In this document: positions 1-64,000 of the stretch, piece after piece
How the letters are laid out: the number at the start of each line of letters is the position of its first letter
Numbering within the stretch: position 1 is the first letter of the stretch
From: Acarospora socialis
Taxonomy: Eukaryota > Ascomycota > Lecanoromycetes > Acarosporales > Acarosporaceae
Length of the DNA: 64,000 bases
Direction: 5' to 3'
NCBI GenBank assembly: GCA_025617375.2
Contig: JAMYGW020000005.1
Coordinates: 2,328,501 to 2,392,500 of the forward strand
Program-made: the position numbers and the translations under genes
Notes under the pieces: generated by a model
Databases searched by the model: none
What the model saw: only the letters and a program-made list of their open reading frames with translations
Told to the model about the DNA's origin: nothing

Positions 1-435
1 TAGTGTTGCCGTTGTAAAAGTTGCAAAATCTTTCTACTTACCCAGTCATGACACTTACCCTTCCCTGCACTACATCCTATAGTGGTTGTATATCAGGTAG
101 GGCTAGGCATTTAGCTTATTATTGACATAAAATTGCAATGAACAGTGTGTGTAAAAATAATGATGAAGTAAGTTTCACATGATTCACTTCATAACTAAAA
201 TGATTCTATCAATATAGATATCTTCATAGAGAAATCTATCACATGCTTCACAAGCAACCTGGTGAGCTTCTAAGGTTGACTGCTCATGAGTAACTCAATA
301 GCAAGTTCTCTCATACACATCTTTCTCTGACAGAATGTCTGTCAGACTCAGATCTGTCTGAGTATGACAGTAACATGAAGCTAGTTGATACTCTTGATAA
401 GAAGATAGAATTTGTAAGAAGATTATGATTATAAG
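1..435. other. AT-rich flank left of the retrotransposon stack
   Basis: I see no gene here. The stretch is AT-rich like the neighbouring transposons and is the host side of the outermost insertion (its target duplication is 431-435). The only structured signal is two CTTACCC words at 37-43 and 54-60, 17 bp apart. They are the reverse complement of the GGGTAAG core that makes up the array at 58-62 kb. Confidence 0.6.
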
Positions 436-786
436 TGTAATGTTTTCACAGAAGATTTCTCTTGTATAAGAACTAAGAATTGTGTTTATTAATATAAAAG
501 CTGATCTGAAACAGTTCTGATCTTTAATTCTTAGATTGTTATTTAAGTTGAACACAATTCTTTTCATAAGAAAAATGATCATGATTATATACTGAGTCTG
601 CTTGCTGATCTCATTACTGAGCTCATTGAACTGACTTATTTATGCAATCTGTTGAGCTTACTTATCAAACTCATCATCAAACATATTGAGATGTCACATA
701 ACTTCTGTCTTAACAGACAATCTGTTAAATGCTTTTTCTGTGTATAAGTCAGTCTGTATTTCATCTTTTTAAGTATAATTATAACA
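436..786 (-). repeat. 3' LTR of the outermost gypsy element
   Basis: It is 351 bp and begins TGTAATG and ends ATAACA on the + strand, which is TG...CA once read on the element's strand. It aligns along its length with 37,771-37,958 plus 39,689-39,851, and more loosely with the LTRs of the copies at 1,659-7,797 and 18,886-25,111. The three elements are therefore subfamilies of one lineage. Confidence 0.75.
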
Positions 787-860
787 TTATTCTTTTTCTT
801 TTAGATGCTAATTCTCTAGATCTATATAAGTGAGAATATTCACATTGTTTGTCATCAACA

Positions 861-1084
861 ATGATGCTTTCTAAAAATTGCAAAGAAAATTCAGATTGAT
901 AATGCATTCATTTTGTTCTTTTGTGACTATTGTGTCAGTTGTGACATCAATTATTTTGTAATGAAATCTTGATCAAAATGCAATAAGTGTACTCATCATG
1001 ATCATTCATATATCAATGTGTTGTAAAAGTCTCTTGATAAAACTCATCTTTCAATTCAAAAAAAAATAAGTAAAGTATTGAACC
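861..1084 (+). pseudogene. Antisense Cys-rich accessory gene, copy 1 (5' part)
   Basis: This reads opposite to its host gypsy element, just inside the 3' LTR. After an ATG at 861 or 864 the sequence encodes paired cysteines (FCDYC, then CD, then SKCNKC) in the same arrangement as the copies at 2,068-2,519 and 24,190-24,681. At least two internal stops are present, including a TGA where the other copies suggest Trp or Arg. It is cut off at 1,084 by the copia insertion, and a short stretch of the 3' end resumes at 32,124. The function is unknown; the Cys spacing suggests metal binding. Confidence 0.5.
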
Positions 1085-1294
1085 TATTGAAAGATAAAAA
1101 GAATACTTGTGCTATACTGCTAACTAACTGTCTATTTAGTGAAATGTACACTGTCAACTTGACTGTGATCAATGTGAGTTATAAAGATTGTCTATTCACA
1201 TACTCTGTCATGTAGATTATATAGATAATGAGTAACTTTTGATGTTAGTTTCAATTAAGATTATAAAAGCAGCTAAAACATCACACTTCTTAAC
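1085..1294 (-). repeat. 3' LTR of the Ty1/copia element
   Basis: It is 210 bp, starts TATTGAAAG and ends CTTAACA, and matches the reverse complement of the solo LTR at 35,249-35,459. The first 60 bp also match 14,744-14,804, the broken 5' LTR. The terminal TA in place of CA is explained by one C-to-T change. The left flank is GAACC; its partner copy is not present. Confidence 0.65.
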
Positions 1295-1299
1295 ATTCT

Positions 1300-1658
1300 C
1301 ACTTGATGACACTGCATCTATTGACTTTCACTAACAGCAAGTTTCAGTTGTTCAACAAAGTGCTCAAAGATTCATTTAAATAAAAACTTAATTAGTTCAT
1401 CAGTCATCATATCTTGACTGAACACAAAGTTCACATCAATTTAATTTCACTTGTGCAGATTACAGATATGATGATAGACAATGTTAATATGTTTTAATTG
1501 CTCATGCACATGTGCATTCTTAATCAAAATCAAGACAATCTAATTGTCTTTCTTGAGCTGAAGAGATAAGATTGCTTGATGAGCTTCATTTTTCTTGATG
1601 TTCACACAGTATAAATTATCTTCAAGATACTTACTCATATTTATGTCTTGCAGTATCT
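1300..1658 (-). pseudogene. Copia RNase H, C-terminal part
   Basis: The minus-strand translation gives the copia RNase H tail: a KHINIVYHHI block (usually KHIDIRYHFI), then NFVFSQDMMTDELIK (usually V.S..M.AD.LTK), then FEHFVEQLKLA. Asp-to-Asn changes and stop codons fit G:C to A:T decay. The frame breaks at 1,658 where the gypsy copy is inserted and resumes at 7,803. Confidence 0.65.
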
Positions 1659-2067
1659 TGTAATATTCTAATCTGAGATTTCTTGAGTATGTAGAGCTAA
1701 GAGTTTGTGCTTATTGATATAATGACTGGTCTGAAACAGTTCTGGTCTTTAACTCTTAGATGATTATTTAAGTTGAACACAATCATTTTCATAAGAAAAA
1801 TGACTCTACTATATAGAACTGACACACTCAGCATGTTCAGCACACTCTTGTGTTCATTATTCTGATAGTGCTTCAGCACTATTGCATGCTTTGTTAAGTC
1901 TTGTGTTCATTGTTTCATGTCTGAGTGTTTAGTTTCAATTATACTTCTGAGACTGTTCATACTGAATGCAGTATGATTGTAACATCATTTTTTTCTTCTC
2001 AGACATTTAGTTTCTAGTGTCTATTTAAGTGAGAGTATATATTCTAATTGCTTGTTCATCACTCAGA

Positions 2068-2519
2068 ATGCTTAACAAATTCAAAAACTGTCTTGTGCTT
2101 GCAAAAGTCATTTCTCAGTGTGGTGTCATTTTCTCACTTGCTTGTGAGTGTTGTTGTCATTGTGACATTCTCTGTGTTTGAATGACAGATGCTTTCAAAT
2201 ATGTAAAGTATACTTGTTGTGATTGTTTCTGTGTTTCAATATCTCTTAAGTTGCTGAACTGAGTTCACAAGAAGTTTGAGTCTCAACTTGATGAGATTGA
2301 GACTGAGCATGCTGCTCAGCTTGAAATTCTTTAAAATTTAAATTTCAAAATTCTGCATCTTCATACAACAATAAAGCAGAATAAGTCTTGAATTTTTCAA
2401 AAGATTCAGTGTGTTGCTGTCAAGCTTGACAGTGATAATGATGAAACAAAAAATGAAACAAATTCTTCAACTGATCAAAACTTAAGTCAGTTTATAAACT
2501 CAGTGTCATCATTCTTCTG
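2068..2519 (+). pseudogene. Antisense Cys-rich accessory gene, copy 2
   Basis: It starts at an ATG 84 bp inside the 3' LTR and runs opposite to gag-pol. Recognisable parts in order: a Cys cluster (CECCCHCDILC, then TCCDCFCVS), a predicted coiled-coil stretch beginning FESQLDEIETEHAAQL, an acidic LDSDNDE segment, and SQFINSVSSFF at the end. Four or so in-frame stops occur, several as TGA where the other copies suggest Trp or Arg. The 3' end overlaps the end of the integrase gene on the other strand. The same architecture occurs at 24,190-24,681. Confidence 0.55.
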
Positions 2520-5500
2520 AAACTCTATTGATCTTTTTTCTCAAAATATTGAAGTGTTCTTGTGCAGTTCTTGAGATTCTTCTTGAGTTCTCAGATATTT
2601 TCTGAGATATCATAATCTTTTCATTTGATGAGATAATAAACTTTTTCATTAATCATTCTCTTTTCTAAAATGTTCTCAACTTCATATTCTTTATTGAATT
2701 CAACAGACATTTCAATGATTTGAAGTGATATGAACTGATTGCAGTGCTGTAGCATGAATGCATGAAATATCAGATGTATTCTCATTTTCTTAAGTAAGTC
2801 TAGCTTATAGCTTAGTTCTTTAATGTTCTGTATGATCTTGAATGATTTAATGCTTTTGCTTTTCAGCTTTTTGCTTTTTTTCTTAGTTCATATGTTGTTC
2901 ATTCTTAGATATACTCTTTCTTCTTCTTCAAATGATTTTGTCTCTGTCATTTGTTCTGTCTGCTGTTCAATTCATCTCATTAGATCTTAATATAGTTTCT
3001 TTATCTAAGCAATATTCAGAATTATTTTTTGACTCTGTGATCTGTGTTCTTTGAGATCTCATCATATCTTCAAATTGTAGTTATAGTTCATATAGAAAGA
3101 TGTTTCTTTCATGATTTTGTTCTTTGTGTTGTTGTATGCAAACTGTGTCATTAACAACAGTCATACTCAGTTGTTCTGAGTTTTGTTGACATAGTGTCTC
3201 AAGTACATCTTTACTGTCTGATTCATTCATTCACTTTGTTCATTTGTCTGTAAGTGATATGTCATTGACATCTTGTGTTTTATTCTGAGTTCTGCTGTCA
3301 GCATTTTTCAAAACTTGCTTGTAAACAGCTTGTTTCTGTTGGTGATAAACTTCTTTGATAGCTTGTGATTGCTAATCAATTCTTGTAGTATTGTGTATGT
3401 CAATATTGATGCTGTCACAGTTTCTCTGAATGAAATGAACATCATGTATTTGATTAATCTGTTCACTATAATCAATATACTATTGAATCTTATTTTTCAT
3501 GCTGAATCTTTTGATGATGACAATTTTGTAATGAAATTCATGATAACTGACTCTCATGATGCATCTGATGCATTCAGTCATGTTACTTTGTTATATCTTC
3601 TATCTTAATTGATCTTGTTTCTTCAGTATGAGTTGCACATAACAATTATCTTAATGACTCAATTTTTAAAATCACTGACATTGCATCTTCTTCACACTAG
3701 ATTCTCAGTGCATTTGACTTTTAGATGTTCTTTAACTCTGTTGTAATGACACATTTTAATGAGTTCTTTGTTCATCAAGAAAGCTTGTTCTATCTTATAC
3801 ATTGCTGCTAAGTTCTTGATGAGAATTTCTTAATTGTCTTTGTTCAAAATTCTGATGTGTATCATTTGTATACTTTCATGATCAGATTATCTGCTCAAAG
3901 CATTTACTTCATTATTCTTATTACTTTTCTTGTAATGTATCTGAAATTCATAATCTACTAACTACTTTGTTCAATGAATCTGTTGTTGATTGAGTTGCTT
4001 TGTTGTTGTGAAGTTTCTCAGATTCTTGTGATCTGTGTAGATCTGAATTGACTTGTTTATTTTTACAAGATAAGATTTTCAATTTTGCAGTGCTTTCACT
4101 ATTTCAAGAAGCTTTTTATCATGAATCTCATATCTTTTCTTGAGTTCTGATAGCTTTCTAGATTGATATGCTATGAATTTTTGCTGCTCATTCTCAATCT
4201 GATACAAACATGCTTTTATTGTAAAATTCAAAGTGTTGATTTTCAGTGTCTTCTCACATGCTGAATTGAATATTCTTAGATGTGCTGTTTCACTAAAACT
4301 TTTCTTTAATATGTGAAATGCATTCTTCTGTTCTTTATCTCAATGTTATTTTTTACTCTTGTGTGTTAAATGCATCAGCAGTTTCACAATTTTTGCATAG
4401 TTTGATACAAACTTTCAATAATAGTTTGTTAACTCTAGAAAGATCTGTACTTTCTTAATTCTTTTTGACATTAATTAGTTTTTGACTGCTTTTATCTTCT
4501 TTGAATTCTTCTTAATCTGTTCAAATCAAATTACATAGTTTAGAAACTCAACTTTCTTGATTTCAAATCTGTTTTTTGACTTTTTTATGTACAGAGCTCT
4601 CTCTTTGAGTCTTGTTAGTATCTTGTACACATGCTTGTGATACTTCTCAAGATCTTCTGAGTATATCAGAATATTGTTGAGATATGTGATCACAAAATTG
4701 TTGAGATATTCTCTTAATGTGTCATTGATTAATTGTTGAAAGATGACTGAGACATTCTTCAGTTCAAATGACATAACAGTATATTCATAATGTCTGTATT
4801 GTGTTCAGAATGCTGTTTTTCATTTTTCATTTTCTTTCATTCTGACTCAATAGTAGATGTTTTTAAGATTTAAGCTTGTAAATCATTTAGTCTTGCTCAA
4901 TCAGTCTTGTAATTCTTCTATCAACAATAGAAAATAACTGTCTCAATGAGTTATCTTGTTGAGTTGTCTGTAATCAACACATAGTCATTTTTTGTCATTT
5001 TTTTTTGATATGAACAGAATTGAATATTCTGTTGATGATTTCAATGATTTTATGAATTCTCTCTTGAGATTCTCATCAAGATAAGCTCTTACTTTCTTGA
5101 GTTGATCTTTGCTCATTGAGTACAATGATATTCACTTAGATTGCTTTTTGTTCAATAATGATATTTTGTGATTTCATGACTTATGTTCTGATAAGCTCAT
5201 TTCTGATTGTTTGAGAATCTTATATGTATCTTTGACTGCACATATCTCTTTCATAACTCAATTAATTCTCAGATTCTTTTCATGCAATTAAGACATCTTT
5301 AGTATTGTGTTATATTTGATTGATTTCATAACATTGAATGTTATCTCTTGTGAATTTTCAAGAATTGAGACTTTCACACAGATTTTCTCATCAATTCTTT
5401 CAATGATTTCATTTGTCATTCATATGTTGAATGAACAGTGCACTCACTGTGTCACTAATCTCAACATGTTAACTATTTGTTGACTCATAATGTTGCTGTC

Positions 5501-7479
5501 TGCTTCAGAATTCATCAATGTGTTGATTTAATGTTTGTTGATCTCAATCTTGATTCATATTCAACAATCATTGTCTTGTCTTTGAGACACCACTAGCTTC
5601 TTATTCTCTAGTCTTGTCAAGAAAGCATTTCATTTTTTGACTTCTTCAGTTCTTCAGCTCATCTTCAAAGTTCTTAAAATTATCTGAGTTTTCTTTTGAT
5701 CATAAGATTTGCATACTTTAGACTGTGCTGCTCAATGCATCTTTTTGAGTGTAATTGAGATTCATACTGATCATACTTCATCTGCAACTGACTCTCAAAG
5801 ACTTTTACTCTTTGCAGAAATTCAAATGATATATATTCTTCACTGAAGATTCATCTGTCTTCATTCTGCATGATATATTTTTCAGGTAAGTATATTTTAA
5901 TTTTGTGGCTCTTTGTTCTTTACACAAGAAATTTTGACATTGATTTTCACATAGTCATTCATACATCTCTCATTAGTTCATCAAATTCTCTGCATGTCTT
6001 CACTCTCTGAGTTTAAACTCTTTGCTTTTTCTTCTGCATCATCTTGCAGTTTAATGTTATTTCTTTTTGAGCACTTAGATCTTTCTTGATCTTTGTTTGA
6101 TACTTCTTTGAGAACTCTGTCTCAGTATTGTTCAAACTTTCTCTTATAAGTGTATTGTTATTGAAAAATATTCATGATTCATCAATCTGAGATTCATGAT
6201 CATCAGTCTCTTTAATGTCATCTTTGAGAACATTGTCTTCTTTCTCAGCATCAAGAACTTTTTTCTTGATAAGAATAGTTAATTCTTTCTCACAAGTTGA
6301 TTGATCTGTCATGTCATATCTTTCTTTGCATGATTTCTGAGAGTATCATCTGACTTCATCTTTTGCACTCATGTGTACTCTGCACATGTTATTGTAGCAG
6401 ACTGTTTAGCTGAGAGTGTCATGCACTACACATATATTCTTCTTGACTGTCACTGCAATATTTTTTCTCTTCATCTGAGATCTGTTGCATTCTCAGACAA
6501 GATGTTCAGATTTTCTGCAGTTGTAATATATTCACATTTTGTTTCACAGTGTTATCTGAGACTTAGTGAATCACTTCATTTAACATTCAAACTTCACTCA
6601 TCTAGTTTTTTATGATTTCTAATGACACTTCTTGATCATATTAAGATTCATAGAATCTGTTCTTCTATGTTTTATTGATAAAATGTATTACTTTAATTAC
6701 AATCAAAAGCTTTCTTCTTGATCTTTTATCATAGATGATATTCAATATTCTTTTTATTTCATCTGTTGTTCTCACTGATGACTATCAATGTTGATACTTA
6801 GATCAATCATTCTTTGAAGATTGTCTGATTGTTTTGCTTGAACTATTTCATCTTTGATGAATTCTCTCAACTCACAGTAGTATTGATAGATAAGTGCTTC
6901 ATCATTTCATTTAATAAGTGTTGCTAACTGCTGAAACTTAATGATGTATACTGCTGCTGATCTATTCTGTCACAAGATGTGAACTTATTTTTTGACTGCT
7001 CTCTCTTCATCAATCATTCTGAAGACTTTTCTTAGCTTTTTTTTAAATCATTCATAGTCATTGAACATAGACTTCACATCAGTATTATGTTCTTTGTATT
7101 TCTTTTCTAGAAACTCATGCAGCTTGAGATCAACTCAATTAAAGACTGCATTCACAAGATAGATTGTTGCAAACAGTGTTTTTTCTTGATTGATTTGAAA
7201 CTTTAATTGATTGAACTCAATGTACAGATTAAACTTAGTCACAAAGACTCACAGCTTTTCTCATTCTTCATCAAAGATATTTAATATCTGTATCTTAAAT
7301 GCACTCAGAAATAGTTGTATAGTCTGAACTGACATCATCATTAATTGTGTCATCATTCTATCTAAAGTAAATAATAAAGATAAGTTTGTCTGAACTTGTC
7401 TCAGAAACAAGATTGAGATGTTTTTCTGTGTGTCAGACATTGTACTTGTTATATCATAAGAGTGTTCAAAGTGTAACAT
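2505..7479 (-). pseudogene. Gag-pol of the second chromovirus copy
   Basis: On the minus strand gag begins at the LTR edge (a first ATG at 7,479 lies in the last bases of the LTR; a likelier start is MSDT at 7,440). Protease and RT follow. The RT block at 4,526-4,774 reads MSFELKNVSVIFQQLIND, then VITYLNNILIYSED, where active family members have YLDD, so both catalytic Asp are Asn. RNase H and integrase follow leftwards, with long stretches recognisable between 2,500 and 4,400. Stops occur throughout. In the sister copy a chromodomain-like segment ends the integrase. Confidence 0.7.
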
Positions 7480-7802
7480 TCTAATCTGAGATTTCTCAAG
7501 TATGTAGAGTTAAGAGTTTGTACTTATTGATATAATAATTGATCTGAAATAGTTCTGATCTTTAACTCTTAGATGATTATTTAAGTTGAATATAATTGTT
7601 TTCATAAGAGAAACAACTCTACTATATAGAACTGACATGTCTAGCATGTTCAGCATGTTCTTGTGCTCATTGTGTCAATAGTGTCTCAGCACTATTGCAT
7701 GCTTTGTTAAGTCTTATACTCATTGTTTCATGTCTGAGTGTTCAGTTTCAATCATACTTCTGAGACTGCTCATATCAAATACAGTATAATTATAACATAT
7801 TT

Positions 7803-8570
7803 GTGTAAGTCAGACTTCAGTCTTTGCACATATTGACATAATTATATATTCAATTTCTGTAATTAAGATGACAACAGACTTCTGTTTTCAACTTGTTCAT
7901 GATATTAATTTATCTTCAAGCATGTATACATGTTTTAGAATTAACTTTTGATCTTGTTTGTCTGATGCATAGTTAAAGTTGAAATATTTAAGCATGATTT
8001 GACTCTCACTGAGTCTGTACACAATGTTAAAATTGATAATTAATTTCACATATTGCAGCAATTTCTTAAACACATGTTCATGATGTTCTGTGAGATCACT
8101 AAGATATTAACTTAGTTAATTTAAAGCAAAGATGATGTTCAGTCAAGTATGAATCATCATATACATCAGACTTTCAATTGCATGTTAATATTGTTTTTAA
8201 TCTATTCTTTGATCAGCTGAGCTGATGAGATGAAAAACATTATATTTATTAAGTAAAATTGTTGTGATCTTATGCTTGTCAAATTACATATAAAGATCTT
8301 TCAGCATCTTATTTACATAGTGAGTCTGATTTAGATGTAGAGTTTCTCTCTTGTGATTGTGTGTGACTTGTATATCAAGAATTTTCTGTGTCTTCTTCAA
8401 GTTCTTAACTTTGAATATTTTCACAAGAGCTTTCTTGAATCAGAAAACATGTGTCAGACTTGCTGAAACTACAATTATATTGTTTACATAGAGAAGCAGC
8501 ATGATTCTTTTGATGCTGTTGATGAGAAGACATGAGTTAATGTTGCTTTGATAAAAGTTGTTATGAAGCA
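7803..8570 (-). pseudogene. Copia reverse transcriptase, C-terminal half
   Basis: The minus-strand reading gives LLYVNNIIVVSASL (the catalytic YVDD box with both Asp changed to Asn), then FKVKNLKKTQKILDIQV (usually F.MkDLGe...fLGI.v) and TLHLNQTHYVNKML (usually L.LsQ..Yi..iL). This is a clear Ty1/copia RT. The N-terminal part continues across the inserted element at 10,564. Confidence 0.7.
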
Positions 8571-10563
8571 TGATCACTTCACATGAGATCATGCTGATTA
8601 AGCATGCTTATTAAGCATTCTCATCACATATATAGTGATCACAGTTCTTTACTCACTTACTCTCTTAACTTACTTATATATTATATCTTAAATCACATAG
8701 CTTAGATTTACACTTTAACAATTGATTGCACCAACTGCACAAATTCTTAATTCTTGATTCTTTGATTAGATCAGTCAAGTTTCTACATTTAGTTTTTATT
8801 TACTAGCAAATTCTCATACAAATTATGACACTCAGTACCTGTCAGATCACTTGAAATGGTTTGAATAACATGATGAATAATGATTTGAATTTGACATCAG
8901 TTATACTCACAAACATTTCAAATAAATATGATGAATCAATGATCTCTGAATTCATAAAGATCACACTTACATCATTTAAATCTTTAATCTGCAATAACAT
9001 CAAAAACATTGTCATACAGATTCTTCAGCAGCTAAACATAGTGTTATAAAGCATCTGAGCAAGGTTCTGAAACATTACAAAATGAATTTTAAAATAAGTC
9101 TTCAAATAAGTCTCAAAACAAGTCTCAATATAAGTACTATAGATTTCAAACTCAGTCAGAATGTTATAGAGTGAAAGAACTAGACTTTTTTGATTTTAGA
9201 TCTATGAAAGATGTCTTAATGTCAGAAAGAAAGTCTATAATTTGTGATGTTTATCTATTTGTCAGTTGAATTTGCAAGATAGTTTTAGTTCATAAACTCA
9301 ATGCAGTTAGAAAGAATCTCAGCATGAATCTTCAAGACAAAACTATGAAGTGATATCTAGCTGAATTAACAGTCATGAAATGTATAAATCTTCATAGTAT
9401 TAAGACATGATGTGATGTTCTGATGTCATAATTTACATTTTTGTTGACTGACACTATGATCTCAATCATACACAAATACTACACTCACAACAACATCATC
9501 AATCATCACAAATCTACAGTGTATTTACAGACTATTATTCATCTTTCAACAACAACACACCTGTCTACCTCATCTGCACTAATGATGATCTATTAAAACA
9601 TCAACTCAAATCTTTATCACAATCTCAAGAAACTTATCTCAATAGAGGTCTTTATTCAGGTCTTAAACTCACAAAAAACTATATAATTTAATCTATATAG
9701 TCACTATTGATGATCTCTGAATCAGTCATCATATAAATTTTTATATTGATTTTTAAATTAGTCTTCAAATCAGTCTTCACATTGATGTTACAAAGATTCT
9801 AATTTGAATAATTCTTCATGAAATGCTTGTGTGATCAAGACTTCTAAACTTATGCATTTTACATTTACAAATGAGTTATAAGTTTACAATGTGGTCACTG
9901 ACAATAACAACAACAATGATGATGATGAAAATGCTGTTTATCATGTTGAATATGATGCTTCTACAAATGTCTATAGATTATATTGTTAAATACTTTGTGT
10001 TTGATGTTATTGAATCTTTAAATCAGACAAAGAGCTACAGCAACACAAGTGACTAGATTATGGTGATTTCTAGTGTTTTTTTGACATCAAAATGCATACA
10101 AATTGATGTCTTTTTGACATGACTTGTTACTAGTCTTTATTCATTCATTTCATTGATTTCAGACTCAATTTCACACTCATTTTTGCACACATTTCTATGA
10201 CTACAATGTGTTTTCATTTACATCAAATTCACACTCAAAAACAGTCTTTCTGCACACACTGTGTTATCATTACAATAACAAGATTATGAAAGTGAATTAT
10301 AATGAATTCTAGAGCAGATGAGACATCAGATGAATATAAAACATGATTATAGATAGTTGTCACAGTGAGAGCACTGTCTTTCAGTTTCAAAGAAGAAAAC
10401 TTATTACAGAACATGATCACTTCACATGAGATCATGCTGATTAAGCATGCTTATTAAGCATTCTCACTACATATATAGTGGTCACAGCTCTTTACTCACT
10501 TACTTTTTTAACTTACTTATATATTATATCTTGAATCACATAGCTTAGATTTACATTCTAACA
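8571..10563 (+). mobile_element. Non-autonomous LTR element, about 2.0 kb, 150-bp LTRs
   Basis: Direct repeats of 150 bp at 8,571-8,720 and 10,414-10,563 start TGATCACTTCACATGAG and end with TAACA. They interrupt the copia RT. Directly after the left LTR is ATTGATTGCACCAAC, resembling the GGTAGCACCAAC that follows the left LTR of the element at 37,959; this is a plausible primer-binding site in the same position. The interior has only short broken frames (for example 8,861-9,049) and no RT or integrase that I can find. I could not find a convincing target duplication (AAGCA against AAAGT). Confidence 0.6.
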
Positions 10564-13500
10564 AAAGTCTAGCTTATGCAGATCAGTAACACATCATTTA
10601 TGTTAATCTTGCATGACTTACTTCAGATTATAAAGATTACACAGTATATACAGTGTACAGTTAGATGCAATTTGAACTTTAGAAAAAACTGTCATGTAGA
10701 TGATCTTTTTAAGAAAGAATTTTGTGAAGATGTTGTTGATATTTATCTGATGACATTCAAGATTCTTAAGAGCAACAATGACAAAAAAGACTCAAAGAGT
10801 GTTGAACTTGACTGTAAATGCAAAGATGTTCTCATAATCAATGTTATACATCTGTGAAAAATCTCTCATCATAATTTTTGTTTTAAACTTGTTCAGAAAT
10901 TCATCAGTGTTCAGTTTGAGTTTAAACATCTTTTTGCTGATCACTATATTTACATTTTTTGATGATATAATCTCTTCTTATGTTCTGTTGACTGTTAGAG
11001 TCATTAATTCTGTATAAATAGCATTTTTTTACATCTCTTCTCAAACTGAGTCTTTTATTGCTTCAACATAGATAACAGATGTGAAAATGTCAGATCTGAT
11101 ATTCTCAGTATTTTTTTCATTATCTGCAGTGAGTGCTGTAAATATCAGCATAATTCATAATATTTTAATCATAAACTCATCAAAGTCTTCATCATTATTG
11201 TTCTGTTTTCTCTTTGAAATCTTAACACACAAGAATGTTTTAACTTTCTCAGTTAAAATATTTAATGCTTTGCTGACAGAAACTTCAATGTGTAAAAATT
11301 ATTTAATTTCATTCTGTTTATTTGTCTGTAATCTGTTTAAGTTAATTACAGTTGATCTATTCATCATATAAATGTCTGATGAGAATGTATTGAGATTGTC
11401 TGCAGTTAACTTAAACTTTTTTTTGTCATTTAAACTCATGAGTCTGAGTCTGTAAATTTGCTCAAAAACAATAAACAGAGTTGTAGATGCTGCAGAATCT
11501 GTGATGACTGCATTTTTTCATGATTACTTAACTGATTTCTGTTCAGACAGAATGTTTAGTGTTTATTTTTGCAGTTTGAAATCAACATTGTCTTTCTTCT
11601 CATTCTCAATGAACTTTACAACATAACTTTTAATAATTCACTTAAGATCTGAAACTCAAAGCAGATACTGTTTTGTGATTTTATTCACATAGTTCATGAA
11701 GACTCTCACTCATTCTTAATTCATGAACTTGTTCTGTCTGTTCTTCAGCAATGACTTGAGATCAATATAGAAGTAGTACTTGCAATCTCAGACACAAATA
11801 TAATCAATGAATAGCTGCACATCAGTGAAGATCTTCTTCAAAGTTGTTTATCTGTCATTAATTAAGAAATCAGTTGCTGTTCAATTGTGAAGATAGATGT
11901 CAGTAGTGCAATATTCACAATGAGAAGTTAAGTTCTCAGTAGAGATCTATTGAGCTCAATGCCATATAGTAATTAGTATGTAATGAGAAGTCATGACTAT
12001 CAATGTTAAGTGTATAAGTGAAAGTCTGTTATTATTACACTCTAGCTATGTGTGAAAGTTATATAAGATCTAAGTGAATAGACATGACTGAGCAAGCAGT
12101 CAAATAAGCAAAGCATCTAGAGTATAATCATAACAATAAACATCTATTTGTGCTGTCTTCACTCAGAACTTTATTGAAAGTTCTGTTTTTTTGATCATGA
12201 TGTGCACTGAAGTCTCAATAATACAAATGACTCTTTCAGCAACATTATTCTGAATAGATATGTAGAGCATAGTATACTGCAGTGTGATGTTAAAAAATTT
12301 ACATCAGTCATTCAGAATTGATCTTAACTCTGTAACATTGTCACTCTGTACAGCAAGCATTTTCATATTAATTTGAAGCTCAATTTTTAGTCATCACTCT
12401 TGCAGTTTCTGTAAGACATTATTGCATTACTTCAGCAATATTGTTTATATCTTTCAAAAATAGTTGTTCACAATCTTCAGAAAGTACTGATGTTCAGTAA
12501 ATAACAGAAATAAAAAATCACATATATCAATGAAAATCAGAACAAGAATGTTGATCTTTTTCTTGCTCACATTGTGTTCTTGCTGATTGACAAACTTAAT
12601 GAAAACACAAACTTCACAGATGTTCTTCTTGTCTTTAGCAATGAAAATTGACTGCTCAAAAATCATGACTTTATAAAGATCATGAAGCTTTGCAGAGTTA
12701 AAATAAACAAATTGTTGATGTTATAGCTTGTAAATCTTAATCTTTTCACTTGAAAATGAAGTATCAACAGAAGATGAAGTGTCAGCAGAGCTTAACAAAT
12801 CAGTCTGTATCTGAAAGTTCACATTCAGTACTGTGACTGAAAGAGTTATTTCTAAATTAAGTAATATGTGTATGACAGATAACAGAGTGAACTCATTCAG
12901 TTTTTTTGCAATATATTTAATTATATAGACATCATCTCATTCAGACACTTTTATCATGACATTGTTATGTTTATTTCACATATAAAGACTGTGCTGATCA
13001 AAGCTTTTCTGCAATTTCATTTTACACATTTACTTTTTTGACAGAAGATTGACTTCTAATTTAGACATATAAAATGTTGAATTCAGATTCACAAAGTTTC
13101 TGAATTTATTCTGCATGACTGCAACTTCATAGTAGTGTGAGTATAAGTGTTTTTCTTCAACTTTAATTTATCAACATCATATGCATATTAAGAAGTCACT
13201 GAAGAGTTAATGTTGATTAATTATGTGTGTGAAGCATTTAAAGTTCACAATTTACTCAGAGCTGAGTATCTTACTGACAGCTTTCTTAAACAAAGTAACA
13301 ATCTCATTGTTTTTCTCTGCATCAGACTCAGATGAGAATAAATTACTGTTTTTCTCAGTTTTAACATTAAAAGCTTTATGCTTTCTGTTCTTGTGCTTAA
13401 ATCTTATTTTGTCTTTATGATGTAAGTTGTCTGCAGACAATTTGTCTGACTTTTTGACTGACTTAACTGTGATTAAAATAGATAAAATTCTTAACTTAAC

Positions 13501-14340
13501 ATTTTTGTGAGCAGCAAAAAGATATTTACAGTCTCAAATATAATGAGAACTGCAACAGAGAAGACATTTAACTGATTTATGCTAAGAAGAATGATTGTTG
13601 TCAGAGTTTGACAATTTTCAATAATGATATTTCACATCATACTGATATAAGTGTGTCAGATCTTTCTCTTTGTGTTAATCTGTTTACAAGACAGTCTCAA
13701 CAGTTTTTAATTGTATTTTTTTCTCTTGAAGCTTTTGCAGATCTTTCTTGATGTTTGAGATGTTTTAAATGTTAATTGTGTCATGAATCACTGTGTAGTT
13801 CTCAGATAATGCTTGAAGAAATGTTTGAAATTGTTGCTCAGACTTGAATAAATCAGTTATATCAGACTGAATAATCACAATCTTTCTGTCAAGCTTGCTG
13901 AGATGTGTTTATACTTCATTAATAAATACATTTGTCAACATTCTGTATTCAATAAACTCTGTTAAATATTGTTTTTCAGTGATTTGCAGTTTCTTTCTGT
14001 ATTTGAACTTTAAGATATTTCAAGCATTCTTCACATTAATCTTGTCTGCAATATATTTTTAATTATCTATACTGATATAAATGATGAGTTAGTACAAAGT
14101 CTTTATGTCAGACTTCTGACTTTTGAAGTTAAGATTGTTGAATAAAAAGAAAAAGTTACTGACAGAAGTATCAACTGCTAAGATTTTAATGACATATTAT
14201 AGATCTTTATCTATCAGTCATTTTCTCATGAAAGTGAATTATTGATTGCAGTTCTTGCAACTGAGAATTGAAATGAGTCATTGTTTCATGAAAGAGTCAT
14301 TAAAATTCATGATGTAGCTTTTGATGATAGTTGACACATA
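10564..14340 (-). pseudogene. Copia gag, integrase and N-terminal RT
   Basis: The best-preserved piece is 12,454-12,666: an integrase zinc-binding end with ICEVC, then a block (INILVLIFIDICDFL, then TEHQYFLKIVNNY) matching the copia pattern PLELIH.DICGPL...GHRYFLTIVDDY. A gag CCHC-like knuckle lies near 13,500-13,560 (CLLCSSH, then DCKY). Every domain carries stops. A solo LTR at 11,898-12,135 interrupts it. Confidence 0.6.
11898..12135 (-). repeat. Solo LTR of the 37,959-39,683 family
   Basis: These 238 bp are the reverse complement of the LTR at 39,445-39,683 with many C-to-T and G-to-A changes (for example GCCATATAGTAA and TAGAGATCTATTG are shared). Flanks ATAGA (11,893-11,897) and ATAAA (12,136-12,140) are a target duplication with one G-to-A change. 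It is a solo LTR left by LTR-LTR recombination, and shows that this small family has at least two insertions in the window. Confidence 0.75.
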
Positions 14341-14417
14341 ATATAAAAAATAAATAAAATGAAGTATTAAGATATACAGAAGAAGATAATGTAAATAAGA
14401 GAAAGAAGAAGTGTGTG

Positions 14418-14660
14418 TGCTTATTTGCTCAATCATTGAGTATCATATCAAGTTGTCAGTAAGTTTTGTTTTGCTCAATCTTAAAGCTTCATATTAAGTG
14501 TCAAGAATGTCATTTTGCTCAATCTTTAAGCTCTGTATTGACAGTCAAGAGTGTTTGTTTTAATCTTGTATTAAGCTGTTAAAAGTGTTGTTTTGTTTAA
14601 TCTTGAAGCTCTGTATTGATGACTGATAATGTTTGTTTTGCTTAATCTTTGAGTTCTCAT
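14418..14660. repeat. Degenerate 60-bp-class minisatellite in the copia leader
   Basis: About five units share a TTTTGCTCAATCTTTAAGCT-type start followed by CTGTATTGA and AGTGTTTG. They sit between copia gag and the 5' LTR remnant, so they belong to the leader of that element. Units differ from each other by transitions and small indels. Confidence 0.55.
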
Positions 14661-14743
14661 ATTAAGCTGTTGAGACATTAAAACAGTATGCACTTTCTCT
14701 GAAAAGCTTCTTGCTAAGTCAGACTCATAATTTATTGAATTTA

Positions 14744-14804
14744 TTGAAAGATAAAAAGAATATTCATGCTATACTGCTGATTAACTATTTATTTAGTGAA
14801 ATGT
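14744..14804 (-). repeat. 5' LTR remnant of the copia element
   Basis: It begins TATTGAAAGATAAAAAG and matches the start of the LTR at 1,085-1,294 up to AGTGAAATGT, where the next gypsy element is inserted. The remaining 150 bp is not found at the far side of that insertion, which points to a later deletion. Confidence 0.55.
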
Positions 14805-15179
14805 TGTGAGACTGATCTTGACAGTTACATGATAATGAACTTTAAGAGTTGAGATGCATAGATAGAATTGTTGCTAGTCTTTGCAAAAGAAAAAGTGTGC
14901 ACTTTTATTTCTTTGTGAAGACTGACTTACTAAGCATATTAACTATGTAAGATCTCACAAGAAAGTTCTAACTCTTCATGAATCAGAGTGAGTTTACAGT
15001 TGTTCTCTTTCTTATGTGTCACATTCTCATGACACATATCTTCAGCTGACTCTCTGTTGAAAAAACTTCTTGATGAGAAGAAAAATAGTGAGTAAGACTT
15101 CTTTAATATTCAAAATTTGTGAGAAAAAAAAGTACTAAGACAGTTCTTCAGTTCATTCTAACTTGACTGATACTTCACA

Positions 15180-15890
15180 GTTTAGTCTCAGTGTTCTGCA
15201 AGCTTGTGTCAATGCTTTGCAAACTTATCTTAATGTTTTGTGAACATTCTCTGATGTCTTATGAACACTATGTCTCACAAATTTTCTTTAATCTTTCATG
15301 AACAGCTTCTGATGTCTTATAATCATCTATAATATTTTGCAGATCTTCTTCAATACTCTATGAACTTACTTTCAGTATTTTATGATCATTCACAATGTTC
15401 TGCAGATTTTCTTCAGTGTTTTATGATTATTTTTAATGTTTTGTGAGTCTTCTTCAGTGTTTTATAATCATTCATGATGTTTCACAAATCTTATCTAACT
15501 ACTATGAATGTCTCTAACATCTCACAAGCTTATCTGACTGTTATGAACATTTCTGACATCTTGCAAGCTTATTTAGCTATCACAAACATCTTTAATATCT
15601 TACAAGCTTATTTAACTGTTACAGATGTCTCTGACATCTCACAAACTTATTTAACTGCTGCAAACATTTCTGATATTTTGTAAGCTTATTCAGCTGTTAC
15701 AAACATCTTTAATATCTTGCAAACTTATTTGACTGTCACAAACATTTCTGATATCTCACAAACTTATTCAGCTGCTGCAAACATCTCTGATATTTTACAA
15801 GCTTATTCAGCTGTCACAAATGTTTCTGATATCTCATGAACTTACTCAGTTGCTGCAAACATTTTTGATATCTTGTGAACTTATTTAACT
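15180..15890 (+). repeat. 39-bp minisatellite coding for a 13-residue repeat
   Basis: From about 15,470 to 15,890 a 39-bp unit recurs about ten times. It contains ACATCTCACAAGCTTATCTG-like sequence with C/T and G/A variation. Translated on the + strand it gives repeats like QAYLTVMNISDIL with no stop for five units (15,474-15,683). More degenerate units with the same CAAACTTAT and AATGTTTTGTGA words extend left to about 15,180. It lies in the long 3' region of the second gypsy family. Confidence 0.7.
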
Positions 15891-17549
15891 GTGCTGAGCA
15901 AGTGAGTGATCTAACTGTGATGAAATGTTAAGACTTTTCACTCACAGTTGAGTAACTTCATCATTATAATCATGATGAAATTTTCATCAAGTCTTTTCAC
16001 TTATAACTGAGTAAGAGTCTCTGAGCAGAATGTGAAAATGTATTAAAAGTGAGTGATTTCAATTTTTTTGCATACAAAATGTGTGTCTTTCTAAACTTTT
16101 TTCTGCATCACAACATTTGCACATACAAAATCAGATCAAATATAGTTGATGAGTAGTTGTGAAGAGATTCTTCTCTGATTTATGCTTGAGATGTCATTAC
16201 TGAGCATGTGTGAATGATTTGTTTTGAACTTTAAATCATGAGTATATTGACTAACACTGTGAGTGTCAGATAACTAAATAATGACTTTTTACTTTGCAAA
16301 TGTTCAGTGATTCTCAGATCTAGTTGTTGATTTAAGTTTTTTTGACTGTATACTGACTAATCACAAGACTGCTTTCAGTGTGCAGTCTCTGTGAATACAG
16401 ACTTCAAAGAATGAGTGTATGTTAAGAAATCAATCTTAACAGCATCAGTACTGAATCACTGATGTTCTGCTGTGTTTTACACACTGTGAACATTATAAAT
16501 AGATTATTTTAATCATCAAAATAAATGTTATTTGTGTTTTAAAATGTGTTGTGTGCACTTCTGACAGTGAAAAGAAGAAGATGTTCACAAAGTGCTATGA
16601 TAATGTCTCAGACTGTATTCAGAAGTGTGTAGATTGTCTTTGAGTTGATTGTTTTTGCATTTTCAGTATTATACTGTTCTCATCTGCTTCTGCACTGCTG
16701 TCATTATTTACTTTTATATTATTATCATCATCATCTGCTCTGTCTGTTCTCACATTACTTTTTATAAATGATACAAAAGAAAAAAGTACTTCTTCAGAGT
16801 TTGATTTGTTTTTTTATCTGATGATGATTATGTACACTAACTCTGATAATATTGTTGTTTCTTTTCTCTGAGTTGTCATCTCTGAATTTGATGTCACTGT
16901 CTTCACTCTTTACATTGTTGTTGTCTGTTTCTGCAAAACTACATATATTGCAGATATTGAACTATCTTATGACAGTTTATAATTGAAAAGAAACTTCATA
17001 AATAATAAAGAATATAAGAATGCTTCAGCAGATCATGATCAAAAGAATAGAGATGTTTCTCATTACTATGATAATTTATTTTCTCTCTCTCTTCTGTAAG
17101 TTTCTTTCATACTGATATAACTTAAAATATCAATCTGAACAATGTCATCAATCAAAAAAAATAAATTAACTTTATTTTCTTCAGCAGAAGAAAATATATT
17201 GATTTTTTCTTTTTTCTGTAAATATTTTCTAATAAATATAATTCAAAGTACTGATCTGAGTAATATCACTTGTGACTGAAGAGAATAGATCTTCTTCTCA
17301 CTTCTCAGTCAGATATGTGCTGACTTCTTTGTTTAATGACATCATTTTCAAATCATTCTTCTCAGTTTTTTGCAAATTTTCTGAGAAGTATGAACAGTGA
17401 GAGTACATTCATTAATACTGCTAGATTTTCATCACAGATCTATTTTGTTAAGCTCTGTTGAGTTCTTTTAATCAGCATCTTAATTTCTTGATAATCTTAT
17501 AGTGCTGACACTTTGAGTAAAAAACACTCATAAAAGTCTGCACTTCTAT
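15891..17549. other. AT-rich 3' region of the second gypsy family, no gene
   Basis: Heavily mutated sequence between the minisatellite and the integrase end. I recognise no domain. A near-direct repeat around 15,900-16,020 (ACTTTTCACTCACAGTTGAG and ACTTTTCACTTATAACTGAG) is the only local structure noted. Confidence 0.5.
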
Positions 17550-18885
17550 ACAGTGCAAGTGATAAGTAATCTTTGCAGATGAGCACAAGAGTGAAATTAA
17601 GTCAGACTTTAGTTTTCTTGAACTTTGTAAGTGTTGACTTGAGCTTGTTGAGATTTTTCTTGTGAAACTTGTTAATTAGTCTTTGAGCATTCTTTACATT
17701 AACTTTTGATTTTCAGATTAGATCTGTGTATCTTTTTCATGCAATTTGATATTACAATGTTGACTGTGCATCAGAGATTGTTATGATTTGTGAATTTAAA
17801 ATAATGATAATCTCATACTCATGAAAATCTAAGTCTATCACTAAACATAAAGATTCAGGTTCTGAGAATTTGTTGTTTTTGTGAGATCTATGAGTTCAAA
17901 GTAAACTGACATGAAAGACATCATGAATATTAAGAGTCTTTGACAGCTTTAACTTATAAATCTAATTCTCTATCTGATCAATAATTCTATAGAGTTCATA
18001 GTGTAGTCAATTTAGCTTTTGTGAGAATCTCTCTATGAATATGTTCTTAATATGTAGTCAGATCTTTTGTTCAAGCTTAAATGTGATGTTTTATCATCTC
18101 TTATCATAGTACTTCTTCTGATACTCTTGAGCTTTCATGAGAAATCTTTGAGTCTCTTTATAACAGATGCAAAGTTGATCTGCAAGAATTTCAGCTTTTA
18201 TGAAGCTATTCTTTTTCATTGTATACTTAATCATCTTGTTTATGAACAACAGATTGAATCTTGAATGATATTTATAAATCATCTTAAAAGATGTTTTTTG
18301 AGTTGCAGAATGTCTGCTTGCATTGTACACAAATTTTGTTAAGAGCAATAGCACTGCTCAGTCATTTTACTCATAATTGACATAACTCTGCAGATATTGT
18401 TTAAGAATATTATTCTGATGCTCTGTCTGCTCATTAGTTTGTGAATGAAAGACAGTGTTTAGTTATCACTTAATCTTTAAAATATACATCACATTGACTC
18501 AGAATCATAAAATAAACAGTGATTCTTAATCTAACACTATTACAGTCAGAACTCTGTGCAAACAAATTATTTTCTGTACAAAGATCTCTGTGAGATCTTC
18601 TGTGATTATGTTCTTTTAATATGAAATATAGTGACACATCTTCAAGAATTTGTCAATTACATTCAGAATCACATCATAAATATCTTTATAGACTTTGTTC
18701 TCTGACAGATCTGTAATGAAGTTTATTGTGATTATGTCTCAAAGCTGTGTAGAGTATTTCAAGAACTGTAATCACTTCACAGACTTTCTGTGAATCATTC
18801 ATGCTTCTAGACATACAAAACAGAATAAATAATAGTTTCAATTTGTTTTCTCATCTCTGATCATCAGTACTTCTTATAAACTTAC
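17550..18885 (-). pseudogene. Integrase and C-terminal domain of the second gypsy family
   Basis: The minus strand gives AEFVYN-type integrase core residues at 18,094-18,354 (LTKFVYNASRHSATQKTSF, then YKYHSRFN), matching the gypsy pattern AEFAYN...HSSTG.SPFE..YGYHPR. It continues to NIHDVFHVSLL near 17,900 and a chromodomain-like ILNSQI...YQIAW region near 17,700-17,800. It stops at 18,885 where the chromovirus copy is inserted and resumes at 25,117. Confidence 0.65.
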
Positions 18886-19231
18886 TGTTATATAATTAAG
18901 TCAGAATGAACTTGAGATGAACTGATGCATACATGTGAAGAACATATATTTGAAAAATATTTAGACAGCAGTTACATAACATCTTGACATGCTTGACAGT
19001 GAGCTTGATGAGCAAGCTTGATGAGTTGTATGAATGAGTCATCTTGACAGACTTGATGATGAGACTGATGAGCAAGCTCAGTATATAGTCACAATTATTT
19101 TTCTTATGAAAAGAATCATATTCAACTTAAGTAATCATCTAAGAGTTAAAGATCAAAATCATTTCAGATCAGCTGTTATATCAATAAGCACAAATTCTTA
19201 GTTTTACATATCTGAGAAAGCTCAGATTAAA

Positions 19232-22200
19232 ATGTTACACTTTGAACATTTTTACAATATAATGAGTACAATGTCTGACACACAGAAGAACATCTCAATC
19301 TTGTTCTTGAAACAAGTTCAGACAAACTCATTTCTATTATTTACTTTAAATAGAATGATAGCACAATCAGTGATGATGTCAGTTCAGATGATACAACTAT
19401 CTCTGAGTGCATTTAAGATACAGATACTGAATATCTTTGATGAAGAATGAGAAAAACTGTGAGTCTTTGTGATAAAGCTCAATCTATACATTGAGTTCAA
19501 TCAGTTAAAGTTTCAAATCAATTAAGAAAAGACATTGTTTGCAGTGATCTATCTCATGAACACAGTCTTCAATTGAATCAACTTCAAGCTGCATGAGTTT
19601 CTGAGAAAGAAATATGAAGAATGCAATGCAGATGTAAAGTTCATGTTCAACAACTATGCACAGTTTAAAAAGAAACTAAGAAAAGTCTTCAGAGTAATTG
19701 ACAAAGAGAGAGCAGCAAAGAAACAAGTTTACATCTTATAGTAGAGTGAATCAGCAACAGTATACATCACAGAGTTTCAGTGACTAACAGCACTTATCAA
19801 ATGAAATAATGAAGCACTCATCTACCAGTACTACTGTGAGTTGAGAAAGTTCATTAAAGACAAGATAGCTCAAGCAAAACAATCAAACAATCTTCAGAAA
19901 ATGATCAATCTGAGTATTAATATTAATAGTTGTCAGTAAGAACAACAGATGAAACAGAAAAAATATTGAATGTTATTTATGATAAAAGATCAAGAAGAAA
20001 GCTTCTGACTGTGAATTAAGTAATATATTTTATTAATAAGATATAGAAGAATGAACTCTATAAATCTCAATACAATCAAGAAGCATCATCAGAAATCATA
20101 AAAGACTAGATGAACAGAGTATGAATGTCAGTCAGAGTGATTCACTAAGTTTCAGATGATATTGCAAAACAAGATGTAAATGTATTACAACTGTGAAAAA
20201 TTCAAACATCTTGTCTGAGAGTGTAACAGATCTCAGATGAAAAGAAAAATGTTGCAGTGATGATTAAGAAGAACACACACATAGTGCACAATATTCTCAG
20301 CTGAACAGTCTGCTACAATGACATGTGCAGAGTACACATGAACACAAAAGATAAAGTCAGATGATATCTTCAAAAGTTATATGATAAAGACATTAGAGAC
20401 AGACACAACACAATAGATTGATCAAACTATGAGAAAGAATTAGCTACTTTCACAAAAGAACATATCAAGAAAGATGTTCTTGATATTGAGATTGAAGAGA
20501 TCAATACTTGAAGAACTCAGATAAAAAAAGACTACAGTAATAGCATTTGACAAATACTGAATTCAGATGTGAATTAGAAAGAAATTAACAAATGAGAAGT
20601 CAATATAAGATTAAAGACAGCATATCAGCATTCTGAAAATCAACACTGAGTATTAAAAGAAGAAAAGCTTCAGTTTAAGAAGCAAGAGCTTGAGCAAGAG
20701 GTACAAGCTTGAAAACAGAAAACACAATGTAAGAGTATGAAAGAACAAAAAACATATGATCAGCTAAAGAAGCTGATGATAGTTATTAAAGATGAATGTT
20801 TCAACAGTGATGATGCAGTATTGTCAAAATTTCTTGTTTGACAAACAAAGAGTCACAAGATCAAGATATGCTTACTCAGAGAAGACATCATGCAAAATAA
20901 AGATAGATGAATCTTCAGCAAAGAATATATATCATTTGAATTTCTGCAAAGAGTAAAAGTCTTTGAGAGTCAGTTGCAGATGAAGTACAATCAGTATGAA
21001 TCTCAATTACACTCAAAAAGACACATTGAGCAACATAGTTTAAAGTATGTGAATCTTATGATCAAAAGAGAATCAAAGTGATTTCAAGAACTTTGAAGAT
21101 GAGCTGAACAATCAAGTGAATTAAAAAACAAAAAACTTTCTCAACAAGACTAGAGAGTAAGAAGCTAGCAACATCTCAAAGACAAAACAATGATTATTGA
21201 GTGTGAATCAAGATCACAATCAATGAACATCATATTGACACATTGATGAATTCTGAAGCAAACAGTAATATTATGAATCAGAAAACAGTCAATATGTTAA
21301 AATTAGAAACATGGTGAGCACACTGTTCATTTAACATATAAATGACAAATGAAGTCATTGAAAGAATTGATGAGAAAGTTTGTGTGAAAGTCTCAATTCT
21401 TGAAAACTCACAAGAAATAACATTCAATGTTATAAGATCAATCAGATACAATACAGTGCTAAAAATGTTCTGATTGTGCAGAAGAAATCTAAAAATTGAC
21501 TGAAGTATGAAAGAAATGTGTGCAATCAAAAACACATATAAGATTCTCAAACAATTAAAGAAGAACTTACTGAAGCATAAGTCATGAAATCACAAAATAT
21601 CACTATTGAACAGAAAGCAATCTAAGTGAATGTCATTGTACTCAATGAGTGAAAATCAACTCAAGAAAGTTAGAACTTACCTTGACAAGAATCTAAAGAG
21701 AGAATTCATAAAATCATCAAAGTCATCAGCAGAATATCTGATTCTGTTTGTATCAAAGAAGAATGACAAAAAATGACTATGTGTTGACTACAGACAACTC
21801 AACAAGATAACTCATCAAAATAATTATTCTCTATCTTTGATAGAAGAGTTGCAAGATCAATTAAACAAGACTAAGTGATTTACAAACTTAGATCTTAAAA
21901 ACACCTATTATCAAGTCAGAATGAAAGAAGATAAAAAATGAAAGACAGCATTCTGAATGAGATATGAACATTATAAATATATTATTATGTCATTTGAATT
22001 GAAAAATGCATCAGTCATCTTTCAGAGATTGATCAACAATATGTTGAGAAAATATCTCAATGATTTTGTGATCACATATCTTAATAATATTCTGATATAC
22101 TCAGAAGATCTTGAGAAGCATTGCAGATATATGTGCAAGATATTAACAAAGCTCAATGAGAGAGCTTTGTACATGAAAAAGTCAAAAAGCAGATTTAAAA

Positions 22201-24200
22201 TCAAGAAAGTTGAGTTTCTAGACTATGTGATTTGATCTAAACAGATCAAGAAGAATTTAAAGAAAATGAAAGCAGTCAGAAACTAATCAACATCAAAATG
22301 ACTCAAGAAAGTACAGATCTTTCTAGAATTGATGAACTATTATTGAAAGTTTGTATCAAACTACACAAGAATTGCAAAATCACTAACACATTTAACACAC
22401 AAAAGCAAAAAATAACACTGAAATCAAGAACAGAAGAATGCATTTCACATATTAAAGAAAAGTTTTAGCAGAACAGCACATCTGAGAATACTCAATTCAG
22501 CATGTGAAAAGACACTGAAAACTGATGCTTCAGATTTTGCAGTAAAAGCATGTTTATATCAGATTGAGAATGAGCAACAGAGATTTATAGCATATCAATT
22601 TAGAAAACTATCAGAACTCAAGAAAAAATATGAGATTCATGATAAGAAACTTCTCACAATAGTGAAAGCACTACAAGACTGAAGATCTTATCTCACAAAA
22701 ACAAACAAATCAATTCAGATCTATACAGATCACAGAAATCTGAGAAACTTTGCAATAACAAAGCAACTCAACTGACAACAGATTCATTGAGTGAAGCAGT
22801 TGATAGATTATGAATTTCAAATTCATTACAAGAAAAATAATGAGAATGATGAAGCAGATGTCTTGAGTAAACAATTTGATCATGAAGATGTACAGACAAT
22901 ACATGTTGAAATTCTGAGCAAAGACAACAAAGAAGTTCTCATAAAAGACTTAGCAGCAATGTACAAGATAAAGCAAGCTTTCTTGATGAACAAAGAACTC
23001 ATTAAAATGTGTCACTACAGCAGAGTCAGTGAATATCTAGAAATCAAGTACACTGAGAATTTAGTGTGAAGAAGATGCAACATTAGTGATTTTAGAAATT
23101 GAGTCATCAAGATGATCACTGTGTGCAACTCATGCTGAAGAAATAAGATCAGCTGAAATAGATAATATGACAAAGTAATGCAACTAGATGCATCAAGTGC
23201 ATCATGAAAATTGATTATCATAGACTTCATTATGAAGCTATCACTGTCAAAGAACTCAGCATGAAAGATGAAGTTCAATAACATATTAATCATAGTGAAC
23301 AAATTAATCAAGTACATGATGTTCATTGCATTCAAAGAAATCATGACAGCATCAGTATTGATGTACATCATACTGCAAGAATTGATTAACAATCACAGAA
23401 TATCAAAGAAGTTTATTACTGACAGAGACAAACTGTTTATAAGTAAGTTTTGAAAAATATTCACAGCAGAACTCAGAATAAAACACAAGATGTTGACAAC
23501 ATATCATTCACAAACAGACAGACAGAGTAAATGAATGAATCAAACAGTAAAAACATACTTGAAACACTATGTCAACAAGAATCAAGACAACTGAGTACAG
23601 TTGCTACTAACAGCACAGTTTGTGTACAATAATGCAAGAAACAAAATCATGAAAGAGATGTCTTTCTATGTGAACTATGACTACAACTCAGAAATATGAT
23701 GAGATTCTAAAGAACATGAATCACAAAGTCAAAAAATGATTTTGAATATTGCTCAGATGAAGAAACTGCATCAAGATTTAACAAAACAGATCAAACAGCA
23801 GACAGAATGAACAATAAAGACAAGATCATTTGAAGAAGAAGAAAGAGTATATCTAAGAATGAACAACATATAAACTAAGAGAAAAAGCAAGAAGCTGAAG
23901 AACAAGAACATTGAATCATTCAAGATCATATGAAATTTTAAAGAGTTAAGTTATGAGCTAGACTTATTCAAGAAAATGAGAATACACTCAGTATTTCATG
24001 CATTCATGTTACAGCATTACAATCAGTTCATATCACTTCAAATCATCAAAACATCTGTCAAACTCAAAGAAGAATATGAGATCAAGAACATTTTAGAGAA
24101 GAGAATGATTAGTGAGAAAGTTCACTATCTCATAAAATGAAAAGATTACAATATCTCAGAAAATATCTGAGAACTCAAAGAGAATCTCAAGAACTGCACA
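19232..24200 (+). pseudogene. Gag-pol with chromodomain of the third chromovirus copy
   Basis: Gag opens at the LTR edge (first ATG in the LTR, MSDTQ at 19,271). The RT block at 21,957-22,235 reads MSFELKNASVIFQRLIN and VITYLNNILIYSEDLEKHC, again YLNN for YLDD. RNase H follows (LKTDASDFAVKACLYQ, then FRKLSELKKKYEIHDKKLL), retaining one catalytic Asp in DASD. A YTDHRNLRNF block follows at about 22,720. The integrase extends to about 23,900. It ends in a chromodomain at about 24,100-24,190 (VHYLIK, then KDYNISEN, then ELKENLKN). In-frame TGA/TAA codons are frequent. Confidence 0.75.
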
Positions 24201-24681
24201 AGAACACTTCAATGTTTTAAAAAAAGAAGTCAATATTAGTTCAGAAGAATGACAACATTGAGTTAATGAGTTATGATATTGTTTGAGAATCTTCATTCTC
24301 AATTTCATCATTATCACTATTAAGTTCAACAACAAGACAGTTAATCTTCTGCAAAGCACAACAGTTCATCTGATTCAGTGTTTTCTGAAGATGTACAACT
24401 TTTGAGAAAAGTGCAGCAAGCTCAGTGTGCTTGACTGTCAGTTCATCATTTGCTTTACTGATTTTCTTTTGAAGTGAAAGATGAGTTTTATTGAGAGACT
24501 TTCACAATACACTGACACATGAATGATCATGATGAGTACACTTATCACATTTTGATTAAGATTTCATTACAAAACAGTTGATGCTGCAATGAGCACAATA
24601 GTCACAAGAAAATGAGACAGACACATCACTGATTTGAATTTTCTTTGTGATTCTTAGGTGATTTGAATTTTTAGAAAGCAT
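24190..24681 (-). pseudogene. Antisense Cys-rich accessory gene, copy 3
   Basis: It starts at an ATG at 24,681 and reads against gag-pol, ending at the integrase/chromodomain end. In order: a Cys cluster (SCDYCAHC, then SKCDKCTHHDHSC), a coiled-coil stretch (KTHLSLQKKISKANDELT, then ELAALFSKVVHLQKTLNQM), LVVELNSDNDEIENE and a TISELINSM tail. This is the clearest of three copies and has only two or three stops in about 160 codons. I do not know the function. The metal-binding cluster plus coiled coil suggests a nucleic-acid or protein-binding role, which is inference. Confidence 0.6.
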
Positions 24682-25116
24682 CATTGCTGATAACAAACAA
24701 TATGAATACTCTTACTTATATAGATTCTAGAGAACTAACATCTGAGAAGAAAAAAATAATGTTATGATCAAGTCAGAATGAGCTTGAGACAGACTGATGC
24801 ATACATGTGAAGAATGTATATCTGAAGAATATTTAGACAGCAGTCATGTGAGATCTCAACATGCTTGATGATGAGCTTGATGAGCAAGCTCAATGAGTTG
24901 CATGAATGAGCTGTCTTGATGAGCTTGACAACAAGACTGAAGAGCAAGCTCAGTATATAGTCACAATCATTTTTTTTATGAAAAGAATCATATTCAACTT
25001 AAGTAATCATCTAAGAGTTAAAGACCAGAATCATTTCAGACCAGTCATTATATCAATAAGCACAAACTCTTAGCTCTACATACTTGAGAAAGCTCAGATT
25101 AGAACATTACACTTAC

Positions 25117-28100
25117 ACATAGATTCAATTTGTGATCAGATGTTTCACAAGAAAGTCATTGTGATGCTTCTACAATATCTTATTGTGCAAAGCTTTCACA
25201 TGCAGAATATACATCACATCATTGACATAGAGAAGATTTTTTATCTGCATTCAGTTGAGATACTGACTCTCTTTTTTCAATGTCTCAACAGTCTTCAGAC
25301 TCTGAATCATCTTATTTGTAAGAGAATCTATCTGAAGATACTCTGATAGACTTTTTAAAAGAATCTTGCTCATATTTTCATATGTGACTTTCTCTGCAGC
25401 AGCTTCACAAACTTATTATCTATAATCTTTATTCTTTTGATCTGTGCAGTCTGCACTTAGCAGCTGTCTAACTTGCATACAAGTTTGAATGTGCACTTTA
25501 CAGATTACACTTACATTTTGTTCATTCTCTGCAGCAGTTATTGCTGTTGAGAACAGAATTTCTTTTAGTGTTGAGTGATGCTTCATGATAGCATTCTTTG
25601 TTTCAATTTCTCATTGATAATTGACTCTTCAAGATGACTCATTCACAGAATTCATAGTTTTCTTGCAGTACATCATACAGAAGTCATATGCTGATAGCTG
25701 CAGAGTTTATTTCACATGTCTTTGCAACAGCTTATGAAATGATTTTACTATCTAATGCAGATTGTCATGATTGTAAGAATCTTAACTGTGTGTTTCATTT
25801 CTTTGAGATAATGTTGTCAGTGATGAACACTCTCAACTATAACAAGCAGCTTTTCATCATCAGTTTCATAGTTTCTCTTTGCAGATATCATCTTTTGCAA
25901 GTAATATGTGACTGATCTTCAGTCATTGTGTTTTTGCATTAAAATGTCAGATATAACAAATTCTGAGATGTCTGTCTCTACTTGAATTTCTTTCTTTGAA
26001 TCAAAGTGTCTCAGAAAAGATGCTGTTGTAAAAATCTTAATTAATTTGCAAAAAGAATGTGCAGTCTCTGAGATCAGAAATTCTGATATTTGCAAGATTA
26101 ACTTTTTCTTTAAAATGTCTTCACTGTCTTTCAGCATGCTTATAAGTTTCACAGCAATGTGAGAAAATTCATTTATGAATTTTCTATAGAAGTTCATGAA
26201 GTCTATAAAGCTTTGAATTTTAAAAATACTTTTTGACTCTGATCAGTTGAGAATCATGACAATGTAATCTTCTTTCATCTTCACTTCTTTGTCTGTAATG
26301 ATAAATTTCACAAAAAATATTCTTTTCACAGAGAACTGACATTTACTGAGCTTCACATACAGTTCTGCTTTTAAAAGTGCTTCTAAAATGATGTGAATAT
26401 ATTGTTTATATTTATTTTTAATCTTGAAATAAATCAGAATGTCATTCAGAAATATTATTACAAAGATGTTTAGATACTTGTGAAGTATCTTATGAATGTA
26501 TGACTGAAAGATTGTTGATGCATTGATTAACTCAAAAAACATTATCAAGTACTCATACAGTCTGTACTGAGTGCAGAAGACTGTCTTTTCTTTGTTATTT
26601 TTGTAGATGCAAATTCAGTAGTAAATATTCTTTATATCAATCTTCATGAAGATCTTGATCTCATTTATGTAATTCATGATCTTCTCAATTAAAAGTAAAA
26701 AATAATGATTCTTTACAGTAACTGCATTGAGTCTGCAGTAATTGACACATAATTGCAGCTTACTGTTGAACTTAAATGCAAATAGCATTGATGTTCTCAC
26801 AGAAGACTGTGAAAATCAAATAAAATTATTTTTTAAATTTTCATTCAGATATCTCTGAAGCTCTGTGAGCTTCTTTTCTGAGAGATTATAGATAGAGTTG
26901 AAGAGTGAAGTCTATTCATTAATTAAGTCAATAATGTAATTCTGCTCACAGTGCAGAGACAAATTAATAGTTTTACTTTCTGAAAACATCTTCACAAGAT
27001 CACAGTACAGCTTTAAAATTTTTACTTGAGTTACATTATTCTGATTCTTTGTGTGTTCTATACAGACTTGATATATTTGATTTGAATCTTTGAACTCTAG
27101 CTTCTTCATGAGAACTTTAAGATCTAATTCATCACTATTTTCTGACTCTGTGAGATCTTTTACATTCTTTCTTTAAGTGAGAGTTTGCTGAAAGTAACTT
27201 ATTACTGAATTTCTTCAAGTTAATCAGATCACTTCAAGTATCATATCAGATTCTATCTTTGTGATTGTAAGAAGTTTGTGATGTTTGTAAATCTTCTTAT
27301 TGTCATTGTGAATGAAGATCTGTTCATGATACACATTATATGTAATCATTAATTGTTAATTAATATTAACAGCATCTCTCACAGAGAACAGAAATACTAA
27401 ATTTAAAGTTATGACTATGTTCAGATGCAGAAAGTTGATATTATTCTTGCTGTTTATCATTGTTCATAGTTTCTGCTTTGTGAGATATATCATAACTCAT
27501 AGAACTTTTTTTTTGAGAAGATTCAACTGAGAAAATTCATATATCTTGTGTATAATCTCTTTCTTAAAAGACTCTGTTTTTGCAGACTTTTTCTTTGTCT
27601 TTTCAGTGATATTATTCTTCTTTGAGAATTCATATGCTCTGTGAAAGCTCTGTAAGCTTTTTTTGTTTGTGATATTCACAGAAGTTTTATTCTTCTTGAT
27701 GCTTCAGCAGTTTTTTGTGAGATGATTGATCTTGTTACAATTGAAGCACTTAATAGATTGATTTCTATCATTCTGAGAGACTTTTTTCTCAGATCTTGTT
27801 GCAGACTTACTGTTAATTTTTTGAAAAAACTCAAACTTCTTTTGATAAAGTGATGCTTTCTTTTGCTTGTGAAAGAATAGATTGAGTTATAATTTCTTTG
27901 TGAGAATTATCATGTTTTCTTTAATATTAAACAGCTCTGATTATTTACAAATCTTCTTGTGCATGAGTTTGTTCAGACTGCAATAGAAGAGTATGACTTA
28001 AATCTTGTTTGTTTTGTTTACTTTGCTCTTTATCTGAAATTGAAGTTCATTATAATGATGAAGATATTTCTCATCTGACTTCTCATCTCTTTTACTTGCT

Positions 28101-28960
28101 CACAATCACTTTATTCAGATATTATGAGTTCAATTTGTCTTATCTTCTAATAAATTCTTCAAAAATTTCTTCAAGAATTCTCATTCTTCTGCAAGCTCTT
28201 TCTCTTTACAATACATCTTTCATTGATTTATGATAAAGTAGTGTAGATAACAGATCATCTCTGAATACTAAGTCTTCTTTGACATGTTCTCTGTACTGAT
28301 ATTCATCTGATGACAAAAATCACAGTAATGACTGTAGATACTGTTCTTATAAAGATCTGCATTCAAAAGTATCTTTATGAACTGAGTTCATTTAACTTCA
28401 CAATCTATCTTTAGATTCACAGATTCAGAGCAATTATGTTTAATTTGTGCATAAAGTTGCAGATTTGTATGCTCTTACTCTGCAAGCTGAATTCTTAACT
28501 TTAATTTGTGAATTACAATATTTTCTGAGAACTTCTCAGATTCTGATGTCTCTGTGAAAGTGTTTACTATTTTGTGAAGAAATTCTTTGCTTTTTTGCAA
28601 AGTATATCTGATCTCACAAACAACTTCTTTAAGTTTGCAAACTTACTTGTTGATCTCACAGAATATGATTTGTGTCTTATGAACTTTGAGTTTATTCTTT
28701 TTTTTTTTTTCTTCTTCATCATTTGATATTTGTGATATGAAGTTCTCATTACTTTCAAGTTTGTCAGTAACTAATTCATGAACATCTTCAGTGAAATCAT
28801 TCACAGAGACTTCAAACTTCTTTAGATGCTCAAATTTCTTTTACATTACAGAATTTTTTGATTTCACTTCTTTCACTTACATGATTCTTTCTGTTCTTCA
28901 CAAGAATTGTTTTGATTTTGAAGTCATTACTGAGTAACTGCTTTACAATAAATTAAAGTG
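25117..28960 (-). pseudogene. Gag to RNase H of the second gypsy family, copy 1
   Basis: From right to left on the minus strand: gag; a CCHC knuckle at about 27,707-27,748 (CFNCNKINHLTKNC); protease region; RT with LCVNYCRLNAVTVKNHYFL at 26,615-26,800 (usually LCVDYRgLN..T.K.RYPLP); and the catalytic box FLNDILIYF at 26,243-26,548, one of two Asp lost. RNase H with YRKFINEFSHIA and VETDISEFVISDIL follows at 25,919-26,197. It joins across the nested element to the integrase at 17,550-18,885. Confidence 0.7.
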
Positions 28961-28967
28961 ACAATAC

Positions 28968-29161
28968 TGTGAGACTGATCTTGACAGTTATGTGATAATG
29001 AACTTTAAGAGTTGAGATGCATAAATAGAATTGTTGCTAGTATTTGCAAAAGAAAAAGTGTGCACTTTTATCTCTTTGCAAAGACTGACTTATTAAGCAT
29101 ACTAACTACACAAGATCTCACAAGAAAGTTCTAGCTCTTCACAAACTGAAGTGAGCTTACA
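28968..29161 (-). repeat. LTR shared by two tandem copies of the second gypsy
   Basis: 194 bp, the middle of three near-identical LTRs. It is the 5' LTR of the left copy and the 3' end of the right copy. The leader sequence to its left (CAATAC before TGTGAG) is repeated before the LTR at 31,930. Confidence 0.7.
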
Positions 29162-31925
29162 TGAAGTCTATAAAGCTTTGAATTTTGAAAATACTTTCTG
29201 ACTCTGATCAGTTAAAAACTGTGATGATGTGATCTTCTTTCATTTTCACTTCTTTATTTATAATGATAAACTTCACAAAAAATATTCTTTTCACAGAAAA
29301 CTGACACTTGCTGAGCTTCACATACAGTTTTACTTCTAAGAGCACTTTTAAAATGATGTGAACATGTTATTCATGTTTATTCTCATTCTTGAAATAAATC
29401 AGAATGTCATTCAGAAATATTATCACAAAGATGTTTAAATACTCACAAAGTATCTTGTGAATATATGACTGAAAGATTGCTGATGCATTAATTAACTCAA
29501 AGAACATCATTAAGTACTTATACAGTTCATACTGAGTGTGAAAGACTGTCTTTCATTCATCATCTTTGCAGATGCAAATCTAATAGTAGACATTCTTTAT
29601 ATTAATCTTTGTGAAGATTTTGATTTCATTTATGCAATTCATGATTTTCTCAATTAAGAGTAAGAGATAATGATTCTTTACAGTAACTGCATTGAGTTCA
29701 TGATAATCAACACATAATTGCAGCTTACTGTCAAACTTGAGTGCAAATAGCACTGATGTCTCTGTGAAAGACTATAAGAACTGAATGAAATCATTTTTTA
29801 AATTTTCATTTAGATATCTTTGAAGCTCTGTGAGCTTCTTTTCTGAGAGATTATAGATAGAGTTGAAGAATAAAGTTCATTCATCAATCACATTAATGAT
29901 GTGATTCTGCTCACAATGTGAAGACAAGTTATTAGCTTTGTTTTTCAAAAACATCTTCACAAGATCACAATACAGCTCTGAAATTTTCACTTGAGCTGCA
30001 TCACTCTGATTCTTTGTGTATTCTATATAAACTTGATATATCTGACTTAAATCTTCAGATTCTAGCTTCTTCATGAGAACTTTGAAATTTAGTTCATTGC
30101 TATTCTCTGACTCTGCAAGATCTCTTACATTTTTTCTTTAAGTGAAAGTTTACTGAAAATAACTTATTACTGAATCTCTCTGAGTCAGTCAGATCACTTT
30201 AAGTATTATATCAGATTTTATCTCTGTGATTGTAAGAGATTCATGATGCTTGTAAGTTTTCTCATTGTTATTGTGAATGAAGATCTGTTCATGATATACA
30301 TTATATATAATCATTAATTGTTAATTAATATCAACAGCATCTTTTGCAGAGAACAGAAATACTAAATTTAAAATTATGATTATGTTCAGACACAGAAAGT
30401 TGATGTTATTTCTGCTGTTCATCATTGTTTATAATTCTTGTTTCACAAAATATATCACAACTCACAGAGCTTTCTTCTTAAAGAGATTCAACTGAGAAAA
30501 TTTATACATTTTGTGTACAGTTTCTTTCTTGAAAAACTCTGTCTTCACAGACTTTTTCTTTGTCTTTTCAGTGATATTATTCTTCTTTGAGAATTCATAT
30601 GCTCTGTGAGAGCTTCATGAACTTTCTTTGTTTACAATATTCATGAAAGTTTTATTCTTCTTAACACTTCAGCAGTCTCTTGTGAAATGATCAATCTTGT
30701 TATAATTGAAGCACTTAATAGATTGATTTCTATCATTCTGAGAGACTTTTTTCTCAAATCTTGTTGCAGACTTATCATTAGTTTTTTGAAAAGACTCAGA
30801 CTTCTTTTAATAAAGTGATGTTTTCTTTTGTTCACAAAAGAATAAATTGAATTGTAATTTCTTTGTGAAAACTATCATGTTTTCTTTAATATTAGACAGC
30901 TCTGATTGTTCACAAATTTTCTTATACATGAGTTTGTTCAGATTGTAATAAAAGAATATGACTTGAATCTTGTTCATTTTGTTTACTTTGCTTTCTATCT
31001 GAAATTATAGTTCATTATAATAATGAAGATATTTCTCATCTGACTTTTTATCTCTTTTACTCACTTGCAATCACTTCATTCAGATATTATGAATTCAATT
31101 TGTCTTATTTTTTAGCAAATTCTTCAAGAATTTCTTCAAGAGTTCTCATTCTTTCACAAGCTCTTTCTCTTTGCATTACATTTTTCATTGATTCATGACA
31201 AAGTAGTATAGATGATGAATTATCTCTGAATACTGAGTCTTCTTTAACATGTTCTCTGTATTAATATTCATCTGATGACAGAAATTATGATAGTAACTGT
31301 AAATGCTGCTTTTATAGAGATTCACATCTGAGAGTATCTTTATGAATCAAGTTCATTTAACTTCACAATCTATTTCTAGATTTGTAAACTCAAAGTAATT
31401 ATGTTTAATTTGTGCACAAAGTTGCAGATTTGTATGTTCTTACTCTGTGAGCTGAATTCTTAACTTTAATTTACAAATCACAGCATTTTCTGAGAACTTT
31501 CTGAATTTTGATGTCTTCATAAAAGTGTTTACTATCTCATAAAGAAATTCTTTGTTCTTTCACAAAGTATATCTGATCTCACAAATAACTTCTTCAAATT
31601 CATGAACTTGCTCATTGATTTTGCAGAATATAATTTACATTTTATAAACTTTGAGTTCATTCTTTTCTTCTTTTTCTTCATCATCTGACACTCATAGTAT
31701 GAAGTTCTCATTATTCTTAAGTTTGTCAATAATTAGTTCATGAACATCTTCAGTGAAATCACTTACAAAGACTTCAAACTTCTTTAGATGCTCAGATTTC
31801 TCTTGCATCACAGAATTCTTTGATTTCACTTCTTTCACTTGTATGATTTTTTCTGTTCTTCATGAGAATTGTTTTGATCTTGAAGTCATTGTTGAGTAAC
31901 TGCTTTACAATAAATTGAAGCAACA
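29162..31925 (-). pseudogene. Truncated gag-RT of the second gypsy family, copy 2
   Basis: This is a near-parallel copy of 26,193-28,960. Protein fragments at 29,877-30,074 and 31,532-31,729 match 26,912-27,109 and 28,567-28,758 with scattered transitions. Left of 29,162 the RNase H and integrase part is absent and the LTR abuts directly at the RT/RNase H boundary, so the copy is 3'-truncated. Confidence 0.65.
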
Positions 31926-31929
31926 ATAC

Positions 31930-32123
31930 TGTGAGACTGATCTTGACAGTTATGTGATAATGAACTTTAAGAGTTGAAATGTATAAATAGAATTGTTGCT
32001 AGTCTTTGCAAAAGAAAAAGTGTGTGCTTTTATCTTTTTGCAAAGACTGACTTACTAAGCATACTAGTTATGCAAGATCTTGCAAGAGAGTTCTAGTTCT
32101 TCACAAACCAAAGTGAGTTTACA
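31930..32123 (-). repeat. 5' LTR of the right-hand second-gypsy copy
   Basis: 194 bp, ending TTTACA and followed by ATTTTTCTGAAC, which is the 3' end of gag-pol of the outermost element. Confidence 0.7.
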
Positions 32124-34596
32124 ATTTTTCTGAACTAATATTGATTTTTTTTCTCAAAATATTGAAGTGTTTTCATACAGTTCTTAAGATTTTCTTTGAA
32201 TTTTCAGATACTTTATAAGATATTGTATTCTTTTCATTTCATGAGATAGTGAGTTTTTTCTTTAATCATTCTCTTTTTTAAAATGTTCTTAACTTCATAT
32301 TTTTTGTTAAGTTCAACAGATGTTTCAGTGACTTAAAGTAATATGAACTGATTGCAGTGCTGTAGCATGAATGTATGAAATATTGAGTGTATTTTCATCT
32401 TCTTAAGTAAATCTAACTCATAATTTAATTTCTTGATATCTCATATGATCTTGAATGATTCAATGCTCTTATTCTTCAACTTCTTGCTTCTTTCTTTTGT
32501 TCTTATCTTGTCTGTTCTCAAGTATATCTTTTTTTCTTTTTTAAATGATTTCATCTCTATTGTTTATTTCATCTGCTGTCTGATCTGTCTCATTAAATCT
32601 TGATGCAGCTTCTTCAGCTGAGCAATGTTCAAAATTACTTTTTAACTTTGTGATTCATGTTTCTGTGAATTTTATTATATCTTTGAATTGTAGTTATAAT
32701 TCACAAAGAAAGATGTTTTTCTCATGATCTTGTTCTTTGCATTATTGTACACAAACTGTGCTGTTAACAACAGCTGTATTCAGTTGTTCTGATTCTCATT
32801 GATGTAGTGTTTTAAATATATTTTCATTGTTTAATTCATTTATTTGTTCTGTTCATTCATTTGTGAATAATATGATGTTAACATCTTATGCTTTATTCTG
32901 AATTCTGTCATGAGCATTTTTCAAAATCTGTTTATAAATAACTTGTCTTTATTGATGATAAATTCTTTTGATAGTTTATAATTGCTAATTAATTCTCACA
33001 GTATAATGTACATCAATACTGATGCTGTTGCAGTTTCTTTGAATGAAATGAACATTGTATATTTGATTAATTTGTTCATTATAATCAATATACTGTTGAA
33101 TTTCACTTTTCATGCTGAATCTTTTGATGATAATAACTTTGTAATGAAGTTCATGATAATTAATTTTCATGATGCACTTAATGCATTCAGTCATGTTACT
33201 TTATCATATTATTTATCTTAATTGATTTTATTTCTTCAGCATAAATTGTACACAGCAATTATTCTGATGATTCAATTTCTAAAATTGTTAATGTTGTGTT
33301 TTTTTTGCACTAGATTCTCAGTGCATTTAACTTCTAAATGTTCTTCAACTCTGTTATAATGACACATTTTGATGAGCTTTTCATTCATTAAGAAAGTTTG
33401 CTTTATCTTGTGCATTGCTGCTAAGCTCTTTGTGAGAATTTTATCTTTGTTTTTGCTGAGAATTTCAACATATATTATCTGTACATTCTCATGATCAGAT
33501 TGTCTACTTAAGATATTTACTTCATTATTCTCATTATTTTTCTTGTAATGAATCTGAAATTCATAGTCTGTCAACTGCTTCACTCAATGAATCTGTCATT
33601 GATTAAGTTGTTTAGTTGTTGCAAAGTTTCTCAGATTCTTGTGATTCATATAGATTTAAATTGATTTACTTGTTTCTGCAAAATAAGATTTTCAGTTTTA
33701 TAGTGCTTTCACTATTGCAAGAAGTTTCTTGTCATGAATCTTATATTTCTTCTTGAATTCTGATAGTTTTTTAGATCAATATGCTATGAATTTTTGTTGT
33801 TTTTCTTTGATCTAATATAAACATGTTTTTACTGCAAAGTCTGAAGCATTAATCTTCAGTACTTTCTTACATACTGAATTGAGTATTCTTAAATGCACTG
33901 TTTCACTAAGACTTCTCTTTAATGTGTGAAATGTATTTTCTTGATATTTTCTTCAATGTTATTCTTCACTTTTATGTGTCAAACATGTTAACAGTTTCAC
34001 AATATTTGCATATCTGAGTACAAACTTTCAATAATAGTTCATCAATTCTAGAAAGATCTGTACTTTCTTAATTCATTTTGATGTTAATCAGTTTCTGACT
34101 ACTTCTGTCTTTTTTAAATTCTTCTTGATTTGTTTAGATCAAATCACATAGTTTAGAAACTCAATTTTCTTGATCTTGAATCTGCTTTTTGACTTTTTCA
34201 CATATAAGACTTTCTCATTGAGTCTTGTCAATATCTTGTGTACATACTCTTAATGTTCTTCAAGATTCTCTGAATATATCAGAATATTGTTAAGATATAT
34301 GATCACAAAATTATTGAGATATTTTCTCAATGTATTGTTAATTAATCTTTGAAAGATAACAGAAACATTCTTCAGTTCAAATGACATAACAGTATATTTG
34401 TAATGTTTATATCATGTTCAAAATGCTGTTTTTCATTCTTCATCTTCTTTCATTCTGACTTGATAGTAGATCTTCTTGAGATCTAAACTCACAAATTATG
34501 TGATTCTTTCTAATTAATCTTGTAATTTTTCTATCAATGATAGAGAATAATTATTTCTGTGAGTTATCTTGTTGAGTTGTCTGTAGTCAACACATA

Positions 34597-34705
34597 TATT
34601 ACAGTTGTGTGTCACACAATCTGCACATTCACTCATATATTCACTTAGAACCTGATCACACAAGTCAGGCAGGTCTTTTGTCTTAGTGGTTAAGATTCTA
34701 TAACA
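34597..34705 (-). repeat. 109-bp solo LTR-like insertion
   Basis: Aligning with the uninterrupted copy near 4,975 shows 109 extra bp flanked by a perfect ACATA duplication (34,592-34,596 and 34,706-34,710). The ends TATTACAG and CTATAACA are inverted repeats apart from two transitions, giving TG...CA ends once read on the minus strand. The stretch GTCTTAGTGGTTAAGATTC near its right end resembles a tRNA A box, so a small Pol III-type element is an alternative reading. Confidence 0.6.
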
Positions 34706-35248
34706 ACATAGTTATTTTTTCTCATTCTTCTTTGATACAAACAGAATTGAATATTCTGTTGATGATTTTGATGATTTTATGAATTTTTTCTTGAGATTCT
34801 CATCAAGATAAGTTCTAACTTTCTTGAGTTGATTTTCACTCATTGAGTATAATGACATTCACTTAAATTGTTTTTCTTTCAATAGCAGTATTTCATGATC
34901 TCATGATTTATACTTTAATAAGCTCATTTCTGATTGTTCAGAGATTTTGTATGTGTTTTTAACTGTGTATATTTCTTTTATAATTCAGTCAATCTTCAGA
35001 TTTCTTCTGCATAATCAAGATATTTCTAGTATCACATTGTATTTCATTGACTCTATAATGTTAAACATTATCTCTTGTGAATTTTCAAGAATTGAGACTT
35101 TCACACAGATTTTCTTCTCTATTCTTTTCATGACTCTGTTGATCATTTATATGTTGAATGAACAGTGCACTCATCATATTTCTAATTTCAACATCTTAAT
35201 GATTCTGCAGTTCATAACATTACTGTTTACTTTAAAATTCATTAATGC

Positions 35249-35459
35249 TGTTGAGAAGTGTGGTGTTCTAGCTGCTTTCATAGTCTTAGTTGAAACTAAT
35301 GTCAAAAGTTACTCATTATTCATATAGTCTGTGTGACAGAACATGTAAATAGATAATCTCTACAATTTACATCAATCATGATCAAGTTGACAGTGTATGT
35401 TTCACTAAATAGACAGTTAGTTAGCAGTATAGCACAAGTATTCTTTTTATCTCTCAATA
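35249..35459 (+). repeat. Solo copia LTR in the outermost gypsy
   Basis: 211 bp, TGTTGAGAAGTG to CTCAATA, flanked by a perfect AATGC duplication (35,244-35,248 and 35,460-35,464). It is the inverse of the LTR at 1,085-1,294, so it is the same family as the nested copia but an independent insertion. Confidence 0.75.
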
Positions 35460-37157
35460 AATGCATTAATTTGATGTTCATTAATCATAATTTGAGTTCA
35501 AATTCAATGATCATTGCTGTTTCTTTGAGATGCTGCTAGCTTCTTGTTCTCTAATTTCATTGAGAAAGCTTTTTGTTTTTTGACTTCTCTAATCATTCAA
35601 CTTGTCTTTAAAGTTCTTAAAATTATCTGAGTTCTTTTCTGATCATAAAATTCACATGTTTTAAACTGTATTGCTCAATGCATCTTTCTGAATGTAATTA
35701 AGACTTATACTGATTGTATTTTATCTGCAATTGACTCTTTAAGACTCTTACTCTTTGCAGAAATTTGAGTAATATATATTTTTCACTGAAGATTCATCTG
35801 TCTTCATTCTGCATAATATATTCTTTAAGTAAGTATATCTTGATCTTGTGACTCTTTGTCTTTCATATAAGAGATTTGAGCAATATTGTGTTGTTGCTGT
35901 TGAAATATTCATCTTTAACAGTTATCATCAGCTTCTTTAACTGATCATATATTTTTTGTTCTTTCACACTCTTGTGTTGCACTTTTCATTTTTTGACTTG
36001 TATTTCTTACTCAAGCTTGTGCTTCTCAAACTGAAACTTTTCTTCTCTTAATGCTCTGTGTTGATTCTCTGAATGTTGATATGTTATCTTCAGTCTTATA
36101 TTGATTTTTTTATTTGTTGATTTCTTTCTGATTCACATTTAAATTCAGTGCTTGTCAAATATTATCATTGTAGTCTTTTTCTATCTGAATTTCTCAAGTA
36201 TTGATCTCTTTGATCTCAGCATCAAGATTTTCTTTCTTGATAAGAATAATTAATTCTTTCTTATAAATTGATTTGTTGCATCTATCTTTATCTTTCTTTC
36301 TTAGCTTCTGTGAATATCATCTGACTTTGTTTTTATTATTCATGTACACTCAACACAGATCATCATAACAGACTGTTCAGCTCAGAATGTCATGCATTAT
36401 GTTTAATTTTTTCACTTTTGTTTTGATCATTATCACTGCAATATCTTTTCTATTTATTTAAGATCTGTTGCATTCTTGAGCAAGATGTCTGAATTTTTTA
36501 CAGTTATAATATATTCACATCTTGTTTTATAATGTCATCTGAGACTTATTGAATTGCTCTGTTCAGTATTCAGACTTTATTTATTTAGTTTTTTATGACT
36601 TTTGATGACACTTTTTAATCATATTGAGATTTATAGAATTTGTTTCTCTATGTCATATCAGTAAGATGTATCTCTTTGTTCATGATCAAGAACTTTCTTC
36701 TTGATCTTCTATCATAAATAACATTTAATATTTTTTATGCTTTATCTGACACTTTTATTGATAACTGTCAATGTTAATATTCAGATTGATCATTCTCTGA
36801 AGATTGTCTAATTATTTTACTCAGACTATTTCATCTTTAATGAACTTTCTTAACTCACAATAATACTGATAAATGAGTACTTCATTATTTTATCTGATAA
36901 GTGCTGTTAGTCACTGAAACTCTGTGATGTATATCACTGCTGATTTACTCTGTCATAAAATATGAATTTATTTCTTTGTTGTTCTTTTCTCATCAATCAT
37001 TTTGAAGACTTTCTTCAGTTTCTTCTTAAACTGATTGTAGTTGTTGAACATGAATTCTGTATTATTGTTACATTCTTTGTATTTTTTTTTTAGAAACTCA
37101 TGCAGTCTGAGATCAATTCAATTGAAGACTGCATTTACTAAATAAATCATTGCAAAC

Positions 37158-37468
37158 TGTCAAAAGTGGGCACCACACTTTAGTCATGCTAATTGTGAGT
37201 TATATTTCTAACACTTTCTCTAACTCATGATCACCAACAATGTACTTATATCATTAAGATTCAGCTCTGCACAGACAGAATTTGTGTGTGCAATGTGTGT
37301 TGAATCTGCAATCTTTGAGCTTACTCTTTACACTCTGAGTGGCCAATAGGTGTATGAAATTAATTGCATTTTTTGTGAGATTTTTTCACTGCACTAACCT
37401 GAGCTCATAAAATGTCAAAAGTGAACACCACACTTTAGTCATGCTAATCATGAGTTATATTTCTAACA
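37158..37468. mobile_element. 311-bp miniature LTR element (TRIM-like)
   Basis: 56-bp direct terminal repeats (37,158-37,213 and 37,413-37,468) begin TGTCAAAAGTG and end TTCTAACA. The flanks are a perfect CAAAC duplication (37,153-37,157 and 37,469-37,473). The two repeats differ at GG/AA and at TG/CA; the latter is an ancestral CG mutated on opposite strands. The 199-bp interior codes for nothing. On the minus strand it contains TGGCCACTCAGAGTG (37,333-37,347 region) and GCAGATTCAACAC (37,297-37,309), spaced like tRNA A and B boxes. The LTR structure is seen directly; the tRNA-like reading is inference. Confidence 0.75.
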
Positions 37469-37958
37469 CAAACAGCATTTTTTCTTGATCAGTCTGAAAC
37501 TTCAATTGATTGAATTCAATATACAGATCAAGTTTAGTCACAAAGACTCACAGCTTTTCTCATTCTTCATCAAAAATATCTAATATCTGTATCTTAGATG
37601 CACTCAGAGATAGTTGTATAACTTAAATCAACATCATCATTGATTGTGCTGTTGTTCTATCTGAAGTAAATGATAAAGATGAGTTCACTTAAACTTGCTT
37701 CAAGAACAAGATTGAGACATTTTTTTGTATGTCAAACATCATATTTTTTATATTGTAAGAGTGTTCAAAGTGTAATGTTCTCACAGAAAATTTCTCTCAT
37801 ATAAGAACTAAGAGTTGTGCTTATTAATATAAAAGCTGATCTGAAATGATTCTGATCTTTAATTTTTAGATTGTTATTTAAGTTGAACATGATTCTTTTC
37901 ATAAGAAAAATGACTGTAACTATATACTGAGTCTGTTTGCTGATCTTGCTGCTGAGCT

Positions 37959-39683
37959 TGTTATGGTTAGACTCTAGATCTATTTGCTTACTCTGTGTTT
38001 GCTTGCCTAGAGGCTGTCACTTAGGCCTTATATAACTTTTGCACAGTAGCTAGAGTAAAACAACAACAAACTTACACTTATACACTTGATCTAGATAGCC
38101 ACAGCTTCAGTTCACATACTATTTACTATATGGCATTGAGTTCAATAGATCTCTACTGAGAACTTAACTTCTCATTGTGAGTATTGCACTTCTGACAAAT
38201 GGTAGCACCAACAGTTCAATTTCATATCTTCACATTCTCATAAACCTTCTTATCTACCTCAGTGTTTGACTCTTTCACTAGATCTGTCAAACACCTTCAT
38301 TATGATCTTCTACTATGATGATGACAACAATAGTCAGTATGATATCTATGTCATTAACAGTCACTTCATGTACAACTCATACTATGACAACTACTATGAT
38401 ATCTACACCACACCTTTGCAAGCAAGCATGCCGGTCACTTATGCTCAAGATACCACTCAAAACTCACCTATTTGTGAGTCTTCTAAGCCCACATCAATGT
38501 TGTTTTATTTAAGTGATGATGACATCAAGACTATTGTGAAATGAGCAGTTGATGAGGTCTTTCATCAATTCAACAACCTACACCATCAATTCAAGCCTAT
38601 AGGGCATACCCACAAACCTATGCCTGAGCCTTCCATCAAAACTCCATGTCAGCCCATATCAATGATCTTGATTCAGTCCATATTGATGATCTCAATTCAG
38701 TCTATTCAGGCTATTACACCCATTTGTCATACCAGTATGAATGTTGTTGAATTCTCCACCAAATGTGTTGTTGAGTTCTCCATCAAGCAAGTTGCTGTCA
38801 CTCAAAATGTCACAGCAACATCCTGTACCCTCATACATCTATATGTGGCATCAATGAGTCTGACTCAGGCTAAATCCACGGCAAATCCAGCTCCTACCAC
38901 TCGACACATGTCACATATGCATACAGCTTGTTTTGTCTTTGATTCTGGTGGAAAACACTGCAAATTCATCATCATACAAATTCACCTTATTCTACAAATT
39001 CACCATACCCTACAAAGGCACCATATCTGTTGAATCAACAGCCTTGATATTGATCCCCAAATCCACCATATAATCATGTGATGATGTCAAATCAGCCTCC
39101 ATACCAGTATGGACAATACTCACCGCATGAATCCTGAAATCACCGTAACCACTATGCTTCAGTCATCATACAAAATGGGACTGTCAATAAGCCACGAGTC
39201 TACTATTACGACCCACCGAACGACGCGTACAAATCCGTCACAAAATGCCCTCGCTGTCGCTTCCACTTCAATATGTACAATAAGCTAGTAGAGCATATGC
39301 AAAGAGAAGGACACGGGGCTTAGGGATTTGCATAGTATTTAGTATGGGGTTCTCGAGTCGCTGTGGTAATTGCCTTGGCGAATAGGCACGGGCGAGTAGT
39401 TTTGCAATGGGGGCATTGCTTTTTCGTTTTCGTTGTGGGCATATTGTTATGGTTATACCCTAGGCCTATTCGCTTACCCTGCGTTCGCTTGCCTAGAGGC
39501 TGTCGCTTAGGCCTTATATAACTTCCGCACAGTAGCTAGAGTAAAACAACAACAAACTTACACTTATACACTTGACCTAGATAGCCACGGCTTCAGTTCA
39601 CATACTATTTACTATATGGCATTGAGCCCAATAGATCTCTACTGAGGACTTAACTTCTCATCATGAGTATTGCACTCCTGACA
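37959..39683 (+). mobile_element. Young non-autonomous LTR element, 1.7 kb, 239-bp LTRs
   Basis: LTRs at 37,959-38,197 and 39,445-39,683 run TGTTATGGTTA to CTGACA. The target duplication GAGCT (37,954-37,958 and 39,684-39,688) is perfect. AATGGTAGCACCAAC after the left LTR is a plausible primer site and fixes the + orientation. The interior codes for no RT or integrase. A short zinc-finger-like reading frame is near the right end. The left LTR and the first few hundred bp are mutated, while from about 39.1 kb rightwards CG and CC are normal. Non-autonomous status is inferred from what is missing. Confidence 0.8.
39138..39323 (+). pseudogene. Zinc-finger-like reading frame in the young LTR element
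   Basis: The open stretch ends at a TAG at 39,321-39,323 and includes KCPRCRFHFNMYNKLVEHMQ followed by REGH: C-x2-C-x12-H-x5-H, a C2H2-like finger rather than the CCHC gag knuckle. Upstream the frame meets a TGA at 39,135 in the mutated zone, so the true start is lost. Broken frames at 38,266-38,544 and 38,620-39,033 (Tyr/Asp-rich and Thr/Pro-rich) may be the N-terminal part of the same protein. The role is unknown. Confidence 0.45.
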
Positions 39684-39856
39684 GAGCTCATTAAACTGAC
39701 TTGTTCATGCAATCTATTGAGCTTGCTCATCAAGCTCATTGTCAAGCATGTCAAGATGTCATGTGACTTCTGTCTTGACAGACAATCTGTTAAATGCTTT
39801 TCTTGTGTACAAGTCAGTCTGTGTTTCATCTCTTTGAGTATGGTCATAACAGTAAG

Positions 39857-41249
39857 TTCTATGTCTCTCATGAAGAAAGTTATATGTGAATTAGTTCTGT
39901 CAATGCAACTTGTCTGATGACTCTGATCAAAATGTTCTCTATGTGATCATGATTCTGTAATGCTCACTGTGAGTGTTGGTATGATGATTGTGTATGAGAA
40001 CACATGGTCAATGTGGATGATGAAGGAGAGTGTATACTATATCTTCTTCAAGAATTGTGAGGATTAAAGTTTCTTGTATAGAGAATAGAGAAGGCACAGT
40101 TCTGAAAATTCCATATACCTTACAGTGAATCACCGCAGGGCAAGGCCTAATGAACTCTCACTCTGATACCTCTATATATGCCTTGATCTCACCAATGGGT
40201 GGAACGCCTGAGCAACATAACCACCAATCACCAATAGTATCAACAATTTGAACTTGGAAAGGCTTGCTGAAAATTAGAGGACGACTTCAGCATATTTCCT
40301 GTAAAGCCCACCAAGCAGTATAGGATTATTCATTTACGAAGGTATCACTCCTCAAAATCTTTCCGTCAGTCCCTTCCTCCCTTATCGTCCCTCTCCGATG
40401 TCCACCGTTCTACATCCATTAATCTTTCTCAAGGATAGATACTCAGGTAGCCAACTTTCCACAAAGCGTCCAACTCCCACACATCACACCACCTCTCCTG
40501 CCCGTACTCCACAAGTCCTCATCCACCTGTCGCTGTGTGCCAGCACGAGTTGACACCCTGCCGATGCTACTCAAGATGCTGTACGTCTATCTGCTCCTCA
40601 AAGTCCTTCTAAGACAGCAAATCTGAGCTGCACGAGGCGGGAACTGCAGATTAGTGATAGACCGCCATTCTATCTCGATCCGCGGCGTGCGGCAGGTGTT
40701 GCAGCCGTTACCGTAGGCGCCTCCTGCTCCTGCAAATGGAGGCGGAGGGCGCTGCGCAGAGTCTAGGACTTTGTGATAGCCGGGACATGAGAAAAGCCTA
40801 AGGGTAGGCCCATACGTGTCCGAAAGGCAGGGCGGCATCGTCGACCTCGTCATCGAGCTCTGAGGGGATGCAAAGGATGCTGGCAGCGGTTGGGCGGTCA
40901 TGATCTGTTCGCTTTGGGTTTCAAGCAAGGCCATGGAGAGTGGTGTGGCGTGATTTTTGTTTTTCTATCCTAGGATCGGGTAACAAATCAACAGGTTCAT
41001 CGTTCGCTGTCACTAATGCCACCTAATTGAGAGAATATGAGAAGAGGTTATGCTTAAGTCATGGTGCCCTATGAAAATACTGACGGATTATCCAGGCTCG
41101 CAACTCGCCTTCAGATTGCAACCTTCTACCCTCACGCCTTTACCTCGGGTATGTCCCATCCGAAATCATTGAGCGCAAGACTTTAATTTACCCTCCGAAC
41201 AACATAGTCTGCATAACATAAAAACATTTCTTTCCCATCCACCTTACCA
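39857..41249. other. Transition from AT-rich domain to gene-bearing DNA
   Basis: 39,857-40,090 is still AT-rich with few CG; after that base composition becomes normal. No repeat, RNA gene or conserved coding sequence was recognised apart from one weak open frame (40,587-40,934). Confidence 0.5.
40587..40934 (-). CDS. Possible 115-residue hypothetical protein
   Basis: An ATG-initiated frame in otherwise empty DNA. The product is Pro/Ser/Arg-rich with scattered Cys and no signal peptide or membrane segment. I recognise no family. It may be a chance frame; codon use does not decide. Confidence 0.2.
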   Translation of the reverse strand: MALLETQSEQIMTAQPLPASFASPQSSMTRSTMPPCLSDTYGPTLRLFSCPGYHKVLDSAQRPPPPFAGAGGAYGNGCNTCRTPRIEIEWRSITNLQFPPRAAQICCLRRTLRSR

Positions 41250-43538
41250 TCAGAGAATTACCAACACCCCACAGAACACGCCTAGCCCCAACCCCCACGC
41301 CCTACCACACATCATTGCCTCTGCCCCACCTGTGAACACCGCCGGACCCGAAGTCGTCTTCGTCGCAGACTCACCCCCAATCCCACTCCAAATATAGCCT
41401 CCTAACCCGCTCGTACTTGTACCCACAACTACCGCAGTCGCACCCGGCGCCAGAGACACCGGGGTGCCGGACACCGTGATCGCCGGACCGCCTGGAACGA
41501 GCGTTTGACTGGCGATGAGGTATTGCGACACGGAGTTTGGTGTGATGGTTTGCGTGCCGATCGTTATTGGGCCGGGGACTAAGATACTGGTGAGAGGTGT
41601 CGCTGGAGCGACGATTATGGAAGTAGACGTGCCGATAATGAGCTCGGTTTGCGAGTTGGAGGTTTGCAGGGCAACAATTGTCGTTGAAGACCCAGTGCCG
41701 AATGTGAGAGGGGAGCCAGGGGCGAGGGTCTGACCGTTGGCGATGTATTGTGATAGAGAGTTTGCGGTTATGGTTTGCGTGCCGATTGTGAATGGTGGAA
41801 GCCCGATGCTTGGTTCGGTTGTCGAGGGTTTTGCAAGCAGAGAGGTTGAGGTTCCTATGATGATTTGAGTTTCGGAGTTGCTGGTTTGGAGAGCAATGAC
41901 TGTAGCTAAGGTACCGGTGCCGATGGTGATGGTAGAGCCGGGTAGGAGCGTGGTGCCGGAGATGATGTATTGAGATGCAGAGTCAGCGATGACAGTGTTG
42001 CTACCAACGACAACAGGCGGTGGGGTTGCGATGACGCTAGGGGAGGGAAGTGGGAGAGTGGTGGTTCCCACCACGAGGCTTGTAGAGCTCTGGGAGGTTG
42101 TGGTTGTAACAGAGATGTCGGAGCCAACCAGCCTTGTCTGAGAGCCGACAGCTACGGCTGGCAATCCAGTCGTGGTCCCGGGAGTTTCAGTAGGGGTGCT
42201 GACAACGTTGAGGCCATTGTTTGTTGTGCCAGCTATTACCGGTTGAGTTGGCTGAGTAAGGGAAGAAATCCACGCTGCTGAACTAGACAACGGCGTTGAA
42301 GGTGGTGGCGCTTTGGTAGATAAGGGAGCAGGGGGCGCGGATGAAGGCGTCAGCGGGCTTGCCACATCTTGATTCAGTGAAGGCAGTGACGATGGGTTGT
42401 TTCCTGATTGAGATGGACTGGATTGAGGAAGGCTTGGAGGCAGAGATGGCTGAGGTTGACTCGCCAGAGAAAGGTCAACTGTAGATGAAAGTAACAGAGC
42501 TGGTGGATTTGACACAACTGAAACTGACGGAGGGCTCCAAACTTGAGTAGCAAAGGATACTGTGGTCTCTGAGCTCTTTTCTTGGACATCTTGAGTAGGT
42601 GTAGCTGAGACGGAAGGACTTAGTTTTCCGAGTGAAGAAGATGTGGTTTGTACATCTTCAACTGCCTCATGAGATGTAGATGTTTCAGTGAGGAAGTGTG
42701 CCGTTTCCAGGGCATGCGCAGGAGCCACACAGCTACTTCTGGTATTTGAGCACACTGATACTGCACCTACATCGGGGAAAAGCGCCTCGAGAAGCCACTC
42801 AGCACAATCCATGTCATAAGCGTTGACAAAGTAGGTCAAGCCTGCCTTGTCGTCGTACACACTGTTGGGTGGTGGCGGTACATCACTCAGGGATTGGTTC
42901 TTGTAATGCTGATAATAAGTCCCATCCCAAACGGGATGTGACGGAAGCAATTCTTCAGTTCCCTGATTTGTGAAGCATGTTGTATGGCCATTGGTTGTGC
43001 TTGGTAAAACCCCAGACCAGGAAAAGCTGTATGGATAATCGTAGTAAGTGGTGGGAAATGTCCTAAATCGAGAGTTAGGTCTACTTCGGTAAGTACTGAA
43101 GGTACTTACATGATAGTAGTGATGTTGGTCTTTGCGAGGTAATCAGATTGTATTACTGTAGTTACCTTGGTACCAGCGGAATTGGTCTCCGGAAGGCTGA
43201 AACCAGCAAGCTCCGTATTGAGCACTGTTGTTGTTCGCGTGGCATTGGTCCTGTTGTTGACAACTAGAACCACAGTTGCCGCAGTGAGAGTTGTGACTAC
43301 CTCTGCTCTCTCCCACGCAAAATATCGTCGTCGAAAACCACCTCGGCCGCAGTTGGGTAAGCAAGTTGATGTCGTCCGCGATATTGACGAAGTTCTTGTT
43401 GCATTCGTGAACGCCGCTGAGCTCGTTAGTGATGAGACCTCTGGCGTAAGCGCTAAAGCAAGACGTACTCTGCTGGGGAAAAGCCCATGACAGTTGAGTG
43501 CAGAAGAGACTTGCAGAAGCAAGAACTGCGAACAGCAT
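41250..43538 (-). CDS. GPI-anchored Ser/Thr/Pro-rich cell-wall protein
   Basis: Exon 1 starts at the ATG at 43,538 with a signal peptide (MLFAVLASASLFCTQLSWA, then FPQQSTSCFSAYARG). The frame then shifts, so an intron lies somewhere in 43,300-43,440; I could not place it. A second intron is clear: 43,063-43,109 (GTAAGT...CTAAC...TTTAG), 47 nt. Exon 3 runs to 41,250. Domains: a Cys-containing N-terminal part with NRTNATRTTT; a Ser/Pro/Thr stretch; three imperfect repeats of about 75 residues (IGTQTIT.NS.SQYI, then T.V.ALQTSNS.T..IIGTSTS); and a C-terminal hydrophobic tail (CGRAWGLGLGVFCGVLVIL) fit for GPI addition. This matches a common Pezizomycotina surface-protein type, probably wall or matrix. 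The frame at 42,950 begins with TTG, so it is not the real start. Confidence 0.75.
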
Positions 43539-44366
43539 GGTAGTGGCAGCAATGGTATCGGCGAAGTAAATAGCGAAGTAACACAGCAGACCCAAAAGCA
43601 AACAAGAAAAGAGAGCCCTCCGGTTTTTGAAGAAGAAAAGCAGCCTTAGCGCATGGTCACCCACCCGTCGTGAAGACTGAGACCATGGGTGGGGGCGGCA
43701 AGGTATATCATCTATTATTAGGTACAGAGGTTGCCTTGCTGAGGCTGTAACAAAATGCTTCTGCCATTGTAACTCGTACGGGTGTAACATGGCTAAGAGA
43801 CACTACTGCATCATTTCCTGAGAAGGATAAAGACCTTTCAGAGAAGGTCGCCATTGGCTCAAAACCTTGACTTTGTCTGTGCTGAAGGATCGAGAAGCAT
43901 GTAAATGTTCCATCCCTCTGTCGACTGGCTGTGTCAAGTAATGTAACGGACTACCTACTTAGGTAAGCTCGGGAGTTTCGACTAGCTTCATGTCAGAGGT
44001 CGTGGCAGAACCATAAGCGGCACCAGACAGCAAAAACATGTTTACAATGCACAGAGAGTGACATTTCTGCTTGATACAAGTAATTGTTATTGCTTCTAAG
44101 TGTCACTGATCATAGATATGAAATTTCTAGGAGTCTTTGTGGGCTGTCATCATCTAAATCTATGAGAGAATTGAAGGTGTTGTGGTCGCTTAATTATTTC
44201 GGTCTGCCATCATTTCTGACATCTGGCCTCGGCCGCGCGGGGACAATCTGCGCGCTAGCGCTAGTGGAAAACGCTCAAGAGCCGCAACCTCAAGCGACAA
44301 ACCTGCCATCAAACCACCGAGTCTCGAAGCGCATCGCAACAACAAGAACAACCACTTCAAGCGACA
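43539..44366. promoter_or_regulatory. Divergent intergenic region, wall protein and PAM17
   Basis: 828 bp separating two genes transcribed away from each other. It should contain both promoters. No specific site was recognised. Confidence 0.4.
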
Positions 44367-45261
44367 ATGACTCCACGTCTTTGCACCGCGGTGCCTCCGC
44401 TCCGCTCGGCAATGTTGAGCTCGCGCCTGCAGCCAACCTTCTTCATCCCCTCGTGCAACTTCTCGAACACACCCCCATCATCCAGGCTTCCAGACATGCA
44501 AAAACGACCCCTCAACCACTCATCTTCGGCATTACCCTCGCCAGCAAAAACAGCCCGCCACGCCTCTCAGCTCTCCCACACATCCACCTCTACCACCACC
44601 ACAACACCGACCCCAGCAACCACCTCTCCCACCTCCAACCCCGCAACCGCAACCGGAACCGTACCGGACCGCCTAGATTGGAACACCTTCCTGCGCCTGC
44701 GCAAAGTGCGCCGACGCTACAACCTGGCCGCATCAATTGGGTCCTCGATCGGCACGACGATGATGGGCGTCTCGGTTCTCAGCCAGCAGGACCTGGACGC
44801 TTTGGGCGGGCAGATGTTCGGCCTTGATCCCTTCGTCGTGCTGGGCCTCACAACGGCCGGATTTGGCGCCATAGGGTGGCTCGCCGGGCCGTTTGTCGGC
44901 AACGCGGCGTTCAATGCTATGAATAGGAGGTTTAAGGGGCAGATTGCGGAGGTGAGTCTCAATCGTATCTAGGGTGTCAACTAGTTGCTCGTGGTGTCGG
45001 CATTGCTTCCGAGGGTGGAAGCGACAGGCTGGCTTGGCTGGTTATTTGGATGATGGGTTGACTGATTGTGGTGTGCGGGGCTGGTAGAAGGAGAAAGAAT
45101 TCTACCAGCGCATCAAGCGCTACCGCGTCGATCCCTCCTCGCAATCCTTCTCCAACCCCGTGCCTGATTACTATGGCGAGAAGATCGGGAGCGTCAAGGA
45201 TTACAGGCAGTGGCTTAAGGATCAGCGCGCTTATAACAAAAAGCGCCAGAGTTTTCTCTGA
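44367..45261 (+). CDS. PAM17: Pam17, subunit of the mitochondrial import motor
   Basis: Two exons (44,367-44,951 and 45,088-45,261) joined across a 136-nt intron (GAG then GTGAGT, ...GGTAG) give 252 residues. The N-terminal 95 residues are Ser/Thr/Arg-rich and look like a mitochondrial presequence. The conserved part follows: [20 protein letters not shown], two membrane segments ([16 protein letters not shown] and [20 protein letters not shown]) and the signature tail [17 protein letters not shown], then [20 protein letters not shown]. Pam17 is an inner-membrane component of the presequence translocase-associated motor of TIM23 and helps organise Pam18-Pam16. The extended N-terminus is longer than in budding yeast. 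A second in-frame ATG at 44,412 is an alternative start. Confidence 0.92.
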
Positions 45262-46283
45262 TTCTAGAAGACGGCGGCAGGGTAGGGACTGGGATTGGGA
45301 AGTGTAGAGGACTGGAGATTGAGCGGATATATTTGTATGGAACCAGACCGCACATTGGCGGCGAGGGTGGGTGGGCGTTCTTTGTGATTAGTGTTCGAGC
45401 CGGGTGTGCGTTGCAGAGATATGTATAATTCTTCGCTACTACGGTAGTTTACACCCATGATTACGAGTTGTGCGCGTAGGGTTAATAGATTCTGCGAAGC
45501 AATGACTGCTCGGTCAGGTAACTGTAGAGACAATGATGAGCGACCAGGCACACAATGCCACCAGGCCGTCATGCGCTCATCAACAGTCTTCAACGCGGCA
45601 TGTCTGACGATCTGATGAGTTTTCGTGTATTCCCTCAGCATAGTGAAAGGCAAAGGGGGTTCTATCATCCAAGGTCCCCCTCCCGCGAACAACTTGAGAG
45701 GACCGATCAGGCAGCCTTAGGGCTACATAACCCCCGTCACATTGATTAGGGAATAATGACTAAGGTAAGAAGAGGAATCCAAAAGACAGAGAGATAGAGG
45801 CGTGTCACCACGGTAATGAATTAGGATAGAGATGTGCGGTCGGATAACTGATGCCGTGAGTGAACGCAGCTGTGGGGTGTAAGTGTAGAAGAGACAGAAA
45901 ACAAGGTGATGTTCTTGGGAACGGATTTTGAATTAGGGAAGAAATACTGTGACGCGACAACCAGCAGATGATGTATGAGACAATTTCAAGGAGGTAAGTG
46001 GTGGATCGGTCAAAGAAAGCCACAACATAGCTGCAGGGCTATGAGGTGTAGGCCTCGTAAAAGTGCAACTGCACTGTATAGTTCTAGGTCGTAAATGAAT
46101 GCACAAGTGAACGCGTTTTCCCCGAGTGCCCAACGGCTAGGCAACGCAATTATTTACGACCTGGAACCATATCTGGGGACCTCCAAAGAGCTCGCCGAAG
46201 AGTAACGGCATTGATGAAGGGACCCCACCCATGTCAAGGGTGTTCTTGGCCGATTCCCTAGAGAAGTGATGGATAGCAATCGA
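45262..46283. other. Intergenic, no gene recognised
   Basis: 3' region of PAM17 and 3' region of the convergent RRM gene. Short overlapping frames on both strands show no domain and do not look coding. Confidence 0.5.
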
Positions 46284-48353
46284 TCAAACTAGGATCGAGG
46301 TGCCGAAGGTATCAATGCATTCGGCCTCTGAATGCATGGCCGCATTTCCCAGACTTTCTGCCTCGGACGAGCCCCAACGGTTGAGGCTGTCCGGCTCAGT
46401 TTCTTCGGCGTGCTCCTCGTTTCCATCGACGCCTTCATCGTCTGCAAACAACTCCTCCGGCACGTCATCTTTATATGCGCTAGAATCGTCACTAACTCCA
46501 GACGAATCGGACTCGGCTTGGTCCAGCAGCGTGTCTACTGGTAAAGCACATGGGTCCGGAGTGTATCGGACGCTACACGGCCGGTACTTCGCACGGAGAG
46601 TCAAGAGCCCAGAAGCCTGGCCGGCGGCGTGGACCGAAGAGAAACGGATTTCCAAGGTGCCGTCGTCTCTCACCCCGAGGAACTCGATCATATCGCAGTC
46701 CATGGCGGAACAGACGCGGAGATCCGATTGCAACGCATGCAGGTCTATGTGGCTTGGGAGGTTTGTCACCTCGAGACATCGCGTGTGATGGTGATCGAAA
46801 ATGGCCTTTCTGAGTGGGATGGTTATCGGCCATGTCGCGGTTTTCAACACGGAAACCTTGACCGCTACGCCGGAGATGTAGATAGCGTGTGAAGTGGCAA
46901 AGGCTACATATTGACATGCAGCTGATTCGCTCAAAAAAGTGATAAGCGCGGAACAAGAGCACGTGATGCTGTAGGTGTCACAAAGCTTCGTCGAGAGCAC
47001 AGACCCTCCGCGTACTTTCTTTAGCACTTTCTCGAGAGTAACCGTAGACGGTAAACCTTCAATCAGAACCGTTCGATATACATTTTGTGCTGTTGGTTCA
47101 GGGGTGTACCGTATGCCGTATCGAAATATGTCCGGGAACATAACGTCATCCTGCCCAGCCAACTTGCGGTTGATTGCTATTGCGTTCTCACGCTCACGTT
47201 CCGTCGCGAAGAGTCGCTTCTTCCAATTATCATTACCGTCCACTACAGCCCAGCGGATGACGCCGGAGAGGGCAGGGTCGCTGCGTTTGAGTGACGAACC
47301 TGTTGTTGTGAACGGACTGGCCTGCTCGGCTGACTCTGAAGATGAGGTGCCCGGTAGATCATCGCTTTTCAATGCACTCAACACACGCGGACCGGCGGCT
47401 ACAGTCACAGGACCACTGAACGCTCCGTTGAGGCTAGCTGAGATGGCAATATTCTTCATGTGCTCGTGCTCCTCCTGTCCTCCTATATCGTCTGATACTG
47501 CACCTGCTGGTGAGGCAAGGGCACCGGAGAAGTACCGAACATAAGGTAGTTCATCCTTTGACGAGAAGGAATCAACGGCAACATCACATGGATCGTCATT
47601 TCCAGGCAGAGCTGCTCCAGACACCAAAACTTTATAACCTTCCTGTTGAGTGGATATCACAGGCAGCTGAGAATGCGTTATGACCGATGCGTAATTGACA
47701 CTCTCGGTCTCACACTCAGACGAATGGTCATCCTCTGAGGCTCCGAAGTCAGGAGGTGTTTCCGCCGAGGGTGGATCGGTGTTGAATGAGGATGCTGCTG
47801 GGAAGTGCTCGATGACTGAAATCGGTATGGTGCCGCTCAAGAGGTCATTGTCCGGTGACTGCGTGCCGACCAAGACATCATTTCCACTGGAGCCCGAGTT
47901 ATGAGATAGGCTTGTATCAATTCCCGGTTTCGTGCTATTGTGTAGTTCTTTGAATTGAATTTCCTTGGCAAGAAGGCTTGCCGCTGCTTCTCGATATCTT
48001 CCCTTCCAACGGTGAGTGGCCTTGCTTTGCAACGCTAGACGGAACTTCAGTACGCTGCAGGTTGGACACGGTGGTTTGGTCGTCGCGGCCAAGGGCCTCC
48101 CATTGGCCAAGAGGTATTGAACAACAGCATGCATCGAGTCCTTATCTCGTTGGACTTGGGAAAGCTGCGTCTCCAGGAATGCTATGCGGCCCTGCAAGCT
48201 CGGAGCCGGATGCTGAGAAGGGGGAGGCAAGTTCCAACAAGGAAACGAATTGGCATGCATCCCGGAGTATGGATATTGATGTGCAAAACCTTGTGGCACC
48301 CCGACCGGGTGACATATGTGCGGCATCGTTGTGAAGTGTCCATGGAAAGCCAT
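46284..48353 (-). CDS. Protein with two RRM-like domains, 689 residues
   Basis: A single uninterrupted frame. The N-terminus is His/Pro-rich, then a short coiled coil (about residues 54-82, IAFLETQLSQVQRDKDSMHA). A long low-complexity acidic/Ser region covers 150-360. Two RRM-like folds follow: about 425-503 (RTVLIEGLPSTVTLEKVLKK ... SALITFLSESAAC) and about 525-597 (RCLEVTNLPSHIDLHALQSD ... LEIRFSSVHAA). The C-terminus is Asp/Glu/Ser-rich. RNP1 aromatic residues are only partly kept. RNA binding is inferred from the fold. Specific function and name are unknown. The region upstream of the ATG is pyrimidine-rich on the coding strand, as is common for fungal promoters. Confidence 0.75.
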   Translation of the reverse strand: MAFHGHFTTMPHICHPVGVPQGFAHQYPYSGMHANSFPCWNLPPPSQHPAPSLQGRIAFLETQLSQVQRDKDSMHAVVQYLLANGRPLAATTKPPCPTCSVLKFRLALQSKATHRWKGRYREAAASLLAKEIQFKELHNSTKPGIDTSLSHNSGSSGNDVLVGTQSPDNDLLSGTIPISVIEHFPAASSFNTDPPSAETPPDFGASEDDHSSECETESVNYASVITHSQLPVISTQQEGYKVLVSGAALPGNDDPCDVAVDSFSSKDELPYVRYFSGALASPAGAVSDDIGGQEEHEHMKNIAISASLNGAFSGPVTVAAGPRVLSALKSDDLPGTSSSESAEQASPFTTTGSSLKRSDPALSGVIRWAVVDGNDNWKKRLFATERERENAIAINRKLAGQDDVMFPDIFRYGIRYTPEPTAQNVYRTVLIEGLPSTVTLEKVLKKVRGGSVLSTKLCDTYSITCSCSALITFLSESAACQYVAFATSHAIYISGVAVKVSVLKTATWPITIPLRKAIFDHHHTRCLEVTNLPSHIDLHALQSDLRVCSAMDCDMIEFLGVRDDGTLEIRFSSVHAAGQASGLLTLRAKYRPCSVRYTPDPCALPVDTLLDQAESDSSGVSDDSSAYKDDVPEELFADDEGVDGNEEHAEETEPDSLNRWGSSEAESLGNAAMHSEAECIDTFGTSILV

Positions 48354-50319
48354 ATTACAGGATTGAAATCAGAACTTCTTGAGTATCGGCCCAGGTTGCG
48401 CGCGAGATTAAGAACGATGTGAGGCGACTATTTCTTCAGTTGTGATAGCATGGTAAACAAGGCGTTTCCAGTCATCCGCGAACCGCTGCTAGTAAACAGA
48501 TGAGGGTTGGGGTGGAGATATGAGTAGGGAGTAAGGAGTAAGATGTAGGAAGTAGGAAGTAGAAGAAAACTGTAGGGACGATACTTCTCCCGATTGGCAA
48601 TCATATATGCCGCGAATTCACTCCAAGTTCTCGATGTGAATTGATAGAGAAGTATGATATCGGAGATGAGGCACTAGTATGACCAAATCCGGTAATAGTC
48701 GTAGAAAGTATGGTGGAGTACTCCGGAATGATGAGAAAGCCAGCAAGAGTCTCGGAGTACGTCCTGCCAGCTGCCGTTGATACAGGCGAAGTCAGGAATG
48801 AGGTCGATTTGAAATCAATTCGGAAGATAGAACCCTCCTGGTAGCAATATAATCTAGTTGTCTTATCCATGACTGGAAGCAGTCAAGGAAGGTCGCACGT
48901 AGAAAGTCTGTATCTTAGCAAAGGAGTTTGTAGTGTCAACCATAGTGCTGTCTGGCCTATCCTCATCCTATCCACAGTTAACAGCCCACCTCCCTCCACC
49001 GCACGCAACATCCTCGTCTGAGAAATTAATCCCCAGCGATCAGCCTGAATTCACCGTTCATTGTAGCAGTCAGCCTCGCCTCGCCTCTTGAGGCAAAGCT
49101 AACGATGGTGATAGAGCAATTCGACGCATGGAGCGCCACAAGCGGCTCGGCGATAGTCTTGGGAGCGGGAGAGGCGAGCAGATTTAACGGCATTGGCCAG
49201 CAAGAGTCGGGGGCGACACACCGGTCGACACGGTCCACCGAGGGAGAGTTCAACTGGTATTCCGTACGAGTATGCCCCATGTACGGATACGAGGTTGACT
49301 TTGTAGTACAGCGTGTCTGTTGTTCGGATCGACATCAAGATGTTAGCGTTGCCGGCCGAGTGATGACTTGCAGCTGGATCCACCCCGGAAGATTCTTTCT
49401 TCCGTCTGAGCGGAACCCCCCACACGTGCGCGCACGGTGACTTATCCGAATTCTTCCGAGCAAGGTGGGATTTACGGAGTATGCACCGAGGTAACTTCAC
49501 GCAAACTCGGCCACGAACGGGCCCTAATCGATATTGCCGGGTCACAGTGCCGAGAGGGTGGATCTCCCTTCACGCTACCGGAGGACACTAACCCGATTTT
49601 GAGCCCAAGTTTCCCAGAGCGACCTTCTCGAACGTCTCCGAACTCCACGGCGACAGCACCAAGCAGGTGTACGAGTACTCGTAGTTAAGGTACCGTATAA
49701 GGTACGTGGAGGATAGAGGTTGGACGAGATATGATAAGTTGCGGTGTTTCGGTATAGGTAGGGCGTGGCTAAGGTACCTTATCGAATCCTTCCCACGAAT
49801 ACTCCGGTAAGTCGTGAGATCTTACACACCAATCGGGCAGAAAGCTTGATCCTGGATGCGGGCTCGGCTAAGGTTGTGATACAGACGCGGGGTAAGATGA
49901 CTAAACTTTGATTAGGGTCAGTGTTGTTCCGAATCGGGATTAGGTCGTGCTGGAAGGGAAGATTGTTGGCCAGTCAGAGAGGAGCGGCAGTAACAAGGTA
50001 ATGATTTTGGATTTGTCAGGGAGCCTGACAGGGGCCGACCACGCCCGCGGTTTGGTCGCTGGGCGCGCGCATGGCTCGTACGCCCTCCAACCCAATCTCC
50101 AGTTAAACACTAAATACGTAGATGCCGGAGCAGGAAACTAATGTGATTCATCCATAAGGTAAGGTACAAGAAGACGTGGGCCGGCACAAGGGATTGCCGT
50201 CCTACTCCGCTTCCTGCTTTCGACTCCTCGTGGCCTTCTCTTCTCGTCTTCCTCTCTTCTATCCTCATCGCGTTTTGTCAATATACTTATCCTGAGGCGT
50301 GCATCTCGCCGACTCCGCG
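48354..50319. other. Intergenic, about 2 kb; divergent promoters
   Basis: It lies between the starts of the RRM gene (minus) and the MFS gene (plus). Near the RRM gene is a purine-rich run with AGTAGGAAGTAG-type repeats (about 48,520-48,565). A frame at 48,601-48,870 (minus, ATG, 89 residues) is possible but unsupported. At 49,680-49,800 the word AAGGTAC occurs three times in about 100 bp, on both sides of a partial palindrome. Frames at 49,026-49,700 overlap on both strands and show no domain. Confidence 0.4.
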
Positions 50320-51981
50320 ATGAAGGCGACCCACCACGTCGGCGACAGCGACAGCGGCCACTCCCCGTCTGATGACGAGAAGAGGGTCGGCGTCGCTCCC
50401 GGCGGTTTCGAGGAACTGGGGCGGCACCAGCTGCCGCCGGACCCAGACGCCCATCTGAGTGAGGCAGAAAGGGCACGCATTGTACGTCAATCCCTTCCTT
50501 GGATGGGCTGCGACGAAACGACGGGCTGACGCGGGGGTGCTCCATCGACAGGACAAGAAGTTGCTGCTGAGGCTCGACCTGAAGCTGATCCCCTGGCTCT
50601 GTTTGCTGTACCTCATGGCCTTCCTCGATCGGACCAACATCGGCAACGCCCGGCTGGACGGCTTGCAGCAGGCGTTGAAGATCACGGGGAGCCAGTACAA
50701 CTCCACCTTGACCATCTTCTTCATCTCCTACTCCGTCTTCGAGCCGGCCACCAACGTCGCCCTGAAGCGCCTCCGGCCCTCCATCTTCATCCCCGTCATC
50801 ATGGTCCTCTGGGGCATCGTCATGGTCACCATGGGGCTGGTGCACGACTTCGGCGGCTTGATGGCGGCGCGCTGGTTCCTCGGGCTCGCCGAGGCCGGCC
50901 TCTTCCCCGGCATCAGCTACTACCTGTCCTGCTGGTACCGACGGTCCGAGTTCGGCATCCGCATGGCCATCTTCTTCTCGGCCGCGGCCGTGTCCGGATC
51001 GTTCGGTGGACTGCTCGCGACCGCCATCGGCCTGATGCGCGGCAAAGGCGGCAAGGGCGGTTGGGCCTGGATCTTCATCCTCGAGGGGATCGTGACCGTG
51101 ATCATCGGGGTCGCCTCCTTCTGGATGGTGCACGACTTCCCGGACGAGGCCACCTTCCTGTCGGACGTCGACCGCGCCCGCGTCATCCGCCGGCTCAAGG
51201 CCGATCAGCAGTCCAGCGCGGAGCACGAGTCGTTCAAGATGGCCTACTTCTGGGCCGCCGTCAAGGACTGGAAGACCTGGCTGTCGGCCATCATCTACAT
51301 GGGCGCCGACGGACCGCTGTACGCCTTCTCCCTCTTCCTGCCCACCATCATCCGCGACTTGGGTTTCACGAACACGCGGGCGCAGCTCCTCTCCGTTCCG
51401 CCCTACGCCGCCGCGTGTATCCTGACCATCACCATCGGTTACGTCGCCGACCGGACCCGCAAGCGCGGCCTCTGCAACATCCTCGTCTCCCTCCTCGGCA
51501 TCGTCGGTTTCTCGATGCTCCTGGGCGCCAAGAGCGCCGGGGTCCGGTACGCCGGGACCTTCCTCGGGGCCTTGGGCATCTACCCGTGCATCGCCAACAC
51601 CATCTCGTGGGCCTCGAACAACACCGAGGGCGTGTACAAGCGCGGCGTCGCGCTGGGGATCATCATCGGGTGGGGGAACCTGAACGGGATCGTGAGCAGC
51701 AACATCTACCGCACCCAGGACGCTCCTCGCTACGCTCCGGGCCACGGCACGGTGTTGGGCTACCTCGTCCTCGCGCTTTTCGGTGGCAGCTTGCTCCAGC
51801 ACCTGTTGCTGCGGCGGGAGAACGCCAAGCGGCTGGCTGGCAAGCGCGACCACTGGGCCACGGGTAAGACCGAGAAGGAGATCGAGGCAATGGGTGACAC
51901 GAGGTCGGTCATACTCCTCACTCGGCTTCGGATTACAATTACTGACACGTGTCTAGGCCGGATTTCATCTATACAGTGTAG
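50320..51981 (+). CDS. MFS transporter, anion:cation symporter (Dal5/Tna1) type
   Basis: Three exons: 50,320-50,481, 50,552-51,903 and 51,957-51,981. The first intron is GTACGT...GACAG (70 nt); the second starts GTCGGT, has CTGAC and ends CTAG (53 nt). Together they give 512 residues ending GDTRPDFIYTV, which fits the family C-terminus. The first transmembrane segment carries LIPWLCLLYLMAFLDRTNIG. A later NEGR-like stretch and about 12 hydrophobic segments fit an MFS carrier. The family moves organic anions such as allantoate or nicotinate with protons across the plasma membrane; the substrate cannot be told from sequence. Third codon positions are almost all G or C, more than in the neighbours, which also creates a long antisense frame. 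Confidence 0.88.
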
Positions 51982-52285
51982 CCGAACGTGCGATCAGGCA
52001 TTTTGCACGCGTCAGGACATACTTTGGATTTGGGCAGCCACCGATCCATACTGGTTCTGGGTTCATATTATTTTGTACCTTCCCGACCCACGAAAGCTAT
52101 CCATGTAAAGCAGCCAATAACAACGTTATTACCGATTGATCCCTTCGCCTGGCAGTTCGCCCGTAGAACCCATAGTATAACCCCCCAGAGAACCCAGCAG
52201 CCTTCGTTTGTCGAGAAACCGTACCATGGCCAAAGAATACGGCGCAATGCTCTTGCAAAGTTCATCATCCCCATCCCGTCCACCT
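51982..52285. other. Convergent 3' intergenic region
   Basis: About 300 bp between the stops of the MFS gene and the Cys-rich membrane protein gene. Nothing specific was recognised. Confidence 0.5.
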
Positions 52286-53188
52286 TTAACGACCTCCGCG
52301 CAGCCAGCCTTTCTTCAACCGACCCTTTTTCTCCTCTGCACCTCGCGGCACCCGCTCCATAATGTTGACCCCGGCAACACCCTTCCCTTTTTCTCGATCT
52401 ACCGGTGGGTTGAGGTCGTGAACGCTGCGAGTCTGCGGATACCAAGCCTCAACGGCGGCGGCCGACGTGGCAACCATGCCGGCCCGCATCTCCTTCCTGC
52501 GTCGGTGCCGTCGGTGCAGCAGCGTAGAGGCCAACGCCAGCAGCGCCAGGCCGATGAACAGCACGATCAGCATCACGACCCAGCGCCAGTGCGTCCCAAA
52601 CCTGTAGACAGAAAGTAAACAAGTCAGCCACAACACGCCAAGAGAATGCTAGCGTCTAGGCAATGTATCGTATAGACAAACGTACCAATCTCCCTGCGGT
52701 CCATTGCTCGCATTACTCTGCACGACCGCACTCGGCGAGCTGGTCCCCTTAGCGCCCACCACGCCCGTCCCCTTTGCTCCGCCCGTCGTCGTCGACGTCG
52801 CCATCGTCGAACTTCCCCCACTCGCACTCGGCACCGGCGCCACCCCCGCCGCCGCCGCCGCCCCCCGCTGCCCGCACAAGCCCTTGTACCAGCTCTGGAT
52901 CTGCGTCAGATCCGCCCCGCCGCACGCCTGGTCGCAGACGCCCGCCGGCGACGTGTAGAGCGGAGCCAGGTACGCCGACTGGCAGAAGCAGCTCTGGTAC
53001 GTGGCCTGGTTCGTGGCCGGCGCGGCGGGCGGCACGCACGCGTCTTGCGCGTTGTAGAGCGCCGTGCAGGCGTTGGCGCAGCTGGGGAGGGCGCCTGGGG
53101 CGAAGTTGAGGAGCGTCGCGGTTTGGGTGTGGGTTGTGGCGAAGAAGAGAGGAAGGATGAGCAGGAGGGCGAGATGGGTCGAGGCCAT
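52286..53188 (-). CDS. Single-pass membrane protein with 8-Cys ectodomain
   Basis: Exon 1 (53,188-52,686) and exon 2 (52,601-52,286) join across an 84-nt intron (GTACGT...TCTACAG) that splits a Trp codon, giving 272 residues. It has a signal peptide (MASTHLALLLILPLFFATTHTQ), then an ectodomain with eight Cys (SCANACTAL, DACVPP, SCFCQSAY, VCDQACGG, GLC), an Ala/Ser/Thr/Gly linker, and a membrane segment (WVVMLIVLFIGLALLALAST) followed by the basic stop-transfer LLHRRHRRRK. The Cys pattern is CFEM-like but not a strict match. The family is known as fungal integral membrane proteins of unknown role. Surface location is inferred. Confidence 0.8.
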
Positions 53189-53949
53189 TGTTGGATTGGT
53201 GAGGGATGGAGTTTGTGGTCAGGTGATGGTATGGTTGTGGGTGAATGTTCAGGTTGCTGTACGTAGAGCTTGTACCGGAGTAGCTGGAGAACCTCGGGAG
53301 TGACGCATCTGAAGGGTGGATGTCAGTTGGAAGGTGAGTCTGATGGATTGATGTCGGTTAATGGAGAGATGAGATGCGGTTGACTTCGCAATGGTTGGGG
53401 AAGTAGAAGCGGACGTCGGTTTTTCGATCCCCTCACTCCCTTGCATGCGGTTACATGCAGAGAGCTGCAACCACCCCTGTCCAAAATCCCTCTCTTATCA
53501 CGACCAATCAGTGAGAGATGCCGCTAAACTCATTCGGCTTGTTCGGAGTAAACGGTGATGGTGTGGTTGCAATTGCCCTGGCTTATGAATACATTTACAT
53601 GCTTCACTTCCGGTTTTATCATCTATTCTGACTACGCTGATATTCTCCTTTCATACTCGAATGAGGTGCGTCTACAAAGTCCCTGCTCTACCATACTTGC
53701 TTCTATAAGCGGCCACTGAGGCCCGGAGAGATTTAGTTCCCGGAGTTGGACCATCCCAGGCATGTGTCAATCCAACTGAGCGATTGATATAAAACGGCTG
53801 TTGTATTCGAACCCTTAGATTTCTTGGAGTAGCAAGAGAAGGAGGATGGTTACTGTCCTGTCTCTGATATGTTGCCTTAACAGTTGGATACCTCTCAGAA
53901 CCTACTAATCCGGCACTCTTACTGCGCGTTGAGCCGCTTGACGCCAATC
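53189..53949. promoter_or_regulatory. Divergent intergenic region
   Basis: 761 bp between the starts of the Cys-rich membrane protein and the flavin monooxygenase, so both promoters should lie here. A CT/AG-biased tract near 53,140-53,220 fits a fungal promoter. No defined site was recognised. Confidence 0.4.
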
Positions 53950-56470
53950 ATGGTGGGGCCCAAAACAGTGTGCATTGTTGGTGGGCATCAACTCACACAT
54001 GACGATATTACCACGCTCATTCTTTCTTGCAGGTGCTGGACCCGCAGGCTTGGTGGTGGCCAAGACCATCTTACACACGTACCCGAGTCAGTTCGCAGTG
54101 ACCATTATCGAGAAGAGGAAGACTATTGGCGGGCTCTGGCCAACAGAACCCGATCAGAATGATGGTTTGCTTAACCCGGAGATGCCCACGAACCTGAGCA
54201 AGTACACCGTCAGCTTCTCTGATCTGGCTTGGACCTCCGTCGACCTCAGTGTTCACTCAACACCGCCCCTGGATGGTGAAGGAAAACACGAGGCACGAAA
54301 GCAAACACAGGAGGTTCCAATGTTTCCGAAGGCTTGGCATGTGGGTCGATATCTGCAGACCTACGCTCGGAAATATCTCGAGAAGGCGACAATTCGCACT
54401 AATAGTACGGTGAAGTCTGCCATGCGGGAACGTTGTGGAGCTAGTCACCAGTGGAAGGTGAATTGGACTTGCCCTGCAGTTGACCTCCGAAATGGCATCT
54501 CTACAGCTACATCAGGCAACGGATCGCGAACGGATGAAGACTCTTCCCAACTCTCCAGCGGTGTATTCGATTACCTGATCATTGCGAGTGGCTTCTTCGG
54601 GACACCGAAGATTCCACCACTGCCAGGGCTGGGTGTGTTCCCAGGGACCATACTACATTCGACGGAGCTCCGCAAGCTCGCTGCGCTGAGGAAGAGCAAG
54701 GTAACATCCGAAGATACAAATGCTGCGACGTGGTCAAACGGCGATCAAGGAATAGGCAAGTCGCTCAATATCGTGGTCGTGGGTGGCGGGATGTCGGGCG
54801 CGGAGGCTGCTGCATCTCTTGCCTTCCAAGTCTCTACCCAACGACACTCAGCACAAAAGGTTCAGGAGGTCGAGACAAATCCCCAGATTTACCATGTCAC
54901 GTCGCGTCCCTTCTACGCCCTACCCACCTATACACCAATCGACCCTACGCAAGATACCAATACCACTTCCGAAGGATCTGGTCTCGATAGCTGGAACGAC
55001 GCGCCATGCTTCGCTCCTCTGGACCTATGCATGTATAATCTCACTCGTCGTCGTCCTGGCCTTATCTCGGATTATACGGGTGCTTTGACCGCAACACAGT
55101 CAAGGTCCAGTCATAATTATCTTTCCGGTCTGGTAGGAGGACATCAACTCGACTTGGGTTCGGAGGCACTGCATGTGTCGAGCCCGTACCAGGATAGATC
55201 ACCTCGTGTCGTCATCAGCGATGGCTATTCTGAATTCGTCCGATCCGGCGCCGTCGTACCCATGCTTGGGACTGTAGAGTGCTTGGGTGTGTGCCAGAGT
55301 GGAGAGGGATCCGTCAAGATTGGTCGCGCTGGAGATGAACGTGTCCTTGAGGATGTCGCTGCCGTGGTCATGGCAACTGGGTTTACCCCACAAGCGTCAT
55401 TAGACTGGCTGCCTAAAGACGTGCTTGACACGCTACAGCATGACAGCAGCCCCACCCGTATACCAGTCATCCTCCAACATGGTAGCTACTGTCATTCGGA
55501 AATACCCAATCTCGGCTTCATCGGCTTCTATGAGGGACCATACTGGGGCGTCATGGAAATGCAGGCGCGCCTCCTTGTCAGAGAATGGACGAGTGATGTT
55601 AACGGCGACAAAACCAAGGCTCCGACAGATACACAGGCCAGTGAACGTGAACGCCAACAGATGCTGTCCTTAAGGGTGGCATTGCGGGATGAGCCTCAAT
55701 TCTTCAGCCAGTTCTGGATGGGTGATTACGTCGGGTTTATGGAGTCGTTCGCGAGGCAATTATGGATCGCACGGACGGAGCTAGAAGGCTTCGAGGAGAG
55801 GGGAGGGCCCTCGGTGCCAGCCAGGTATCCTTACACCGGAAACGACGCCATAGAGATAAGAAAAAGCCTTGCGCACCTTGACGGCACACTGGGGAAAGCG
55901 TCGACAGAGGCCGCATTCGTAGCCAAGGCGGCTTTCCGAGCGATGCAAGGGACTTGGAATATTCGACGGGACCTGAAGAGTGCGATATCAACCTACCCGT
56001 CAGGCAAGTTTACCGGCGTCGCGAACTTCCATCCGAGGCAACCAACTGATGGTCAGTACGACGCCGAGTATCTGTATATAGAGGAGGGGCAGCTAGTTAC
56101 CGACACTGGCATGACAATGCGAGGCAGTCGACGTTACGTCTACCGGTACCAGGAAATGACTGACGCCATGACGGCGTGGTTCGTCAAGCCGGACGATGGC
56201 AGGAGCGTCGACTATTTCTTCCACGAGCTACGATTCCACGTGTTCGATGACGAGCGTAAGAGCGCGTTTTCCGACGAGAAAGGATGGTTAGCAACAAGCC
56301 ACCACCTCTGTGTGCCGGACGATTATGATGTTACTTATCTGTTTCAATTCCGTGGCGCGGCGCTCAGGCGCTTCTTGGTTCGGTATCGGGTCAAGGGACC
56401 GAAGAAAGATTATGTTAGTGCGACTTGGTATGAGCGGCCTGAACATCAGTCGGCGATAGAAGCTACCTAG
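53950..56470 (+). CDS. FAD-dependent monooxygenase with DUF6314-like C-terminus
   Basis: A 31-nt first exon (53,950-53,980, MVGPKTVCIVG) is joined over a 52-nt intron (GTGGGC...TTGCAG) to 54,033-56,470, giving 822 residues. The intron falls inside the FAD motif: GAGPAG is formed only after splicing (residues 11-16). The NADPH motif GGGMSG is at about 261-266. Between them are FPKAWHVGRYLQTYARKY and IIASGFFGTPKIPPLPGL, typical of flavin monooxygenases. About residues 644-822 form an added domain (GTWNIRRD, FTGVANFHPR, YLYIEEGQL, RYVYRYQEM, YFFHELRFH, SHHLCVPDDYDV) that I recognise as DUF6314-like. The substrate is unknown. A start in the intron-retaining frame at 53,975 would lack the first half of the FAD motif. 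Confidence 0.85.
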
Positions 56471-58242
56471 AGTCGGTCTTCGAACTCAAGTGCCTCAAGA
56501 GACTCAGAGTCTAATATGATAACAATCCACCGCGGCTGCACGCAAAGCGAACGAAAACTGGAGGTTCAGGGCATGATGCAATGCCAACAGCAGGCATCGG
56601 AGGGCTTGCCAATAGTAACTGGTATTCGAGAGTTCGTTACAATTCAATCTCAAATATCTCGTATCACCGGTGTGTCGATCAACTCGAACTAGATATGGAT
56701 ATACACTTTTGTATGAGCGGCCGCGACCAGGAACGATGAGGTAAGGCAGCTGCGGCGTGCGATGGGGCGGCAGAGATCAGAGGTCGCGGCAGGAGCGGCG
56801 AAGGGCCTCGAGGTGGTTATGGTGTAAAAGTCACGGTAGAGCGAGGATACTCGCGATGAGATGGAGTGCCGGGGTGACCAGGTTTCCCTTAGCTTTCAGT
56901 GACTAAAGTGCAATGTCAGTAAATACCGTGTAAGGAAGGGACCACTTATCGGGCCAAAGGGACACTCCGCTCTTCGTCATCGTAAACGATGACCTGCACA
57001 CCAACTCGAACGAAGTCGGGGACCTATACACACGAAGAAAAGGGACCGGATCACGGCCGCATCAACCGCAAAATTTCATGTGCAATCTCGCCTCGAGTCT
57101 GACTAAGTGCAGCCTCACGGTTTGCGGATCGCCCCAAGTAGAGATGGCAGTTAGTACGCAGTCTTGGCGCCCTCATGCGCACAAGCTCCAACATCTCTGT
57201 CATCTAGGACGAGGCGGTGGGAGGGGAGTGCCGGGCGTGGGGTAAAGGGGACGGCCGCGACAACGAGGAGGGGTGATGGACGCGGCAACAAGGACGACCC
57301 TGACGCAAGCGGCAACAAGGACGACCCTGACGCAAGCGGCGACGAAGAGGGCAAGATAGGCACGGCAACGACAATGATGGTAGGCAGCCACAAGAGACAA
57401 AAACACGATATGCTGTAGCAGTCCGACAACCAGGGTAGGGTACACCTCACAATAACTCGATTTTCTCATAGCGGGCACGGCGCGAATCTAGCGGCGCGGT
57501 ACGTTTCATAGAACTACATATGTTAGCCTTGCGTCGAGTCTTCGGTGAGTAAAGATGAGATAAATGTTGGCAGAAGTAGGGCGCCCAACGACGCAAACCC
57601 AATTCAGAGTGTCAAGAGTCCACCATATTTGCGCCGATGAGCGCAAACATGGTGATTATCATACATAATATCGGCGCGGCGCGACGCGCATGCCCATTAC
57701 ATGCGAACCGGATAAAACCTTACAGACTACAAGGTAAAATCTGCCCACAAGACAATCAATCTGTGATTGAATGCTTAGATTTGTTTTGACATCACTGACA
57801 TGATAGTCGGATACGAATAGGCCTCCGGGCCCCGAACCTCAGCAGGCCGGCAGCGGGGTCCCGGTGGAATTCCGGGGCTCCAGCCGGCGAATTGCAATTT
57901 CACCATGGGCGGGGATAAATCCTTTGCATACGACTGAACTGACTCGCCGGGTCGTGTAAGCGGTAGAGTAGCCTTGTTGTTACGATCCGCTGAGCGTAAG
58001 CCCGCACGAGCCGATTTGTGTGAGACACTCTCCCCCACCGAGACGTGGGCGTTCCAGGCCCGGTCAGCGACCGGGGCTCGGAGGGGGGGGGTTTTGTGCA
58101 GTACCACTGCCCATGAAAGGCCATAGAAGACAATAGCATAGAGGCGCACACCTTGGCTCTCCACGGAGAGCAAGCAGTATATATCTTCACAAAGGCGCTG
58201 GATGAGCAAAGACTCGGCTAGGTTTTGAGAGATGCAGGGCTG
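56471..58242. other. Intergenic, no confident gene
   Basis: Only short overlapping frames. 57,164-57,418 (plus) encodes a duplicated Asn-Lys-Asp-Asp-Pro block from a tandem duplication; 57,775-58,209 (minus, 144 residues) has no recognisable domain. I do not support either as a gene. Confidence 0.45.
57284..57337 (+). repeat. 27-bp perfect tandem duplication
   Basis: Two identical 27-bp units starting GGCAACAAGGACGACCCTGA lie head to tail. The length is a multiple of three, so any frame through it is kept. Confidence 0.85.
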
Positions 58243-58343
58243 CAGGCTCTCAGGGCCTCTACCTTGTTATGTCATCATCGACTTCTTTCTGAAAGAAAAG
58301 AAGTCGATGATGACATAGCAGGGCTAGGGGTCGTGAGGGCCTG
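58243..58343. repeat. Long imperfect inverted repeat (hairpin)
   Basis: The inner arms 58,265-58,288 and 58,297-58,320 pair at 23 of 24 positions around an 8-nt loop (core TCATCATCGACTTCTTT). Outside them the pairing continues with mismatches and gaps to about 58,243 and 58,343. It sits just before the first unit of the GGGTAAG array. A Pol I/II terminator, a MITE remnant or a small-RNA precursor are possible; the sequence does not decide. Confidence 0.75.
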
Positions 58344-58462
58344 TGTGAAATGAGCCGCCGAAACGCATCGAGTGGGAGCGATGAAAGTAAGCTCGGACAA
58401 TACTGTTTCTTGCGCTCCGCGAGGAGATCTTGTTTTTTTCCTTTTGACGTGGTTTCACGGCA

Positions 58463-61400
58463 GGGTAAGTTAACCATGATGGGGGCACATTTGGCCGTTA
58501 GGCCCCGTGTGCTCGCGGAAGCTCGCGACGCTCGCAAGAAGGTTCGACGTTGAGGGAGAACCCTTGCCCGTGAAAGTGCAGGACGAGGCACGGGGAACAC
58601 CTGTCAGGTGACGATGACCTTGACGGTGCTTTGCTTCCGTTCAGACCCGCCGCCGCAGCAGCTCTTTGTTTTTAGGCAACCATCAGGGTGGGGTAAGTAT
58701 CTGAAGATCTCACAAAATGCTGTCAGCCGTGCTGATGGCCGGGTAAGAGGTAGAAAGAAGGAAAGAACTTGGTCTCAATCACTCTGTGCAAGTGCAACAC
58801 CTTCTCGACACTTTCCTGCACCACATCATTTGCGCACATTCACTCGCATTGAAATGGGTCGGAGGACTTGTGAGAAAAGCCACACATGCAGGTGGAAAAG
58901 AATGAAGGCCAGAAGCGGGCAGAAGTGGAATGAGGATGACAGTGAACTTGTGAAAAGAAGCAGGCATGACAGGTGTGAAGGAGCAGACACAACAAGGGTG
59001 GGGGAGCCAGCACAGCAGGTGTGAAAGAGTCACAGGGCCTCCAGGTTTCAAGGCAAGAGATGTGGGAACAACGGAGCATCTGGGAGCAAAGATGAGGGTG
59101 ATGTTTGCTTTTGAGCAAATCGCTGCCGGGTCAGATTTGTGCTGATGGGAGCACAAAGTTCAGAAACCATCTCACAACAGGGTAAGGTCTGATGACTGCA
59201 GTTGAGTGGTTTGCTGATGGTCAGGAAGGGGCAAGTTGCATGACTATTGAAGCTGTTCATGACAGGGTAACGTATCTTTTATCATTGATCAACTTACCCG
59301 ACGACGACCTTGATCAGAGGTGGGTAAGCTTGCAGTCACATCAAATGGGGATGAATTTGCCCGGCGCTGATCACAGTCAGCGCCGGGTAAGGGTCCCGCA
59401 CGGGCAGGGTCGGTACTTCCACTTGGCGGACGATTCCGTCACAGGTGGGTAAGCTCGCTCGAGATGGGTTGAGGGTGTTGCTCGACGGGGAATGCTGTCA
59501 CAGGTGGGTAAGTTGGTGGTGTGAAGATATCACTTGGATGGATGGTCTTGAGATATCATTGCCGTGGTCATCACCGGGTAAGCCGGTGACCGAAGCTCGT
59601 GAGACTTCTCACCGCGGGGTCGGTGTGCGCTTTTGAGGTTGTCTGTCACAGGTGGGGTCACTTTGTACATCAACCCCTCGATGTTTCTGACCCGGCACTG
59701 ATCACGCTGATACCGATCGTTCGTCACAGGGTAAGCCCGCGGCTCGCGAAGCGTGTGAGGGCCCGTCGTGGCAGGGTAAGTTTCACCTGCCTGTGCACAC
59801 CTGCACTTGCGCCCAAACGCCATGCGCACTGTGGTCACCGCCGGGTAAGTCTTGCCCGCGTGCACACCCGCACTTGCCTGCGCACCGCAGTCATCGCCGG
59901 GCAAGTTTCGCCCGCGCATGCGGTTGGTGGCCGCGGTCACCCCCGGGTGAGTCCCGCAGGGTAAGTGCACTTCGCTCGGGGGCCGCTTGGTGTGACACAA
60001 ATCACTGTGAGGTAAGCTGCAGCTCATCGGACGTCTGAGCACGATCACAGGTGGGTAAGTGTCTTCGGCACCAAAGCTGTTCGCATTTGCGGTCACGGCC
60101 GGGTAAGCGCGCGCTGCATGCAACCCATTCCGCCTGGCCGACACCGGATCTTTGTCACCGGCGGGTAAGCTGCACCCCGTTTGACCGAGACCCCTGTCAC
60201 GGTCGGGTAAGGTCTGCGGTCCCCGGCCAGTTGACCTTCATCACAGGTGGGTAAGTGCACTTTGCACGAGAGCCGCGGGTCACAGGTGGGTTAGACCGAG
60301 AGCGCTTACCTGGCGACGGTGGTCACGTCCGGGTAACGACCTGCGACACCTTCGCTTACCCGGCGTCGAATTCTGCTCACGGCCGGGTGAGGTCTATCTC
60401 ATTGTCGCGAAGCTGGTCATGGACGGGTAACCTCATGTGCGACACCTTCCCCTTGCCCGGCACTGATGGCACTTCCGAAAGCTGTCTGAATGTGAAAACT
60501 ACTGCAAGAGATAAGACTGGGGAAAATCAACATGGTGTTGATTCAGATGAACAATCAATCACACAACTGTGATCTTAATCAACAACTTTGAGTTTTCTAC
60601 TCATACGACGTATATCAACGTCCATTGTCATCATGCACAGAAAGTCACATCACAGAATTGTATTTGCAGAAGGTCAAAACTGTCTTGTGAGACCTCACGC
60701 GGCTGATATGCTGAGTAAGTCAGCCTTCACAGGGGACAAAAGCACACACTTTCTCCTTTGACAAGGGCCGACGACAACACTATCTACACATCCCAACCAC
60801 AAAAGTCCATTATCACGTAGCTGCCAAGACCTGCGAGGCACTGAGTGAATGTTGAGTGAAGGGAATGATCGAATTCTAGACTAGACAAACAGGTAACTGC
60901 CTACCAAGTAAAAGACTTAAGGCTGAAGAGAAAAGGAAACACTTTGGGGGGCCAAGCCAGAGACTTATACCCTAGCATGGCCGGGTAACCGGAAGTGAAA
61001 ACATGCTTTTGACGTCAAGAATAACACAGAAAACACCCACTAAGCTGACTGAGCTGCAGGCGAGAGTGAAGTGAATAAACATAGGAAAATCCTTCCAATC
61101 CTCCTAGTCCCCACAGCTTACCCTGCTGCGATCCTGTACCTCTGACGTCTTTCCCGTCTGTTTCCCGTCTATGTTGTTTGCCCGGCCCCGACTCTGTGGA
61201 GCCTGGAGGTCATTGCTGGGTAAGACCCGCTGCACCCACGGCGGCTGTCGCGGTCACGGCCGGGTAAGTCTCGTCCGCCCGCCCGCCCATGCAGTTTGCA
61301 GTCAATCGCCCTCACCACCGGGTAGGGACAAGTTCTGGCGCGCCTACATGCGCACCATCCTCAACCCAGGGTAAGCTCCGCCCGCCCAGGCGGTTGCTGT

Positions 61401-61886
61401 CGCGGTCATCGCCGGGTAACCCTCCCCCGCACCCGCACCCACATGCCACGCGCGTCACCCTCATCACAGGGTAAGTGCTGCCCGCCTGCGCACACCTTGG
61501 AGCCGCACGCACCTGCATGGTTACAGTGGCTGCGGTCACTGCCGGGTAGGTCTTGCCCGCCCACGCACCCACACCCCACACACTCGCAACCACCCGCATC
61601 GCGCACCACCTTCACCGCAGGGTAAGCCTCGCCCACCCATGCAGCTTGCAGCCGTCACGCTCATTGCTGGGTAAGTCTCACCCGCACGCACCCACCCGCC
61701 GGCCACGCCAATCGCCGTCATCGCAGGGTAAGCCTCGCCCGCGCATGCGGTTAGTGTATCGTCGCGGTCACCGCCGGGTAAGGGACGCCCGCGCCCACCC
61801 ACGCACCCACGCCGCCCGCACGGCCACGCAAGTTTCGCCCACCTGCGCGATTTTCGCAAAAGTCCCCTCGATCAGTGCCGGGTAAT
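58463..61886 (+). repeat. Array of about 39 GGGTAAG-core sites (Reb1-like)
   Basis: GGGTAA occurs 32 times on the + strand, plus about seven one-base variants, from 58,463 to 61,885. One or fewer would be expected by chance. The flank is also conserved: GTCAYNGCC or GTCACAGGT or CATCGCA directly before the core. Spacing is mostly 40-75 bp with GC-rich, CGCCCGCGC-type filler in the densest parts (59.2-60.4 and 61.2-61.9 kb); 60,431-60,982 has no unit. Only four clear inverted sites were noted (about 59,293, 60,305, 60,352, 61,114). CGGGTAA is the recognition core of yeast Reb1. That a Reb1-like Myb protein binds here is inference. Confidence 0.8.
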
Positions 61887-62222
61887 TCCCACCGAGCGAA
61901 ATCCGATCCGCACCAAAAGTGGGCGATTTCAAAATTTTCGCACTCAAAATCGCCTCGCGTCAGACATTTTCCCGCACCGCCACAATTGCGCGCGCAAAAG
62001 CAAGCTAAACAGGATCGGTGGGTTTTCGAAAGAGGGCCCTGGGCCTCTAGCAAGTGATGCAAAAGCGTCCCATAGGCCGGCGTGCCACAGAGACACTGGA
62101 AGAGTCCGTCGGAAGGTGTCTCTGCCGCGAACCAAGCCACCCTCCTAGTGATATTGGCCCTACCCCGCCTGGGCTCGCACCCGGGGGTCACCGATCACTT
62201 GGAGGTAGTTGGCGGCAATCTT

Positions 62223-62258
62223 GGGCACCCGTAGGTTACCCATAACCTATGGGCGCCC
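62223..62258. repeat. 16-bp inverted repeat with 4-nt loop
   Basis: Arms GGGCACCCGTAGGTTA and TAACCTATGGGCGCCC pair at 14 of 16 positions (two G/A-type mismatches) around CCCA. The position in the spacer before 18S suggests a rDNA control element, but the role is unknown. Confidence 0.75.
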
Positions 62259-62403
62259 AGTCGCACCCCTTGGCACGTCCGTTGCGCTCCATCCCCGAAG
62301 ACTGCACCCTAGCCACTTAACTGTGTGTGTTTGACAGGTGCACCTCCGGGGGTGTAAGTGCAGGATGTCAGTGTCGCTTGCCGGGGCCTTGGGTCCTCTT
62401 TCA

Positions 62404-62481
62404 CCTGTCCGTGTCTCTCAAATTCGACCCGTGGGCGGGGTCCCCTGTCCGTTTCTCAAAACCTGACCCGTGGGCGGGGTC
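62404..62481 (+). repeat. Two tandem spacer repeats of about 38 bp
   Basis: Each unit runs from CCTGTCCGT through TCTCAAA to GACCCGTGGGCGGGGTC. The copies differ by small indels. Such short subrepeats are usual in rDNA spacers. Confidence 0.75.
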
Positions 62482-63051
62482 ATTTGGTGTCCCATGGTAG
62501 CCTGACCCCTTAACTGCGGATCGAGTTCAGTTACGCCAGTGCCCAAAGGGCCAGGCGGCTTCGATCCAGGTGGGTGGTCGACTACCCGTGTGGCGGCTGT
62601 CCCGACAGACCCTCTGGTCCGACGGTGGCCGCTGCATGGGTGCCTGAAGATCCGTAGGTTTCGTGCCTGCGGGCTCTGACGGAGTCTGTGGATGGTTGGC
62701 CGATGGCAAACATTATTCGCAAGACAATTGGGGGCAAGCCCAAGCCGATAGCCGCCCTCGGGCGTGATCAGCGAACGGTATCCTCCTCCTGAGAGGCGTA
62801 TGCCGCAGTGTCACCGGGACATGGCCCTCACGGGTCCGAGGTGACCTCTGTGGCGGACCGTCTTTTGGGGATCTCAGTGGGGGCAATTGGATGGCCTGGA
62901 GGGACCTACCTGTTGAGCGGCAACGCTCCGGTGTGTGTTCCCGGGCCGGGTGCCGACTGCGGTCCACCCCGATCACTTAACTGTCCTGGCCCCTTCGGGG
63001 GTTCATCCCGGGAGGCTGGCGCCTGTCGTCGCAGCCCGGGTTCACGGTAGT

Positions 63052-64000
63052 TACCTGGTTGATTCTGCCAGTAGTCATATGCTTGTCTCAAAGATTAAGC
63101 CATGCATGTCCAAGTATAAGCAATCTATACGGTGAAACTGCGAATGGCTCATTAAATCAGTTATCGTTTATTTGATAGTACCTAACCTACATGGATAACC
63201 GTGGTAATTCTAGAGCTAATACATGCTAAAAACCTCGACTTCGGAAGGGGTGTATTTATTAGATAAAAAACCAATGCCCTTCGGGGCTCCTTGGTGATTC
63301 ATAATAACTCAACGAATCGCATGGCCTTGCGCCGGCGATGGTTCATTCAAATTTCTGCCCTATCAACTTTCGATGGTAGGATAGTGGCCTACCATGGTGT
63401 TAACGGGTAACGGGGAATTAGGGTTCTATTCCGGAGAGGGAGCCTGAGAAACGGCTACCACATCCAAGGAAGGCAGCAGGCGCGCAAATTACCCAATCCC
63501 GACACGGGGAGGTAGTGACAATAAATACTGATACAGGGCCCTTTCGGGTCTTGTAATTGGAATGAGTACAATTTAAATCCCTTAACGAGGAACAATTGGA
63601 GGGCAAGTCTGGTGAACTGACACAGTTCCGGCATGGTGGGCTCCAAGCCCCCAGCTGGCGCCAGCGACAGGCGGTCGTCCCGGGCACTCAGAGAGCCTGG
63701 GGCAATCAGCTTAGTGGAGGCTACCCTCCGCGAGGTGTTCGGCACGGGGAAGAGCCATCTTGGCTTCATCCCGTGGCCGGGGGTACGGTACCCCCGGCCT
63801 TAACGCGCGCAAGGACGCCGGTGGACGACGTCTTCCACTTGAGGGACGTGCTATACCCGCCCGTCAAGGGCCCGGAGCGATACCCCACCCGGGGCGCTCC
63901 CACGGGGAACAACAGGCCAGCAGCCGCGGTAATTCCAGCTCCAATAGCGTATATTAAAGTTGTTGCAGTTAAAAAGCTCGTAGTTGAACCTTGGGCCTGG
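63052..64000 (+). rRNA. 18S (SSU) rRNA gene, 5' part, partial
   Basis: It starts at TACCTGGTTGATTCTGCCAG and continues through conserved blocks (GCTCATTAAATCAGTTATCG, AATTCTAGAGCTAATACATG, GAGCCTGAGAAACGGCTACC, GCCAGCAGCCGCGGTAATTC). It runs off the window at 64,000. A group I intron (63,614-63,915) interrupts it. The sequence fits Pezizomycotina. A few positions differ from near-universal residues, for example GGGTTCTATTCCGG where GGGTTCGATTCCGG is normal (63,421-63,434). Confidence 0.97.
63614..63915 (+). ncRNA. Group I intron at SSU position S516
   Basis: The conserved 530-loop sequence CTGGTGCCAGCAGCC is split after CTGGT by 302 nt. The inserted segment follows a U and ends with G (AACAACAG before GCCAGCAG), the group I boundary rule. 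The site is the known S516 insertion point (E. coli numbering). Possible core elements are GGCAATCAGC (Q-like) and GTTCGGCACGGGGA (R-like). At 302 nt it has no room for a homing endonuclease. I could not assign a subgroup or draw a complete P1. Confidence 0.85.

Follow-up and report, generated by a model that had tools for sequence, protein, structure and literature searches.

The intergenic spacer of the rDNA in Acarospora socialis, between the 28S 3′ end and 18S, is itself an array of Reb1-like sites, graded in strength and nearly uniform in orientation, and its likeliest function, put forward with modest confidence from the arrangement of the DNA, would be that of one main Pol I terminator backed by about 39 Reb1 roadblocks as a fail-safe, which would arrest oncoming replication forks too. 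The Reb1 and TTF1 systems described in the excerpted literature have one or few sites per rDNA unit, compared with forty here. A natural spacer with forty sites is a test of why sites multiply, be it for termination, fork arrest, chromatin or copy-number control, and a motif with an extra upstream half, together with an identified Reb1 orthologue, makes the binding code directly testable. The features are collected in Table 1.

Table 1. Features of the window, the 64,000-nucleotide stretch analysed (position 1 is its first letter)
Feature	Position	Strand	Detail
Words in a dispersed repeat, not rDNA	15490..15888	-	11 words spaced exactly 39 bp apart, each of which could derive from a Reb1-like core by C>T/G>A mutation
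Mutated copy of the dispersed repeat	15952..16640	+	includes the promoter-like block; its Reb1-like site is mutated
Truncated 28S rRNA 3′ end, proximal rDNA edge	57800..58019	+	cmscan LSU_rRNA_eukarya, model end 3401 at 58019, 75.5 bits
Long RNA hairpin 3′ of 28S, processing-stem-like	58242..58344	+	-80.6 kcal/mol, z -12.4, matched by 0 of 200 shuffles
9-bp RNA hairpin directly 5′ of the T-rich tract	58406..58426	+	-8.9 kcal/mol, z -1.7, matched by 12 of 200 shuffles: weak
T-rich tract, non-template strand	58426..58447	+	sole tract with at least 10 T in 14 within 58020-63050
First Reb1-like site, putative main Pol I terminator roadblock	58455..58469	+	22.9 bits
Reb1-like site array	58455..61886	+	40 plus and 6 minus sites (at least 9 bits), median plus-site spacing 55 bp
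Insert resembling dispersed genome repeats	60477..60831 (~0.36 kb)		many genomic places at 70-78%; lies in a 558-bp gap
Promoter-like block	61850..62038	+	76% shared with the dispersed repeat; promoter role inferred from position
Last Reb1-like site, promoter-proximal	61872..61886	+	16.2 bits; the C20 repeat has a site in the corresponding position
18S rRNA gene, truncated where the contig ends	63052..64000	+	cmscan SSU_rRNA_eukarya, 598.6 bits

Contig C5, in a genome of 31.1 Mb and 38 contigs, has the window as its right end (2328501-2392500). GC is 27-32% over the first 38 kb of the window, the part from 40 to 57 kb bears genes, including those for Pam17 and an MFS protein, and the part from ~57.8 kb on holds the edge unit of an rDNA array transcribed away from the chromosome arm. 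The left limit of the 28S piece (~57.8 kb) was set by eye. A preliminary description had placed the array beside the rDNA, next to 18S; the link to rDNA stands, while the position becomes that of the spacer, between the 28S end (58019) and 18S (63052). Just before the rDNA edge there is a 27-bp tandem repeat with 2.2 exact copies (57282-57340), and inside 18S an insert of ~0.3 kb (~63618-63912), model positions 1-650 being spread across 949 bases, that by eye resembles a group I intron in a commonly occupied position.

The same description had counted about 39 motif copies with a Reb1-like core, nearly all facing one way, and on each of these points the counts agree with it. Exact GGGTAA occurs 32 times on the plus strand and 3 times on the minus strand of 58400-61950, where 200 dinucleotide shuffles lead one to expect about 0.5 per strand, with maxima of 3 (plus) and 4 (minus). 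A 15-column weight matrix applied at a threshold of at least 9 bits yields 40 plus and 6 minus sites against a mean of 0.4 and a maximum of 2, both strands together, in 100 dinucleotide shuffles, and matrices trained on one half of the array recover sites in the other (13 plus and 2 minus in one case, 27 and 5 in the other, for mononucleotide-shuffle means of 0.26 and 0.62). The binomial p for 40:6 is 3e-7, to be read in the knowledge that copies made by duplication are not independent.

The motif, TCAYNGCNGGGTAAG, is 15 bp long. Around GGGTAA in the 32 sites, strong conservation (>0.6 bit) is restricted to -8 to +6, in the layout TCA, two free bases, GC, one weak position and GGGTAAG. Because GGGTAA was the selection criterion for those sites, the independent evidence is that of the columns outside it: T30, C30 and A29 at -8 to -6, G25 at -3, C23 at -2 and G26 at +6. 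Flanking columns at -11 (0.55 bit, C/T) and +16 (0.36) rise weakly above the 99.9% null of 0.34 bit, and so the earlier view that conservation is confined to the motif holds for the 15 strong columns but not for these two, nor for the filler, which is partly homologous. Likewise, the motif does recur through the 3.4 kb as had been claimed, but not without a break, as the AT-rich insert interrupts the array. In form, TCACNGCCGGGTAAG is a putative Reb1 site made of a TCA half and a GGGTAA half. The TCA half is outside the yeast core, and that the Reb1 orthologue reads it is a prediction. The yeast Reb1 core has the same orientation relative to Pol I as the sites of the window, the upstream TCA half being a difference from S. 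cerevisiae, and the S. pombe Ter motif also differs from the motif here upstream of the core. Site spacing is irregular, with no helical phasing (R <=0.08). Three of the six minus-strand sites, at 59293, 59356 and 60355, form inverted pairs, each with a plus site 21-22 bp further on (shuffling of positions gives p 0.002, for a distance range picked after seeing the data).

Are the forty sites alike in their surroundings? The first one stands apart. In yeast, Pol I comes to a halt 15 bp ahead of the Reb1/Nsi1 site, within T-rich sequence, and an upstream RNA hairpin brings about release (PMC12366685); an A/T-rich tract followed by a Reb1 site is described there too (PMC8701712). Here the first Reb1-like site (58455) is downstream of the 28S end, and ~15 bp before it is a non-template T-rich tract, inside which the position 15 bp upstream of 58455 falls; when the count is made from GGGTAA (58463), the predicted stop lies 3 nt past the tract's final T. 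The likeness to T1 of S. cerevisiae, as far as the excerpts of the two papers describe it, extends to the tract and the Reb1 core behind the 28S 3′ end and may extend to an upstream RNA hairpin: the strong hairpin is ~80 nt upstream of the T-rich tract and the one directly before it is the weak 9-bp stem. Rfam miRNA matches over the strong hairpin have sub-gathering scores and were taken as chance matches to a long stem. A first site just behind the only T-rich tract of the spacer is putatively the layout of a yeast Pol I terminator. At every later site such a tract (at least 10 T in 14) is absent, the second site having a shorter T stretch, and folding of the RNA ahead of the sites is not more stable than at random positions (mean -14.4 versus -12.9, sd 5.7; first site -11.0), which leaves the idea of a terminator hairpin before each site unsupported. 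Because they have neither tract nor special RNA structure, the later sites may be pure roadblocks that stop Pol I without release.

The mechanism that these features suggest is as follows. The non-transcribed spacer of each rDNA unit would be a series of binding sites for the fungus's own Reb1 orthologue. At its start the first site would act as the main Pol I terminator, with the T-rich tract, the roadblock behind it and the RNA hairpins upstream, and the ~39 later sites, in near-uniform orientation, would be fail-safe roadblocks halting read-through Pol I ahead of the next promoter, directly before which the last site (61872) would be placed. The same orientation would also block replication forks moving against rRNA transcription, and an occupied array would leave little room for nucleosomes. 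Binding, termination, fork arrest and nucleosome exclusion are what we infer from the observed sites, their orientation, anatomy and recurrence, and the presence of the protein.

How much of the excess is owed to Pol I, and how much to forks? In excerpts of PMC5368702, Reb1 at Ter2/Ter3 in S. pombe rDNA arrests forks that head towards the transcription machinery, and Pol I from the other side. Because Reb1 fork arrest is polar in fission yeast, the array would stop forks opposing transcription; oriented Reb1-like sites in an rDNA spacer, as Ter2 and Ter3 are, is what the 40 plus and 6 minus sites amount to. The near-uniform orientation fits both roles. It is consequently conceivable, if unlikely, that a polar fork barrier of the Ter2/Ter3 kind is the main reason for the retention of so many sites and that Pol I termination needs the first site only, a view with which the 40:6 orientation, the T-rich tract found at site one only and the polar arrest seen in S. 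pombe (PMC5368702) all agree. Against it, S. pombe has two Reb1 sites, so that forty would go unexplained, and there are six minus sites, three of them paired with a plus site 21-22 bp further on, at which the barrier would point in the opposite direction. S. pombe resembles the present case in having a Reb1-family protein and sites in the spacer, with both Pol I arrest and polar fork arrest seen there (PMC5368702, excerpts), and differs in its two sites, arrest of Pol I and of forks at the array here being a prediction.

Chromatin offers another reading. Of the 45 linkers between sites, 42 are <147 bp, shorter than a nucleosome, and the spacer has sites at either end; according to excerpts of PMC11358750, terminator and promoter are brought together by TTF1 sites lying upstream and downstream. 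An occupied array might keep the spacer nucleosome-free or, by Reb1 self-association, link terminator with promoter or spacer with spacer. As neither exclusion nor looping needs strict orientation, we hold this to be distinctly unlikely as the chief role, and prefer the terminator with its fail-safe roadblocks.

The filler between the sites speaks of how the array grew. Among 741 filler pairs (39 of the 40 sites, one overlapping site being left out), 34 align above threshold versus 3.7 expected, concentrated at 59766-59937 and 61210-61780, and this excess argues that the array grew partly by duplication of motif plus filler. In the 34 homologous pairs identity is 91% for the informative core, a figure that selection of the sites on that very core biases upward, and ~53% for the filler's first 25 nt; after duplication, therefore, filler drifted more than core. 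Over all pairs filler is 29% alike across 20 nt, against 25% predicted from composition alone. Tandem Repeats Finder has no entry within 58463-61886, and head-to-tail copies alike along a whole unit, such as a minisatellite has, are not what that run or the 29% filler likeness shows. The earlier preference for a binding-site array over an ordinary minisatellite is upheld by the lack of a reported tandem array and by a 15-mer that is held while filler varies, and filler is not as conserved as core. Improbable, then, is a decaying GC-rich minisatellite whose unit by chance had one Reb1-like site, most copies being passive: the homology of 34 of 741 pairs, with duplication having had a part in growth, is in its favour, and the empty Tandem Repeats Finder result, filler scarcely above composition, the retained 15-mer and irregular spacing are against it. 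The weak flanking conservation and the slight filler excess over composition take a little from the roadblock explanation and give a little to this one.

Does the array belong to the edge of the rDNA or to its every unit? It had been suggested as a special boundary between rDNA and the chromosome arm, and a check on its recurrence had been proposed. It occurs in 13 spacer stretches found by similarity, and is whole in 5 of them; as the same sequence is in 12 such stretches besides that of the window, a boundary element exclusive to the array edge is rejected. The rDNA unit period is ~13.6 kb, and the number of units is a lower bound, because rRNA genes are largely masked in the loci compared and a spacer unlike that of the window could escape a similarity search. 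Nor is the motif spread evenly through the genome: TCACNGCNGGGTAAG is present 59 times, all on eight contigs (C5, C18, C20, C23, C24, C27, C28 and C37), and its reversed control not once. A looser pattern has 190 matches in the whole genome versus 7 for its reversed control, and outside the C5 rDNA, C18, C20 and C21 there are 8 single matches among C1-C22, one of them within an rDNA relic on C10. On C1-C22 such isolated matches are about as frequent as those of the reversed control, and genome-wide regulatory sites in the long motif form are unsupported there. Comparison of spacer copies gave 14 variable columns, none in the 551 core columns where ~2 were expected, numbers too small to reveal constraint; of the 54 gap columns, 9 lie in cores.

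Some places away from the main array deserve record. Three same-strand Reb1-like sites are within 138 bp at C21:11836-11973, in DNA of which a copy elsewhere in the genome was not detected. On a large contig away from the main array, C10:942824-951578 is a decayed spacer relic, 73-92% identical in three pieces, with one exact match to the looser pattern where ~0.3 of roughly ten is estimated to be expected at 73% identity, so that motif retention is not shown by it. C18 begins with telomere repeats and reaches rDNA spacer, in the opposite sense, at ~99.4 kb; it fits as the telomere-side rDNA edge, and C5 and C18 may flank the same rDNA array. At C18:99139-99445 spacer identity stops at the equivalent of window position 60083, and six further sites of at least 9 bits are in diverged sequence.

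The preliminary description looked to a Reb1/Myb orthologue, and there is one, at a locus on C3 that is closest to S. pombe Reb1 and far ahead of the rest among 15 Myb loci. By sequence it has a Reb1-type Myb DNA-binding region (phmmer to 5eyb, E 8.2e-20, 74 bits; next PDB match 38 bits), and its best named relatives are in the lichen fungi Lignoscripta, Candelina, Lasallia and Blastenia, a lichen-forming filamentous ascomycete, or one allied to such, being likely on that ground. In the seven minus-strand loci of the 15, none of three Reb1 words is present. PF21559 (Reb1_MybAD) has no match in this genome or in 14 control genomes and is not listed by hmmscan of the Reb1 locus.

Mouse has ten TTF1 sites plus T0. 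The mammalian Sal boxes are like the present array in being repeated sites behind an rRNA gene with one upstream, and TTF1 is a Reb1-related Myb protein with orientation-dependent binding; its motif is another one, its sites are fewer and its fork arrest is described as two-sided (PMC11358750, PMC5368702, excerpts). S. cerevisiae also has a further Reb1 site before the promoter, the place where Pol I piles up in a mutant, and differs in that one terminator-proximal and one promoter-proximal site are described, versus about forty here (PMC8701712, excerpts). As an rDNA element the array is a familiar type on a far larger scale, its function being presumed. Such an array was not found among the matches listed in a search of titles and abstract starts on Reb1, TTF-I and rDNA spacers, subscription literature being mostly outside its reach, and the motif letters led to unrelated papers among the matches listed. 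Viral contigs gave 0 matches to a three-site pattern and contigs of prokaryote genomes 1, which lies on a bacterial MAG contig, is a ~54-bp tandem repeat without Rfam match and was taken as unrelated. One lead, and a lead only, to similar arrays is a study available in excerpt (PMC6945747), which could resolve in none of its lichen-fungus specimens a region of repeats close to the 5′ end of that spacer.

The promoter-proximal end of the spacer resembles a dispersed repeat. A query from its C20 copy matches 12 non-rDNA places, itself included, of which 10 overlap the promoter-like block, and the spacing between Reb1-like site and block is the same in rDNA and repeat. The sequence upstream was read in two copies, those of C20 and the window, both with Reb1-like cores. 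Repeat-induced point mutation is established in filamentous ascomycetes, and the C-to-T and G-to-A changes of the window copy would fit it; words compatible with a mutated core number 11 at 15490..15888 versus 4 on the rest of the plus strand of 1-38000. The C20 copy (C20:65780-67199) has a small number of units, unevenly spaced, whose core lies on the minus strand. Can mobile DNA borrow a Pol I promoter and its barriers? The similar layout of the repeat raises the question, and may reflect sequence exchange with the rDNA spacer. The repeat is perhaps transcribed by Pol I, or may exploit Reb1 barriers to lodge in nucleolar DNA or recombine with it. That Reb1 sites and a Pol I-type promoter form a transferable module, and that the rDNA array is an extreme serial barrier whose forty sites would make termination and fork arrest near absolute, we offer as speculation, less probable than not by some way. 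Open pieces tried from the repeat are without Pfam match, except for RT/RNase H pieces probably of another element, and as a retrotransposon it was rejected, the RT fragments at 21957-22679 probably belonging to a separate LTR element. That probable element, at 18891-25114 in the AT-rich part of the window, has direct repeats of ~352 bp that are 85.5% alike, and its RT/RNase H fragments are broken by stops.
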